DNA from: Geodermatophilus chilensis
GTDB taxonomy: Bacteria > Actinomycetota > Actinomycetes > Mycobacteriales > Geodermatophilaceae
Length of the DNA: 55,459 nt
Direction: 5' to 3'
NCBI RefSeq assembly: GCF_002802985.1
Contig: NZ_NVPT01000011.1
Location: forward strand, 1 to 55,459
Shown: one piece after another, positions 1-55,459 of the stretch
How positions within the stretch are numbered: the stretch's first letter is position 1
Layout: every line of letters starts with the position of its first letter
Made by a program: the position numbers and the translations under genes
Notes under the pieces: model-generated
What the model was told of the DNA's origin: nothing
Database searches by the model: none
What the model saw: only the letters and a program-made list of their open reading frames with translations

Positions 1-576
1 ACGGATGCAGTACCGCCCCGGACTGCTGGTCGGCTTCCTGGCCAGCACCGGCTTGGAGTTCGGATCGTTCCTATAACAACCGCCCTTAATGATCTTTAGG
101 ACGGCCCGGAGGATCGTGTACGCCGACCGGATCGTGGACTCTGCCAAGCCCTTGCGCCGGAGCTCGACCACCCAACCCTCGATATGGGAGGGCCGGACCT
201 TGTCCAGCGTCAGCCGCCCAAGAGAGCTGTTGAGGATGTGGGTCCGGGCGACGCCCGCGTACATGACCTTGGTGTTGCGCTTGCGTTCGGACGCCTCCAG
301 TGAGGTGTCGATCCAGTGCTGCGTGAACGCCGCGACGGTCTTCCTCCGGTCTCTGGCAGGCTGGCCTCCCTCGACACGTTTGCGGATTTCCGCCGCCTTG
401 TCGCGGGCCTCCTGAGGGGTGTCGCCGTACACCGTTTGCCTGCTGCTCTGCCCGAAGTCGTCGGTGACGCGGAGGTTGATCTGCCACCGCCCGTCCGGCC
501 GGCGACGCGGGGCCGATCCTTCGCTGTTGCCGCGTCTTCTCGACGACGATCGCGTCTGTGACGTCCGCGGGCTCAC
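1..576 (-). CDS. int: Tyrosine site-specific integrase, N-terminal part (cut by window edge)
   Basis: The reading frame runs from GTG at 576 off the left end of the window, giving 192 visible residues. The start is set by a GGAGGAA ribosome site at 589-583. Residues about 30-60 (DGRWQINLRVTDDFGQ, then TVYGDTPQEARDKAAEI) match the arm-type DNA-binding domain of actinobacterial phage and AICE integrases. Residues about 75-175 (TVAAFTQHWIDTSL, LTLDKVRPSHIEGWVVEL, STIRSAYTILRAVLK) match the SAM-like core-binding domain. The catalytic R-H-R-Y domain lies outside the window, so activity cannot be judged. The gene follows a small excisionase gene on the same strand, the usual xis-int order. Its 3' end points left, so attL is expected just beyond the window. 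Confidence 0.88.
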   Translation of the reverse strand, partial: MSPRTSQTRSSSRRRGNSEGSAPRRRPDGRWQINLRVTDDFGQSSRQTVYGDTPQEARDKAAEIRKRVEGGQPARDRRKTVAAFTQHWIDTSLEASERKRNTKVMYAGVARTHILNSSLGRLTLDKVRPSHIEGWVVELRRKGLAESTIRSAYTILRAVLKIIKGGCYRNDPNSKPVLARKPTSSPGRYCIR

Positions 577-654
577 TGCCGGTTCCTCCGTCCCCGCCTA
601 CGAGACGACGAGTCTGGCGGGGCGGTCCGACGCCGGTGACCGGGAATCCACAGG

Positions 655-963
655 TCACGAAGCATTCGGTGGGCTGTGGACAAGGTCGAAGAGGTCGCCC
701 TGGTTCGTGGTCGTGCGTGGGCTTCGCTGTCGCTCTCTGCTGACCGGTGACGAAGTGGGACCCTGCAGACGGCTCACGTAGCGCTCGAGCTCGGCTCGGG
801 CGAGACGACAGCTGCGGCCGATGTGGACCGGTCGGAGATCACCCGCCTTCATCAGCGCGTAGATCGTCGTCCGGCCGACGCGCAGCACCCGGGCCGCCTC
901 TTCGGGCGTCAGCAACAGGGGATCGGCGGCCAGCACGTCGCGAAGCGGCTGCGGTTCACCCAT
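655..963 (-). CDS. xis: Excisionase-type helix-turn-helix DNA-binding protein
   Basis: This 102-residue protein has a typical AlpA/excisionase winged HTH near residues 18-65 (LLTPEEAARVLRVGRTTIYALMKAGDLRPVHIG split over two helices, then CRLARAELERYV). Proteins of this family direct excision by bending DNA next to the integrase. The ATG at 963 has a GGGAG site about 8 nt upstream. It lies 78 bp ahead of the integrase on the same strand, the standard arrangement in actinobacterial integrative elements. The C-terminal 35 residues are low-complexity and probably disordered. Confidence 0.85.
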   Translation of the reverse strand: MGEPQPLRDVLAADPLLLTPEEAARVLRVGRTTIYALMKAGDLRPVHIGRSCRLARAELERYVSRLQGPTSSPVSRERQRSPRTTTNQGDLFDLVHSPPNAS

Positions 964-967
964 GTCG

Positions 968-1180
968 TCAACTCCCGGCCGTCCCGATCTTCAACGACCG
1001 CCTCGCAGGTGGCGCTGGAGCGGTCGCTGCGCTGCTGTCTGCCGTCTGACGGTGGGGGAGGGGTCTCCGGACGATCTCCAGTTCCGCTGGCAGTAGCGCG
1101 GACCGCCCACTGTCAGGAGCTGACTGGGACCTCGAGGTCCGCCTCCAATCACGACAGAAGTGCGGGAGATCGAGGATCAC
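968..1180 (-). CDS. Possible small element ORF, no recognised family
   Basis: This 70-codon frame starts with GTG overlapping the stop of the upstream gene (GTGA, 1180-1177) and ends 4 bp before the excisionase ATG. The spacing would fit translational coupling. The product (starts MILDLPHFC) has no recognisable domain and its third-position GC is lower than that of neighbours. It may equally be an untranslated spacer. Confidence 0.25.
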   Translation of the reverse strand: MILDLPHFCRDWRRTSRSQSAPDSGRSALLPAELEIVRRPLPHRQTADSSAATAPAPPARRSLKIGTAGS

Positions 1181-1665
1181 TGCAAGTAGGGAGCACCGGT
1201 CATGTGTGCGCGCCGCCGATAGGCCCGCAGTACGGGCTCCAGTGCCCGGGCGAGGCCGGGGAGGTCGCGGTCGTAGACGCGGCCGTCGTTCAGCTGACCG
1301 GCGAGCTCGCCGAGCAGCTTCGCCCAGTCCCGCCGGGTCGGTTCGAGGGGCACACGAATTTTCACCTGCCTTTCGACCACGCGAACGGCGGCTCGGTCAG
1401 AGGCCGCGGCTCGGGCCTGTTCCCAGGCTCGGTGCCGGCAGGTGGCCGAGCACCACTTCGGGATCGGTCCGCGGCTTCGCGGCGTGATCGGCCCACCGCA
1501 CCACCCACAGGTCGTCGCGGCGATCCGCCGTGCACGACCGTCCACTCCGGCGCCGGGCGGGTCCGAGCGGTCTTCCGTAGCCCGTGCCCGCTGAACCTGC
1601 TGACGTCGTTGCCGCTCGCGCTCCCGCCGTCGAGCTCGGTGTTCGGGGCTTCCGCTGGTTCCCAT
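1177..1665 (-). CDS. Element-borne hypothetical protein with a CxxC...CxxxC zinc-binding motif
   Basis: The protein has 163 residues from ATG 1665; an upstream-extended frame to 1875 exists but its extra N-terminus looks non-coding. An Arg-rich N-terminus (about residues 8-30) is followed by CGWCGG and, about 15 residues later, CSATCRHRAWEQ. This is a short treble-clef-like zinc motif seen in small proteins of actinobacterial mobile elements. The C-terminal half (RDWAKLLGELAGQLNDGRVYDRDLPGLARAL) looks helical. Being upstream of xis-int on the same strand suggests an element accessory or regulatory gene. Function unknown. Confidence 0.55.
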   Translation of the reverse strand: MGTSGSPEHRARRRERERQRRQQVQRARATEDRSDPPGAGVDGRARRIAATTCGWCGGPITPRSRGPIPKWCSATCRHRAWEQARAAASDRAAVRVVERQVKIRVPLEPTRRDWAKLLGELAGQLNDGRVYDRDLPGLARALEPVLRAYRRRAHMTGAPYLQ

Positions 1666-2302
1666 GCCCACGACTGTGCAGACGATCCTGCAGTAACCCG
1701 TCACCACGAATTGCGAGACCCGAAGTGCAAGACGTGTGACGGCTCGTGATCTTGATCCGCCGGGAGGAGTCGCTGCGGCTGGTCGGTGGGACCGCGGGGC
1801 ATTCGCCCTATGACAGACCCTGCTGACCTTGCTGGGGTCCGCGGGCGGTGGGGCGCCGGTACTTCGGGGATGCAAGGTGGTGTGGGCTGGCCGCCCGCAC
1901 GGGGGGACGGGGCGGCTAGCCGGGCATCAGGGTCGGTCAGTCGTGCCGGGGTCGTCCAGTGCGTCGGTGTGCTGTCCTTCGCCCGACGGCGCGTGCGGGA
2001 GCGGCTGCTGACGCAGGCGCGTTGCTCGACTGGGGCCGGGGTGTAGCCGCAGGACTCCCAGCTATCGCACCGTTGGGGGGGCCATGCGCCACTCGGAGCG
2101 GTCGGTGGACTCTCCTATCGGCGAGCAGTTGGCCAGCGCCAGCATCAGCGCGCGCGTCGCCGGCCTGCTTGACCCGGGCGGCCAGCGCCGACGATCCGCC
2201 GCAGCCGCTGGCCCTGGTGCAGCCGAGGAGTTCGGCGGCGAGCTGGATCCGGACACGAGTGTCGCCCGGCTTGTCGGCACCGTCTACCGGCCGCGGCGGT
2301 AG
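1666..2302. other. 637-bp stretch without a convincing gene
   Basis: Short frames occur on both strands (for example 2084-2302 plus and 2062-2280 minus), but none has a ribosome site plus a recognisable domain, and they overlap one another. It lies between the integrase module and the first cargo genes and may be degraded element DNA. Confidence 0.5.
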
Positions 2303-2757
2303 TCATCCACTCCCGACGGACAGGTACCACCAGGCGAATGCGCCACCCCAGACCAGGTGGGCCGCCGCCAGCGATACCGCGGAGCTGTTGCGGTTCATGA
2401 CCGGCGCCAACCACGGCATGATCAGGTACTGGTAGGAGGCCCAGTGGACGAGGGCGTAGCCCAGGATCAGCAGGGTTTCGAGTAGCGCGGGCCACTGGTC
2501 GACGTACTCGGCGATGGCCACGCCGTACAGCCACCCCATGAAGGCCGAGGCCAGCGCGTGCAGGGCCATTCCGATGACGAAGCCGTCGAGCAAGAACCGC
2601 CCGGTGTCGGCTCGCTGCCCGAGGAAGATGGAGGCGATGAGGTTCGGGGGTCGCCAGAAGCCCTGGCCTTGAGGGTTGCTTCGAGCATCTTCTCGACGCT
2701 CATGACAGCGCCGGCGACGAGTCCGGCGACCGTGGCTGTCAGGACCATGGCTGCCAC
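2303..2757 (-). pseudogene. Frameshifted small integral membrane protein (DUF6789/DUF1440-like)
   Basis: Two frames together make one membrane protein of about 150 residues. The first (GTG 2757 or ATG 2748) reads VLTATVAGLVAGAVMSVEK then LEATL. The coherent continuation is in another frame: GFWRPPNLIASIF, then LLDGFVIGMALHALASAF and two or three further hydrophobic helices, ending at 2303. The switch lies near 2660-2680. Later helices contain LLILGYALVHWASYQYLIMP and LAAAHLVWGGAFAWWYL. It sits 37 bp downstream of the debranching enzyme. The break may be mutation or a sequencing error. Intact relatives are at 26352-26816 and perhaps 8096-8599. Confidence 0.6.
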
Positions 2758-2794
2758 GGCCCTGCCGGAGCTGGCCGGGGGTGGGGCGGCTGGC

Positions 2795-4975
2795 TCATCG
2801 GGACACCAGGCTTTCCACGGCCCGCGCCGTGCGTGCCTGCGGCGTGCGCAGGGACGGGCGCTGTCGGATCAGTAGCCGGCCCGACGGGACCTGTGCGCGC
2901 CACCGCGTGCGGCTACCGTGGCGCCAGACGTGCAGGTCGACCGTGGCGTTGCCGACGCGCAGCCCTCGCAGCTTGAGTTCCGGCAGCCAGTCCGGCAGTC
3001 GGGGGTCGAGCAGCAGGAGGTGTCCCGGGGCGAACGGGCGGATCCCGAGCAGCGCCTGGATCATCAGCACCGTTCCGCTGGCTGACCAGGACTGGGGAGC
3101 GTTGGCCTGGGGGTAGACGCCCGGGTGGGGATGCTCGTCGTCCCGGGGAAGCCCACCGACTGCCTCGGGGATCCGGTTGGCGGTGAAGAGCTCGGCCATG
3201 TCGAACAGTCCTCGCGCCAGCCCGTGGAGCTCTTCCCAGCAGCCGTAGCGACCGAAACCGGCGGCGATGGTGCCCTGTTCGACGGCCCAGACACTGCCGA
3301 GGTGGTAGCTGAACGGGTTGTAGGCGGGATTGTCGGTCGACAAGGTGCGGATGCCCCAGCCGGAGAACATGTCGGGCTGCATGAGCCGGGCAGCCACCCG
3401 CTGGCCCTGCTCCGGCGTGGCGACGCCGGTGAGGAGCATGTGGCCGGCATTGCTGGTCACCGGCGTGAGCGGCCGGCCCTCGGAGTCGAGGCCCAGCGCG
3501 TAGATGCCGACGTCCTCCAGCCAGAGCCGTGCGTTGATCCGTCGGCGTAGCCGGGCGGCCAGCCCCAGCAGCCGCCGGGCGTACAACCGGTCCCCGGCCG
3601 CCACGAAGACGGCAGCGATGTTGCGGAGCGCGGAGTACCAGTAGCCCTGGAGCTCGCAGGTGACGAGCGGGTCGGCCTGCACCTGGCCCTCGGCGTCGAC
3701 GATGGCGTTCTTCGCGTCCTTCCAGCCCTGGTTGCGCACGCCCTTCTGCGAGCGGCGGCGGTACTCGAGCAGGCCGTCGCGGTCGAGGTCGCCGTAGCGG
3801 TCGAGCCAGGTGAGGGCCCGGCGGGCGGCCGGGAGCAGCTGGAGGGCGGTGTCGCGGTCGCCGGTCCAGGCGTAGTACTGGCCGAGCATCGCGACGTAGT
3901 CGACGGGGGTGGCGTAGTCGCCGTAGTAGCGGTCGAAGGGGTTGTCGCCTCGCGCGGAGGCGGGGGCGTCCCCGGCCTGGTGGATCATGGCGCCGGGTCC
4001 CTCGTCGCGCCAGTCGTCGATGCGCTGGCTCTGCATGGCGGCGTTGACCTGCAGCGCGTCGCGCAGCGGGGTCCGCAGGGCCAGCAGCGCCTGCCAGCCG
4101 GTGGTGAGGGTGTCGCGTCCGAAGAACTGGTCGTAGAGCGGAACGCCGGCGATCAGCGCGTGCGGTCCCTCCTGGATACCGAGTGGCAGGCTGGCCAGGT
4201 CGGCCAGTGCGGTGTCCCAGGTGCGCTGCACCGTGGCGTTGGATGCCTCCAGCAGCGGAGGTTCCTCGCCGAGGCGCTGGGCGACCACGGCGGCGGTGGA
4301 GCCGACGGTGAAGGTGCCCGGCGCCGGTCGGTGTTCTCGCCCGTCGACGATGGGACAGACCACCACCTCGATCCGCCGCCTGCCGCGGGCGGGCACGGAC
4401 AGCGGGATCGTCAGGCGGCCCTCGTCCCAGTCGGCGTCCAGGTCGTGGAGGACCTGGATGCGCACGGCCCGGTCGAGCTGGTCGCTGTCGAGCCGGAGCT
4501 CCAGCCGGCGCTGGTCGGGGTCCCACGAGGTGAGCACGGGACCGGTGGGGTCGGGCTGGCCCGCGTCGGCCTCCGCGGTACCGCTGAAGTCGGCGGCCAG
4601 GTCCAGGCCGAGGACGAGTTGGCGATCCTGATGGGTGTAGTTGGCGATCTCGGCGCGCAGGCGCAGTCCGTCGCTGACGAAGGCCGCGAGCTCCAGGTGG
4701 GCGCCGGCGACCTCGCTGAACACCTCGGCCTCGTGCAGCTTCTGTGACTCAGGCACTTCGGCGTAGCCGAGCAGCGCCTCGTGGCCGACCTCACTCCAGG
4801 CGAAGGGGGTCACCTGCTGGCCGTCGATGGTCCAGCCCAGCCGGGAGAGCATCCGGGTGTTGTGGAAGTAGAAGCCTTCCGCGCCTTCTCCGGTACACAG
4901 GCCGAGCGGGCTGGTGACCAGCAGGGAGCGGTGCCGGTAGGCGAACCGCTGGTGGGGTCGGGTGCGCAGCTCCAT
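2795..4975 (-). CDS. Amylo-alpha-1,6-glucosidase (glycogen-debranching) family protein
   Basis: This 726-residue protein has an N-terminal beta-sandwich domain (about 1-215, FYFHNTRMLSRLGW near 35-48) typical of bacterial GDE_N-type debranching proteins. It is followed by an (alpha/alpha)6 catalytic barrel (about 240-690) with AGVPLYDQFFGRDTL at 276-290, LLEYRRRSQKGVRNQGWKD and AVGGLPRDD. Members hydrolyse alpha-1,6 or related glucosidic links in glycogen-like glucans; the exact substrate cannot be read from sequence. No signal peptide is evident, so it is probably cytosolic. ATG at 4975 follows the SDR stop by 3 bp and has GGGAGG upstream, so the two genes are an operon. Confidence 0.85.
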   Translation of the reverse strand: MELRTRPHQRFAYRHRSLLVTSPLGLCTGEGAEGFYFHNTRMLSRLGWTIDGQQVTPFAWSEVGHEALLGYAEVPESQKLHEAEVFSEVAGAHLELAAFVSDGLRLRAEIANYTHQDRQLVLGLDLAADFSGTAEADAGQPDPTGPVLTSWDPDQRRLELRLDSDQLDRAVRIQVLHDLDADWDEGRLTIPLSVPARGRRRIEVVVCPIVDGREHRPAPGTFTVGSTAAVVAQRLGEEPPLLEASNATVQRTWDTALADLASLPLGIQEGPHALIAGVPLYDQFFGRDTLTTGWQALLALRTPLRDALQVNAAMQSQRIDDWRDEGPGAMIHQAGDAPASARGDNPFDRYYGDYATPVDYVAMLGQYYAWTGDRDTALQLLPAARRALTWLDRYGDLDRDGLLEYRRRSQKGVRNQGWKDAKNAIVDAEGQVQADPLVTCELQGYWYSALRNIAAVFVAAGDRLYARRLLGLAARLRRRINARLWLEDVGIYALGLDSEGRPLTPVTSNAGHMLLTGVATPEQGQRVAARLMQPDMFSGWGIRTLSTDNPAYNPFSYHLGSVWAVEQGTIAAGFGRYGCWEELHGLARGLFDMAELFTANRIPEAVGGLPRDDEHPHPGVYPQANAPQSWSASGTVLMIQALLGIRPFAPGHLLLLDPRLPDWLPELKLRGLRVGNATVDLHVWRHGSRTRWRAQVPSGRLLIRQRPSLRTPQARTARAVESLVSR

Positions 4976-4978
4976 CGG

Positions 4979-5986
4979 TCACCGCCTCCCGCGGCGCAGG
5001 GCGGTGATGCCGAGGAGCCCTCCGGCGGTGAGGAGAGCCCGGATCCGGCCGGGGTGCTGTTCGAGAGCGGTGGTGTAGAGGCTGGTGGACTTGGCGCGCT
5101 GCCCGAAGCTGCCCTCGACGGCGCCCGGCCCGGTGCTGGCGGTGAAGAGGTTGTCGCTGCCGTCGTCGGGCCGGTCGGTGCGCTGCTTCTCCACGGTCTT
5201 GCCGACCCGTAGCAGCAGTGTCGCGGCCGACCGGGGGGCCAAGCGGTGCACCAGTTCCAGCATCTTCCCGCCCCCGCCGACCACCATCCGCGGCTGCGGA
5301 TGGGAGATGGCCCTCAGCACGGCGTCCGCGACGACGCGGGGCTGGTAGATCGGCGGGACCGGCTGGGGGAGGACCCCGAGCTTGGAGCGGGCGTGCTCGA
5401 ACAACGGCGTGTTGATCGACGAGGGCAGCAACGTGCTGACCGTGATCGGGCTGCCCTCGTGCTCGAGTTCCATCCGCAGCGACTCGGCGAACCCCAGGAT
5501 CCCGTGCTTGGCCGCGACGTAGGGCGCCTGCAGCGGCACCGCTTGGACGGCCAGTGCGCTGGCGACGTTGACGATGCCGCCCTGACTCTGGGGCCGCATC
5601 TGCTCGAGGGCGGCCTTCATCCCGTAGATCTGGCCCAAGAGGATCACCCGGATGGCCTGGGTGATTTCCTCGGCGCTCAGCTGGTGGACCTCGCCGTACA
5701 CCGCGGTGGCCGCGCAGTTCACCCAGGTGTCGATGCGCCCGAACCGCTCGACCGTGTCCCGTGCCAGCCCCTGGACCTGCTCCCATTCGGCGACATCGGT
5801 GGGCTGGCTCAGGGCCGTCCCACCGAGTCGGGTCACCTCGGTCTCGAGCGTGTGGAGCGCCTCCTCGTTGCGCGCCGCGAGGGCGATCCTGGCGCCCTTC
5901 TCCGCGAGGAGGAGCGCCGTCTCCCGGCCGACGCCAGAGGAGGCGCCGGTGACCACGACCACCTGGTCTCGGATGGGGCGGGACAT
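4979..5986 (-). CDS. Short-chain dehydrogenase/reductase with C-terminal extension
   Basis: The protein has 335 residues, longer than the classical 250 of SDRs. The NAD(P) motif TGASSGVG is at 13-20, VNCAA replaces the usual NNAG at 89-93, the likely catalytic Ser is near 143, and Tyr156-x3-Lys160 (YVAAK) is intact. Residues about 225-335 form an extra tail (VVADAVLRAI then LELVHRLAPRSA), typical of the actinobacterial SDR group with C-terminal membrane-proximal helices. ATG 5986 is preferred over a TTG one codon upstream because GAGAGG is well placed. The substrate is unknown. It is translated just ahead of the debranching enzyme. Confidence 0.85.
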   Translation of the reverse strand: MSRPIRDQVVVVTGASSGVGRETALLLAEKGARIALAARNEEALHTLETEVTRLGGTALSQPTDVAEWEQVQGLARDTVERFGRIDTWVNCAATAVYGEVHQLSAEEITQAIRVILLGQIYGMKAALEQMRPQSQGGIVNVASALAVQAVPLQAPYVAAKHGILGFAESLRMELEHEGSPITVSTLLPSSINTPLFEHARSKLGVLPQPVPPIYQPRVVADAVLRAISHPQPRMVVGGGGKMLELVHRLAPRSAATLLLRVGKTVEKQRTDRPDDGSDNLFTASTGPGAVEGSFGQRAKSTSLYTTALEQHPGRIRALLTAGGLLGITALRRGRR

Positions 5987-6041
5987 CAAGCACCTCTCTC
6001 CGGACGGGGGTGTTGACGGGAAGGCTGCACGTGCAGCCGGG

Positions 6042-6550
6042 TCAGGAGGCGAGCAGCGCGTAGACCAGGCCCACGACCAGCCCGTAGATCACGTGCGCCA
6101 TGACGACTCCAGGCGGAGTGGCGGCCCCATAGTTCTTGGCGAAGGGGCCTGGCGGCTTCAGCTCGACGGCGGGTCCGGACGGGCTTCCGGCGGTCGCCGT
6201 GGCGGTCATGCGCGGATGCATGGCCGGCATCATCGCCATGACCACGCCGGCCATGAGGCCGTGGACGAGCCCGATCAGCGCACCTATCCACCACGCGTTT
6301 CCGGAGCCCACGTCGAACCAGGCGAACAGCAGGGCGTAGATCGAGCCGAAGACGAGGGCGCTCATCACCACGAGGTGCACCATCAGGCCGATTGGGCGGC
6401 CTTGGCGCTGTCACCGGTGAGCATCGTCCCCTGCAGCAGAGCCATGTCCATCTCGGTCTTTCCGGCCTTGCGCATCATGGTCATCATCGCGGTCATGACC
6501 ACGCCGCCCGCGAGGCCGGCGAGCACTGCCGGCCAGAACTCGAAGTCCAT
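6042..6550 (-). pseudogene. Split integral membrane protein (two overlapping ORFs, probable frameshift)
   Basis: A first ORF (ATG 6550 with AGGAGG upstream, ends 6383, 55 codons) begins MDFEFWPAVLAGLAGG and has one membrane helix with several Met residues. It ends at TGA, which overlaps the ATG of a second ORF (6383-6042, 113 codons) as TGATG. The second ORF begins MVHLVVMSALVFGSIYALLF and has three further helices. Reading frame 2 back through the junction gives PIGLMVHLVV, a natural continuation, so one ancestral protein of about 168 residues was probably split by a one-base change near 6390-6400. Alternatively they are two coupled subunits. The second half has a Met/His-rich segment (MAMMPAMHPRM). 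Confidence 0.6.
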
Positions 6551-6580
6551 CGTTCCTCCTCGAATGCGATGTGGCAGCGG

Positions 6581-7036
6581 TCAGCGTGCGGCGCGCGCCT
6601 CGACAAGCTCCTTGAGGTTGTGCAGCGAGTGCTCCAACTCGCGCTCGTTGCGCCGCTCGGCGTAGGCGGAGTCGAACAGCTCCCCGACGAGGCCGCCGGG
6701 CAGTTCGTAGTCCAGCTCGACTGCCACCCGGCTCCCCTCGTCGGCCTGCTCGACGGTCTGCACCATGCGCAGCATCCCGCCGCCGGGCGCTTCCGAGGAG
6801 TACGCCACCCGCTGCGGCCGCTCGAGCTGGGTGACCTCCCAGTTGCTCTCCAGGTTCCGCCCGAGCACGCGCAGCGTCTGGACGAACCGGTCGCCCTGCT
6901 CGATCGGCTTGCGGGGGGTCCCGTGTGTCTCCACAGTGATCGTGGACCAGATGGGCAGCAGGTCGAGGTCGGTGAGCGCCTCGAACACCTGTTCCCGGGA
7001 TACGTCGATCTCGATGCTCTTGTCGATCTTCGCCAT
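6581..7036 (-). CDS. SRPBCC (START/Bet v1-like) superfamily protein
   Basis: A 151-residue protein with the usual opening of polyketide-cyclase-like SRPBCC proteins: IDKSIEIDVSREQVFEALTDLDLLPIW. Later strands (RVAVELDYELPGGLVGELFD) and a long C-terminal helix (ELEHSLHNLKELVEARA) complete the helix-grip fold. Such proteins bind small hydrophobic ligands or act as stress and coat-associated proteins; the ligand here is unknown. ATG 7036 is chosen over GTG 7039 because AGGAGG sits 7 nt upstream. It is 30 bp upstream of the split membrane gene, on the same strand. Confidence 0.8.
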   Translation of the reverse strand: MAKIDKSIEIDVSREQVFEALTDLDLLPIWSTITVETHGTPRKPIEQGDRFVQTLRVLGRNLESNWEVTQLERPQRVAYSSEAPGGGMLRMVQTVEQADEGSRVAVELDYELPGGLVGELFDSAYAERRNERELEHSLHNLKELVEARAAR

Positions 7037-7153
7037 CACGCCACCTCCTGGGGCGCGGCCCCGTCACTCCCAGCGAACGACGGCAACGCGGCCCTCCGTG
7101 TCGGCGTGCCCCTGGTCCGCCCACTGGAACCGGAAATGCACGCTAGGTGACAA

Positions 7154-7861
7154 TCATCGGGGTGGCTCGGGGAGGAGGTCTCCGCCGAGCAGCGCTTGGA
7201 GCCCCGGGACGTCGAGCAACTCGACCTGCCCGTAGCCGCTCTTGATCAGCCCCGTGTTGGTCAGGGTGCGCATGACTCGGCTCACCGACTGCCGCCGCGC
7301 TCCGATCAGGTCGGCGATGACCTCGTGGGTGAGCCGCACGACGACTCTGCTGGACTCCTGCTCCTGCTGCTCCAACAGGACGAACGCCACCTGCGCTTCG
7401 AGCCGGCGAGTCGTCATCACGGCGAGCCGACGGCGGTCGGCATCCAGGCGGCGGGCGATGGACGCCATCCAGCGCAGGCAGAGCGCGGGGAACTGCTGCA
7501 GCAGCTGCATCCACTCCTCGTCGGTTATCTCGATCACCCACGTCCCGCGGGACGCGACGGCGTCGAAGGGCATCGGCGATCCCAGCAACACCGGAATGTC
7601 TGCGACAACGCCGCCTCGGCGCACCAGTGCCATGACCACCCGCCCGCCGCGGGGCAGGCGGGCCAGCAGCTCCAGCTCACCGTCGAGGACCACCAGGACA
7701 CGGTGGGCCTCCTGGCCAGCCGCGGCGACGAGTTGCCCGGCGGGAACCCCGCGCGGGGCACCGGCGCGGCGGAGATGGGCGAGCATCTCCCCTTCGAGGA
7801 GCGTCAGGTCGTGGCGCGCGGACACTCCGCTGATCCAGCGGCCCGGCGGACCAACCGGCAT
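7154..7861 (-). CDS. Crp/Fnr-family transcriptional regulator
   Basis: The protein has 235 residues. An N-terminal cyclic-nucleotide-binding-like beta-roll (about 25-125: GQLVAAAGQEAHRVLVVLDGE) precedes the dimer helix. A winged HTH follows at about 178-200 (THEVIADLIGARRQSVSRVM). The usual Arg-Ser-Ala phosphate cassette for cAMP is not obvious, and no Fnr-type cysteine cluster is seen, so the effector is unknown. ATG 7861 has AGGAGAA 5 nt upstream. It is divergent from the 8096-14636 operon and is the most likely local regulator of that operon and of the minus-strand genes downstream (inference). Confidence 0.85.
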   Translation of the reverse strand: MPVGPPGRWISGVSARHDLTLLEGEMLAHLRRAGAPRGVPAGQLVAAAGQEAHRVLVVLDGELELLARLPRGGRVVMALVRRGGVVADIPVLLGSPMPFDAVASRGTWVIEITDEEWMQLLQQFPALCLRWMASIARRLDADRRRLAVMTTRRLEAQVAFVLLEQQEQESSRVVVRLTHEVIADLIGARRQSVSRVMRTLTNTGLIKSGYGQVELLDVPGLQALLGGDLLPEPPR

Positions 7862-8095
7862 GAGTTCTCCTTACGTCTGCGGCGACCTGATCGTGCACGT
7901 GCCCGCTGGTCGCCGCGCTACGTGCGGGGCAACCTCCGGGAACCGCTGCACATTCAGCGGCGATCGATACCTCGGAACTGTCACCTGGAGTGCAGTCCCC
8001 GTTTCCCTGTAGATGTGTCGAGCACCACCCTCCTGAGCCGGCCGGGCGGACGGGGTCGCCCGGCCCGGTGCCATCTGCTGGATCGAGGAGGGGTG
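7862..8095. promoter_or_regulatory. Divergent intergenic region between the Crp-like regulator and the six-gene operon
   Basis: This 234-bp gap must hold promoters for both directions. It contains an 8-bp palindrome CGTGCACG near 7892-7899 and a weak half-symmetrical ATGTGTCGAGCACC element near 8011-8024, reminiscent of Crp-family sites. Neither is strong enough to call an operator with confidence. Confidence 0.3.
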
Positions 8096-8599
8096 ATGGA
8101 GACGAGGGATCTGGTCACCGATGCTGCGTTGGTCGGAGTCGCCGGATACGGGGCAGCCAAGGTCATGGGCAAGGCGACGACGTTCATGTACGAGCAGCAG
8201 ACCGACGAGGCCAAGCAGGAGGAGAAGGAGGCGAGCTACGGCGTCGCGTACAACGTGGCGGCGAAGAAGACCGCCGCCCTCGTTGGTAAGGAGCTCTCGC
8301 AGGACCAGGCAAGCAGGGCCGGCATGGCGATCCACTACGCACTTGCCCTCGGCTGGGTGCCCGTGTACATGGTCGCCCGACGCCGCTTCGGTATGACGCC
8401 GTTCGGCGCCGGTGCGGCATCGGGTCTGTCCATGGCAGTGCTCGTCGACGAGATCGGCAACCCGCTCCTCGGGTTCACGCCACCACCCCAGAAGTATCCA
8501 CTGGTCAGCCATCTGCGCGGACTGGCCGGACACCTCGTCTACGGATTCGCCGTCGCTGCCATCGTCGAAGCCGGCTGGAAACTGACGGGACGTCGCTGA
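8096..8599 (+). CDS. DUF1440-like membrane protein, first gene of the sugar-acid oxidation operon
   Basis: The 167-residue protein starts at ATG 8096 after GAGGAGGGG. A long frame extends further upstream but only as antisense to the regulator. The N-terminus METRDLVTDAALVGVAGYGAAKVMGK is the usual start of DUF1440/YagU-like proteins, followed by a charged loop (QQTDEAKQEEKEASYG). At least three helices follow (AGMAIHYALALGWVPVYMV, FGAGAASGLSMAVLVDEIGN, LAGHLVYGFAVAAIVEAGW). YagU in E. coli is linked to acid tolerance; a role here is unproven. Its TGA overlaps the next ATG (TGATG). Confidence 0.75.
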   Translation: METRDLVTDAALVGVAGYGAAKVMGKATTFMYEQQTDEAKQEEKEASYGVAYNVAAKKTAALVGKELSQDQASRAGMAIHYALALGWVPVYMVARRRFGMTPFGAGAASGLSMAVLVDEIGNPLLGFTPPPQKYPLVSHLRGLAGHLVYGFAVAAIVEAGWKLTGRR

Positions 8600-9483
8600 T
8601 GTTCATGAAGCCGTCGCAGCGCCGACCGAGACGGGCAACCGAGTTCTCGGGCGGCTGGTCGCCGACGATGCGGCGACTGCGGACCCAGATGGCCGTCATC
8701 ACGACGGCGTCGACGGCGCTGTTGTGGGTCGACAACCTCAGCGAGCACTACCGCGGCGGATTCCAGCGCAAGCTGATGTACGTCCCGGTCGTCGCCAACC
8801 CCGTCGTCGCCGCGGCCGGCGCAGTCACGGCCGTGACGGGCGGCCGACGCGGCGCTCGGCTGTTCGGCCTGCTGTCCGGCGCACAGACACTCATCGCGAC
8901 GGTCGGCTTCATCGAGCACCAGCGGGGCATCCTCAACAGGCCCGGACACCACCAACCCCGACAGCTGCTGTTCAACGCCTGGTACGGCCCCCCGTCCGCG
9001 GCGCCGCTGCAGTACCTCGGCCTCGGATTGATGGGCCTGATGGCCACGGTGCCCCCGTCCGCCGCCGCCCCCGTCCTGGCGCGCATCCCCATCCATCGGC
9101 TGATGCGGGCTTTCAGCGCGCTAAACATCCCGCCGCTGTGGGGCGAGATCGGCTACCTGCACGCCCGTGGCGCCTTCCAGAACCCGGCGCAGTGGCTGCC
9201 CGTCCTCACCCTCCCGGTCGCCGGAGCGATGTCCGCGCTGGCCGCGATATCGGAGGCCGATACCGCACACAAGGCCGCCACGGCCGCATCAGGCTGGACC
9301 GCCCTGCTGGGTGTGCTAGGCACCGGCTTCCACTTGTACGGACTGCACCGGCGCTACGGCGGCTACCGACGCGGCTCCTTCCTGTTCAACTGGCTCAACG
9401 GGCCGCCGGCGCCCGCCCCGCTGCAGATGGTCGGCCTCGGCCTGGCCGGCCTGGCCGCCGAACGGGCGGTGAGCCGAGGATGA
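8599..9483 (+). CDS. Integral membrane protein with an internal duplication
   Basis: This 294-residue polytopic protein has about six or seven hydrophobic segments (near 32-46, 62-80, 86-104, 138-152, 200-218, 230-250 and 277-290). Segments 84-149 and 226-287 repeat: LLFNAWYGPPSAAPLQ and FLFNWLNGPPAPAPLQ occupy equivalent positions, each followed by a Gly/Leu-rich helix (LGLGLMGLMA, VGLGLAGLAA). No named family is recognised. Co-translation with the flavoenzyme genes (TGATG upstream, ATGA downstream) suggests it anchors or passes electrons from the dehydrogenase; no haem or metal motif is clear. Confidence 0.75.
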   Translation: MFMKPSQRRPRRATEFSGGWSPTMRRLRTQMAVITTASTALLWVDNLSEHYRGGFQRKLMYVPVVANPVVAAAGAVTAVTGGRRGARLFGLLSGAQTLIATVGFIEHQRGILNRPGHHQPRQLLFNAWYGPPSAAPLQYLGLGLMGLMATVPPSAAAPVLARIPIHRLMRAFSALNIPPLWGEIGYLHARGAFQNPAQWLPVLTLPVAGAMSALAAISEADTAHKAATAASGWTALLGVLGTGFHLYGLHRRYGGYRRGSFLFNWLNGPPAPAPLQMVGLGLAGLAAERAVSRG

Positions 9484-10151
9484 AGCCGTCTCCGTACCCA
9501 GGCTTCGATCCGATGCGCGAGTCGGAGGCGTGGGAGGACCGCGACCGTGCCCTCGTGCTGTCCCGCCTCCACGACATCCCGGCGCTGCGCTTCTTCTCGC
9601 CGGAGGAGGCGCAACTGCTGGACGCCGTCGTCGACCGTCTCATCCCGCAGCCCGACCGTGCCCCTGACGACCGGGTCGTCGTCACGCCGTTCCTCGATCA
9701 GATGCTTTTCGACGACGACACCGACGGATTCCGCAAGGACGGCATGCCGTGGGACCAGGAGGTGTGGCGGCAGGCACTGATCGGCATCGACCAGACGAGT
9801 AACGCCCGCTACGGACGGCGGTTCGTCGAGCTGGACGCCACGCAGCAGGACGACGTCCTCTCAGCGTTCCAGAGCGGCGAGGCCGAGGGAGCGGTATGGC
9901 GGCACCTGCCGTCGGCCGCGGTGTTCACGAAGGTGATCGAGCAAGTGGTGTCCGTCTACTACGCGCACCCCTCGGCGTGGGCGGAGATCGGTTGGCCCGG
10001 TCCCGCCAGCCGGCGCGGCTACATGCGCACCGGATACGGCCAGCTCGACCCGTGGCGGCCCCGCGAGATCGGATCGGCGTCCTCGGTCCAGCTGGTGGAG
10101 ATCAGCGAGAGCGTCGGGGGCCCCTCCGGCTCGGTAGGGGGCACGCATTGA
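9480..10151 (+). CDS. Gluconate 2-dehydrogenase subunit 3 family protein
   Basis: The protein has 223 residues. ALRFFSPEEAQLLDAVVDRLIPQPD (about 35-60) is the hallmark of the Gluconate_2-dh3 family, followed by the FLDQMLFDDDTDG region and a C-terminal YYAHPSAWAEIGWPGPASRRGY segment. Classical small subunits (about 200 residues) carry a Tat signal and help export and fold the flavin subunit. No signal peptide is seen here, so this complex may remain inside the cell. ATG overlaps the previous stop (ATGA). The next gene encodes the GMC flavin subunit, supporting the assignment. Confidence 0.88.
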   Translation: MKPSPYPGFDPMRESEAWEDRDRALVLSRLHDIPALRFFSPEEAQLLDAVVDRLIPQPDRAPDDRVVVTPFLDQMLFDDDTDGFRKDGMPWDQEVWRQALIGIDQTSNARYGRRFVELDATQQDDVLSAFQSGEAEGAVWRHLPSAAVFTKVIEQVVSVYYAHPSAWAEIGWPGPASRRGYMRTGYGQLDPWRPREIGSASSVQLVEISESVGGPSGSVGGTH

Positions 10152-11722
10152 CCAGCCATGACGAGGTCGACGCGGTCGTCGTCGGCGTCGGAGCCGCCGG
10201 TGCCGTCCTGGTGCGCAAGCTCGCCGACGCCGGCTGGCGCGTCGTCGGCCTGGACGCCGGGCCGCACTGGGACCCGCAGACGGACTTCCTGTCCGACGAA
10301 CGCGCCATGTCCAAGCTGTTCTGGCGCGACCGCCGAGTCACCGGTGGGGACGATCCCATCGAGCTCGCAGGCAACGTCACCGGCAAGGGCGTCGGTGGCA
10401 GCACCGTGCACTACTCCATGTACGCGCTCCGGCTGCACCGGTCGGACTTCGAGACCCGGACCCGTGACGGCGTCGGCTCGGACTGGCCGCTGAGCTACGA
10501 GGACCTGGAGCCCTACTACGACGAGGTGGAGCGCGAACTCGGCATCGCCGGCCCCGTCGACTGGCCCTGGGACGCGCCCCGCCGCCACCGCTACCCCTAC
10601 CGCCCGCACCAGCTCAACGGGGTGGGCGAGGTTATGGCGCGGGGATGCGACGCCCTGGGCATCACCTGGCGTCCGGGCGCCATTGCGACGCTGTCCGCAC
10701 CGAAGGGCGACCGTCCGCCGTGCGTCTACCGCGGCTGGTGCCTGTCGGGCTGCACCACGAACGCCAAGTCCAGCACGCTGGTCACCTACGCGGAGGAGGC
10801 CGTGCACGCCGGCGCCGACATCCGCCCGCACTGCATGGTGCACCGCGTCGACACCGACGCGACCGGCCGCGCCATCGGGGTCACCTACTTCCGGCGCTCC
10901 GCGGACGGCACCGTGCACGAGGAGCGGCAGCGCGCCCGCGTCGTCATCGTCAGCGCCTACTCGATCGAGACACCGCGCCTGCTGCTCATGTCGGCGTCTT
11001 CCCGATACCCGGACGGGCTGGCCAACAGCAGCGGCCTGGTCGGGAAGGGACTGATGATCCACGGCTCCGACATCGTCTTCGGACGGTTCCCGGAGCCGGT
11101 CTCCCAGTTCAAGGCACCGCCCCCCAACACGATCACCCAGGACTTCTACGAGACGGACGCCGCCAACGACTTCGTCCGCGGCTACAGCATCGAGACCGTC
11201 GGGCCGCTGCCCGGCAAGTTCGCGCAGCTGGCGGCGTCGACCCTGGGCCTGTGGGGGGAGTCGCTGCGCGAGTTCATGTACGACTACAGCCACTACGCCG
11301 GGCTGGGACTGGTCGGTGAGACGCAGGCACAGGACGGCAACGGCGTACGGCTGTCGCCGGACGAGACCGACACCTTCGGGTTGCCCATCCCGGTCGTCAC
11401 TTTCTCCTACGCCGACGACGACAGACGCCTTCTGGACGCCGGCGCCGACACGCAGCGCCGGATCCTGGAGGCGGCCGGTGCGGAGGTCACGTTCCGGGTC
11501 AGCGACACCGCGCACCTCATGGGCGCATGCCGGATGGGGAACGACCCGGTGACCTCGGTCGTCGACCGGAACTGCCGGGCCTGGGACGTCCGAGGCCTCT
11601 ACATCTGCGACGGCAGCGTCTTCGTCACCTCCGGCGCCGCCAACCCCAGCCTGACCATCCAGGCCATTGCCGCCCGTACGGCCGACCAGCTGATCGCCGC
11701 CGGCCGGCGTCACGAGCTGTAG
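10148..11722 (+). CDS. GMC-family FAD oxidoreductase (gluconate/sugar-acid dehydrogenase-like large subunit)
   Basis: A TTG start (10148) overlapping the previous TGA gives 524 residues. The FAD-binding GxGxxG is at 13-18 (GVGAAG), followed by LDAGPHWDP. GNVTGKGVGGSTVHYSMYAL is the GMC signature. The conserved C-terminal catalytic pair is present: His near 455 (DTAHLMGACRMG) and Asn near 499 (NPSLTIQAIA). A Cys-rich stretch GWCLSGCTTNAKSS (about 195-208) matches the gluconate-2-dehydrogenase flavin-subunit group. It oxidises a hydroxyl of a sugar or sugar acid with electrons passed via FAD. There is no cytochrome c subunit in the operon, so the electron acceptor is unclear. The stop codon is TAG. 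Confidence 0.87.
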   Translation: MTSHDEVDAVVVGVGAAGAVLVRKLADAGWRVVGLDAGPHWDPQTDFLSDERAMSKLFWRDRRVTGGDDPIELAGNVTGKGVGGSTVHYSMYALRLHRSDFETRTRDGVGSDWPLSYEDLEPYYDEVERELGIAGPVDWPWDAPRRHRYPYRPHQLNGVGEVMARGCDALGITWRPGAIATLSAPKGDRPPCVYRGWCLSGCTTNAKSSTLVTYAEEAVHAGADIRPHCMVHRVDTDATGRAIGVTYFRRSADGTVHEERQRARVVIVSAYSIETPRLLLMSASSRYPDGLANSSGLVGKGLMIHGSDIVFGRFPEPVSQFKAPPPNTITQDFYETDAANDFVRGYSIETVGPLPGKFAQLAASTLGLWGESLREFMYDYSHYAGLGLVGETQAQDGNGVRLSPDETDTFGLPIPVVTFSYADDDRRLLDAGADTQRRILEAAGAEVTFRVSDTAHLMGACRMGNDPVTSVVDRNCRAWDVRGLYICDGSVFVTSGAANPSLTIQAIAARTADQLIAAGRRHEL

Positions 11723-11751
11723 GCCGCACCTATCCAACCGAGAGGCACATC

Positions 11752-13533
11752 ATGAGCAGCAGCACTGTCGCAGACGTCCTGGTGAAGCGGCTTCAGCACT
11801 GGGGGGTCGAGCAGGTCTTCGGGTACGCCGGGGACGGCATCAACGGGATCCTCGGCGCGCTCAACCGCGCCGGCGACAAGCCGCGCTTCATCCAGTCCCG
11901 ACACGAGGAGATGTCCGCCTTCGAGGCCGTGGGATACGCCAAGTACGGCGACCGGGTCGCGGTGTGCCTCGCGACCTCCGGTCCCGGAGCCGTGCACCTG
12001 CTCAACGGCCTCTACGACGCCAAGCTCGACCACGTGCCCGTCGTCGCGATCGTGGGACAGCAGCCCCGCCACGCCCTCGGGGGGCACGCCCAGCAGGAGG
12101 TCGACCTGCAGTCGCTGTTCAAGGACGTCGCCCACGAGTACGTCCACACCGCCATGGCGCCGGAACAGTTCCCGGGGCTGGTCGACCGGGCTATCCGCAT
12201 CGCCCTCGCCGAGCGCACGCCCACGTGCGTCATCGTCCCGGCCGATCTGCAGGAGGCCGACTACAGCCCGCCGCCGCACGCGCTGAAGTCGCTGCCCACC
12301 TCGTCGGACTACCGACCGCCCCGCATCCTGCCCCGGGAAGAGGACATCGCTCGGGCGGCCGAGGTCATCAACGCCGGCGAGCGGGTGGCGATCCTCGTCG
12401 GTGCAGGAGCGCGCGGGGCCCGCCAGCAGGTCGCCGAGCTGGCCGAGGTCACCGGCGGCGGCGTCGCCAAGGCCCTGCTCGGCAAGGACGTCCTGGCCGA
12501 CGACCTGCCCTACGTCACCGGCGCGATCGGGCTGCTCGGCACCAAGCCCAGCTACGACCTGATGATGGACTGCGACACGCTGATCATGGTCGGCACCGGT
12601 TTCCCTTACCCCCGCTTCCTGCCCGAGTTCGACCAGGCCCGGGCGGTACAGATCGACATCGACCCCAAGATGCTCGGCCTGCGCTACCCCACCGAGGTGA
12701 ACCTCGCCGGCGACGCCACGGCCACCCTCGAAGCGCTGCTGCCCCTGCTGGATCGCAAGACCGACCGGTCCTGGCGGCAGACCGTCGAGAGCAACGTCGC
12801 TGACTGGTGGCGCGTGGTGGAGACGCGCGCCATGAACGACGCCGACCCGGTCAACCCGCAACGGGTCTTCTGGGAGCTCTCCTCCCGCCTGCCCGACGAC
12901 GCAATGCTCGCCGCGGATTCGGGGTCGGGCACCAACTGGTACGCGCGGGACGTGAAGCTGCGCGAGGGGATGCGCGCCTCGCTGTCCGGGACGCTCGCCA
13001 CCATGGGGCCGGGCGTGCCCTACGCGATCGGTGCGAAGTTCGCCCGTCCCGACCGGCCCGCGATCGCCCTGGTCGGCGACGGGGCGATGCAGATGAACGG
13101 CATCAACGAGCTCATCACCATCGGCAAGTACTGGCGGGAGTGGGCAGACCCCCGACTGGTCGTCATGGTGCTGCACAACCAGGACCTGGCGCAGGTGACC
13201 TGGGAGATGCGCGGAATGGAGGGCGACCCCAAGTACGACGCGTCCCAGGACATCCCGTCCTTCCCGTACGCGCAATACGCCGAGATGCTGGGCCTGCACG
13301 GCATCCGCGTCGACCAGCCGGACCAGCTGGGCGACGCCTGGGAGCAGGCGCTTTCCGCCGACCGCCCGGTGGTGCTCGAGGTCATCGCCGACGCCAACGT
13401 GCCGCCCATCCCGCCGCACATCGACCTGTCGCAGGTCAAGGCGTACACGACATCGGTCCTGCACGGCGACACCAACCGGATCGACATGGTCAAGCAGGGC
13501 ATCAAGGGGAAGCTCGCCGAGTTCACGTCATGA
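11752..13533 (+). CDS. Thiamine-diphosphate enzyme, pyruvate oxidase/dehydrogenase (PoxB-like) group
   Basis: The 593-residue protein has the full TPP-enzyme layout: Pyr domain (about 4-170, catalytic Glu in SRHEEMSAFEAVGYA near 52-53), central domain (about 195-330), and PP domain (about 370-550) with GDGAMQMNG near 443-450 and HNQDLAQVTWE near 475. The GYAGDGING opening and the MEGDPKYDASQDIPSFPYA region are typical of actinobacterial pyruvate oxidase/dehydrogenase-like proteins. The likely reaction is oxidative decarboxylation of pyruvate or another 2-oxo acid to acetate or acetyl phosphate. No C-terminal lipid-binding peptide is apparent. ATG 11752 has GAGAGG upstream; the gene overlaps the next by ATGA. 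Confidence 0.85.
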   Translation: MSSSTVADVLVKRLQHWGVEQVFGYAGDGINGILGALNRAGDKPRFIQSRHEEMSAFEAVGYAKYGDRVAVCLATSGPGAVHLLNGLYDAKLDHVPVVAIVGQQPRHALGGHAQQEVDLQSLFKDVAHEYVHTAMAPEQFPGLVDRAIRIALAERTPTCVIVPADLQEADYSPPPHALKSLPTSSDYRPPRILPREEDIARAAEVINAGERVAILVGAGARGARQQVAELAEVTGGGVAKALLGKDVLADDLPYVTGAIGLLGTKPSYDLMMDCDTLIMVGTGFPYPRFLPEFDQARAVQIDIDPKMLGLRYPTEVNLAGDATATLEALLPLLDRKTDRSWRQTVESNVADWWRVVETRAMNDADPVNPQRVFWELSSRLPDDAMLAADSGSGTNWYARDVKLREGMRASLSGTLATMGPGVPYAIGAKFARPDRPAIALVGDGAMQMNGINELITIGKYWREWADPRLVVMVLHNQDLAQVTWEMRGMEGDPKYDASQDIPSFPYAQYAEMLGLHGIRVDQPDQLGDAWEQALSADRPVVLEVIADANVPPIPPHIDLSQVKAYTTSVLHGDTNRIDMVKQGIKGKLAEFTS

Positions 13534-14636
13534 CCGACGGGGACATCGACCCCGGCCGGGTCGACAGCGTCGTCTGCTCGGCCTACACCCTCCCCACCGA
13601 TCGGCCGGAGTCCGACGGGACGCTGCGCTGGGACTCCACCACCATCGTCGTCGTCGAGGTCCGCGGAGGCGGCGCGACCGGCCTCGGTTACTCCTACACC
13701 GACGCGGCGGCCGCCGAGCTCGTCGACCGGGTCCTCGCCCCTGTGGTCACCGGACGACCGATCGTGGACACGGGTCGCTCGTGGGCGGCCATGGTCGATG
13801 CGTTGCGCAACATCGGTCGGCCGGGCCTCGGCTCAGCGGCGCTGTCCGCCGTCGACATCGCGCTCTGGGACCTCAAGGCATGTCTTCTGGAGACCTCCGT
13901 CGCGGCCCTGACGCCCGCCTTCCACGACGCCGTCCCCGTCTACGGCAGCGGCGGGTTCACCTCCTACTCCGACGCCGAGCTGCAGGAGCAACTCGTCGGC
14001 TGGGTGGACCAGGGCATTGGCAGCGTCAAGATGAAGGTGGGCCGCGAGCCCGACCGCGACGAGGCCCGGGTGCGGGCGGCCCGCTCCGCCATCGGTGACG
14101 CGGATCTGTTCGTCGACGCGAACGGCGCGTGGACGCGGAAGCAGGCACTGGCCTCCGCCGACCGCTTCGCCCAGTACGGCGTGACCTGGCTCGAGGAGCC
14201 GGTCACCTCCGACGACCTCGACGGCCTCCGCCTGCTGCGTGACCGGTCGCCCGCGGGGATGGACATCACGGCCGGCGAGTACGGCTACGACCTGCCGTAC
14301 TTCCGCCGGATGCTCGAAGCCGGTGCCGTCGACTGCCTGCAGGCCGACGTCACCCGGTGCGGCGGCATCACCGGCTTCCTCGCCGTCGGGGCGCTCTGTG
14401 ACGCCCACACGACCGACCTGTCCGCGCACACCGCCCCATCCGTCAGCGCCCACGCGTGCGCGGGTGTCTGGCACCTGCGGCACCTCGAGTACTTCCACGA
14501 CCACGTCCGCGTCGAGGAACTGCTCTTCGACGGCGCGCTCACGGCCGCGTCCGGGGTCATCCGGCTGGATGATGGATGCCCCGGGCTCGGCCTGCAACTC
14601 AAGACGCTCGATGCCCAGCCGTACCGTGTCGCCTGA
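13530..14636 (+). CDS. Enolase-superfamily (mandelate racemase/muconate lactonizing type) sugar-acid dehydratase
   Basis: The protein has 368 residues. The capping domain is at about 10-135; the barrel holds Lys167-x-Lys169 (VKMKVG), metal ligands Asp196 (DANGAW), Glu222 (EEPV) and Glu250 (AGEYGYD), Asp273 (QADVTRCGG) and His300 (SAHTAPSVSAHA). This set fits the mandelate-racemase subgroup that dehydrates acid sugars such as gluconate, galactonate or xylonate to 2-keto-3-deoxy acids. The substrate cannot be fixed from sequence. Downstream of a gluconate-dehydrogenase-like flavoenzyme and a 2-oxo-acid-cleaving TPP enzyme it fits a non-phosphorylating sugar-acid route (inference). Last gene of the operon. 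Confidence 0.85.
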   Translation: MTDGDIDPGRVDSVVCSAYTLPTDRPESDGTLRWDSTTIVVVEVRGGGATGLGYSYTDAAAAELVDRVLAPVVTGRPIVDTGRSWAAMVDALRNIGRPGLGSAALSAVDIALWDLKACLLETSVAALTPAFHDAVPVYGSGGFTSYSDAELQEQLVGWVDQGIGSVKMKVGREPDRDEARVRAARSAIGDADLFVDANGAWTRKQALASADRFAQYGVTWLEEPVTSDDLDGLRLLRDRSPAGMDITAGEYGYDLPYFRRMLEAGAVDCLQADVTRCGGITGFLAVGALCDAHTTDLSAHTAPSVSAHACAGVWHLRHLEYFHDHVRVEELLFDGALTAASGVIRLDDGCPGLGLQLKTLDAQPYRVA

Positions 14637-15297
14637 CTCGCGGGACGTCGCCGCTGTCCGCACTGGGCGAGCGATGTGCTGCCGGTTGGGGGGCACCCAA
14701 CCACACGGGCGCCCGGCGGGGGTCGAGCCGCCCATGAGACCCGTCATGGCCAACGACACCGAGGGGGCGATCGTCGCCGGCTACGGATCGCTGTCGGACT
14801 GCGCCTCCGCCGGTGTGGTCGTTACCAGCGGCTGGGCGGACCGGGGGTGCCTATCCGGCGCCAGCCGCGGTTATAGGACGGTCCATCGAGGCGCGCCCCG
14901 GTGGCCGGCACGTCGATGGCTGGCGGCGCCGCGCCACCATGGTCCCGCACCGTCACCTCGCCCGTTGGGCACGCGAGTCGTCGTGGTCCGCTCCCGCCCG
15001 GAGGCATGCCCCCCAGGCTCCGGGGGACCAGCCAGGTCGCCCTAAGTCAGCCGAGTTGGTTGGTGATCTCGATCGCGCCCTTGAGGCTCCGTGCGACCGG
15101 GCACCCGTCCGCGGGCAAGGGAGCCGGTCAGATCGAGCGATCATCCGAGACACCGACCTGGAGCAGGGATGCAGCCGGCCCGGCTCGGCACGCTCAACGT
15201 GGACGCCCGGGGGCGAGGGAAGTGGGGATGGAAGTCATGGGCCGTCTCGGCGGGTTCCCTGCATCAGACCGCCGACACGCAGGATCTCGGAGGGGCG
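14637..15297. other. 661-bp non-coding stretch with gene remnants
   Basis: No intact gene is seen. A plus-strand segment near 14745-14820 translates to NDTEGAIVAGYGSLSD, weakly like the start of a universal stress protein, but it degenerates at once. A clear OsmC C-terminal remnant lies at 15047-15124 on the minus strand. The stretch looks like a graveyard between two cargo operons. Confidence 0.4.
15047..15124 (-). pseudogene. Remnant of an OsmC/Ohr-type peroxiredoxin C-terminus
   Basis: On the minus strand this segment reads PADGCPVARSLKGAIEITNQL and then TGA. That matches the end of OsmC-family hydroperoxide reductases, including the GCPVS-type cysteine motif. The frame loses similarity above about 15124 and no start or N-terminal domain is present. 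It is therefore a fragment, probably left by deletion. Confidence 0.5.
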
Positions 15298-16272
15298 ATG
15301 GTGGACCGACCTGACGCGACGACGGCCCGGGTCGAGGTGCTCTGGCGGCCGGGCTGCCCCTACTGCTCCCTACTCCATGCCGGCCTGCGGCGGGCCGGCA
15401 TCAGCACCCGTGAGCACAACATTTGGGCCGATCCTGCGGCGGCAGAGCGGGTTCGTGCCGCCACGGGCGGCGACGAGACCGTCCCGACCGTCGTCGTCGG
15501 CAGCCGGACGTTGGTAAATCCCTCCGTGGCAGCCGTCGTGGCCGCCGTCCGCGCGGAGTTCCCGGATGAGGCCGAGGATCTCGTGGGGGTGGCTCCGGAA
15601 GTGCCGCGGTTCCCCTCGGCGGTGTGGAGCCCGGCGTTGTGGACGCTCGCCGGGGGGCTGGTGTGGGTGGCGCTGGCGGCGTGGCGGCCGACGACCACGT
15701 GGCATCTCGGCCCGGCGCTGCTCGCCGCGGCCGCGCCGTGGGTTGTCGCGCAGGACCTGCGCGCCGGCGACCGGCGCGCTCTGCCCCGCCTCGCGGCTGC
15801 TGCCGTCGCAGGACTGCTCGTCTCCCTCCTGGTCGGCGGGGGGTTGGCGGCGACCGGACTCCTGCGGGGGCCGACGCTGCCCGGCTTCGCCGATCCGCTC
15901 CCCGAATCGGTGGTCTTCGCCACGGCAGGGGCCGTTCTCGCCGCACTCGTCGGCGCGCGCAGGGCGCTGCGAAGGCCGCCAGCGACACGGTCCGCATGGG
16001 TCGGTGAGCACATGCTGGCCCGCTCCGACGACGTCGTGATGGTGGAGGGCAATGCCTACTTCCCGGCGTCCGCTGTCCGGCCGGGAGCGCTGGTCCCGAC
16101 GTCTACGCGGACGGTCTGTCCCTGGAAGGGGATCGCCCGGTACTACACGGTGACCCTCGGCGGGACCGAGCTCCGCGACGCGGCCTGGTCCTATCCCCAT
16201 CCGCTACCGCTGGCGCGGCGGGTGAAGGGCCGTATCGCCTTCTGGGGTGGTGTTGAGAGCCGGACGGAGTAG
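15298..16272 (+). CDS. Three-part fusion: glutaredoxin domain, membrane helices, DUF427 domain
   Basis: The protein has 324 residues from ATG 15298 (AGGGG upstream). Residues 8-85 are a glutaredoxin/mycoredoxin domain with Cys20-Pro-Tyr-Cys23 and TVPTVVVGSRTLVNPS. Residues about 108-225 hold four hydrophobic segments (WTLAGGLVWVALAAW, LGPALLAAAAPWVVA, AAAVAGLLVSLLVGGGLAATG, VVFATAGAVLAALVG). Residues about 245-320 are a DUF427 domain (MVEGNAYFPASAV, CPWKGIARYYTV, DAAWSYPHPLP). Each part is known alone; I do not recall this combination. Both soluble ends should face the cytosol if the helix number is even. The stop is TAG. Function unknown; likely a membrane-tethered redox protein. Confidence 0.85.
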   Translation: MVDRPDATTARVEVLWRPGCPYCSLLHAGLRRAGISTREHNIWADPAAAERVRAATGGDETVPTVVVGSRTLVNPSVAAVVAAVRAEFPDEAEDLVGVAPEVPRFPSAVWSPALWTLAGGLVWVALAAWRPTTTWHLGPALLAAAAPWVVAQDLRAGDRRALPRLAAAAVAGLLVSLLVGGGLAATGLLRGPTLPGFADPLPESVVFATAGAVLAALVGARRALRRPPATRSAWVGEHMLARSDDVVMVEGNAYFPASAVRPGALVPTSTRTVCPWKGIARYYTVTLGGTELRDAAWSYPHPLPLARRVKGRIAFWGGVESRTE

Positions 16273-16427
16273 GAAACCGGGACGTCGCCCCCTGCGACAC
16301 GGGTCAGCATTGCCGCCGGGGGCCTGCGCCCCGGTCGATCAACGACGGGAACCGAGCAGCGATGGACGGCCCGCGTGACACCGCACGTGGTCCGGCGCAT
16401 CGACCTACACCTCCAGGAGGACCTTCG

Positions 16428-17777
16428 ATGGCTGAGCAGTTCGACGTGATCGTGATCGGCATGGGGCCCGGCGGGGAGGTCGCCGCCAGCCGGCTGCTGA
16501 AGGCCGGGAAGCGGGTCGCCGTCGTCGAGCGGGAACTGATCGGCGGAGAGTGCGCCTACTGGGGATGCATCCCCTCCAAGACGCTGCTGCGTCCACCGGA
16601 GGCGCGTGGCGGGGTTGAGCGGGCGGCTGGCGTCGGCGGCGCGGAACTCGACTGGGCGGACACCTGCGACTACCGCGACTACATGATCCGCCACCTCGAT
16701 GACACCGCTCAGGTGGCCGGTTACGAGAAGCAGGGCGCCACTGTGGTCAAAGGTGCGGCGCGCCTCACCGGCCCGGGAACCGTGGACGTCGAGGGACGGG
16801 AGCTGTCGGCCGAGCACGTCGTCGTGGCGACTGGTTCCGAGCCGGTGCTGCCGCCGATCGACGGCGTCGAGGAGGTGGGGGCGTGGACCAACCGGGAGGC
16901 GACGACGCTGCGGGAGATCCCCCGGCGTGTGCTCATGCTGGGGGGAAGTGCGGTCGGGATCGAGCTCGGTCAGTTCCTGCGGCGCTACGGGGCGGACGTC
17001 ACCATCGTGGAGGTGGCGCCCCGGCTGCTCGGGCGTGAGGACCCACGCCTGGGCGAGCTTGTCGGTGACCACCTGGCCCGCGATGGCGTGCACGTGCACA
17101 CCGCCGTCACTCCGAAGCGGGTCCGCCGCGCCGGCCAGGAGACGGTGCTCGAGCTCGAGGACGGCGCGGAGCTACGCGGCGACGTCCTTATCGCCGGCAC
17201 CGGACGTCGACCGCGTACAGAGGGTCTCGGTCTGGAGGCCGCCGGGGTGGAGCTCGGCGCGAAGGGCGCCGTTCCGGTCGACGAGCACTGTCGCGCTGCA
17301 GAGGGGCTGTGGGCGATCGGAGACGTCACCGGCACGATGCAGTTCACCCACGTCGCCATGTACCAGGCGCGGATCGTCGCCGACACCATCCTCGGGAAGC
17401 CTCGCCGTGCTCGCTATGACGGCATCCCGCGGGTGATCTTCTCCGATCCCGAGGTCGCCGCGGTGGGGCTGACCACCGAGGAAGCCGGGCAGCAAGGTCT
17501 ACCCGTTGTCTCCGCCGAGATCGACCTGTCGCACACGATCGCCCGGCCCTGGACGTACGAGCGAGAGCCCCGGGGCTACCTCGGGCTGCTGGCCGACCCT
17601 GAGCGGCGGGTCCTGCTCGGCGCATGGGCGATCGCACCACAGGCCAGCGAATGGATCCACCAAGCGGCGCTGGCCGTGCGCGAGCAGATCCCGGTCGACC
17701 GGCTGCTCGACCAGGTCGCCCAGTTCCCCACGTACACGGAGGGCTACCTCAAGGCCATGGAGGAGCTGGAACTGTGA
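16428..17777 (+). CDS. Lipoamide-dehydrogenase/mercuric-reductase-like flavoprotein disulfide reductase
   Basis: The 449-residue protein has an FAD motif GMGPGGEVAA (11-20), active-site disulfide Cys42/Cys47 within GGECAYWGCIPSKTLL, an NAD(P) motif (MLGGSAVGIELGQFLRRYG), a second FAD motif (WAIGDVTG) and a dimerisation domain from about 335. The C-terminal catalytic dyad is changed: where lipoamide dehydrogenase has HPT..E this protein has QFPTYTEGY, so the proton-relay His is missing while Glu remains. It is thus a class-I relative with an unknown disulfide or quinone substrate. ATG 16428 has AGGAGG at 16415-16420. It follows the glutaredoxin fusion by 155 bp on the same strand, suggesting a redox partnership. 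Confidence 0.85.
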   Translation: MAEQFDVIVIGMGPGGEVAASRLLKAGKRVAVVERELIGGECAYWGCIPSKTLLRPPEARGGVERAAGVGGAELDWADTCDYRDYMIRHLDDTAQVAGYEKQGATVVKGAARLTGPGTVDVEGRELSAEHVVVATGSEPVLPPIDGVEEVGAWTNREATTLREIPRRVLMLGGSAVGIELGQFLRRYGADVTIVEVAPRLLGREDPRLGELVGDHLARDGVHVHTAVTPKRVRRAGQETVLELEDGAELRGDVLIAGTGRRPRTEGLGLEAAGVELGAKGAVPVDEHCRAAEGLWAIGDVTGTMQFTHVAMYQARIVADTILGKPRRARYDGIPRVIFSDPEVAAVGLTTEEAGQQGLPVVSAEIDLSHTIARPWTYEREPRGYLGLLADPERRVLLGAWAIAPQASEWIHQAALAVREQIPVDRLLDQVAQFPTYTEGYLKAMEELEL

Positions 17778-17939
17778 GGCGCCGAGCGGGTGCATCGCAG
17801 TGGTCCGGTGAAGCAGGACCGCGATCGCGGTGCGGTCAATGGTGAACCAACGCGACGACCTGTCGACGGCCGGAGCGGAAGGGCGGCAACCCTGCTCGCC
17901 GCGGCCCCGGAGACAGCCGATGAACCCGTGGAGGCAACC

Positions 17940-19826
17940 TTGAGTGACAAGCCGATCGGTGATTACGCGATGCTGTCGGACTCCCGGTCGGCGGCGTTGG
18001 TCAGCATTGACGGTTCGGTGGACTGGCTGTGCTTTCCGCGCTTCGACAGCCCCGCCGTCTTCAGCCGTCTGCTGGGCGAGCAAGCCGGGTTCTGGTCGGT
18101 CCGACCGGTGGCGGAAGCCCGCACCAGCCGCCGTTACGTGCCCCGGACCCTCGTGTCGGAGACGACGCACCACACCGGCGACGGCGTCGTGACGGTGAAG
18201 GATGCCATGGCGCTCGGCGCCCGCACCCGCGGCCATGAGCTGGGGGCCCGCGCGCCCGGAGTCCTCCTGCGGGAGGTGACGTGCACGCAAGGAAACGTCG
18301 ACGTCGAGATGGTGTTCGCGCCGCGACCGGAGTACGGACTGGTCCACCCGTTGCTGCGCGAGGTTCCAGGCGGCGTGCTGGCGCGTGGGGGCGCGGACCT
18401 GCTGGCACTGTCGAGTCCGGTCCCGTTGTCGATGGAGGACGGGACGGCCCGTGCTCGCGTCGCGCTGTCGGACGGCGACACAGTCGGTTTCGCCCTGCAT
18501 CACCAGTCGAGCTGGCAGGACGCCCCGGACCTGTGGAGTCAGGCGGACATCGCCCAGCGGCTGGCCGACACACGGCAGGGGTGGGAGACCTGGTCGCAAC
18601 TGCACCAGAGCTACGAAGGGCCGTGGAGAGAGCTGGTCGATCTCAGCGGCCGGGTGCTGCAAGGGCTGACATACTTCCCGACCGGCGCGATCGTGGCCGC
18701 GGCGACGACCTCACTTCCGGAGTCCGTGGGCGGGACCCGCAACTGGGACTACCGCTACACGTGGGTGCGCGACGCGAGCATGACGTTGCAGGCGCTGTGG
18801 GTGGCCGCGTGCCCACACGAGGCCAGCACCTTCTTCCAGTTCCTGGCCGGCGCCGCAGCCAGCCAGGTCGAGCGGGACATGGAGCTGCAGATCATGTTCG
18901 GGATCGGGGGAGAACGTGACCTGTCCGAGCGGCAGTTGCCGCACCTGCCGGGGTGGCGCGGCAGCGCTCCGGTTCGCGTCGGCAACGGCGCGTGGCAGCA
19001 GCGCCAGCTCGACGTGTACGGGGAACTGCTCGATGCCGCTGCCCGACTTCCCGAGGTCCTCGAAAACCTCGACAGCGACACCCGGCGGTTCCTGGCCGGC
19101 GTGGCCGATGCGGCCGCCGCTCGCTGGCACGAGACCGACCAGGGCATCTGGGAGGTCCGAGGCGATCCCCAGCACTTCTTGTACTCGAAACTCATGTGCT
19201 GGGTCGCGATGGACCGGGCCATCGCCCTGGCCGACACGCTGCAAGCGTCCGATCGGGTGGAGCGCTGGCGCCAGGTACGTGAGCAGATCGCCGAGGCGAT
19301 CCACAGCGACGGGTGGAACGAGCAGGTCGGGGCGTTCACCCAGGCGTTCGGCTCAGACGACCTCGACGCCTCCGCGCTGATGCTGTCGATCGTCGGCTTC
19401 CTGCCCGGTCACCACCCCAGGATGCTCGCGACGATCGACGCCATCGACCAGCAGCTCACCGACGAGCGAGGACTGGTCTACCGGTATCGAAGCCATGACG
19501 GGCTGCCCGGAGAGGAGGGGACGTTCCTGCTGTGCACCTTCTGGCTGGCACACGCCTTGGCCTTGGCCGGACGAACCACGCGGGCCCGCACGGTGTTCGA
19601 GCGGGCCGTCTCGTTCGTCAACGACCTCGGCTTACTCGCCGAGGAAGTAATCCCCGACAGTGACGAGCTGCTCGGCAACTATCCGCAGGCGTTCAGCCAC
19701 ATCGGGCTGGTGAACGCCGCCTGGGCCATCAGCGAAGCCGAGGATGAGAGCACGCCGGAGCCCCAGCCCCTGAGCCCCCAGCAGGCCGTCCCCTCAGACG
19801 CGCACGTCGTCGCCGAAGGATCGTGA
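17940..19826 (+). CDS. GH15-family trehalase/glucoamylase (island copy)
   Basis: The protein has about 628 residues if it starts at TTG 17940, which has GGAGG 6 nt upstream; the frame is open to 17790. The N-terminal beta-sandwich begins IGDYAMLSDSRSAALVS and DGSVDWLCFPRFDSPA. The catalytic (alpha/alpha)6 barrel has GGTRNWDYRYTWVRDA and GLLAEEVIP with the paired Glu. This is the actinobacterial GH15 group whose mycobacterial member hydrolyses trehalose; glucan hydrolysis is also possible. Product glucose could feed the SDR glucose dehydrogenase at 20930. A second GH15 lies just outside the island at 29625-31517. Confidence 0.88.
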   Translation: MSDKPIGDYAMLSDSRSAALVSIDGSVDWLCFPRFDSPAVFSRLLGEQAGFWSVRPVAEARTSRRYVPRTLVSETTHHTGDGVVTVKDAMALGARTRGHELGARAPGVLLREVTCTQGNVDVEMVFAPRPEYGLVHPLLREVPGGVLARGGADLLALSSPVPLSMEDGTARARVALSDGDTVGFALHHQSSWQDAPDLWSQADIAQRLADTRQGWETWSQLHQSYEGPWRELVDLSGRVLQGLTYFPTGAIVAAATTSLPESVGGTRNWDYRYTWVRDASMTLQALWVAACPHEASTFFQFLAGAAASQVERDMELQIMFGIGGERDLSERQLPHLPGWRGSAPVRVGNGAWQQRQLDVYGELLDAAARLPEVLENLDSDTRRFLAGVADAAAARWHETDQGIWEVRGDPQHFLYSKLMCWVAMDRAIALADTLQASDRVERWRQVREQIAEAIHSDGWNEQVGAFTQAFGSDDLDASALMLSIVGFLPGHHPRMLATIDAIDQQLTDERGLVYRYRSHDGLPGEEGTFLLCTFWLAHALALAGRTTRARTVFERAVSFVNDLGLLAEEVIPDSDELLGNYPQAFSHIGLVNAAWAISEAEDESTPEPQPLSPQQAVPSDAHVVAEGS

Positions 19827-20030
19827 TGCGCTTGTCTGCATCCGCGACCGACCGGCACCCAGGGCTGCGGCACGAGGTGGCTCGCCGCCCCGTCGTCAAC
19901 CGCCCCCGCCGAGACACAGGGACCCCGGGCGCGCTGCGATCTCGCCGAGCCGACGGCAACCCGAGCTGCTCCCAGGGAAGATCGATATCCGGTCGGTGCC
20001 CGGCAGGGACCACGATCGGAGTCTGCTCCG

Positions 20031-20740
20031 ATGACCGTCGTTCTGCGTGCCAAGGACGTCCCCGCCGTCAGCGTCGAGCAGATGCGCGAGGTCGACCGGG
20101 TGATGGTGGAGGAACTCGGCATCGAGCTACAGCAGACGATGGAGAACGCAGGTCGTGCGCTCGACCGCCGGGCTCGAGTGATGCTTGGTGGCGACGCGGC
20201 CGCCCAGCGCGTGACCGTCCTCGCCGGTTCGGGGGGGATGGTCGGGGCGCGTCGGCTGTCCATCTGGGGGCCGAGGTAACCGGCATCCTGGGGCAGCCGC
20301 ACGAGGAGTTGGTCGGCGTACCCGCCCACCAGCTGTCGATTCTGAGCCGGATGGGGTTGTCGGCCCTGGGCCCGGAGTCGCACCTGCCGCCTGCCGACCT
20401 GCTCATCGACGCCCTCATCGGCTACAGCCTCACAGGCGCCCCCCGACAACCGATCTCGAGACTCATCGATGCCGCCAACGCGGCCGGTGTTCCGATACTC
20501 GCCCTGGACATGCCGTCCGGCCTCGACGGCGATCGCAGGGTGCGCCAGGACCCGTGCATCTCGGCTGCGAGCACGCTGACCCTGGCGCTGCCCAAGATCG
20601 GGTTGCTGCAGCGTTCGGCGATGGCTGCGGTCGGTGAGTTGTTCCTGGCTGACATATCGGTGCCTGCTGTGGTCTACGACCGCATCGGACTGCGCGTCGC
20701 CGACATCTTCGCCCGAGACGACGTCGTGGCCCTGCGGTGA
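20031..20740 (+). pseudogene. NAD(P)HX epimerase domain protein (YjeF_N), frameshifted
   Basis: The first frame (ATG 20031) gives PAVSVEQMREVDRVMVEELGIELQQ over several motifs, including MENAGRAL and VTVLAGSGG, the typical YjeF_N N-terminus. It then runs out of frame and stops at 20279. The rest continues in another frame from about 20240 (VHLGAEVTGILGQP, LLIDALIGYSLTGAPR, PILALDMPSGLDGD, LTLALPKIGLL) to TGA 20740. The switch falls at a run of seven G at 20231-20237; eight G would restore one frame of about 236 residues. There is no carbohydrate-kinase-like dehydratase domain, so this is a stand-alone epimerase. The break could be mutation, slippage or a sequencing error. Confidence 0.75.
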
Positions 20741-20929
20741 CCGGCACGGCGCGCGCCCGAGCGGCGCCGGCGAACCCCGAAGCGCCACCCGCGAGCAGCC
20801 ACACCATCCCGCCGGCGCACCGGGGCTGATTGCCCTGGAACGTGTACCCGCCTACCGCCCGCAACGAATCAACAGCGACCGACCACCGCGACACCGAGCG
20901 GTTCGGTCCCTCGACGAACAGGAAGAGCC

Positions 20930-21700
20930 ATGCTGCTAGCAGGCCGTAAGGCAATCGTCACCGGCGCCGCCAGTGGGATCGGTAAGGCCACCGCCGAGCG
21001 GCTGGGCAGGGAGGGCGCCGGCGTATGCGTGAACTTCTTCTCGGAGAAGGAGCAGGAGGCCGCGCACGAGGTGGTCCGTGCCATCGAGCAGGCCGGTCAG
21101 ACGGCGATCGCGGTCCAGGCCGATGTCGGCGATGAAGCGGACGTGCAGCGCATGGTGTGGGAGACCGTCGACGCGCTTGGCGGGATCGACCTGTTGGTCA
21201 ACAACGCGGGCATCGAGAAGCAGATCCCCTTGCTCGAGACGTCCGTCGAGGACTGGGATCGGATCCTGCGGACCAACCTCACCGGAGCCTTTCTGTGCCT
21301 GCGTGAGGCCGGCAAGGTGATGGCAGAGGCAGGGCAAGGCGTGGTCGTCAACATGTCGAGCGTGCATGAGTTCATTCCGTGGCCGCAGTTCGCGCCGTAC
21401 TGCGCCAGTAAGGCGGCGCTCAAGCTCCTCATGCAGACCGCCGCGCGCGAACTCGCGGGAAAGGGAATCCGGCTGGTGAACATCGCTCCGGGCGCTATCG
21501 AGACGCCGATCAACACGTTCGTCCTCGACGATCCCGAGGCCAAGCGTGCGGTGGAGGAGGAGATTCCGCTCGGTCGGATGGGGAAGCCGGAAGACATCGC
21601 CGGAGCGGTCGCCTGGGCCGCCAGCGACGAGGCGGGCTACATCACGGGATCCACCATCGTGGTGGACGGCGGCATGTCGACCTACCCCAGGTTCGTATGA
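20930..21700 (+). CDS. SDR-type glucose 1-dehydrogenase-like protein
   Basis: The 256-residue classical SDR has TGAASGIG at 11-18, NNAGIE near 88-93, a catalytic Ser in NMSSVHEFIPWPQFAPY, Tyr157-x3-Lys161 (YCASK), and the C-terminal GYITGSTIVVDGGMSTYP ending. The pattern (CVNFFSEKEQEA, VQADVGDEADV, HEFIPWPQF) is close to Bacillus-type glucose 1-dehydrogenases, which oxidise beta-D-glucose to gluconolactone with NAD(P). Placement downstream of a GH15 enzyme and near a gluconate-dehydrogenase operon supports a glucose-to-gluconate role, though annotation by similarity only is possible. Confidence 0.83.
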   Translation: MLLAGRKAIVTGAASGIGKATAERLGREGAGVCVNFFSEKEQEAAHEVVRAIEQAGQTAIAVQADVGDEADVQRMVWETVDALGGIDLLVNNAGIEKQIPLLETSVEDWDRILRTNLTGAFLCLREAGKVMAEAGQGVVVNMSSVHEFIPWPQFAPYCASKAALKLLMQTAARELAGKGIRLVNIAPGAIETPINTFVLDDPEAKRAVEEEIPLGRMGKPEDIAGAVAWAASDEAGYITGSTIVVDGGMSTYPRFV

Positions 21701-22239
21701 CCGTCCCGATGACGGTCGGCGGCAGGCGCGGGACGCCCGGAACAGCGCCTTGCGGTCGGGCGTGCCGCTGAACCGATTATCGGCGTCGCTCCGATGAGGG
21801 TCACTGCCCGCCCGGCCGGCACCATCTGCTGCACCGCTAACGGACGACAATCATCAGCAGGGACGCCCGGACCTCCGGGTCAGTCACGAGCACGAGTCTG
21901 GCGGCCGGACGACGAGCCGGAATCTCACCGTCGTACGCCGACCCGACCCGTCCGCCGCCAGCACAGTACGGCGTGTGGACCGAGCAGCACGGCAACGGTG
22001 TTGCAGAGCCGCCCGGTGACGACGCCGGAGTAGGCCACGCTTCACGTCGACGGTTTCCTGAGGGCTGCCTCAGGACGATCTGGCGATTACACGACCAGCG
22101 CAGCGGGCTCAAGCCCGCGCCCTTCCGGGAACCGTGGACGACCCGCGCCACGGAACGGACTGTCAGCCCGATGACAGACCTGTGAACGGGGCAAGGTCGG
22201 CGGAAGATGCCATCGCCACGTGCCGGTGCGCGCGCAGGC
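21701..22239. other. 539-bp convergent intergenic region
   Basis: The SDR gene ends here from the left and the AhpD-like gene from the right. No credible gene is seen; short frames lack ribosome sites and domains. It contains a perfect 8-bp inverted repeat with a 4-nt loop at 22056-22075 and a CCGTGG/CCACGG pair near 22130-22155. Confidence 0.5.
22056..22075. terminator. Possible hairpin terminator between convergent genes
   Basis: TCCTGAGG, GCTG loop, CCTCAGGA: an 8-bp perfect stem with a tetraloop. There is no T-run after it. Position between two convergent operons fits termination, but this is only a structural guess. Confidence 0.35.
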
Positions 22240-23205
22240 TCAGGACCGGCGGCTGATCCCGAGCAGGTCTTCCACGAACCGGAGTCGCTCGGGGACGGGG
22301 CATCCGGTCGCGTCCAGGATGAGGTTCATCATCTGGAAGTTCGCACAGACCCCGACCGCCGCCGCCGCCACCTCGCGGCTCGCCGAATGCACCAGGGCGT
22401 CGCGCGCCACGTCGAGGCGCCGCCCCGTCGCCATGGCGGTGGCGAGGTCGCGGAGCTGCTCGCCCCAGGGCAGTCCGGGCTCGATGCTCTCGTCCGCGAT
22501 CGCCCGAAGGTCGGCCGAACCACCCGTCGTCTTCTCCACGCTCACCCGGAGCATGTTGGCGTGGGCGATCAGCTAGTAGAAGCAGTTGTTCAGGAGTGAC
22601 ACCCTGGCGGCCAGCAGTTCCATCTGCGCGCGGGACAGCAGGCCCTGGTAGGTGAGGTCGCCCATCTGCTCCATGCTCAGGTAGAGCTGCGCGTGCAGCC
22701 GGTCGCGATCGTCCTCCTCCGCCGGCACCGCCGAGAGTGCGTAACGCGCGCCGTCCTCCGGATGGGTTGGCACGAAGGCCTGGCGCAGCCGCACGTCGGG
22801 GTTCCGGCTGCGGGTCGGTTCCCCCGCGACGGGCTGGGGCAGCGGCTCCTCTGCCGAGCCGATGCCCCGGACGTAGGCGTCGATCGCCGCCAGTCGGCTG
22901 ACGATGCCCACCACCTCCACGAACCGCTCGACCGTGAGGCCGCGCGCGAGAAGGTCGCTGACCCACTCCCGCGTGATGAGGTCCGCGGCGGCGGAGACCG
23001 ACTGCGCTGCCTCGGTCAGCAGCGGGTCGAGTCCGGTGTACGCGTCGGCGAACGTGCGGGCGGCCCGGGCCTCCCTGGCCACGGAGACCCGCTCCTCGCC
23101 GGAGAGCCAGGTGCCCGGCATGGCCAGCCGCTGCCATTGGGAACGGAGTTCCTCGCGAAGGCCATCCGGCACCGGCAGAACAGCGCCGTCCAAGACGAAG
23201 GCCAC
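22240..23205 (-). CDS. AhpD/carboxymuconolactone-decarboxylase-like protein with in-frame TAG at the active-site cysteine (candidate UAG selenoprotein)
   Basis: Read through the TAG at 22573-22575, the protein has 321 residues from GTG 23205 (AGGAG 9 nt upstream). The C-terminal half holds the AhpD-like core: ELLAARVSLLNNCFY-stop-LIAHANMLRVS. The family signature CxxCxxxH is matched as Cys208-Phe-Tyr-[TAG211]-Leu-Ile-Ala-His215, so the stop replaces the second catalytic Cys. The frame and family-like sequence continue for 110 codons (ALVHSASREVAAAAVGVCAN) to TGA 22242. A second AhpD-like half (about 30-130) lies N-terminal. It is the last gene of a minus-strand thiol-redox operon, 134 bp after the DUF3179 gene. 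Selenocysteine insertion is inference; a nonsense mutation is the alternative. Confidence 0.7.
22537..22555 (-). promoter_or_regulatory. Candidate bacterial SECIS-like hairpin downstream of the TAG
   Basis: In the mRNA the seven bases CAUGCUC (22555-22549) pair with GAGCGUG (22543-22537), with one U-G wobble, around the loop CGGGU. The loop begins 24 nt after the UAG. Bacterial SECIS elements lie directly downstream of the codon and expose a loop with conserved G and U at about this distance. The structure is inside coding sequence and in GC-rich DNA, so chance pairing is possible. A competing CCACGC/GCGUGG stem also exists. Confidence 0.45.
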
Positions 23206-23339
23206 GGGGCATCTCTCCTGGCTCGATCGCCATTCGGCGGCGGACATACCCGTCGTGAACGGGTATGGATGCTTGCCGGGCGCTGACGGTAACCGAGGTG
23301 CATATGCCTGATGCCGATGCAGCGGGCTCACGGTCCGGG

Positions 23340-24545
23340 TCAGCCGAGGTCGGCGATCCGGGTCGTCGGATGGAAGGCCGCCCAGGCGAACCAGAAGGTG
23401 TCCAGGTGCTCGACCGGTTCGAGTCGCTTCCCAGCCATCGGTCCGTCGACGGCCTCGCCCAAGACGTTCCATCGGGAGCCGGTCGCGTCGTCGATGAACC
23501 GCTCCCCCTGCCGGGTGAAGGCCAGCCGCTGTCCGTCCACGACCGGGTCGAAGGCACCGGTGGCGCCGACCGGCCGACCCTCATCGACCCGGCGATCGTC
23601 CAGGGGTGAGCGCAGGCCCTCGACGGCCCACACGACGACCGGTGCGCCGTCGACGGTCAGCTCGACCACACCCGTCTCGACCAGATCGACCAGCGGCACC
23701 GCGACCGGATCCCCGGACGCACCGAGCCCGGCCACCCGCTCCATGGCGGGCCGCCGCGGGTCGGGCTCACCCTGGAAGAGGAACGGGTTGCCGCCGGGCC
23801 GGTCGTAGCCGCCGTAGGGGTTGGCGCCGTAGTCACGCCTCGCTCCGGTGTCCCGGCTGAGCACCCACCCGTCGGGGTTGGCCTCCCGCCACTGCGCCCA
23901 CGTCACGGTCTGCACCGGCACCCGGTCCAGCTCCTGCCCGGCGAGCACTCCTGCGATCGCCCGGCCCTCGATCTGCGAGAACAGGGACTCGGTCTGCCGG
24001 TCGTACATCACCAGGTCGGAGCGGTACAGCAGCCCGGAGGTGCCGAAGGTGAGCAGCCGGTCGCCCAGCTGCCGGTCGAAGGCCAGTGCCGAGTTGCACA
24101 ACGGGCAGTAGGTCACGGCGACAGGACGGCCGTCGATCGTGTCGTTGACGATCTCGTGCCAGATCAGGATCCGCACCGGGTAGGCACGCGCGGTCTCCCC
24201 GATGGCGGGGGCCAGCACGGGTTCGTCGTCGGTCAGCCAATCGACCTCGGCCGCGCGCTGGAAGCGAGGTTCCTCGATCGGTGGGATGCCGTCCGGCGGC
24301 GGACCGCCGCTGATCACCTCGTCCGGGTCGACCAGCGGCGCGGGCAGGGCGGGGTCGTCGATGCGCTCCAGCGCCGAGGGGAGGTCCTCGCTCGGCGACC
24401 CGTCGACCTCCTCCAGCAGCACCGAGTCACCCGTGGTGGGACCGGCCCCGGTGCTGTCGACACCGGTGCGCTCCGCCGTCGGGCCGCCGCAGGCACCGAG
24501 CAGCAGAAGAGCCGCCACGCCCAGCGCCGCACGTCGGGCGCTCAT
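23340..24545 (-). CDS. DUF3179 domain lipoprotein
   Basis: The protein has 401 residues. The signal peptide ends in a lipobox LLGAC (Cys19), so it is probably anchored outside the membrane. Residues about 100-395 form the DUF3179 domain: AYPVRILIWHEIVNDTIDG and PVAVTYCPLCNSALAFDR (Cys147, Cys150), later SLFSQIEGRAIAG and GANPYGGYDRPG. The function of DUF3179 is unknown; the CPLC pair suggests redox or metal chemistry. Its ATG overlaps the stop of the CcdA-like gene (ATGA), and a TlpA thioredoxin gene precedes that, so a role in extracytoplasmic thiol chemistry is likely. Confidence 0.85.
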   Translation of the reverse strand: MSARRAALGVAALLLLGACGGPTAERTGVDSTGAGPTTGDSVLLEEVDGSPSEDLPSALERIDDPALPAPLVDPDEVISGGPPPDGIPPIEEPRFQRAAEVDWLTDDEPVLAPAIGETARAYPVRILIWHEIVNDTIDGRPVAVTYCPLCNSALAFDRQLGDRLLTFGTSGLLYRSDLVMYDRQTESLFSQIEGRAIAGVLAGQELDRVPVQTVTWAQWREANPDGWVLSRDTGARRDYGANPYGGYDRPGGNPFLFQGEPDPRRPAMERVAGLGASGDPVAVPLVDLVETGVVELTVDGAPVVVWAVEGLRSPLDDRRVDEGRPVGATGAFDPVVDGQRLAFTRQGERFIDDATGSRWNVLGEAVDGPMAGKRLEPVEHLDTFWFAWAAFHPTTRIADLG

Positions 24546-25396
24546 CGCTGCCGCTCCCGCGCCCGACGACGGCCGGGGCGTATCGCACCGGCGACCCCGA
24601 CTGCGGCGATCAGCCCGATCGCGACGAGCCCGCCCGGACCCAGGGCCGCGACCCAGCGCGTGAGCGCTCCTTGCACAGAGCTGGCCGCCTCGATGACCGG
24701 GTCGCCGCTCGCCGCGCCGGCGAGCACCCGGATCTCGAACCAGCCGTACCAGGCCACGTAGCCGCCGGCGACGAGCAGGAGCGCGCCGCTGCCGCGGCTG
24801 ATCAGCGCGCCGGCGCGGCGCAGCGAACCGACGATCGAGGTGCGCGCGAGCGCGACGGCGACCGACAGCACCGTGACGATCGTCCCCATGCCGAGGGCGT
24901 AGACCAGGAAGGTGGCGGCGACCTCGACGGGTCCGCCGGTCCGCAGTGCCCCCGCGGTCACGGCGAGGAAGGGCGCCAGCGTGCACGACAGCGACGCCAG
25001 CGCGAACGAGACGCCGAACCCGACCTGCGACGCCCACCGCGCGGTGGGCGCCTGCCCGTGGCCGGCCATGCCCGATAGCCCCAGGCGCCGACCGGTCAGC
25101 AGCCACAGCCCGACGCCGACCAGGACCGCACCGATGAGCACGGTCAGCACCGGCAGGTACCGCTGGACCGACGCCGTCACCGACCCCAGCGCGAGACCGG
25201 CGAGCCCGAAGACGACGACGAAGCCGGTGGTCATGCCGAGGGCGAAGCCGACCGCGCGTGCCACTGCCGCTCTCCTGGCGGACCGGGCGTCGGCGACGAT
25301 CAGGCCCAGGTAGGCCGGCAGCAGGGCGAAGCCGCACGGGTTGAACGCCGCGACCGCTCCGGCGACGAGGGCCAGCCCGAACACTCCCACGTCCAT
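24542..25396 (-). CDS. CcdA/DsbD-type transmembrane thiol-electron transporter
   Basis: The 284-residue polytopic protein begins with FNPCGFALLPAYL (Cys21), and the matching second cysteine motif is ASLSCTLAPFL (Cys138). These two membrane cysteines are the redox pair of CcdA proteins, which move electrons from cytosolic thioredoxin to extracytoplasmic thioredoxin-like partners. Six hydrophobic segments fit the family core (about 220 residues); a further C-terminal helix (ALGPGGLVAIGLIAAVGVAGA) and basic tail are extra. It lies between the TlpA-like and DUF3179 lipoprotein genes, its probable partners. Confidence 0.85.
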   Translation of the reverse strand: MDVGVFGLALVAGAVAAFNPCGFALLPAYLGLIVADARSARRAAVARAVGFALGMTTGFVVVFGLAGLALGSVTASVQRYLPVLTVLIGAVLVGVGLWLLTGRRLGLSGMAGHGQAPTARWASQVGFGVSFALASLSCTLAPFLAVTAGALRTGGPVEVAATFLVYALGMGTIVTVLSVAVALARTSIVGSLRRAGALISRGSGALLLVAGGYVAWYGWFEIRVLAGAASGDPVIEAASSVQGALTRWVAALGPGGLVAIGLIAAVGVAGAIRPGRRRARERQR

Positions 25397-25403
25397 CGCG
25401 GCC

Positions 25404-26003
25404 TCACAGCAGGTCTTCGACGAAGGCGTCGAGCTGTCCGCCGGCGAGCGACCCGGCGAAGGACTCGGTGGTTCCCGCCGCGTCCACGAAGACGAACGTC
25501 GGCTGTGAGACGACGCCGAAGCGGTTCCACACCGCGCCGTCCTCGTCGACCAGATGCACCAGAGAGCCCGTACCGGTGTCCGCGACGAAGGACCGCATCG
25601 ACGCCAGGTCACCGCGACCGGCCACGCCGATCACCTCGACCCGCCCGGCGTACTCGGCGGCGACCTCGGCGACGTCCGGGGCCTCGGCGCGGCAGATGGT
25701 GCACCACGGCGCCCAGAACCACAGCACCACCGGGCGGCCGGCCAGCCGGCTCGAGTCGAAGCTGCCCCCGTCGAGGGTGGAACCGCGCAGGTTCAGGGCC
25801 GCGGTCCCACCCCCCGACGGCTCGGCGGCCGGGACGCTCGACGCGGCAGGGGGAGCCCCGGCAGTCGTGTCACCGAGTCCGGCGGAGGGAGCACACGCGG
25901 TCAACGCCAGCGCTGCCGCGGCCGACGCCGCCCACCAGGACGCCGCCCCCCGCGACAGGGTGCTTCGGGCGGCCGTCCGGCCGGGCCCTCCCTCACCGTC
26001 CAT
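25404..26003 (-). CDS. TlpA-like thioredoxin-fold lipoprotein
   Basis: The protein has 199 residues. A signal sequence with lipobox ALTAC (Cys37) is followed by a Ser/Pro/Ala-rich linker and a thioredoxin domain from about 70. The active site is Trp-Cys101-Thr-Ile-Cys104, in WFWAPWCTICRAEAPDV; the cis-Pro region is VVSQPTFVFVD. Such proteins reduce or oxidise disulfides outside the membrane. It stops 7 bp before the CcdA-like start, and its start overlaps the preceding glutaredoxin-like gene, so the three are co-translated. Confidence 0.85.
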   Translation of the reverse strand: MDGEGGPGRTAARSTLSRGAASWWAASAAAALALTACAPSAGLGDTTAGAPPAASSVPAAEPSGGGTAALNLRGSTLDGGSFDSSRLAGRPVVLWFWAPWCTICRAEAPDVAEVAAEYAGRVEVIGVAGRGDLASMRSFVADTGTGSLVHLVDEDGAVWNRFGVVSQPTFVFVDAAGTTESFAGSLAGGQLDAFVEDLL

Positions 26004-26343
26004 GGCGCGTCCCCTCCGGCTCCGGGTCGGTCTCCTCCTCCTCGTCCCAGCCCGCGAGCAGGTCCTCGGGCGAGGGGTTGCCCAGCCAGCGGACCCGGCC
26101 GCGGAGCACGTACGTCGGCGTGCCGACGAGGCTGGCCGGCCGCGCGCCGGGATGCAGACGGTCCAGGTCGACCAGTTCGACCGCCGCGCCGGGCCGCAGC
26201 CGGCGCAGCTCGCTGACCAGCTCCCCGGCCCGCCGGCAGCTCGTGCACGCTGCGCTGACGTAGACCTGCAGCCGCGACGCCCGGGACGGCGTCGGCGGGA
26301 CGTGGCGGCCCGCAGCTCGCCGGACCTCCTCGGACGCCGCCAC
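25993..26343 (-). CDS. Small thioredoxin/glutaredoxin-fold protein
   Basis: About 116 residues from GTG 26343; the frame is open further upstream but there it overlaps another gene antisense-like. Residues 25-95 show the fold: LQVYVSAACTSCRRAGELV (Cys33, Cys36), AVELVDLDRLHPG, VGTPTYVLRGRVRWLGNPS with the cis-Pro. The C-terminus is very acidic (WDEEEETDPEPEG). It is probably cytosolic and could feed the CcdA-like carrier. It overlaps tlpA by 11 bp and follows the membrane gene at 26352 by 8 bp. Confidence 0.7.
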   Translation of the reverse strand: MAASEEVRRAAGRHVPPTPSRASRLQVYVSAACTSCRRAGELVSELRRLRPGAAVELVDLDRLHPGARPASLVGTPTYVLRGRVRWLGNPSPEDLLAGWDEEEETDPEPEGTRHGR

Positions 26344-26351
26344 GGTCGACG

Positions 26352-26816
26352 TTAGGCCGACCGCCGCCGCAGCAGCGCCCACGCCACCACGCCGAGGACC
26401 AGGCCGAAGATCACGTGACCGAGCAAGCTCATCAAGGCCATCTGGTTGACGACGAACACCGGCATCCCCATGAAGGCGGGCATCAGCAGCAGCGGGCCGA
26501 TCACCCAGAGGACCACCCCGTACACCGCGCCGAGCAGCAGCGCCTTGCCGGCACCCCGGAGCAGACCGCCCAGCAGCACGGTGAACGCGGCACCGAAGAG
26601 GGCGGAGATCGCCAGGTGGACGACCCATCCCACTGCCACCGACGTGCTGCCCACGAGCTGGGCGACCATGCCGATCATCCCCATGACCTGCATCATCATG
26701 CCGAACACCAGGCCGCCGGCCAGGCCGCCGGCCACCCCCGCGGTCAGTCGTTGGACGAGCCCCGCGCGCCCGGCGCCCGTCGTCGTCCCGGCTGCTGCAT
26801 GCGTCGTCGTGCGCAT
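26352..26816 (-). CDS. Small four-helix membrane protein (DUF6789-like)
   Basis: The protein has 154 residues from ATG 26816 with AGGAGGA upstream. After a short polar N-terminus come Gly- and Met-rich helices: GVAGGLAGGLVFGMMMQVMGMIG, WVVHLAISALFGAAFTVLLGGLL, ALLLGAVYGVVLWVIGPLLLMP and LGHVIFGLVLGVVAWALL. It resembles the two frameshifted genes at 2303 and 6042 and ends in TAA. First gene of the redox operon, divergent from the regulator at 27001. Function unknown. Confidence 0.75.
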   Translation of the reverse strand: MRTTTHAAAGTTTGAGRAGLVQRLTAGVAGGLAGGLVFGMMMQVMGMIGMVAQLVGSTSVAVGWVVHLAISALFGAAFTVLLGGLLRGAGKALLLGAVYGVVLWVIGPLLLMPAFMGMPVFVVNQMALMSLLGHVIFGLVLGVVAWALLRRRSA

Positions 26817-26890
26817 CGTGGTCCTCCTCTTTCCTGGCGGGCGGGTCGCCCGCTGCGCCGGACGCTAGGGCGGAGCAGCGTCGCCCGTCT

Positions 26891-26906
26891 GTGTGCCAGA
26901 GCACAC
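26891..26906. promoter_or_regulatory. Candidate Crp-family operator
   Basis: Perfect inverted repeat GTGTGC-CAGA-GCACAC, which also reads TGTG-N6-CACA, close to the Crp/Fnr half-site spacing. It sits in the 184-bp gap between the divergent redox operon (start 26816) and the Crp/Fnr regulator (start 27001), so it probably serves autoregulation and control of the operon. Confidence 0.6.
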
Positions 26907-27000
26907 TTCGGGCACCCGCCCTGTGCCACGCTGGGCCGGCGAGCGCCGGGGCCGGCGCCCGGCATCGCCCGGACAGCGGTGACAGGAGGGGGATCGGATT

Positions 27001-27774
27001 GTGACGGCCGACGCCGGCAGCGGGTCCACGCCGTCCTCCACGGTCCCGGTCTTCTGCCTGTCCGAGGTCGAGGTCTTCCAGGACCTCAGCCAGCAGGAGA
27101 TGGCTGATCTCGCCGCGCGTGCTCCGATGCGGACGGCTGCGGCGGGAACCGTGCTCTGGTCGCCCCACGAGCCGCACCGGGTGCTGTTCATCGTCAAGGC
27201 CGGATCGGTGCGGATCTACCAAATCTCACCGGAGGGAAGGCGTGTGACGTTGGCCGTGCTCGGCCCCGGAGCGCTGTTCGGCGAGATGGAACTCATCGGC
27301 CAGCACATGGGGGAGGGGTTCGCTGAGGCTTTGGAGCCGAGCGTGCTGTGCCTGATGAGCGAACACGACGTCCGCACGATGCTGCTGTCCGACACCCGCA
27401 TCGCGACCCGCATCATCACCGGGCTGGGCCGACGCCTCGCCGAGGTCGAGCAACGGCTCGCCGACACCGTCCTGAAGACCGCGCCCCAGCGGGTGGCCGC
27501 CGTCCTCTGCCGGCTGGCCACTGCGGCCCCGGAGTCCGGCCTCTTCGCGCCGCGGGGCTCTCACATCCGGCTCACGCACGAGCAATTGGCCGAACTGGTG
27601 GGCACCACCCGGGAGACAGCAACGAAGCTCCTGGGTGAGCTACGGGGGGCCGGTCTCGTCACGCTCCGCCGGGGCGGAATCGTCGTCCTGGACCTGGATG
27701 GACTGCGGGCCGTCGCCGAGCACTCTGATCTCGGGCTCGGGTCTCCTCAACGGCCGGCTCGGGCAGGGGAGTGA
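27001..27774 (+). CDS. Crp/Fnr-family transcriptional regulator
   Basis: The 257-residue protein starts with GTG (GGAGGGGG upstream). It has an N-terminal cNMP-like beta-roll (about 20-135: VEVFQDLSQQEMADLAARAP, GPGALFGEMELIG), the dimer helix (RRLAEVEQRLADTVLK), and a winged HTH at about 191-214 (LTHEQLAELVGTTRETATKLL). The single Cys residues do not form an Fnr iron-sulfur cluster. The ligand is unknown; redox or nucleotide are both possible. It is divergent from the thiol-redox operon with a palindromic site between them. Confidence 0.87.
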   Translation: MTADAGSGSTPSSTVPVFCLSEVEVFQDLSQQEMADLAARAPMRTAAAGTVLWSPHEPHRVLFIVKAGSVRIYQISPEGRRVTLAVLGPGALFGEMELIGQHMGEGFAEALEPSVLCLMSEHDVRTMLLSDTRIATRIITGLGRRLAEVEQRLADTVLKTAPQRVAAVLCRLATAAPESGLFAPRGSHIRLTHEQLAELVGTTRETATKLLGELRGAGLVTLRRGGIVVLDLDGLRAVAEHSDLGLGSPQRPARAGE

Positions 27775-27835
27775 GACGAAGGAAAGGTGTTCCTTCGCGG
27801 CAGCGCTCACGTCCGAAGCGGCATCCCCGCCTGCG

Positions 27836-28588
27836 TCAGTCGAGCCGCTGGCCCTGGTCGAACTCCATCCATATGCGGCGCCGGTCTTCGCGGCTGCGGG
27901 CCCGGGCCATCGCCTGCACGCGGCGTCGCTGGTCGTCGGTCGCGTGATGCTGGGCCACCGCGATCTCGGCCTCGCGCATCCCCGCCTCGGCGGCGAGCTC
28001 CTCGGGGGTGGTCGGAAGATCCGGCGGCTCGTGGACCTCGGGATGCGGATGGGCGTAGGGGCTGTCCGGCGGGAGGTTGCCGCTGATCCGGCCGTAGGCG
28101 CCCAGCACGAGCAGCAACAGCCCCACGACGATCGAGAAGATGACGTTGCTCATCCTGAAGGCGAGGATGTTGAAGCTGGTCCGCAACAGCGCCAGGTTGA
28201 CGAGCCCTGATAGTAGGAACAGCACCCCGAGGACGATCATCACGGTCGAGGCCAACCGAGGGCTACGCAGGGCGGCGCCGACGAGGACGGCGGCGACAAC
28301 CATCGAGAGGCCCGCCAGAAGGCCGTTGGAGGAGAGTCCGAGGATGGGCCGGCCGACGGTGGAGAGGAACGGCACCCCCCTCACGAAGCCCAGGACGCCG
28401 AAGACCAACAGCATCAGCCCGACGATCACAGCGCCCAGCCGGTGAACGGCGCAAACACGTTCAGCGACGATCGGCTGGTCAGCCGCGGGGCCCGATACAG
28501 AGTCCGAGGCGGCTCCGTGGTCGGGGGCTGGGGAGGGCTCGCAGAGCTGCCCCGCGCTGTGAGTGCGAACACGGCTCAGAACCTTCAT
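27836..28588 (-). CDS. DUF4383-type membrane protein
   Basis: About 250 residues from ATG 28588 (GAGGAG 7 nt upstream); a longer frame to 28720 looks non-coding. Four hydrophobic segments lie in the middle: AVIVGLMLLVFGVLGFVRG, GLLAGLSMVVAAVLVGAAL, STVMIVLGVLFLLSGLVNLAL and NVIFSIVVGLLLLVLGAYG, as in DUF4383. The C-terminal 80 residues are soluble and charged (EELAAEAGMREAEIAVAQHH, then ARARSREDRRRIWMEFDQ). The function is unknown. It converges on the regulator gene at 27001. Confidence 0.75.
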   Translation of the reverse strand: MKVLSRVRTHSAGQLCEPSPAPDHGAASDSVSGPAADQPIVAERVCAVHRLGAVIVGLMLLVFGVLGFVRGVPFLSTVGRPILGLSSNGLLAGLSMVVAAVLVGAALRSPRLASTVMIVLGVLFLLSGLVNLALLRTSFNILAFRMSNVIFSIVVGLLLLVLGAYGRISGNLPPDSPYAHPHPEVHEPPDLPTTPEELAAEAGMREAEIAVAQHHATDDQRRRVQAMARARSREDRRRIWMEFDQGQRLD

Positions 28589-29329
28589 GGCGCGCTCCTC
28601 GGGGGATGACGGAACATCCGGCCGTAGTGCGGCCCCCGGCGCTGACCCTTGCGTACACCTGGGGACGCCTACGGATCGAACGTAGGACGACCGCACGGTC
28701 CCCTCTGTGATGGCGGACACACTCGCGTCGACAGCGGAAATCCGGCGCTAGTCGATGACCGCCGTTCTGACGGCTCGCGACAGTCGTCGGGCGTCGGGCG
28801 TCGGGCGGTACGGCATCCGAGCGCGGCGAGAGGTACCGCACCGGCGCAGCACTGAGCGGCACCTGGAAGGTCACCGCTGGGGGCCACCATGCCTTCTACG
28901 AGGGTCGACTCGTCGCTCCGGTTGAGCATCGAGACATGACCGCGGTCATGGAGCGTGTCCTCCGCCGTCTACGGAAGGAGGACACGGACGAGCGGCAGGA
29001 GGATGGTTGATCTCGCGGGGCCGGCAACTCAACGAAGGCTCAGTGACGTGCCATGGCCGGGCGCGCGAGATGGCGGGCGACCGCCGCGCGACTGTGCGCC
29101 TGCTGTCGTTGGGGGCCGGCATGACCCCCGAACGTCGTCACGCTCGGCCACGATCGATGATGCGGCAAGCAGAAGCATGCCCACAGGCCGGGACGGCGAT
29201 TCTCGACCACCATTCTGACCACCATTGGCGTCCGTTCGGGGCAGTCCCCCTGCGTTCGCCGCCGTTCCGTAGGCCGGTTGACTTGCGCAGATGAACTCAG
29301 GCGGACATGCGCGGACCTCCGCCCCACGG
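28589..29329. other. Island edge region without a convincing gene
   Basis: About 740 bp between the DUF4383 gene and the tRNA-derived att site. Frames up to 131 codons exist on both strands, but they overlap, lack ribosome sites and show no domain. It contains three tandem copies of GTCGGGC at 28786-28806. Probably the worn inner edge of the island. Confidence 0.5.
28786..28806. repeat. Tandem heptamer, three copies
   Basis: GTCGGGC occurs three times head to tail without mismatch. Probably a small slippage product in non-coding DNA; no function is apparent. Confidence 0.5.
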
Positions 29330-29371
29330 CTGGGGGTCAAGGGGTCGCAGGTTCAAATCCTGTCAGCCCGA
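29330..29371 (+). mobile_element. attR: att site: 3' part of tRNA-Pro(GGG) without its 5' half
   Basis: The 42 bases run from the anticodon loop (CTGGGGG) through the 3' anticodon strand TCAAG, variable loop, T arm (GCAGG-TTCAAAT-CCTGT) to acceptor strand CAGCCCG and discriminator A. A full gene would need CTTGA, a D arm and CGGGCTG upstream, and none is present in the preceding 100 bases. A 3'-only tRNA piece is what integration by a tyrosine recombinase leaves at the far end of an element. The integrase at the window's left edge points away from it, as expected if the intact tRNA-Pro and attL lie left of position 1. pSAM2-type elements are known to use tRNA-Pro. Confidence 0.8.
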
Positions 29372-29386
29372 CAGCGGGAAACCGCA

Positions 29387-29428
29387 GCTCAGGGGCCGTG
29401 TCGGAGACATTCGACACGGCCCCTGAGC
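29387..29428 (+). terminator. Strong hairpin terminator after the tRNA fragment
   Basis: Two perfect 17-nt arms (29387-29403 and 29412-29428, GCTCAGGGGCC... pairing with ...GGCCCCTGAGC) flank an 8-nt loop. It lies 15 bases after the tRNA 3' end and is probably the original terminator of the tRNA-Pro gene, now separated from it by the island. Confidence 0.7.
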
Positions 29429-29624
29429 GCTTCTCCGGGCGGTTCGACCACCGTCAGGTCACCCTCACCTGCAGAAGCCGGGTGCTGTAGCGCCCTCGGC
29501 GGGGGCTCGGTCGAGGGCGAGCGGGGACAGCACGGGGGCTGGAGCGTCACGCCCCTGTCCGCAGGCGGAAGACCCTCCGGCCGCGCTGCTCCACCGCCCC
29601 CTGCAGCACCGCGATCTCCGCCGC

Positions 29625-31517
29625 TCAGGTCCGCTGACGTGCGGATGACCTCGGCGGGGCGGCGCCCGGCTGATCGGACGCTGCCGGGCCCGGGTCGGCG
29701 GGCGCCTCGGGGTCCCCGCCGCGGGCGGGGGCGCCGGTGTCGGAGGCGGGCCGGGTGCCGGAGAGGTGGCGGGCGGTGTTGACCAGGCCGACGTGGCTGA
29801 AGGCCTGCGGCGTGTTGCCTACCTGCCGGCCGGCGGCGACGTCGTACTCCTCGCTGAGCAGGCCGAGGTCGTTGCTCAGGTCCAGCAGCCGGGTGAAGAG
29901 GGCCTCGGCCTCGGCCCGCCGGCCGATGCCGGTGAGTGCGTCGGCCAGCCAGAAGCTGCAGGCGAGGAAGGCTCCCTCGTCGCCGGGGAGGCCGTCGACC
30001 CCGCCGTCGACGTCGGTCCGGTAGCGCAGCAGGAAACCGTCCTGGTCCAGCTCGCGCTGGACGGCGGTCACGGTGCCCACCACCCGCGGGTCGTCCCACG
30101 GGAGGAAGCCGACCCGGGGGATGAGCAGCAGGGCGGCGTCCAGACCCTGGGAGCCGTAGAACTGGGTGAAGGTCCCGCGGTCGGCGTCGTAGCCGTGGCG
30201 GCACACGTCGTCGTGGATCTCCTGGCGCAGCCGTCGCCAGCGGTCGACCGGCCCGTCCAGCCCGAAGTCCTCCACCGCGGAGACGGCGCGGTCGACCCCG
30301 GCCCAGGCCATGACCTTGGAGTGGACGAAGTGCCGCCGCGGGCCGCGGACCTCCCAGAGGCTGTTGTCGGGCTCGTCCCAGGCGCCCTCGAGGAAGTCCA
30401 GCAGCGCGTGCTGCAGGTCCCAGCCGTCGGCGGTGCCGGCCAGACCGGACCGCCGCGCCAGGTGCAGCCCGTCGAGCACCTCGCCCCAGACGTCGAGCTG
30501 GAACTGGCCGGCGGCGGCGTTGCCGACCCGCACCGGCGACGCGCCCTCGTAGCCGGGCAGCCACGGGATCTCCACCTCCGGGATCCGCCGGGACCCGTCG
30601 AGGGCGTACATGATCCGCAGCTCGGACGGGTCGCCGGCGGCCGCGCGGAGCAGCCAGTCGCGCCAGGCCTGCGCCTCCGCGAGGTAGCCGGTGCCGAGCA
30701 GCGCCTGGAGGGTGAAGGTGGCGTCCCGCAGCCAGCAGAACCGGTAGTCCCAGTTGCGCGACCCGCCCAGCTGCTCGGGCAGCGAGGTCGTGGCGGCGGC
30801 GAGGATCCCGCCGGTGGGGGCGTAGGTCAGCGCCTTGAGCGTGAGCAGCGAACGGCGGACGGCGCCGGCCCAGTCGCCGGTGTACCGGCATCGGCCGATC
30901 CAGTCCGCCCAGAAGTCCTCGGTCTCGGCGAGCGCCCGGTGCGGGTCCGCCGCGCGGGGTCGGGGCAGGTGCGAGGCCGCGTGGGTGAGCACGAAGGCCA
31001 CCGACTCGCCGGCGGAGACCTCGAACTCGCCCCGCACCAGGCCGTCGCGCTGCTCGACCGGGACGTCGCTGCGCAGCCAGACGGCGTCCGGGCCGGCCAC
31101 CCCGGCCAGCTCGCCGTCCACCGTGCGGGTCCAGGGCGGCACGTGGCCGTAGTCGAAGCGCAGCGCCAGCTCGGTGTGCATCGGCACCCGGCCGGACACG
31201 CCTTCGACGATCCGCACCACGTCGGGTGCCTGTCCGCGGGGTGGCATGAGGTCGACCACGCGAACGGTGCCGTCGGGGGTCTCCCACTCGGTCTCCAGCA
31301 CCAGGGAGTCGCCGCGGTAACGGCGGCGGGTGCAGGCGCCGGCACCCCGTGGGGCGAGCAGCCAGCGGCCGGCCCGTTCGTCGCCGAGCAGGGCGGCGAA
31401 GCAGGCCGGTGAGTCGAACCGCGGAAAGCACAACCAGTCGATCGACCCGGTGCGGTCGACCAGCGCCGCGGTCTGCAGGTCGCCGATGAGCCCGTAGTCC
31501 TCGATCCGCCCGGCCAT
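29625..31517 (-). CDS. GH15-family trehalase/glucoamylase (chromosomal copy)
   Basis: The protein has 630 residues. The N-terminal sandwich begins MAGRIEDYGLIGDLQTAALV with DRTGSIDWLCFPRFDSP. The catalytic barrel contains GGSRNWDYRFCWLRDATF, GEVLDGLHLAR, a region with PRVGFLPWDDPRVV, and GLLSEEYDVAAGRQVGNTPQ, carrying the paired Glu typical of GH15. It likely hydrolyses trehalose or short alpha-glucans in the cytosol. The C-terminal 45 residues are Ala/Pro-rich. It is 47 residues upstream in strand order from nothing obvious downstream except the tRNA terminator. It resembles the island copy at 17940-19826 in layout but is clearly diverged. Confidence 0.88.
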   Translation of the reverse strand: MAGRIEDYGLIGDLQTAALVDRTGSIDWLCFPRFDSPACFAALLGDERAGRWLLAPRGAGACTRRRYRGDSLVLETEWETPDGTVRVVDLMPPRGQAPDVVRIVEGVSGRVPMHTELALRFDYGHVPPWTRTVDGELAGVAGPDAVWLRSDVPVEQRDGLVRGEFEVSAGESVAFVLTHAASHLPRPRAADPHRALAETEDFWADWIGRCRYTGDWAGAVRRSLLTLKALTYAPTGGILAAATTSLPEQLGGSRNWDYRFCWLRDATFTLQALLGTGYLAEAQAWRDWLLRAAAGDPSELRIMYALDGSRRIPEVEIPWLPGYEGASPVRVGNAAAGQFQLDVWGEVLDGLHLARRSGLAGTADGWDLQHALLDFLEGAWDEPDNSLWEVRGPRRHFVHSKVMAWAGVDRAVSAVEDFGLDGPVDRWRRLRQEIHDDVCRHGYDADRGTFTQFYGSQGLDAALLLIPRVGFLPWDDPRVVGTVTAVQRELDQDGFLLRYRTDVDGGVDGLPGDEGAFLACSFWLADALTGIGRRAEAEALFTRLLDLSNDLGLLSEEYDVAAGRQVGNTPQAFSHVGLVNTARHLSGTRPASDTGAPARGGDPEAPADPGPAASDQPGAAPPRSSARQRT

Positions 31518-31565
31518 GCCGCTCCTCCTCCCGGTCGTTCCTGTCGATTTCCGCGGAGATCGCCG

Positions 31566-32618
31566 TCAGGTCTCCAGCGTGATCACGGTCTTCACGCCGT
31601 CGGGGTCCGGGCGCAGGGCGTCGGTCGCCGAGGCCAGCGGCACCCGCCGGGTGAGCAGCCGGTCCAGCCAGTCACGGTCGGCCCCGGCCAGCGCGTCGGC
31701 GGCGGCCCGGTAGTGGTCGAGGTTGGCGTTGACCGAGCCGAACACCGCGTCGTTCTCCAGCACCATCGAGCGGTTGAGCCCGCCGGCGTCCCACTCGATC
31801 CGCCGTCCCCGAGGGGAGACGCCGGTCAGGCAGGTGAGCCCGTAGGGGCTGGTCGCGCCCATCGCCGCCATCACCAGCGGCGCCGCTCCGGTGGCTTCGA
31901 CGACGACGTCCGGCCGGCCGGCGGCAACGGCGTCGTCGAAGCCGTTGGAGTGGTAGGTCGCGCCGAGGTCGCGCACCAGGCCGGGTTTCACGCCGTCGGT
32001 CACCCGGTCGAGGACGTGCACCTCCAGGCCGCGCTGGACGCCGAGCAGAGCGGCCAGCAGGCCGATCGGCCCGGCGCCGGTCACCAGCACGGTGCGCGGC
32101 TCGAACCACGACCGCCCGCCGATCAGCTCGATCTGCTGCCAGGCCTTGGCGACCACGCTGGTGGGTTCGAGCAGCACGCCGACGTCCGCCAGCGCCGGGT
32201 CGAGCCGGACGGCGTAGTCGGCCTCGACGCACCAGCGCTCGCCGGCGTAGCCGGGCAGCTCCTTGATGCCGCGCTCGGTGTAGCGCCCGTTGCGGCACAT
32301 GTCGAAGGCGCCGTGCGCGCAGGCTCCGCAGGGGACCGGGTCGGGGCGGCGGACCACCCCGACGACCAGGTCGCCGGGCGCCAACCCGCTGCCCTGCGGC
32401 GCCTCCTGGACCCGGCCCAGGGACTCGTGCCCGATGACCAGGTGTTCCTGCCCGGGTGGGGCCCAGCCGTACTCGCCGGCCGCGATCTCGCGGTCCGTGC
32501 CGCAGACGCCGACTGCCAGGCCGTCCACCAGGAGGTCGCCCGGCCCGGGGACGGGGTCGGGCACGTCGCGGACGGCGGCCGAGCCGGGTGACCCCGGGAT
32601 GACGGTGAGGGCTCTCAT
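31566..32618 (-). CDS. Zinc-containing glucose 1-dehydrogenase (MDR family)
   Basis: The 350-residue protein is a medium-chain dehydrogenase with the zinc-site start GVCGTDREI (Cys39), GHESLG (His64, Glu65), and a structural-zinc-like loop PDPVPCGACAHGAFDMCRNG. The nucleotide motif VTGAGPIGLLAALLG and the C-terminal ENDAVFGSVNANLDHY segment match the archaeal-type glucose dehydrogenase group (Glu_dehyd_C). It oxidises glucose or galactose to the lactone with NAD(P). It starts 49 bp upstream of the GH15 gene on the same strand, so trehalose or glucan hydrolysis and glucose oxidation may be coupled. Confidence 0.87.
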   Translation of the reverse strand: MRALTVIPGSPGSAAVRDVPDPVPGPGDLLVDGLAVGVCGTDREIAAGEYGWAPPGQEHLVIGHESLGRVQEAPQGSGLAPGDLVVGVVRRPDPVPCGACAHGAFDMCRNGRYTERGIKELPGYAGERWCVEADYAVRLDPALADVGVLLEPTSVVAKAWQQIELIGGRSWFEPRTVLVTGAGPIGLLAALLGVQRGLEVHVLDRVTDGVKPGLVRDLGATYHSNGFDDAVAAGRPDVVVEATGAAPLVMAAMGATSPYGLTCLTGVSPRGRRIEWDAGGLNRSMVLENDAVFGSVNANLDHYRAAADALAGADRDWLDRLLTRRVPLASATDALRPDPDGVKTVITLET

Positions 32619-32734
32619 GGGGACTCCGGTCGCGTGGTGGCAGGAGGCGGCAACGATCGGTCGCCACGGCGAGCTCCGGCCGGACGGGTTGCGTCGTCTG
32701 CGTGTGCTCCGGGCCGAGGAGGCCGGGGGAGACC

Positions 32735-33148
32735 TCAGCTGAGGGCCAGGCCGCCGCCCATGGCGCGGTGGTCGGGATCGACCCCGAGGTCCCGGAGGAT
32801 CTCGGCGTCCCTGACGGTGTCGACCTGCACGTCCAGCACCTGCTCGGCCCTGCGTGCCTCCTCGGTCCTGCCACCGGCGCGGAGGGTCTGGACGACGTTG
32901 CTCCTGTCGATCAGCACGACCGGTACCGCCGCCCGTGCCGGTTCTGCGCGAGGGCCCTGATGGACCGGGGGACCGGGAGCGCCTCCGATCGGGGCGGGCG
33001 ACACCTCCCGCGGTCGACCTCCTGGCGACGTGGACCCACCGCGTTCGCCTCCCGTCGTCTCCGAGGGTCCGGTCCGGAGGGGGCCGGCCCGGACCCTCAG
33101 CATGCTCCGCGCGTCGTCACCGGGCGATCCTCGCTCGGCGTCCGCCAC
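32735..33148 (-). CDS. Small conserved actinobacterial protein, start uncertain
   Basis: The C-terminal 63 residues (VLIDRSNVVQTLRAGGR, RAEQVLDVQVDTVRDAEILRDLGVDP) resemble small actinobacterial proteins of about 60-70 residues that begin with a D-R-x-x-V-V-x-x-L-R motif. The upstream 70 codons are low-complexity, so the true start may be GTG 32917, though no strong ribosome site is seen there. Function unknown. Confidence 0.5.
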   Translation of the reverse strand: MADAERGSPGDDARSMLRVRAGPLRTGPSETTGGERGGSTSPGGRPREVSPAPIGGAPGPPVHQGPRAEPARAAVPVVLIDRSNVVQTLRAGGRTEEARRAEQVLDVQVDTVRDAEILRDLGVDPDHRAMGGGLALS

Positions 33149-33269
33149 GGGGTCGTCACCTGCTCCCGCCGGTTCATGACCGTCGCGTGACCGCGGACGC
33201 CGGCACTCAGCGGCGCGTCGCCGGGGGAGGCGGCGCCCTCACCTCCCCGAGGGCCGGCCGTCACGGGGT

Positions 33270-33295
33270 CCACGAGTCGGGGCCACGAGTCGGGG
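33270..33295. repeat. Tandem 13-mer, two copies
   Basis: CCACGAGTCGGGG is repeated once directly, in the non-coding gap downstream of the PRC-barrel gene. No function suggested. Confidence 0.5.
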
Positions 33296-33320
33296 CCGCG
33301 CGGCGGACCGGCGAAGGGGG

Positions 33321-34049
33321 TCAGCTGCGCCGGTCCGTGCTCCGGGGGTCCTCGATCTCGACCTCCTCCCTGCGCAGGTCCGCGCCGACCTGCTCCTCCT
33401 CCGTGGCGGTCTCCTTCTCCACGCGCACGCGCTCGACCGGCACGGCTTCCTTCGCCACGACCGGGCGCTCGGCGTGGAGGGGGACCTCGAGTTCGTCCTC
33501 GCTGAAGGCGTGACCGGACCCGGCGTCGTCGGCGGCGGTGACCGGCTCCCGCTGGATCCGGATCTCCTCCCGGGAGACGGGCACCGTCTCGGTCACGTGG
33601 TCGGTGACGACGTACTTCCGCAGCCGGGCCCGGCCGACCTCCTCGGAGCGGGTGCCCGTGACCAGGCGCTCCTCGGACCGCGTCATGGCGTCGTCCGTGG
33701 TGGTCGGGCTCTCGAGCGCCGTGCCGACGTCCAGCCCGTAGTAGCGGTAGAGCTCCTGCTCCTCTCGCGGGGACAGGTGGCCGTCACTGTCGATCCTCGG
33801 TGCGTCCTTCACCGCGTTCTTGCTCACTGACACGTACACGCCGTCGTCGGCCAGGGCGGCGTCGCGGATCGGGACGAAGGACTCCTTGGTGCCGAACAGA
33901 CCGGTGCGGACGGTGATCCACTCCGGCTGAGCGGTCTGGTCGTCGAGGTAGACCTCGGAGGCCGATCCGATCTTCTCGCCGCTCGGGTCGTAGACGTCCT
34001 TGCCGGTCACGCGGCCGATGCTGTCGGTGCCGATCATCTTCTTCTCCAC
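33321..34049 (-). CDS. PRC-barrel plus DUF2382 stress-type protein
   Basis: The 242-residue protein has an N-terminal PRC-barrel (about 5-75: GRVTGKDVYDPSGEKIGSAS, VRTGLFGTKESFVPI) and a C-terminal DUF2382 domain (about 120-235: RSEERLVTGTRSEEVGRARL, VSREEIRIQREPV, VPLHAERPVVAKEAVPVERV). This pair is common in radiation- and desiccation-tolerant bacteria and is annotated as stress-related; biochemical function is not known. The very acidic and basic alternation suggests a soluble, perhaps nucleic-acid- or membrane-associated protein. Start confirmed by GAGTGGAG just ahead. Confidence 0.85.
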   Translation of the reverse strand: MEKKMIGTDSIGRVTGKDVYDPSGEKIGSASEVYLDDQTAQPEWITVRTGLFGTKESFVPIRDAALADDGVYVSVSKNAVKDAPRIDSDGHLSPREEQELYRYYGLDVGTALESPTTTDDAMTRSEERLVTGTRSEEVGRARLRKYVVTDHVTETVPVSREEIRIQREPVTAADDAGSGHAFSEDELEVPLHAERPVVAKEAVPVERVRVEKETATEEEQVGADLRREEVEIEDPRSTDRRS

Positions 34050-34440
34050 TCCTCGTCGTGGCAGTCAGCCCTGTTCCCCCAGTCTCTGGACCGACCCGGA
34101 GCGCTGCCGCCGCCTTGACCGACTCGTCACAGAGACGTCGCTCCCGCTTCATGAAGACGTCCACGAGCCCGGTGGCCGCGGGGCAGCGCCGCCACGGAGC
34201 GCATCGCCCACCGGCAGCAGACCGAGGGAGGGGACCACGGTCGCGCCTCGTCACCGACTGGCTGGTGGAGCCCCGTGCTCGCCACCCACGTCGGCACGGT
34301 CGGCGGTCGGCCGACCTCGATGGGCGATCCACTCGCGTCGACCGCGGGGTCGTCCGGTCCCGGTCACACGGCCATCCCCGGAGGGCTGCCCGTACGGCTT
34401 CCCCCAGGTCCGGGCCTCGACCGCCGATCGCGAGTCACTG
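34050..34440. other. 391-bp stretch without a convincing gene
   Basis: It separates the PRC-barrel gene start from the 3' end of the lipase gene. Overlapping short frames exist on both strands without domains or ribosome sites. It presumably holds the PRC-barrel gene promoter. Confidence 0.5.
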
Positions 34441-35373
34441 TCAGGCGGCCATCCCAGCGGTGTGGTGGCGTCGCTCTCCCGCTCGTCGGGGGAGGGCCGA
34501 CGGCGAGCATGCCGCGTCCGCGTCGTAGCGGTGGATGGCCGCTGGGTAGGCGCGCAGTGCTGCAGTGACGGCGCCATGTACGGCCGGATGGACAGGCAGG
34601 GACAGATGTCCGACGCCGCGGACGAGCACGTTGCGGGTGGCGAGGTCGGGGTGGTCGCAGCGCCCCGAGGCGGTCGGCAGTACCACCTGGTCGGCGTCGC
34701 TGTAGACGGCAGTGATCGCTGTCCGACATCCGGGGGCCGGCTCGCTCAACTCCCGCATGATCGACGAGCCCGGTCGTAGCTGGCGGCCCAGCCGGGTCGG
34801 CATCATGAGGGCCAGGGCCGTGCCCTGGTGTGGTGTCCCCAGGGTCACCAGCGACTCGATGGTGCGGTCGCCGCCCTGTCGCTGGACGTGGTAGCGGGCG
34901 ATGAGTCCGCCGAGACTGTGTCCGACGACGTGCACGCGTTCGTGCCCGGTCTGTGCGCGGATGCGGCCGATGTGTCGTCCGAGGTCGACGGCGAGGCGGG
35001 GGATGTCACCGCTGAGCGGGCTGTAGTTCCAGCAGCAGGCCGAGGCGAACCCGCTTCGACGGAGCTTGCGCCGCATCACCATGAACACCGAGCGGTTGTC
35101 GTTCAGCCCGTGCACGAGCAGGACCGGGGTCCCGGCAGTGTGGCCGGCGCCGGGGTCTAACCGCTCGGCGCGGATCCCTGAGACGTACGTCAGCGCGTGA
35201 GCGCCCGCCCAGGTCAGTTCGGTCAGGAACCCGGTCAGCGGGGCAGCCCAGGCAGGGGGAGATCCGCTCGACCTCGCGGCACTGCCCGCGCACCCCGGCT
35301 GACCGGCGCCGGTGCGCACGTCTCCTCCCGCCGCTGGACCGCGGGCCGCAGGCCCGAGCGGGTTCCTCTCCAT
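34441..35373 (-). CDS. Alpha/beta-hydrolase, lipase/acyltransferase type
   Basis: Up to 310 residues; the first 45 are low-complexity, so the start may be later. From about 80 the fold is clear: TPVLLVHGLNDNRSVF (oxyanion HG), nucleophile Ser153 in VVGHSLGGLIARYHV, TLGTPHQGT, likely acid Asp226 or Asp228 (VYSDADQVVLP), and His256 (GVGHLSL). This is the triacylglycerol-lipase/PGAP1-like group. A Trp/Ala-rich segment at 41-65 could be a membrane anchor. The substrate is unknown. Confidence 0.82.
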   Translation of the reverse strand: MERNPLGPAARGPAAGGDVRTGAGQPGCAGSAARSSGSPPAWAAPLTGFLTELTWAGAHALTYVSGIRAERLDPGAGHTAGTPVLLVHGLNDNRSVFMVMRRKLRRSGFASACCWNYSPLSGDIPRLAVDLGRHIGRIRAQTGHERVHVVGHSLGGLIARYHVQRQGGDRTIESLVTLGTPHQGTALALMMPTRLGRQLRPGSSIMRELSEPAPGCRTAITAVYSDADQVVLPTASGRCDHPDLATRNVLVRGVGHLSLPVHPAVHGAVTAALRAYPAAIHRYDADAACSPSALPRRAGERRHHTAGMAA

Positions 35374-35729
35374 GACGGATCGGTGCCCGGCCGCGTGTGG
35401 AGGATCCGCATCGCAGTCCTATCGACACGGAGCCGCAAAGGCGCCGCAAGAACCGTCTCGGTGCGGCTGTTCTCCTTCGTCGAGGGGCGGTCTCCGTCAT
35501 CCGGGAGGACACCTGCCCTGGTACTCCCTCGTGGCCGAGGCCGGCCTGCGGCGCGGAGCGGAGGGGACGTGGCTCCTGGTGGTGTCTTCTCCAGCCGTGT
35601 GGCGCCCGCCTTGCGTTCAGGTGTCAGGAGCGGGTCACCGGCGCCACCACGGCGGTGCCGGGGCACTGACGGTGGGCGGTCCCGCGCACCGCCGGCGGCC
35701 GTCTCCACCCCAGCCCCAGAGGAGACACC
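35374..35729. other. 356-bp divergent intergenic region
   Basis: It lies between the divergent lipase and the small coiled-coil gene and should hold promoters for both. No gene with support was seen; frames on both strands are shadows of each other. Confidence 0.5.
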
Positions 35730-36005
35730 ATGCGTGAGTCTGCGCCTCGATCCGTGGCGGCCATCGATGCCGATCTGCGTGCGCTCCAGGCCATCAGGAG
35801 AGACGCACTGCGCGAGCTCGCAGAGGTGAGGCGCCGTCAGAGCGAACTCGCCGACCTGGAGGCCGAACTCGTCGTGGCCGTCGAGTTGCGCTCCCGGCGC
35901 ATCGACGACGTGCTCGACGAACGGCTGCGAGCCGACCCCGGGGCCGCAGAGCGGCTCCCGGCCTTCTCGGATGCCGGGCGCTCCGACCTCGCCAGCGTCC
36001 GGTGA
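35730..36005 (+). CDS. Small coiled-coil hypothetical protein
   Basis: The 91-residue protein starts at ATG 35730 with GGAG 6 nt upstream. Residues 10-60 are a strongly predicted coiled coil by heptad pattern (AIDADLRALQAIRRDALREL, then EVRRRQSELADLEAELV). No known family or catalytic motif is seen. It stands alone between non-coding gaps. Confidence 0.6.
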   Translation: MRESAPRSVAAIDADLRALQAIRRDALRELAEVRRRQSELADLEAELVVAVELRSRRIDDVLDERLRADPGAAERLPAFSDAGRSDLASVR

Positions 36006-36328
36006 AGCCGAGGTCCGTCAGCCTCCGGAGCGATGCGGGGGCGTGCGGACGGTCGGCCGCGGCCGGTGCCCGCCGCGGACCACAGCAGGCGCCGGTAGGG
36101 CCGAGTTCATGACGGTCCCGAGACGGCTGATCGGGCCGGAACCCCATGGTGGTTACGCCTCCGTGACGGTCCCCCGGACGCCGGGATGACGGTCCCGGGA
36201 GGGGGCAGGGGGAGGGGTGTCACCGATCCGTTCGCGGGCCGGCGACGGCCGGCACGCACCCACCCATCGAGGGCCGGGACGGGTGGTCCCGCCGGCCCTG
36301 CCGATCCATCTCCCGAGGAGTGAGGAAC
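36006..36328. other. 323-bp intergenic region
   Basis: No supported gene. It ends in the CGAGGAGTGAGGAAC leader of the membrane protein gene at 36329 and should contain its promoter. Confidence 0.5.
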
Positions 36329-37033
36329 ATGGCCACGAGCATCGTGGACGACGTCCGGACGCCCGGACGGATCACCGACCTGGTCCGCTGGGGGCCGGTG
36401 GTCGCCGGGGTGGTCATCGCACTGGGCTTCTTCGCCTTGATGAACGTCCTGTGGCTGGCGCTGGCCCACAGCGTCGGCGGTGCCGACGGGAACGGCTGGA
36501 TCAGCGGCAACCTCGGCTGGTTCATCGGGGTGACGGCGGCCGTGGCGCTGACGCTGGCGGGCTTCCTCGCCGGCTTCTTCGCCGGCCCGCGAGGTGTCGC
36601 GGCCGGGGCGACCAACGGTCTCACCGCCTGGGGTCTGCTGTTCGTCCTGTCCCTGACGGCCATCGTCCCTGGCGCGCTGAACCTCACCGACCTGCTGGGC
36701 GCCGGTCTGCAGGACGACCAGACGACCGCGGGCGGGCCCCTGGGGACCGCCGGGGGCGGGTTCACCGTGGAATCGGCGCTGTGGGTCAGTTTCTGGTCCC
36801 TGTTGGCCGGTGTGGTGCTGGCCGCGCTCGGGGGCATGCTCGGCGGCAAGATGCGCCGCCCCGTCGTGGAGTCGAAGCGTTCGAGCCGGGACACCGAGCC
36901 GAGGGCCGTCGCACCCGTACCGGCGCCGGCCACGGGGGTCACCATGACCGAGAACCGGGTCGTCGACCGGGAGCCGATCGACCGGTCGGACGAGGTCACG
37001 GTGACCACGGAGGACGCCCCGCGCCGCCGTTGA
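36329..37033 (+). CDS. Integral membrane protein, four helices, charged tail
   Basis: The 234-residue protein starts at ATG 36329 (GAGGAAC upstream; GTG 36320 is an alternative). Four hydrophobic segments: WGPVVAGVVIALGFFALMNV, LGWFIGVTAAVALTLAGFLAG, NGLTAWGLLFVLSLTAIVPG and ALWVSFWSLLAGVVLAALGGML. Gly-rich loops follow (AGFFAGPRGVAAGATNG), as in the actinobacterial general-stress membrane family. The last 60 residues are hydrophilic. A 12-bp hairpin terminator follows at 37078. Function unknown. Confidence 0.72.
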   Translation: MATSIVDDVRTPGRITDLVRWGPVVAGVVIALGFFALMNVLWLALAHSVGGADGNGWISGNLGWFIGVTAAVALTLAGFLAGFFAGPRGVAAGATNGLTAWGLLFVLSLTAIVPGALNLTDLLGAGLQDDQTTAGGPLGTAGGGFTVESALWVSFWSLLAGVVLAALGGMLGGKMRRPVVESKRSSRDTEPRAVAPVPAPATGVTMTENRVVDREPIDRSDEVTVTTEDAPRRR

Positions 37034-37077
37034 GTCGCCGGGCCGGGCCCGGACACGGCCCCGCCCTCCACAGCACG

Positions 37078-37109
37078 GAGGCACCCGGCCGGCTGGAGCC
37101 GGGTGCCTC
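37078..37109 (+). terminator. Rho-independent-type hairpin
   Basis: GAGGCACCCGGC and GCCGGGTGCCTC form a perfect 12-bp stem around an 8-nt loop, 44 bases after the membrane protein gene. There is no long T-run, as is usual in high-GC actinobacteria. Confidence 0.7.
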
Positions 37110-37179
37110 GTCTCCACCGGACCCGGGGAGACGCCGTGGTCGGGCAGCCGCCGGCGCCCGCACGACCTGACGGGACGCC

Positions 37180-37984
37180 ATGGAGCAGGACGACGCGGTG
37201 GCCGTGGCGGGCATGGGACGGGCGTTCGCCGGAGCACTGCTGTTCTCCATGCCGCTGTTCATGACCATGGAGCTGTGGCGCCTCGGCCTGGCGGTGGACC
37301 GCTACCGGCTCGCCCTGCTGCTGCTCAGTACCGTGCTCCTGGTCGTGGGTCTGGCCCGCGAGCTCGGTGGGGCGTCGGAGCAGCCGGGATGGCGGGGCTG
37401 CCTGGTCGACTCCGGGGTGGCCTTCGTCATGGCCGCGCTGGCCGCCACCGTCGTCCTGACCGTCCTCGGCGCCGTCTCCTGGTAGCAGGACTGGCGGGAC
37501 GCGCTGTCAGTCGTGGCGCTGGAGACGCTGCCGGCGGCGGTGGGTGCCTCGTACGCGCGCAGCCAGCTGGGCCAGACGAGTCCCCAGCCGCAGCGTGGGG
37601 GCTACGGGCACGAGGTGTTCCTCATGGCCGCCGGCGCGGTCGTCTTCGCCGCCAACGTGGCGCCGACCGAGGAGATCGTCCTCCTGGCCGCCGAGGCGAC
37701 CCCCTGGCACGGGCTGGCCCTCGTGGCGCTCAGCCTCCTGCTCATGCACACCTTCGTCTACCGGGTCGGGTTCAGGGGGCAGGAGCAGGCGCACCACGGC
37801 CCGCTGCACAGCCTTCGCCAGCCTGACCGTCGTCGGCTACGCGCTCGCCGTCGCCGTCGCCGCGTACCTGTTGTGGACGCTGGGCCGATTCGACCAGGCG
37901 GGCTGGACCACGCTGGTCATGGAATCGGTGGTCCTCGCACTGCCGGCGTCCCTCGGCGCCGCAGCCGCCTGGCTGATCCTGTGA
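37180..37984 (+). pseudogene. TIGR02587-family membrane protein, broken by an in-frame TAG and a frameshift
   Basis: The first 101 codons (ATG 37180) give two or three helices (AFAGALLFSMPLFMTMELW, LALLLLSTVLLVVGLA, VAFVMAALAATVVLTVLG). A TAG at 37483-37485 interrupts the frame, which then continues in phase as QDWRDALSVVALETLPAAVG, YARSQLG and GHEVFLMAAGAVVFAANVAP. Near 37790-37810 the sense shifts to another frame (FASLTVVGYALAVAVAAYLL, SVVLALPASLGAAAAWLIL) ending at TGA 37984. This adds to one TIGR02587 putative integral membrane protein of about 268 residues. Two lesions argue for a pseudogene or poor sequence rather than recoding. The TIGR02588 partner follows. Confidence 0.72.
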
Positions 37985-37991
37985 GGAGCAC

Positions 37992-38407
37992 GTGAGCGCA
38001 TCGCGGAACGGCACCCGGTCGGCGGGCAGGGGTCCCGGCGCCGCCGAGTACCTCGCAGGGGCGCTGGGCGGTCTACTGGTCCTCGCTCTCCTCGCCTTCC
38101 TGGCCTACCAGGCCCTCGGCGCCCGGGAGACCGCGCCTGAGCTGGCCGTCGTCGTCACCGGCGTGGAGGAGGCCGGAGCCGGCTGGACGGTCCACTTCGA
38201 GGCGGTCGACTCCGGAGGCACACCGCCGAGGCCGTCCAGATCGAGGGTGCCGTGCTCCGCGACGGACACCCGGCCGACCAGGCGTCCAGCTCGATCGCCT
38301 ACCTCCCTCCGCACAGCTCCCGCGGCGGGGCGTTGGTCTTCTCGACCGACCCGGCGAGCGGCGAGCTCGAGGTGGCACGGTCGGCTACCGGCTACCGGCT
38401 GCCCTGA
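37992..38407 (+). pseudogene. TIGR02588-family protein, frameshifted
   Basis: GTG 37992 (GAGGAG upstream) starts a single-helix protein: AAEYLAGALGGLLVLALLAF, then PELAVVVTGVEEAGAGWTVH and FEAVDSGG. Near 38215-38230 the sense moves to another frame (AEAVQIEGAVLRDGHPADQA, SSIAYLPPHSSRGGALVF, ELEVARSATGYRLP) ending at TGA 38407. Joined, about 138 residues match TIGR02588, which is normally encoded next to TIGR02587, as here. A one-base error or mutation explains the break. Confidence 0.72.
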
Positions 38408-38555
38408 ACCGGACCGCCGCGGATGTTGCGCCTGGCTTGCGGGTGGGTGTCAGAAGCACCGCAGCCCGGGTCCGCGCCACCGGGTCGGGCACGCATGCCG
38501 TGTCCGACACAGCGGTGCTGCCCGAGGCAGCCCACGACGGAGCAGAGGAGCGATC

Positions 38556-39167
38556 ATGATCACGAGCGGGCGCTCGACCCCACTCGGTAGGGGGCCGGCA
38601 GGACGCACTGCCGCGGCCCTGGTGGCGGCGGCCATCGGCATGGGCGGCCTGGCCGCCTGCGGCGACTCGGCCGGCCCGGAGGCCGGGGGCGTCACCACGG
38701 AGGACCTCCAGGGCATCGAGGACGACCTGAGCGCGCTCGAGGAGCGGGTCGGCGCCCTGGAGGATGCCCCGGCGGACGCCGAGGCGCCGGTGGACCCGGT
38801 GATCGAGGACGAGGCCGGGGTCTTCGAGGACGCGGAGGCGCTTATCGGTCAGGAGGTCACGGTGAGCGCGGGCGTGTCCGAGGTGATCACCACCACCGAC
38901 GTGGGCAGCGCCTTCCGCATCGGCAACGAGACGGGGGAGCCCATCGCGGTCGTGATGGCGAGTCCGCCGGCGCAGCTGGAGGTCGACGACGTCGTCCGCG
39001 TCTCCGGCACGGTGGTGAAGGTCCAGCGCGACACCTTCGAGCAGGACTTCGGCATCGCGTCCGACGAGCTCTTCGACGACCCGGAGGCGTTCTTCTCCGC
39101 GTTCGAGGGTGAGGTCGCCATCGCGGCCGACCGCATGGAGGTGCTCCAGGAACAGACCGAGGGCTGA
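38556..39167 (+). CDS. Secreted lipoprotein with coiled coil and OB-like domain
   Basis: The 203-residue protein starts at ATG 38556 (GAGGAGCG upstream). The signal peptide ends in GGLAAC, a lipobox. A short acidic coiled coil follows (LQGIEDDLSALEERVGALED), then EALIGQEVTVSAGVSEVITT and AFRIGNETGEPIAVVMA and VDDVVRVSGTVVKVQRDTFE, a pattern of short strands like nucleic-acid/metal-binding OB folds (DUF4352-like spacing uncertain). Very acidic overall. Probably a cell-surface protein; function unknown. Confidence 0.7.
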   Translation: MITSGRSTPLGRGPAGRTAAALVAAAIGMGGLAACGDSAGPEAGGVTTEDLQGIEDDLSALEERVGALEDAPADAEAPVDPVIEDEAGVFEDAEALIGQEVTVSAGVSEVITTTDVGSAFRIGNETGEPIAVVMASPPAQLEVDDVVRVSGTVVKVQRDTFEQDFGIASDELFDDPEAFFSAFEGEVAIAADRMEVLQEQTEG

Positions 39168-39181
39168 CAGCACGTCCCGCG

Positions 39182-39232
39182 GCGCCCCGCGGCCGGACAC
39201 CGGGCCTCGCCCGGCCGCCGGTCGCGGGGCGC
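39182..39232. terminator. Bidirectional hairpin between convergent genes
   Basis: GCGCCCCGCG (39182-39191) pairs perfectly with CGCGGGGCGC (39223-39232), with further internal GC pairing. It separates the lipoprotein gene (plus) from the transporter gene (minus) and fits a shared terminator. Confidence 0.65.
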
Positions 39233-39282
39233 TCCGCTGTCCGCCTCGGACGAGCCCCGGGGAGCGTCATCGCCGGAGCCCG

Positions 39283-40455
39283 TCATCGCGTTCCGGGAGC
39301 GGGTCGAGCTCCGCCCGCCGGCGCTGCACCGGGTCCATCGGGAGACATGGGCGGCCATGGGCGGGGCTGCCCGGCCGGTGGAGCGGGGTGTTGCCGCACG
39401 TACTCGGCGATCCGGTAGGTGACCGCCATGAGGGGGACGGCCAGCAGAGCCCCGGCGAGCCCCCACAGCAGCGTCCCGGCGGTGACCGCGACGAGGACGG
39501 CGGCCGGGTGTACCCGCACTGCGTGGCCGACGATGAGCGGCTGCAGGACGTTGCCCTCGACCTGCTGCACCACGAGGACGACGACGAGCACGATGACCGC
39601 GTCGCTGGGCCCGTTGGTGACGAGGGTGACGAGCACCGCCACGGCGCCGCTGACCGTGGCCCCGAACAACGGGACGAACGCGCTGAGGAACGTCAGCAGG
39701 GTCAGGGACACCCACAGCGGTACGTCCAGGACGAACAGGGCCGCCCCGATGCCCACCGCGTCGATGAGCGCCACCACGACGGCGCCGCGGACGTAGCGCG
39801 CCAGCGCCGTCCAGGCGCACCGGCCGGCCCCGTCGACCTGTCCGCGCCGCCGGTGCGGCACCCGCTCCAGCAGCCAGGTCCACATCCCGGCGCCGTCCTT
39901 GAGCAGGAAGAACAGCAGGAAGATTACGAGGACCACCGCGGCCAGCAGGTGGAGGGCCATCCGCGCCGCCGCCGTGGGGTCGGGGGCCACCTCGTAGACC
40001 TGGTTCACCACCGCGTTGCGGACGTCGGTGACCTGCTGCGGGTCCACGTGGAGTGGACCCTCGACCAGCCACACCCGGATGCGGTCGATGCCGGCGGCCA
40101 GCGGCCGGGTGAGGTCCCGCAGCTTCGCGGCCGCGCGGAAACCCAGGAGGAAGCCGACGCCGCTCAGGGTGCCGACCAGGAGCAGGACGGAGAGCACGGC
40201 CGCGAGCGCCGGGGGGAGCCTGCATCGGCGCAACCACCGCGCCACGGGCTCCAGCAGCGCGGTGAGCAGCAGTGCCACGGCGATCGTCACGGTCAGCAGT
40301 GGCACCCGGAGCAGGAACCAGAAGAGCAACCAGCCGGTGGCGGCCAGGGCCAGCACGGCGCCGCTCGTGGTCAGGACCCGGAGCGCCCAGGGCGGCGTGG
40401 CCGGGCGCGATGGGGACCGCTCGCACAGGACGGCCTCGACGGTGTGACGGCTCAT
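39283..40455 (-). CDS. AI-2E/TqsA-family transporter-like membrane protein
   Basis: The 390-residue protein starts at ATG 40455 (GGTGGAG upstream). Eight hydrophobic segments follow the family layout: LTTSGAVLALAATGWLLFWF, LTVTIAVALLLTALLEPV, ALAAVLSVLLLVGTLSGVGF, a soluble region (about 130-180), LHLLAAVVLVIFLLFFLLKDG, YVRGAVVVALIDAVGIGAAL, and the signature LLTFLSAFVPLFGATVSGA, then NVLQPLIVGHAVRVHPAAVL. Members export small molecules or act as Na+/H+ antiporters; substrate unknown. The C-terminal tail is Pro-rich. Confidence 0.87.
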   Translation of the reverse strand: MSRHTVEAVLCERSPSRPATPPWALRVLTTSGAVLALAATGWLLFWFLLRVPLLTVTIAVALLLTALLEPVARWLRRCRLPPALAAVLSVLLLVGTLSGVGFLLGFRAAAKLRDLTRPLAAGIDRIRVWLVEGPLHVDPQQVTDVRNAVVNQVYEVAPDPTAAARMALHLLAAVVLVIFLLFFLLKDGAGMWTWLLERVPHRRRGQVDGAGRCAWTALARYVRGAVVVALIDAVGIGAALFVLDVPLWVSLTLLTFLSAFVPLFGATVSGAVAVLVTLVTNGPSDAVIVLVVVLVVQQVEGNVLQPLIVGHAVRVHPAAVLVAVTAGTLLWGLAGALLAVPLMAVTYRIAEYVRQHPAPPAGQPRPWPPMSPDGPGAAPAGGARPAPGTR

Positions 40456-40703
40456 GATCTCCACCCCTGGCCGGGTCAGTCGTGTGCTGACCGTGGACGG
40501 GGACGGACCCACCGGCGGTCGAGTCGAGCCGGCGCTACGGGTGTCCGCCCCCTCGTGTGCGAGTCGGTGCCCGGCGTGGTGTGGGCGCCACCGCCCCTCG
40601 GGTCAGCCGTCAGTGCATCGTCATCCCCGGGCGTCGGTCGTGACGTGCCCGTGACACCAGGACGCCGTTGCGGGGGTGACCGGCGCCTCGTGCGGGGTGC
40701 CGG

Positions 40704-41954
40704 TCACCAGCCAGGGCGCCGTCCGGTCAGACCTGCGTCGCCCCAGCCCCGCAGCGGCCGTCCCACCACGTCGGCAGCCGTCTCCAGGACCCGGTGCGTC
40801 ACCGGTCGCATCCGCCACCCGGTGCTCGTCACCCGGGCACTCACGGCCAGGTCTTCCTCGAACTGGGCGTCCAGCACTCCCGTGACCACGCGGTCGTCCA
40901 CCAGCACGCACACCTGCTCGTTCAGGGCCAGGGAGCGGGCGTCCAGGTTGGCGGTGCCCACCATCGCGGTGCCGTCCACGGTGAGGACCTTCGCGTGCAG
41001 CAGACTCGGCCGGTAGCGCCAGATCTCCACCCCCGCGTCCAGCAGCGGCTGGTACTCCCGCTGCCCCTGCAGGTGGACCGCGGGGCGCTCCACGTGCAGG
41101 CCGGAGACCAGCAGCTGTACCGCGACCCCGCGCCTCGCGGTGTCGCACACGAGGGAGCTGAGCCATCCCGGGAGCCGCAGGTACGGGGTCGTGATCCGTA
41201 CCCGCGTACACGCCGTGGGGAGGAGCGTCGCGACGGCCACTGCCGCGTCGTTCCAGCCCGGTCCGGACGATGGACGCAGTACCTGCACGGCGCTGCCGCC
41301 CGCCTGGCTGAGCGGCGGGAAACGGTCGGCGTCGGACACGGGGCCCGCGTCCCCCGAGCGGGCCTGTACCTGCGTCCACGGGACGGCGAATGCTGCCCGG
41401 AGACCCGCGACGGCCGGGCCGGACACCCGGAAGGCGGTGTCCCGCCAGTGCCCCGGTCGCCGGCCGTCGCCGGCCCAGGCATCGGCGATGCCGGTACCAC
41501 CCGTGAACGCCAGCGTCTCGTCGCACACGAGGACCCGGCGATGCGTCCGCAGGTTCCACACGGTGGGCCGCCAACTCGGTAGCGGGCGGTAGAAGCGCAC
41601 CTCGCAGCCGGCGCCGCGCAGGTACCCGAGGCGGCCCCGGTCGATGTGCCTGGCGCCGTATCCGTCGAGCAGCACGCGGATCCGGACGCCGGCGTCCGCC
41701 CGGTCGGCGAGAGCCTCGGTGATCTCCGCGTCGACGGTGCCGCTGCGCCAGGCGAACCACAGCAGGTCGATGCTGCGGGTCGCGCCCGAGATCGCGGCCA
41801 GCAGCGCCGGGAAGGTCTCGTCGCCGTTCCGGAGCACGTCGACCCGGTTCCCCTCGGTGAAAGGCACCCCGAGGAGGGCCTCGAGGGCCCGGCGACGCGC
41901 TACCGGCTCCCGCGCCTCGCTGCGGGTCCGTACGGGATCGCCGGTCGTGAGCAT
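40704..41954 (-). CDS. Phospholipase-D-superfamily (cardiolipin-synthase-like) protein with one altered HKD motif
   Basis: The 416-residue protein starts at ATG 41954 (AGGAGAG upstream). Two PLD halves are seen. The first motif is THRRVLVCD near 137-145: His138 and Asp145 are kept but the usual Lys is Arg140. The second is LLHAKVLTVDGTAMVGTANLD with His320, Lys322 and Asp327 intact. Other family signs: SIDLLWFAWRSGTVDAEI, AFTGGTGIADAW and LALNEQVCVLVDD. There is no N-terminal membrane helix, as in ClsB-like soluble enzymes. Probable phosphatidyl transfer on membrane lipids; the altered first motif may reduce or change activity. Confidence 0.83.
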   Translation of the reverse strand: MLTTGDPVRTRSEAREPVARRRALEALLGVPFTEGNRVDVLRNGDETFPALLAAISGATRSIDLLWFAWRSGTVDAEITEALADRADAGVRIRVLLDGYGARHIDRGRLGYLRGAGCEVRFYRPLPSWRPTVWNLRTHRRVLVCDETLAFTGGTGIADAWAGDGRRPGHWRDTAFRVSGPAVAGLRAAFAVPWTQVQARSGDAGPVSDADRFPPLSQAGGSAVQVLRPSSGPGWNDAAVAVATLLPTACTRVRITTPYLRLPGWLSSLVCDTARRGVAVQLLVSGLHVERPAVHLQGQREYQPLLDAGVEIWRYRPSLLHAKVLTVDGTAMVGTANLDARSLALNEQVCVLVDDRVVTGVLDAQFEEDLAVSARVTSTGWRMRPVTHRVLETAADVVGRPLRGWGDAGLTGRRPGW

Positions 41955-42251
41955 CCGTGTCTCTCCTGACGTCACTGGGGGGTCCGCCCGGCTCACCGGC
42001 TCATCGGAGAGGCCCGTGCCCGTCGGCACTTCAACGAAGGCACCGTCCAGGCTGGAGCAGACCCGGTCGACCTGCGGGAACCGGGAGCGGTGATCGGTCA
42101 CGGCGCAGACGAGATGTGCCCGACGCCCGTGGGTCGTGTCCACCCGCCGGCCCGCCGGTCACGGTGGCGACGAGGTCGCCCACCTGGAGCTCACCCTGTC
42201 CGCCGAAGGGGCGGGGATCGTGGACGGGGGATCCCGGGGCGCGGTGGATCC

Positions 42252-42914
42252 TCAGGCGGTCCGGTCCGGCGCGTCCTGGACGTAGCCGTCCGGCGGCGCC
42301 TCCGGAGCCTGGGTGAGCCAGCGCTGGGTGCCCACGGGGTCGCGCCGACGCAACTCCGCGATCAGCAGGCAGCGCAGCCGGGACCGGGTTCCGGCATCCA
42401 CGCCGCCGAGGACGACCGGCTCCGCGGTGCCGCGCCACTCCTCGAACAGGACCTCGACGGGCACCACACCCAGCAGGTCGCGCAGGGATCCGTCGTCGGG
42501 TTCCGGACCGGCGTCCCGCTCGGCCTGTCGTGGCTGCGGGTCGCCACAGGAGCCACCCCACCATCCGATGGCCACCGCTACCGCGATCGTGGCGCCGGCG
42601 ACCCCCAGGGGGCCCAGGCCGAGGGCCGCCGTCCCCGCTGCACCGGCCGGCAGCAACGCCGTGCACGCGGCAGCCGACGACGGATGGGGCAACGACACCA
42701 GGTCGCTCGCTCGACCGTGGTGCAGGGCTCGCACGAACCCCCAGCCCAGCGCGGCGAACACCGCGCCCAGGAGGAGTGCTGCCTGCGGGGCGGTCAGTGC
42801 ACCGAGCGCGGCGAGGACTCCGAGGGCGACGACACCGGCCGAGCGGAGCGCAGCGACCACGCCGCGCCCGAGGCCGCAGGTCGACGACGACGTCCGGGGT
42901 GCGCCGGCTGACAT
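42252..42914 (-). CDS. Membrane-anchored hypothetical protein
   Basis: The 220-residue protein starts at ATG 42914 (GGAGG upstream). Two or three N-terminal helices (AGVVALGVLAALGALTAPQA, LLLGAVFAALGWGFVRAL) and another Gly/Ala-rich segment (LGPLGVAGATIAVAVAIGWW) are followed by a soluble C-terminal half (LRDLLGVVPVEVLFEEWRG, RSRLRCLLIAELRRRDPVG). No family recognised. Confidence 0.6.
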   Translation of the reverse strand: MSAGAPRTSSSTCGLGRGVVAALRSAGVVALGVLAALGALTAPQAALLLGAVFAALGWGFVRALHHGRASDLVSLPHPSSAAACTALLPAGAAGTAALGLGPLGVAGATIAVAVAIGWWGGSCGDPQPRQAERDAGPEPDDGSLRDLLGVVPVEVLFEEWRGTAEPVVLGGVDAGTRSRLRCLLIAELRRRDPVGTQRWLTQAPEAPPDGYVQDAPDRTA

Positions 42915-43095
42915 GAGGTGCCTCCGTCCGTGGTCGGGGCGGGTCGTCGACAGGGACGTGCTCGGCTCGCGGCCCGCTCTCACCTCCGGCGGCGAGATGT
43001 CATCTGTTCATCACGGAGGCGCCCAGCGCGCTCGGATCCGTGCGGGTGAGGCGGGTGTGCCCTGCCGACCGTCTCCCGTGGGCGTCATCCGGCCG

Positions 43096-43443
43096 TCATG
43101 CGGGCCGCTGCTCCGAGGCCCCGTCGGCCTCGGGCAGGTGCAGCAGGGTCAGCCGGCCGCCATCGGCCTCGACGACGGCTCGCAGCGTGTCCAGCGCCCG
43201 CAGACCGGGCTCGTCGGCGGAGTGCAGACCCTGCAGGTCCACGAGGATGCGCCGGTGACCACCGCGCCGGAGGGCCTCGACCGTCCCCCGCAGCTGGTCC
43301 GCGGTGCGGGGGTTCAGGTCGCCCGCGGCGCCGACGCAGCCGCGGCGGCCGTCGACGACCTGACGGAACGCCGGCGCGCCGGCGTGGTGGTGGTCGGGGA
43401 GCGGGCAGGTGCGCCGAGCGTCGACCTGAGGGGGCTGTTCCAC
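43096..43443 (-). CDS. STAS-domain anti-anti-sigma-like protein
   Basis: The 115-residue protein starts at GTG 43443 (GGAGG 6 nt upstream). GDLNPRTADQLRGTVEAL, RRILVDLQGLHSADEPGLRAL and ADGGRLTLLHL follow the STAS fold of SpoIIAA-like anti-sigma factor antagonists. The phosphorylatable Ser is expected at the D-x-S turn and is seen as HSADEPG. The partner kinase or sigma factor is not in this window. Confidence 0.78.
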   Translation of the reverse strand: MEQPPQVDARRTCPLPDHHHAGAPAFRQVVDGRRGCVGAAGDLNPRTADQLRGTVEALRRGGHRRILVDLQGLHSADEPGLRALDTLRAVVEADGGRLTLLHLPEADGASEQRPA

Positions 43444-43675
43444 GGCGGTCCTCCGATGTGTCGGCGAGGCGGACCGGACTGCTGGCCGTGGCGTGGCGAC
43501 GCAGGAGCGGTCCTGCCGGGCGGGCGGCTGCCGCGCCCGGTCCACCGTGGCACGTCGGGGCCCCCGGCTCGGTCCGTCCGGGCGACCGTCACGCAGCTGT
43601 CGGGTTCGACGGGCCGGCACCTGCGACGGCACGGCCGGTGCATGACGCCGGTGTGACGACCGGAGTCCGGCGGGG

Positions 43676-44305
43676 TCAGCGCGGTGGTGGGCTGCCGGTG
43701 GGCGTGGCGCCCGCAGGGGTGGGTGTGGCCGTCGGCGTCGGCTCGGCGGGCGCGACCGAGCGGTAGTCGTCGCGGCCCACGGCCCGGTCGGCCAGGCCCC
43801 CGTCGGTCGGCACCTCGACCGGCGCGCCTTCCACGACGAAGCGGACCGTGGTCACCGTCGGGAGGTCGGTGAGCGTCCACACGATCTGCGCGACGGCGAG
43901 CAGCTGGTTGCCGCCGGTGATCCCGGTGAAGCCGCGGGTCACGGAGACGACCGCCGCCCCGTCCGGGAGCACCTCGTCGACCCCGACCACCTCAGGGGGC
44001 AGGGCGGTGCGGATCCCGGTGCGCACCTCGGCCCGGGTCGGCCCCTCCACCAGGTGATCGAGGGCGGCCGCGGTCGTCGTCGCGTCGGTTCGCCGCTCGA
44101 CCGGAGCGAGGACGGCGCCGCGGACGAAGAAGACGGTCAGCCGCGGACCTGCCGCCGGCGAGCCGTTGCCGGTGTTCAACGACGGTGCGGCCGCGGTCGT
44201 CACCGGTTCGGGCCGGTCCTCCGGGCGGACCCCGCAACCCGTCAGCAGCAGGGCAGCGACGAGCAGGCCCACGACCCGCAGCACGACGTCGGACGGGTGC
44301 CTCAT
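43676..44305 (-). CDS. GerMN-domain lipoprotein (LpqB-like accessory)
   Basis: The 209-residue protein has a signal peptide with lipobox LLTGC (Cys25). Residues about 55-165 are a GerMN domain: LTVFFVRGAVLAPVERR, ALDHLVEGPTRAEVRTGIRT, DGAAVVSVTRGFTGITGGNQ, LAVAQIVWTLTDLP and VRFVVEGAPVEVP. The tail is Thr/Pro-rich. It overlaps the histidine kinase stop by ATGA. In many actinobacteria LpqB follows MtrAB and modulates MtrB; this protein is much shorter than full LpqB (no beta-propeller), so only the arrangement is analogous. Confidence 0.82.
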   Translation of the reverse strand: MRHPSDVVLRVVGLLVAALLLTGCGVRPEDRPEPVTTAAAPSLNTGNGSPAAGPRLTVFFVRGAVLAPVERRTDATTTAAALDHLVEGPTRAEVRTGIRTALPPEVVGVDEVLPDGAAVVSVTRGFTGITGGNQLLAVAQIVWTLTDLPTVTTVRFVVEGAPVEVPTDGGLADRAVGRDDYRSVAPAEPTPTATPTPAGATPTGSPPPR

Positions 44306-45771
44306 GACAGCGCCTGCAGCGGGAGCTCGACCACGAACCGGGCGCCTCCCGAGGGGCTCTCGCCCACGGTCACGGTCCCTCCCATCGCCTGCACGTGTCG
44401 GGCCACGAGCGCCAGGCCGAGGCCGGCCCCTTCCGTCCGGGTGCGGATGCTGCCGCCGCCGCGGGCGAACCGGTCGAAGATCCGGGCCCGCTCCTCCGGC
44501 GGGATCCCCGGGCCGTCGTCGTCGACCAGGACGCAGGCGCTGTCCTCGCCGCGCGCGACCGTGACGGCGGTCAGGCCGCCGCCGTGCTTGTCGGCGTTGT
44601 CCATCAGGTTGCTGAGCACACGCTCCAGTCGCCGCTTGTCGGCGTGGATGACCACCTCGGCGGCCGTCGCGCGTACCTCGAGCCGGGCGGTGGGCCGACC
44701 CGCGAGCCGGCGCCGGGCCAGCGTCTCCTCCACGAGGGCCGCCAGGCGGATCTCCTCGACGACGAGGTCGGCGTTCCCGGCGTCCGCGCGGGAGATCTCC
44801 AGCAGGTCGGCGACCAGGCGCTCGAACCGGTGCACCTCCGAACGCAGCAGGGCCAGACCCTCACGCCCGTCGGGCGGCAACCGGTCGGCGGTGGCCTCGA
44901 CCAGGTCCACAGCACCGAGCATCGCGGTCAGCGGGCTGCGCAACTCGTGACTGACGTCCGCCGCGAAGCGGGCGTCGGCGCGGACCCGCGCCTCCAGGTC
45001 GGTCACCGTCCGGTTGAACGACGAGGCGATGGGGACCAGCGACGGGTCTCCGCGGGGGTCGATGCGGGCCGACAGGTCGCCGCCGGCGATCGCCTCGGCC
45101 GCCGTGGCGATGCGCTGCAGCGGCCGCAACGCGGGGCCGGTGACCCACCAGCCCACCGTGAACGAGAGCGGCCCCATCCCGACGACCGCCAGGGTGAGCA
45201 CCGTGGCGAGCACGCGGTAGGTGCGGTCCAGCTCGTCGAGGGGGAACACCTCGAAGTAGGCCTGGTCCAACCCGGCGAGCGGGATGCCGACCGCCATCAT
45301 CGTGGTGCCCTGGACCCCGATCCGCTGTCGTGCCGGGGTGCCTTCCACGACCGTCTCGGCGAGCCCGGTGGGGATGTCGTCGCGCCCGACGAGCAGCGAC
45401 GTCGTGCCCCACTGGCCGTCGTCGACGTACAGCGAGATCGAGCCCGTCTCGCGCGGCAGCTGCGCCAGCAGCTGGGGGACGGTCAGCCCCTCCGTGCCCA
45501 GGGCGCGCTGCACCTGCGCGGCGTTGTTCGAGGTCTGGATCAACGTGCTCCGCTCCCGCTGCAGGAGCAGGTACTGGGAGACGGCGACCCACACGGCCAC
45601 CGCGAGCGCGGCGGAGAGCACGAGGGTCACCACGGTGAAGGCGAGGGTGGCCCGACCTCGGAGAGTGCTCAGGGGGCCGGTCCGGTCCCTGCGCTCGGCA
45701 GGCGGTTCCGCGGCGATGGGCTCGACGTCGGCGGGGAGGGGCGCTGCCGGACGGGACCGCGTGGCGGTCAC
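44302..45771 (-). CDS. Sensor histidine kinase (MtrB-like position)
   Basis: The 489-residue protein starts at GTG 45771, overlapping the regulator stop (GTGA). Membrane helices at about 42-65 and 187-210 frame an extracytoplasmic sensor region (about 66-186). A HAMP linker follows (PALRPLQRIATAAEAIAGGD), then the HisKA phosphorylation site His275 in ADVSHELRSPLTAM and an HATPase domain (NLMDNADKHGGG, DDDGPGIPPEERARIFDRFA, GAGLGLALVARHV). It presumably senses envelope state and phosphorylates the upstream regulator. Confidence 0.9.
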   Translation of the reverse strand: MTATRSRPAAPLPADVEPIAAEPPAERRDRTGPLSTLRGRATLAFTVVTLVLSAALAVAVWVAVSQYLLLQRERSTLIQTSNNAAQVQRALGTEGLTVPQLLAQLPRETGSISLYVDDGQWGTTSLLVGRDDIPTGLAETVVEGTPARQRIGVQGTTMMAVGIPLAGLDQAYFEVFPLDELDRTYRVLATVLTLAVVGMGPLSFTVGWWVTGPALRPLQRIATAAEAIAGGDLSARIDPRGDPSLVPIASSFNRTVTDLEARVRADARFAADVSHELRSPLTAMLGAVDLVEATADRLPPDGREGLALLRSEVHRFERLVADLLEISRADAGNADLVVEEIRLAALVEETLARRRLAGRPTARLEVRATAAEVVIHADKRRLERVLSNLMDNADKHGGGLTAVTVARGEDSACVLVDDDGPGIPPEERARIFDRFARGGGSIRTRTEGAGLGLALVARHVQAMGGTVTVGESPSGGARFVVELPLQALS

Positions 45772-46463
45772 CCGGGGACGCGGTATCCCATGCCCCGCAC
45801 GGTGGTCACCACGGTCGGGTGGCCGGGATCCTCCTCGACCTTCTTGCGCAACCGCCGCACGTGCACGTCGACCAGCCGGGAGTCGCCGAAGTAGTCGTAG
45901 CCCCACACCCGCTCCAGGAGCTCTTCCCGGCTCAGCACGCGACCGGGTTCCGTGGCCAGCTCGCACAGCAGCTTGAACTCGGTGCGCGTGAGGTTGACCG
46001 GTTCCCCGGCGCGGGTCACCGTGCCGTCCTGCGGAGCGATCTCCAGGTCGCCGACCTCGATCCGCACCCGCGGCTGGGGGGCACGGGTGCGGCGGGCCAG
46101 GGCGCGGATCCGCGCGGACAGCTCCTTGGCCACGAACGGCTTGGACACGTAGTCGTCGGCCCCGGCCTCCAGACCGGCGACGACGTCGTGACTGTCCCCC
46201 CGGGCGGTCACCATGATGATCGGGACGTTCGAGGTGCGGCGGATCTCCCGGCACACCTCGAAACCGTCCTTGCCCGGCAGCATGAGGTCCAACAGGATCA
46301 CGTCGAAGTCCCGCTCGGCCAGGCGCTCGAGCCCCGTCTCCCCGCTGTCGGCCTCGACGGCATCGAGGCCCTCGCGCTGCAGCGTCATCTGGAGGATCCG
46401 ACGGATCCGCGGGTCGTCCTCGATGATGAGCACGGACCGGGGCACGTCGGAGAGTCTGCCCAC
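45768..46463 (-). CDS. OmpR/PhoB-family response regulator
   Basis: The 231-residue protein has a receiver domain from about 10-125 with acidic pocket IIEDD, phosphorylation site Asp59 (ILLDLMLPGKDG), conserved Thr/Ala and Lys in VTARGD and VSKPF. The winged-helix DNA-binding domain (about 135-230) ends RLVDVHVRRLRKKVEEDPG and VRGMGYRV. GTG 46463 is preferred, with GGAGG 5 nt upstream; GTG 46445 and GTG 46469 are alternatives. It forms an operon with the kinase and GerMN lipoprotein genes, the order of mtrA-mtrB-lpqB. Confidence 0.9.
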   Translation of the reverse strand: MGRLSDVPRSVLIIEDDPRIRRILQMTLQREGLDAVEADSGETGLERLAERDFDVILLDLMLPGKDGFEVCREIRRTSNVPIIMVTARGDSHDVVAGLEAGADDYVSKPFVAKELSARIRALARRTRAPQPRVRIEVGDLEIAPQDGTVTRAGEPVNLTRTEFKLLCELATEPGRVLSREELLERVWGYDYFGDSRLVDVHVRRLRKKVEEDPGHPTVVTTVRGMGYRVPG

Positions 46464-46924
46464 CCGCACCTCCCCTCCACCAGCCCTTCCCGGAACAGGT
46501 CGGTCCGGATCGTCGGCACCCGTCGGCCACCGTGACCCGCTCCGGTGGAACGGGCACGTCCGAGCCCTCGATGTCGCGAGATCGTCAACCTGGCCGGCGG
46601 AGGGACCGGGTCCGTGTGACGAACTCATGACGACGGTGCCGAGGCGCCGGGTCTCTGCCGTCGGATGCGGTGAGGACGGCGAGGGGGCAGCCGTCGGGCA
46701 GGGAGACGACGAAGGGGACCTCGACCGGTGAGCCATCGGGGGCGCGCGACGTGACCGCCTCTTCCTGCCGGGCGGCACCCGGCCCGGTGACCGCACGTCC
46801 ACCCGGCCCTCGGCCTCCGCCCCCATCCCGGGTGCGGCGGGTTCGCCGTCGAGCTGACGGGGTGCAGCCGGCGAGCCCCGACCGGTGCGACGGGAGCAGC
46901 ACCGGGGGCCGGGCCGTCCCCCGG
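46464..46924. other. 461-bp intergenic region upstream of the two-component operon
   Basis: It probably contains the promoter of the response-regulator operon. Frames on both strands are short and without domains. It also lies downstream of the membrane gene at 46925, so a terminator is expected, but none is obvious. Confidence 0.5.
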
Positions 46925-47359
46925 TCAGCGACCGTGCGTCTCCTCGTCGGTCAGCCACCTCAGCAGGCGCCGGCGGACGGTCTCGGCGCACAGGACCGCG
47001 ACGGCGAGTGCTCCGGCCCAGAGGACGGGGGCCAGCGTGGGCCCGTCGGGGACGCCGGTGACCGCGTGGAGGGCGATCGTGGGGACCGCGGTCGCGCCCG
47101 TCGCGAGCACGCCGAGGGCCCCGAGGGCGGCGATCCACCGGCTGGCGGGGCCGGCGGCGCCGGGCGCGCTCACCCGGCGCCAGGCGACGACCGCAGCGAC
47201 CACCCCCACCACCGCACCGGCGCCGAGGAGGTCGGCGCTGCCGACCACACCGGCACCGGCGCCCCGGTCCCCGGCCGCCCGCACGACCACGGCCGGGGCC
47301 AGCACCACCACGAGCACCAGCACGGCGTACGCGGCGGCCGCCGTCCGGCCGAGGCTCAC
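46925..47359 (-). CDS. Small polytopic membrane protein
   Basis: The 144-residue protein starts at GTG 47359, overlapping the phosphatase stop (GTGA). Four hydrophobic segments: AAAAYAVLVLVVVLAPAVVV, LLGAGAVVGVVAAVVAW, WIAALGALGVLATGATAV and TLAPVLWAGALAVAVLCAE. The last gene of an operon that runs from 51409. No family recognised. Confidence 0.65.
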   Translation of the reverse strand: MSLGRTAAAAYAVLVLVVVLAPAVVVRAAGDRGAGAGVVGSADLLGAGAVVGVVAAVVAWRRVSAPGAAGPASRWIAALGALGVLATGATAVPTIALHAVTGVPDGPTLAPVLWAGALAVAVLCAETVRRRLLRWLTDEETHGR

Positions 47360-48324
47360 CGCCCCTCCCGGGCGCGGAGCTCGAAGCGGTCGAGCACCAC
47401 CCCGTCGGCCCGGACCGATCGTCCGGTGAGCCGGTCCCCGGCGACGTCCACGTGCAGGTACTGCAGGGCCGACGCGGCGGCCGCGGTGAACCGGCTGCGG
47501 CCGACAGGGGTCGTCTTGCAGCCGCCGCCGCTGACCACGTACGTGACGCCGTCCACCGGCCGGGTGCGCTCGTAGTGGTGGTCGTGCCCGCTCAGGACCA
47601 GGTCGACGGAGCGGCGGGCGAACACCGGTCCCAGCACGTTCCGAGCTCCGGGCGTGGAGCCGTGCGACCCGGAGGAGAACAGCGGGTGGTGCAGGCAGAC
47701 GACCTTCCACTGGTTGGCCGAGCTGGCCAGGGCGTCGTCGAGCCACTCGACCTGCGCCGTGGCGTCGGCCCCGAACAGGCCGGGCGCGCTGGAGTCGAGG
47801 TAGAAGAAGTCCACCGGGCCGTGGCTGGTCGTGTAGGTGCGGGCGGGGGTGCCGAGCAGCCGGAGCTCCGCGTCGATCTCGGCCAGGCTCTCGTCGCTGT
47901 GGTGCAGGTCCCCGTCGTGGTTGCCGATGGCCAGCTCGAACCGCACCCCGGCGTCGATGAGCGGGCGCATCGGCCGGACGAAGACGTCGTCGAAGCGGTC
48001 CTCGACCCGGCCGTAGTAGCACAGGTCCCCGAGGTGGGTGACCAGCCCGTACGGCGACGCCTGGTAGCCGCGGGCCATGCGGTCGGCGACGGCCATCGCC
48101 TGCCGGCCGCCGCTGCCGGTGTCGCCCACCGCGGCGAAGGTCAGCCGGTCGGCGGTCGTCGACCACGCCGTGGCCGGGAGCGCGAGGTCCGGGGCGGCGC
48201 CGGGGACGAGGTCCTCCCGGCCGAGCAGCGGCCACAGCCGGCCGGCGAGCCCGCCACCGGCGGCGAGGGAGCCGGCCGCGCCCAGGCCGGCGGCGAGCAA
48301 CTGTCTGCGGGTGAGCTGCGGCAC
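47356..48324 (-). CDS. Secreted metallophosphoesterase (calcineurin-like, Tat substrate)
   Basis: The 322-residue protein starts at GTG 48324. LTRRQLLAAGLGAAGSLAAG is a Tat signal with twin Arg. The metallophosphatase motifs are complete: FAAVGDTGSGG, HLGDLCYYGRVEDRFD, AIGNHDGDLHH, CLHHPLFSSGSHG and LSGHDHHYERT. It resembles purple-acid-phosphatase-like enzymes. The likely role is cleavage of phosphate esters outside the cell. Overlaps the next membrane gene; the preceding gene is 57 bp away. Confidence 0.87.
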   Translation of the reverse strand: MPQLTRRQLLAAGLGAAGSLAAGGGLAGRLWPLLGREDLVPGAAPDLALPATAWSTTADRLTFAAVGDTGSGGRQAMAVADRMARGYQASPYGLVTHLGDLCYYGRVEDRFDDVFVRPMRPLIDAGVRFELAIGNHDGDLHHSDESLAEIDAELRLLGTPARTYTTSHGPVDFFYLDSSAPGLFGADATAQVEWLDDALASSANQWKVVCLHHPLFSSGSHGSTPGARNVLGPVFARRSVDLVLSGHDHHYERTRPVDGVTYVVSGGGCKTTPVGRSRFTAAAASALQYLHVDVAGDRLTGRSVRADGVVLDRFELRAREGR

Positions 48325-48381
48325 GGGGGAGGCGACCTCCGGGAGCTGGGGGAGCGGGCGGGGATCGAGCCGTCCCCGGGG

Positions 48382-48810
48382 TCAACGCCGGCCGGCCGCA
48401 GGTGTTCCGTCGCGCCGCCGGTCGTCGTCGGCCGGCGTGACCGTCTGCAGGTGCCGGACGTGCACCCGCAGGTGCTGCACGCGCAGGTCCGACAGGCAGC
48501 CGCGCAGCTCCCGCCGGTCGAACTCGTCGAGCCCGGGGCGCAGCCGGAAGGCGAACACGCCGTCGCCGACGGCGCGGAACGACTGCTCCACCACGTCGGC
48601 GTTGACCAGCAGCCGGCAGGTGCTCACCAGGCCGTGCGTCATCTCGGCCCGCACGTCCGCGTTCTCCCGCACGACGTCCGCGGCGACGAGCACCTCGGTG
48701 TACGAGCCCTCCGGCTGCTCCACCTCGACGGTCATCAGCTCCGCGCGCAGCGCCAGCAGGCCGGTGACCGTCAGCACGGCGACGATCAGCCCGACGAGGA
48801 GCCGCCTCAT
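48382..48810 (-). CDS. Membrane-anchored small hypothetical protein
   Basis: The 142-residue protein starts at ATG 48810, overlapping the stop of the preceding gene (ATGA). One N-terminal helix (LLVGLIVAVLTVTGLLALRA) is followed by an exported or periplasmic-side domain (VEVEQPEGSYTEVLVAADVV, EQSFRAVGDGVFAFRLRPGL, ELRGCLSDLRVQHLRVHVRH) with two Cys. No recognised family. Confidence 0.7.
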   Translation of the reverse strand: MRRLLVGLIVAVLTVTGLLALRAELMTVEVEQPEGSYTEVLVAADVVRENADVRAEMTHGLVSTCRLLVNADVVEQSFRAVGDGVFAFRLRPGLDEFDRRELRGCLSDLRVQHLRVHVRHLQTVTPADDDRRRDGTPAAGRR

Positions 48811-49349
48811 CCCGGCGTGCCTGCCGACGGGCCGAGCAGCACCCGCAGCCCCGCGTCCTCCGGTCCCGCGCAGCCGGCCAGCACCTCCCCGGCGGAGGGC
48901 ACGAGGGGTGCGGCCGGGAACGCGACCTCGCGGAGCCGGTCGGCCAGCTCCTCCTCGATCCCGGTCCGGGCCGCCGCACCGGCCACCCGCTCGACCAGCC
49001 ACGCCACCGCGGACAGGAGGACGCCGCCGCCGATCAGGAACGGGATGAAGACGGAACTGCGGTCGGGGTCCGGCGGGCGCAGCCAGCGGAACGGCGGGGA
49101 CTCGACCGGCGCGCTCCGCAGCCGGTGCAGGACCGTCGGCGGCGCACGGTCGGCTCCCTGGGCCACCCGGCGCTCCAGCCGGCCGAGCCGGCGCAGCACG
49201 AGGGCGGTGCCCGACCCGATCAGCGCGGCGAGGAAGATCAGCCCGACCAGCAGGGCCCGGTGCCACTCCCAGCGGTACACGTAGACGAGCGCGTAGCCGC
49301 CGGAGGCGACCAGCGTCAGCGTCGCCACCGCCCAGCTCACGGCTCTCAC
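48807..49349 (-). CDS. Membrane protein of unknown function
   Basis: The 180-residue protein starts at GTG 49349, overlapping the PEP-utiliser stop (GTGA). Two N-terminal helices (VSWAVATLTLVASGGYALVY, RALLVGLIFLAALIGSGTAL) and one central helix (FLIGGGVLLSAVAWLVERVA) flank charged segments (RRLGRLERRVAQGAD). No family recognised. Co-translated with the flanking genes. Confidence 0.7.
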   Translation of the reverse strand: MRAVSWAVATLTLVASGGYALVYVYRWEWHRALLVGLIFLAALIGSGTALVLRRLGRLERRVAQGADRAPPTVLHRLRSAPVESPPFRWLRPPDPDRSSVFIPFLIGGGVLLSAVAWLVERVAGAAARTGIEEELADRLREVAFPAAPLVPSAGEVLAGCAGPEDAGLRVLLGPSAGTPG

Positions 49350-51409
49350 GACGTCACCTCCTCGACCTCCCCGGTGGCCCCGTCCACCCGGACGACGGTG
49401 CCCGGCGGGAAGCGCTCCAGCGCCCGGTCGAGGCCCACGACGGTCGGGACACCGGCCTCCCGGGCGAGGATGGCGAGGTGCGCCAGCACGCTGCCGGTCT
49501 CGGCGACCAGGCCGGACAGTCTCGGCAGCAGCGGCGCGAGTGCGGGGTCGAGCGTGCGGACGACGAGCACCGCCCCCTCGGGTGGGTCGTCCCCGTGGTG
49601 GACGGCGCCGGTGGCGCGCCCGCCACCCGCTCCGGCCGCGTCCGTCCCGCCTCCTTCGGGCACCGGCTCGCCGGTGTCGCTGAGCCGGAACCGGGCGGGG
49701 AGGGGATCGCCCGGGAGAACCGGGCGTGAGACCGCCCGTGCGGCCGGGTCCTCGACCAGCGCGGCGAGGTCGGTCAGCCGCAACGCGCGGACCTCGTCCG
49801 GGCTGCTCAGCCGCCCCGCTGCGGTGAGCCGCTCACCCAGCGTCCAGGCCGCCCGGGCGCCCAGCTCCTGCAGCCACCGGGTGCGCAGGCGCAGCGCCTC
49901 CCGCAGCAGGCCGGCGTCACCCGGGTCCACGGGTGCGCGCTCGTCGGGAGGCCGGACGTCCGACGGCAGGGCGGGGGCCGCCCCCACCCGGGGCGGGCTG
50001 AGGGCGAGGACCACCGGGTGCTCGGCCACGACCCGGTTCTCGGCGAGGCCGGCCTGCCGGGCACGCGCGAGGACGCCGAGGGCGACGCCGACGCCGGTGG
50101 TGCGGGACTCCTGCGGGTCGATGAGCAGGCCGACGAGCACCTCGTGGGCGTGCACGGACACCAGCGCCCGCCGCGTCCGGTGCAGCAGCCCGACGAGCCG
50201 GCGGTCACCGAGGTCGCCGAGCGGCGGCACGTCGGCCAGGGCGGTGTCGGCGCGGTCCAGGACGTCACGGACCAGTGCGGGCAGCGCCGCACGCAACCGC
50301 CCGACCCGCCACGAGACCCGCAGCCGACGCAGCCGGGGCCGGGGGTCGAGCACCTCCCGTATCCCGGCCCGGCGGGGACGGGGCTCGAGGAGCTCGAGAT
50401 CGACGGCGGCCCAGCCGCCCACGACCGTCACCAGTGGCGAGGCCTCCACCTCCGCCTCGGACGCCGATCCGGCGAGCAGCAGCGCCTGCCGCAGCGCCGT
50501 GCGGAGCGGATCCACCCACAGGTCGACCTCCAGCGGCTGCAGGGGCTCGGGGAACGTCTCGGCCACCGGCCCGGGCCCCAGTGCCGGTCCGGTCGGTCGC
50601 CCCCGGGGCTCCACGGTGACGGGGCGGCTCTGCAGCAGTCGCAGTCGACCGTGCCGCTCGTAGGCCCACTCGACGTCCTGCGGACCGCCGAACACCTCCG
50701 CCGTCCGCGCCGCCAGTCGCAGCAGCTCGCGCCGTTGACGCCGACGGAGCCGCGAGCCCCCGTCCCCGTGCACGACCCGGACCGGCCGCCCGTCGCGGTC
50801 GAGCTCGTACCGGGTGCCGTCGACCCGGCCGCTCACGAGGCGGTCGGGGCCGCCGTGGACGGCGGCCACCACGACGCGGTCCTCCCGACCGGTGACCGGG
50901 TCGATCCCGAAGAGCACGCCGCCGCAGCGCGCGGCCAGCAGCGGCTGGACGAGCACGGCCATCGGTTCGCGCCCGGTCAGGGACTGCGAGCCGGCCGCCG
51001 CCTGCCGGCGGGAGGCGGCCACCCGCTCGACGGCCCGGCCGAAGCCCTCCCGCCCGCGGACGCCCACGACGGACTCGAACCGGCCGGCCATCGACGAGCC
51101 GGCGAGGTCCTCGACGGTCGAGCTGCTGCGCACGACCAGCGGCACCGCGTCGTCGTGGGAGAGCCGGCGCCAGGCGTCGAGCACGGCGTCGGGGAGCGGG
51201 GTCCCGGCCGCGAGGTCCTCGATCGCCGACGTGGTGACCACGAAGCCGGGCACCACCGGTAGCCCGTGCCGGGACGCCCTCGCCAGGGCTGCCGCCTTCG
51301 CTCCGGTGATCGCCGGATCGGCGGCAGCGACGTCGTCGAGCCACACGACGGACGAGCTGTCGCGGCGGGGAGGGACACCCTCGCGGTCGGCGGACGGGAG
51401 CGGGCGCAC
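49346..51409 (-). CDS. PEP-synthase/pyruvate phosphate dikinase-like protein
   Basis: Up to 687 residues from GTG 51409. The N-terminal ATP-grasp PPDK domain runs to about 270: GAKAAALARASRHGLPVVPG, PLVVRSSSTVEDLAGSSMAG, GGVLFGIDPVTG and QDVEWAYERHGRLRLLQSRPV. A long helical middle (about 290-560) replaces nothing recognisable. The C-terminal swivelling phosphohistidine domain ends LSGLVAETGSVLAHLAILAREAG (split), with the catalytic His near 650 in VLAHLA. There is no PEP-binding barrel, so this is like rifampicin phosphotransferase or other phosphotransferases of the family rather than a true PEP synthase (inference). Confidence 0.8.
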   Translation of the reverse strand: MRPLPSADREGVPPRRDSSSVVWLDDVAAADPAITGAKAAALARASRHGLPVVPGFVVTTSAIEDLAAGTPLPDAVLDAWRRLSHDDAVPLVVRSSSTVEDLAGSSMAGRFESVVGVRGREGFGRAVERVAASRRQAAAGSQSLTGREPMAVLVQPLLAARCGGVLFGIDPVTGREDRVVVAAVHGGPDRLVSGRVDGTRYELDRDGRPVRVVHGDGGSRLRRRQRRELLRLAARTAEVFGGPQDVEWAYERHGRLRLLQSRPVTVEPRGRPTGPALGPGPVAETFPEPLQPLEVDLWVDPLRTALRQALLLAGSASEAEVEASPLVTVVGGWAAVDLELLEPRPRRAGIREVLDPRPRLRRLRVSWRVGRLRAALPALVRDVLDRADTALADVPPLGDLGDRRLVGLLHRTRRALVSVHAHEVLVGLLIDPQESRTTGVGVALGVLARARQAGLAENRVVAEHPVVLALSPPRVGAAPALPSDVRPPDERAPVDPGDAGLLREALRLRTRWLQELGARAAWTLGERLTAAGRLSSPDEVRALRLTDLAALVEDPAARAVSRPVLPGDPLPARFRLSDTGEPVPEGGGTDAAGAGGGRATGAVHHGDDPPEGAVLVVRTLDPALAPLLPRLSGLVAETGSVLAHLAILAREAGVPTVVGLDRALERFPPGTVVRVDGATGEVEEVTS

Positions 51410-51481
51410 CCCGTCCGTGTTGCCGCTGGGGCGCCGTCGACTCGCGGCGCACCGGAAGGTCGTGGGATCGACGGCGGACCG

Positions 51482-53836
51482 TCATCGATCGGCAACACCG
51501 GGGTCGCGCTCGCCGGTCGCCGTCACCAGGCCGTCGGACCGGTCGCCGGCGCCGGGCCCGCGGTCGGGCGTCACCGGCCCCATCGGGGCGATGGACGGGA
51601 TCGCCTCGCGCGTCGGAGCCGTGGTGCGGATGCGCCGGCTGGGCCAGCCTGCGGTCCGGCCGAGGAGGGTGAGCACGGCGGGGGTGAGGACGGGCCGGAT
51701 GAGGAAGGTGTCGAGCAGGAGGCCCGCCGCCATCGTGAACGCCACCTGGCGGAAGGAGACCAGCGGGATGACGGCCACCATCGCGAACGTGGCGGCGAGG
51801 ATGAGCCCGGCGGCGCTGATGGCCCGGCCCGTGGCCGGCAGCGCCAGCGCGATGGCCTGCCGCAGGGGATGGCGGGCGGCCCGCTCCCAGATCGCCCCGA
51901 CCGCGAACACGTTGTAGTCGGAGCCGAGCGCCAGCAACAGGACCGCGGTGGTGAAGGGGACGTAGAAGGTCAGCCCCGGATCGCCGCGCACGTCCTGGAA
52001 GACCAGCACCGTGAGGCCCACGGCGGCCGCGACGCTGAGGGCGCTGCAGGCCAGCAGCACCACCGGTGCCACCAGAGCACGCAGGAACACCGCGAGGACG
52101 ACGAGTTCCACGGCGAGGGCCGCCAGCAGGATCCGCCACAGGTTCTCGCGGGTCAGCTCGACCAGCTCGGCGGCGATCGCCGTCTGACCGGTCACGGCCG
52201 CGGTCGCGTCCTCGACGCCGGCCTCGAGCAGCAGGGTGGGGAGCCGGTCCCGCAGCCGCTCCAGGTCCGCGAGGGCGGGCGCGGCGAGGGGATCCCCGTC
52301 GAGGACGACGACGAACCTCGCTGCGTCCCCGTCCTCCGCCAGGAAGACGTCGAGTTCGTCGGCCAGCGGGTTCTGCGCCGGGCCCAGCACCGCAGCCACT
52401 CCGGGCTGCGCGCTGATGGCCTCCTGCAGCCGCTCCAGCGCATCGCGCTGCCCGGTGAGGCCGATCCCCTCGACGAGGACCTCGGTCGGTGCGACCACCC
52501 CACGGATCCCGGCCTCCTCCAGCACCTCGGCCCCCTGCCGCACCGGATCGCCGGAGGGCAGACCGGAGGCGAACGAGACGTCGAGCCGCATGTGCAGGAC
52601 CGGCAGCGCGGCCAGGGTGAGCAGCGTTGCGCAGAGGAGGGTCGCCACGGCGGCACCCCGCCGGTCGACGACCACACGGACCAGCCGGCCGGCTGCGCCG
52701 GAGGACGTCCCAGGGGACGATCCACCGCCGGTCCGCAGCCGCCGAGGGGCGAAGAGGGCCCTGCCGAGCACCGCCAGCAGAGCGGGCACCAGGGTCAGCG
52801 AGATCAGGAGGCCGACGACGACCGTCAGTGCCAGCGCCGGTCCGAACGCCTGGAACAGCTGGAAGTCCGCCACCAGCAGCGCCGCCGTCCCCCCGGCGAC
52901 GGTGATCCCGGCGACGGCGACGATCGGTCCCTCCGTCGCGAGGGTGCACCGAGCCGCCTCGTGGCGGTGCAGGCCGCGCTCCAGGTGGTGCCGGAACCCC
53001 GAGAAGAACAGCACGCAGTAGTCGGTCACCACGCCGATGAGCAGCGCCGCCGTCAGCGGACGCAGTTGACCGGGGAGCGCGAAACCGAGGACCCCGGCCA
53101 GGAACTCCAGCACCCGGACCGTCACCAGATAGCCGATCCCGGCCACGAGCAGGACGACGACCGGGGCGACGACGGACCGGAAGGTCAGGGCCACGACCAG
53201 CGCGATCAGGACGAGGGTCGCGGTCTCGAAGAGGTGCAGTCGCGACTCCAGGTGGTGGACCTGACGGACCTGGGCCGGGACGACACCGGTGACGTAGGTC
53301 TGCACCGACGGGTCGTCACGGAAGTGCTCGGCGTACTCCTCGGCCAGCGCGACCCGGTCCTCCAACGCGATCCACTCGGTCGTGTAGAGGTAGGTGACCG
53401 CGGTCGTGGGAGTGGTCGTCGGCACGGGGACGGCGGCCTCGACCCGGCCGGCGCCGGAGCCGCCCGGATCCGCCATCGAGGCCTGCGTCGTGGCCAGGGC
53501 CCAGAGGACGACGTCGGCGCGGGTGAGGACGCCCAGACCCTCCGGGTCGTGCACGACCACGGAGGTCTCGGACAGCGCGGGGACGCGGAACTCCGCCAGG
53601 GACCGCTCCAGGACCGCGACGGCCTCGCTGTCCGCGGGCAGCAGGCTGCCGATGTCACCCCCGCCCCCGCCGCCGTCCCCGGGGAGGGCCACGGTGGTGA
53701 CCAGCGCCGCCGCGATCCACGCAGCGACCACCAGCCAGCGCCCGGAGACCACCGCGGCCCGCAGCGCGCGACCGGGCAGGCGCACGAGCCTGCGCAGTCG
53801 GCTGCCCGACAGCGCGGCAGCGCGCTGGTGCGACAT
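51482..53836 (-). CDS. MMPL/RND-family transporter
   Basis: The 784-residue protein has about twelve membrane helices in the two-repeat RND layout: helix 1 (WLVVAAWIAAALVTTVALP), a large outside loop to about 190 (GSLLPADSEAVAVLERSL, TYVTGVVPAQVRQVHHLESR), helices 2-6 (LIALVVALTFRSVVAPVVVL, AALLIGVVTDYCVLFFSGF with the proton-relay GVVTDY), a second repeat with loop, and helices 8-12 (GSDYNVFAVGAIWERA with DYN). MMPL members export lipids or other hydrophobic compounds. It is 72 bp upstream of the PPDK-like gene on the same strand and may lead that operon. Confidence 0.88.
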   Translation of the reverse strand: MSHQRAAALSGSRLRRLVRLPGRALRAAVVSGRWLVVAAWIAAALVTTVALPGDGGGGGGDIGSLLPADSEAVAVLERSLAEFRVPALSETSVVVHDPEGLGVLTRADVVLWALATTQASMADPGGSGAGRVEAAVPVPTTTPTTAVTYLYTTEWIALEDRVALAEEYAEHFRDDPSVQTYVTGVVPAQVRQVHHLESRLHLFETATLVLIALVVALTFRSVVAPVVVLLVAGIGYLVTVRVLEFLAGVLGFALPGQLRPLTAALLIGVVTDYCVLFFSGFRHHLERGLHRHEAARCTLATEGPIVAVAGITVAGGTAALLVADFQLFQAFGPALALTVVVGLLISLTLVPALLAVLGRALFAPRRLRTGGGSSPGTSSGAAGRLVRVVVDRRGAAVATLLCATLLTLAALPVLHMRLDVSFASGLPSGDPVRQGAEVLEEAGIRGVVAPTEVLVEGIGLTGQRDALERLQEAISAQPGVAAVLGPAQNPLADELDVFLAEDGDAARFVVVLDGDPLAAPALADLERLRDRLPTLLLEAGVEDATAAVTGQTAIAAELVELTRENLWRILLAALAVELVVLAVFLRALVAPVVLLACSALSVAAAVGLTVLVFQDVRGDPGLTFYVPFTTAVLLLALGSDYNVFAVGAIWERAARHPLRQAIALALPATGRAISAAGLILAATFAMVAVIPLVSFRQVAFTMAAGLLLDTFLIRPVLTPAVLTLLGRTAGWPSRRIRTTAPTREAIPSIAPMGPVTPDRGPGAGDRSDGLVTATGERDPGVADR

Positions 53837-53931
53837 CTCGACCCCCAGGAGGAGGGCCCCGACGGGCCGGGAGGTTCACGGGGACGGGTGGCAGCTCCAG
53901 GCGGGGCCGGGGCCGGCCCCGCCCACCGGTG

Positions 53932-54426
53932 TCACCCGGCGGGCGACGTGCGAGGGGACGACGGCGTGGGCAGCGCCGACGGCAGCCGGCCCGAGCTGGT
54001 CGGGCTCCCGGGACGCCGGACCTCGACCCGGCAGGCGGCGGTGCCTCGTTCGAGCTGCTCCTGCAGGGGCTGCAGCTCGTGCACCACCTCGTCCAGTCGG
54101 CGCGCGTCGAGGTCGAGCAGTGCACCGCCCAGGTCGTCGATCAGGTCGTGGGTCTGCTCCGCGGCCGCCACGGCGCGCAGGCAGGCGTCGGAGGTGCTCA
54201 CCTCCGCTTGGGGACCTGGAGACGAGGCCTGCCCGGGTGTGTCCGATGCGACCGAGGGCGCAGCGACGGTCCCAGCGGCATCGTCGTCCGTGACGGCACC
54301 GATGCCTGCACCCAGCACACCGCCGATGGCCAGACCCAGGACCAGGGCCCCGCCCGCCGGCCACCGGCTCGGCCTGCGTGGTCCGGCGCTGTGGTCCTGA
54401 GGTGCGGGACCGGTGCTGCCGGTCAC
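53932..54426 (-). CDS. Membrane-anchored hypothetical protein
   Basis: The 164-residue protein starts at GTG 54426, overlapping the preceding stop (GTGA). One N-terminal helix (WPAGGALVLGLAIGGVLGAG) is followed by a disordered linker and a helical domain (SDACLRAVAAAEQTHDLIDD, LDARRLDEVVHELQPLQEQL) with two Cys, then a Pro/Ser-rich tail. No family recognised. Confidence 0.62.
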   Translation of the reverse strand: MTGSTGPAPQDHSAGPRRPSRWPAGGALVLGLAIGGVLGAGIGAVTDDDAAGTVAAPSVASDTPGQASSPGPQAEVSTSDACLRAVAAAEQTHDLIDDLGGALLDLDARRLDEVVHELQPLQEQLERGTAACRVEVRRPGSPTSSGRLPSALPTPSSPRTSPAG

Positions 54427-54977
54427 CGGTGACCCCGCTCTCCGCCGCGTGCCGCTCGCGGCACCGGGCGGCCCACGTCCGGGTCGCCCGCCACTCCGGC
54501 ACGGTCGAACGGACCCACCGTGGAGCTGCAGGTCCCGGACGGGTCCAGGACGAGGAGCGGCTCGAGGGCGACACCTGTGGCGTCGGTCCGTCGCTCGAGC
54601 GGTTCGAGGCCGGCACCCGCGGCGCCGGGGGGAACGCGGTGGACCTCGAACCCGGGCGCGGTGGGGATCCGGTCGTCGACGACGAGGGGGATGCGCCTGG
54701 ACGGGAAGGGGACCGGCGCCGGGCAGCTCCACGGGCGGGTGCGACGCGATCGCAGGAGCCGGGCGCACAGTTCCGGGCGCACGTGGATGGCGACCGGCTC
54801 AGCGGTGCCCGGCCGCCAGGCCTCCCGCAGGAGGTCGCCGGACGGGTCCGCCGGCGATCCCGCCACGGCGATCCGTGAACGCACCCCCCGTGGGACGTCC
54901 TGCTCGTCGGTGGTGGAACCGCGGGGGTCGGCTCGCGAACCGACGTCCACAGTCCCCGAGAGGGTGGTCACGGCCAT
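54423..54977 (-). CDS. Hypothetical protein, no recognised domain
   Basis: The 184-residue protein starts at ATG 54977 with AGGAG 6 nt upstream; the frame is open to 55310. Segments such as TTLSGTVDVGSRADPRGSTT and AEPVAIHVRPELCARLLRSR give no family. It is Pro/Arg-rich. The overlap with the next gene supports translation. Confidence 0.5.
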   Translation of the reverse strand: MAVTTLSGTVDVGSRADPRGSTTDEQDVPRGVRSRIAVAGSPADPSGDLLREAWRPGTAEPVAIHVRPELCARLLRSRRTRPWSCPAPVPFPSRRIPLVVDDRIPTAPGFEVHRVPPGAAGAGLEPLERRTDATGVALEPLLVLDPSGTCSSTVGPFDRAGVAGDPDVGRPVPRAARGGERGHR

Positions 54978-55459
54978 GGTCGCTCCTCGCTGGGTGACGG
55001 GCCGCGGCATGTCGAGAGCGGCCCGGACAACGGATGCCCGGGCCGGCGAGGAGCACGTGGGATGTAGCTCCCTCGTCGCGTAGCTGTAAACACCCCGCAG
55101 CAGAGGGCCCGGCTCGCACGACCACGACGCGGGCGCGGGACCGCGGCCGTGGGCAGTCGGATGCGACAGGGTCGTGACGCTTCCCCACCGTCGAGCCGGG
55201 GCGGAGCAGCGGTGAGCCTGGAGCGGAGCAGGTCGGTGGAGACACGACCACCCCGCGCTCAGCCGATGGAGGCTCAGATGACGATCGTCGGAGATCCGGA
55301 CAGGTGCCACGGCTGGTTCCGGTCGTCCGTCGTCGCCTCGCGGTGTTCCCCGGTCTCGGTGCCGGGCCCATGACAGTTCCGTGACACCGCCCGGGCCGGC
55401 GCCGAGCCGGGGTAGGTGCGGGACGTCGGTGCTCGTCGCGGATGCCGTCCCGGCCCGTC
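54978..55459. other. Right edge, no supported gene
   Basis: About 480 bp upstream of the hypothetical operon. Opposed short frames only. It probably contains the promoter for the genes reading left. Confidence 0.5.

Follow-up and report, generated by a model that had tools for sequence, protein, structure and literature searches.

The window analyzed here is a stretch of 55,459 nucleotides from Geodermatophilus chilensis (contig NZ_NVPT01000011.1, positions 1 to 55,459). An AhpD-related gene is located on its minus strand at 22240..23205. The frame starts with GTG (23205–23203), contains 321 sense codons, and ends with TGA (22242–22240). A single in-frame TAG (22573..22575, minus strand, read from 22575 to 22573) forms codon 211 in the context C208-F-Y-TAG-L-I-A-H215, which is the second position of a C-x-x-(U/C)-x-x-x-H site. 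The initial annotation had described a coherent 321-codon gene interrupted once, exactly where the second Cys would be expected, and both statements were borne out. The read-through protein matched the NCBIfam family NF041238, "alkylhydroperoxidase-related (seleno)protein" (AhpD_rel_CFYUT), with 227.8 bits (cut-off 175), the Pfam CMD match spanned the TAG (residues 182–220, 27.4 bits, cut-off 23), and in the alignment C208-F-Y-TAG coincided with the position at which homologues have TGA or Cys (C-x-x-U/C motif, CMD core). Glu196 (22618..22620), Cys208, the partner of residue 211 in CxxU (22582..22584), residue 211 itself (U or C), and His215 of the CxxUxxxH motif (22561..22563), all encoded on the minus strand, were invariant in 18/18 aligned sequences. 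Glu196 lies 12 residues before Cys208, and the invariant residues form the pattern EX11CX2(U/C)X3H, which we take to be the AhpD signature. In its fold the protein is helical and AhpD-like, and the motif lies at the start of a helix, as in the AhpD/CMD fold.

The active site of Sestrin2 is in its N-terminal half, unlike that of the G. chilensis protein, which is in the C-terminal half. Identity to Sestrin2 (PDB 5t0n) was 13%, and no sequence match to it was found for the AhpD-related protein. Compared with the AhpD and peroxidase-related CMD chains of PDB 1gu9, 2pfx, and 6k40, which have Cys where the G. chilensis gene has UAG, the protein contains an extra N-terminal half.

Upstream of the AhpD-related gene, on the same strand, DUF3179, DsbD-like membrane, and TlpA-like redoxin genes are located at 23340–27222; the DsbD-like match was below its cut-off (22.4 bits, cut-off 27.1). 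A DUF3179 gene also precedes the AhpD-related gene in another genome (G034, locus L073), and a redox role shared between the AhpD-related gene and these neighbours is possible. On the plus strand at 15091–17777, the window contains a glutaredoxin/DUF427 fusion and a disulphide reductase gene. The fusion has Cys at the site and was matched by the mycoredoxin and Uxx-star models below their cut-offs. Disulphide reductase genes are also close to the AhpD-like gene in Modestobacter caceresii (locus L171).

UAG is an ordinary stop codon in this genome as well, as had been pointed out for the genes ending at 11722 and 16272. The window ORFs 9896–11722 and 15091–16272 end in TAG, and their Pfam domains run nearly to the ends (to residue 592 of 608 and 385 of 393, respectively); selB of the same genome also ends in TAG. 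When the window was scanned heuristically for other in-frame TAG codons, 35 rows were returned, and in just two of them (22573 and the ORF end at 37483) was the second-position GC at most 0.53 on both sides. By second-position GC, the remaining rows look like frames in the wrong register and were rejected.

The G. chilensis genome (G000; 374 contigs, 99.98% complete) contains the selenocysteine (Sec) machinery that had been proposed as a check. A tRNA-Sec with the anticodon CUA was detected by the covariance model at 9909–10000 of contig C345 (65.1 bits, gathering score 47). The same contig carries selA (7914–9224, 415.5 bits), selB (6148–7923, 281.6 bits), and selD (in the ORF 10024–11031, 385.9 bits), all above the NCBIfam equivalog cut-offs. 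The Sec site of a formate dehydrogenase gene on contig C235 is an in-frame TAG, the only one in the gene (QARI-U-HSATVPGL), and is followed by the hairpin GGUGCCC-GGUCU-GGGUGCC; the 44-nt fold of this region was no better than that of shuffled sequences (z 0.05). Molybdopterin oxidoreductases were searched in 16 genomes of the family. The seven genomes with a CUA tRNA-Sec had nine such genes with exactly one TAG, the residue-level check covering G. chilensis only. No molybdopterin oxidoreductase with TAG was found in the other nine genomes searched, three of which (G070, G071, and G074) had a match with exactly one TGA, as assessed by count.

The gene was above the NF041238 cut-off in 6 of 112 Geodermatophilaceae genomes, belonging to three genera and including Modestobacter sp. 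DSM 44400, Modestobacter caceresii, and Blastococcus sp. DSM 46786; within Geodermatophilus, it was found in only 1 of 26 genomes. All six carriers have one TAG, at codon 211, a TGA end after 319–321 amino acids, and a CUA tRNA-Sec. The other five proteins are 70–74% identical to that of G. chilensis. Relatives in two other genera keep both the TAG and a frame open to the same end. The dN/dS values (Nei-Gojobori, 15 pairs of the six genes) were 0.175–0.300 before the TAG and 0.210–0.347 after it. The downstream part has therefore been kept as protein and, by these ratios, is under purifying selection. One further candidate, a weak match with TGA in G021, was rejected as an ordinary NNCDYC protein in which no TGA was found at a CxxU site.

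Outside the family, 15 homologous genes were found in 14 genomes (L166, L167 and L169 as two copies in G584, L168, and 11 MAG loci, L173–L183), and TGA was at the site in 15/15. A UCA tRNA-Sec was present in 11 of these 14 genomes, and no tRNA-Sec was found in the other three (G817, G819, and G823; 1.6 to 2.1 Mb). Locus L165 (G419), with TGA and a UCA tRNA-Sec, scored 77 bits, under the family cut-off, and was counted apart from the 15. Proteins were searched in a database of 5.8 billion entries, in which 7991 candidates were scored, 192 were found, and 120 were listed. Among the 120 listed proteins, 114 (99 assigned by script and 15 by eye) end directly before the codon, two have Cys at the site (P0043 and, doubtfully, P0055), and four are other fragments. 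P0055 is named a (seleno)protein and its Cys is possibly a U printed as C, so that P0043 alone was counted as a Cys homologue. P0043 is also the eighteenth of the aligned sequences in which Glu196, Cys208, residue 211, and His215 are invariant.

Using an E value of 1e-10 or better, tRNA-Sec was detected in 108 of the 112 family genomes (110 genes, 102 with CUA and 8 with UCA). CUA was present in 101 genomes, including the congener G019 with one of each, and seven genomes had UCA only (G066, G068, G069, G070, G072, G073, and G074, of genera g5, g6, and g7). As the g5–g7 genomes have UCA tRNA-Sec only, the switch to CUA arose within the family or was reversed in these genera. Codon and anticodon matched wherever both were seen, and since all TAG carriers belong to one family, the two may share a single switch.

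A SECIS-like hairpin, CAUGCUC-CGGGU-GAGCGUG (22537..22555, minus strand), starts 17 nt after the TAG. Its place is common to the UAG and UGA versions in 21 aligned sequences, with the stem formed by columns 21–27 and 33–39 and a 5-nt loop having G at the second position. The stem cells were paired in 87.1% of cases, compared with 25–49% when the partner was slid by 1 to 3 bases. None of 500 shuffles reached 87.1%, a control weakened by the relatedness of the sequences. Two pairs were changed on both sides, a number reached by 391/500 shuffles, and RNAalifold kept five pairs, none of them with changes on both sides. The Leu codon in the stem was CTC in 20/20 sequences, whereas CTC made up 26–69% of the other Leu codons in the same genes, and the Ser codon was AGY in 19/19, compared with 19–61% elsewhere in those genes (the twentieth sequence, L183, has Asn at this position; L169 was left out). 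The frequency products for the two stem codons were 10^-7.6 and 10^-7.9, with relatedness ignored. Across these alignments, codon choice in the stem is a stronger sign of the hairpin than the pairing statistics. The hairpin with GGU in its loop had already been noticed in the initial annotation; the loop (CGGGU) and its distance from the TAG stood, and the longer single-sequence fold did not bear the structure out. The 41-nt fold of the G. chilensis site was no better than shuffles (z −0.37) and preferred another structure, and only the isolated 27 nt folded as proposed (z −2.34). Five 41-nt folds gave z −0.37, −2.93, +0.74, −2.21, and −0.54; only L072 and L173 stood out, in other structures. 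Owing to the weak z scores and the non-proposed structures in L072 and L173, single-sequence folding was dropped as evidence. The hairpin is a candidate SECIS that SelB may recognize.

Taken from sequence comparison, UAG codon 211 is very probably read as Sec by the genome's own tRNA-Sec(CUA). The tRNA would be charged with serine, which would be converted by SelA using selenophosphate from SelD. SelB would carry the resulting Sec-tRNA-Sec(CUA) and bind the hairpin that starts 17 nt downstream of the codon, by which codon 211 would be set apart from ordinary UAG stops. Because UAG also serves as a stop here, as at the end of selB, insertion would compete with release factor 1. If no Sec were inserted, translation would yield a 210-aa fragment lacking the complete active site. 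By analogy with AhpD, we predict that the gene encodes a peroxidase or thiol-redox enzyme of the CxxU AhpD-like type, in which Sec211 would replace the second Cys with Cys208 as its partner; from the AhpD roles, Glu196 and His215 would presumably act as the proton relay.

If codon 211 were a plain termination signal, the cell would work with the 210-aa protein, and what follows it would be either a remnant or a small gene of its own. The other genes of this genome that end in UAG, and the annotated ends of 114 of the 120 listed database proteins just before codon 211, are in line with this. It is nevertheless very improbable, given that dN/dS downstream (0.21–0.35) is like that upstream, that the CxxU/C-xxx-H residues are invariant across the stop and the CMD domain crosses it, and that the TAG itself is conserved in 6/6 carrier genomes. 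An error of sequencing or assembly at this codon could be thought of in a draft genome of 374 contigs, but six different genomes have TAG at this codon, three of which were encountered a second time under the names of Modestobacter and Blastococcus isolates, and the chance of such an error is close to negligible.

The codon could also be translated as another amino acid, either pyrrolysine or a canonical residue inserted by a suppressor or near-cognate tRNA. The CUA tRNA was in fact named tRNA-Pyl by ARAGORN, from its anticodon. However, it exceeds the gathering score of the tRNA-Sec covariance model and sits among selA, selB, and selD, for which reasons pyrrolysine was rejected, and relatives pair TGA with a UCA tRNA-Sec. 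Decoding as any residue other than Sec is accordingly held to be highly unlikely.

Beyond the AhpD-like gene of M. caceresii, at a distance of about 0.6 kb, lies a deiodinase-like gene (L171, 5563–6408, minus strand). An in-frame TAG is located at 6178–6180 (GSVT-U-PMT), and downstream of it is a strong hairpin whose tip reads GGUCC. The gene matched PF00837 with 48.5 bits (cut-off 27) and NF038285 with 75.1 bits, below the cut-off of 250. In Blastococcus sp. DSM 46786 (L172), both the TAG (8269–8271, minus strand) and the hairpin are kept; no match to the 5' part of the gene was found within the 302 bases that remain up to the contig end. The deiodinase-like protein is a candidate for a further UAG-Sec family.

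The congener G019 has two tRNA-Sec genes. The CUA tRNA-Sec is located on contig C11 (15836–15927), and a molybdopterin oxidoreductase gene of this genome contains a single TAG. The second, with UCA (81.8 bits), is located on contig C17 (L156, 1173–1263), 0.3 kb from an AhpD-like gene (L156 1579–2157; TIGR01926, 112.6 bits, cut-off 81.8). This gene has CFY-TGA followed by the hairpin ACGCAG-AGUUU-CUGCGU, for which the isolated 23 nt gave z −3.34 and 43 nt gave z −0.11. The stretch has a GC content of 59–65%, compared with 69–81% in samples taken elsewhere on the contig (40 kb and the first kb). Segments of the contig match congeners at up to 92% identity, which argues against contamination. No phage match was found for the UGA protein, and its 333 plasmid matches were all below 60% identity; among the 20 of these listed, 18 were annotated as peroxidase-related enzymes and two were unannotated. 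Thus, no vehicle for the island was found among the phages or plasmids compared, and Pfam queries with four ORFs of the stretch gave no match. There is perhaps an even chance that Sec coding is movable in this family, with UGA changed to UAG across most of it (AhpD-like, deiodinase-like, and formate dehydrogenase genes) and G019 having since gained a UCA tRNA-Sec/UGA island, so that it would use both codons, perhaps with one SelA/SelB set.

Three Geodermatophilaceae genomes with a CUA tRNA-Sec are described in the accessible text of PMC5330540, which also cites earlier work (2016) on UAG-Sec formate dehydrogenase and UGSC proteins in this family and adds AhpC of Blastococcus saxobsidens DD2 as a UAG-Sec protein. 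The statement, in the initial annotation, that UAG-encoded Sec and a CUA tRNA-Sec occur in the Geodermatophilus/Blastococcus group agrees with that text and with the CUA tRNA-Sec found here. The gene resembles the known UAG-Sec genes, as covered there, in the CUA tRNA-Sec, the UAG at the Sec site, the hairpin after the codon, and the bacterial family; unlike formate dehydrogenase, UGSC, and AhpC, it belongs to a different protein family. NF041238 was first seen as "hypothetical protein 1" in the Sargasso Sea and is listed as a CxxU selenoprotein with a UGA codon in the text available from PMC13188914 and PMC1088965. The family, the CxxU motif, and the place of the hairpin are shared with these UGA selenoproteins, and unlike the members given in the available parts of the two papers, the codon here is UAG. 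No report of a UAG-encoded NF041238 member was found in the literature searched, outside which most subscription papers lie, so that this is weak evidence of novelty; nothing was found in the accessible portions of PMC9312934, PMC10778597, and PMC7609411. UAG-encoded Sec in Geodermatophilaceae is thus already published, and NF041238 is likely, as it appears from the genes compared here, one more protein family using it.

The gene is also present in a Blastococcus saxobsidens record (P0006), where it is annotated as a 210-aa hypothetical protein. The named Modestobacter and Blastococcus saxobsidens entries are likewise "hypothetical protein" of 210 aa, and annotation that cuts these enzymes at 210 aa hides them. 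If both tRNAs of G019 work, Sec is encoded in this genome by two stop codons, UAG and UGA. The UAG, UGA, and Cys homologues form a natural set for comparing SelB, the hairpin, and competition with the release factor. With Sec as the residue encoded by UAG, codon and anticodon change as a pair, whereas the protein remains the same and the hairpin keeps its position, which indicates that the switch reached the selenoproteome of the family beyond the published genes.
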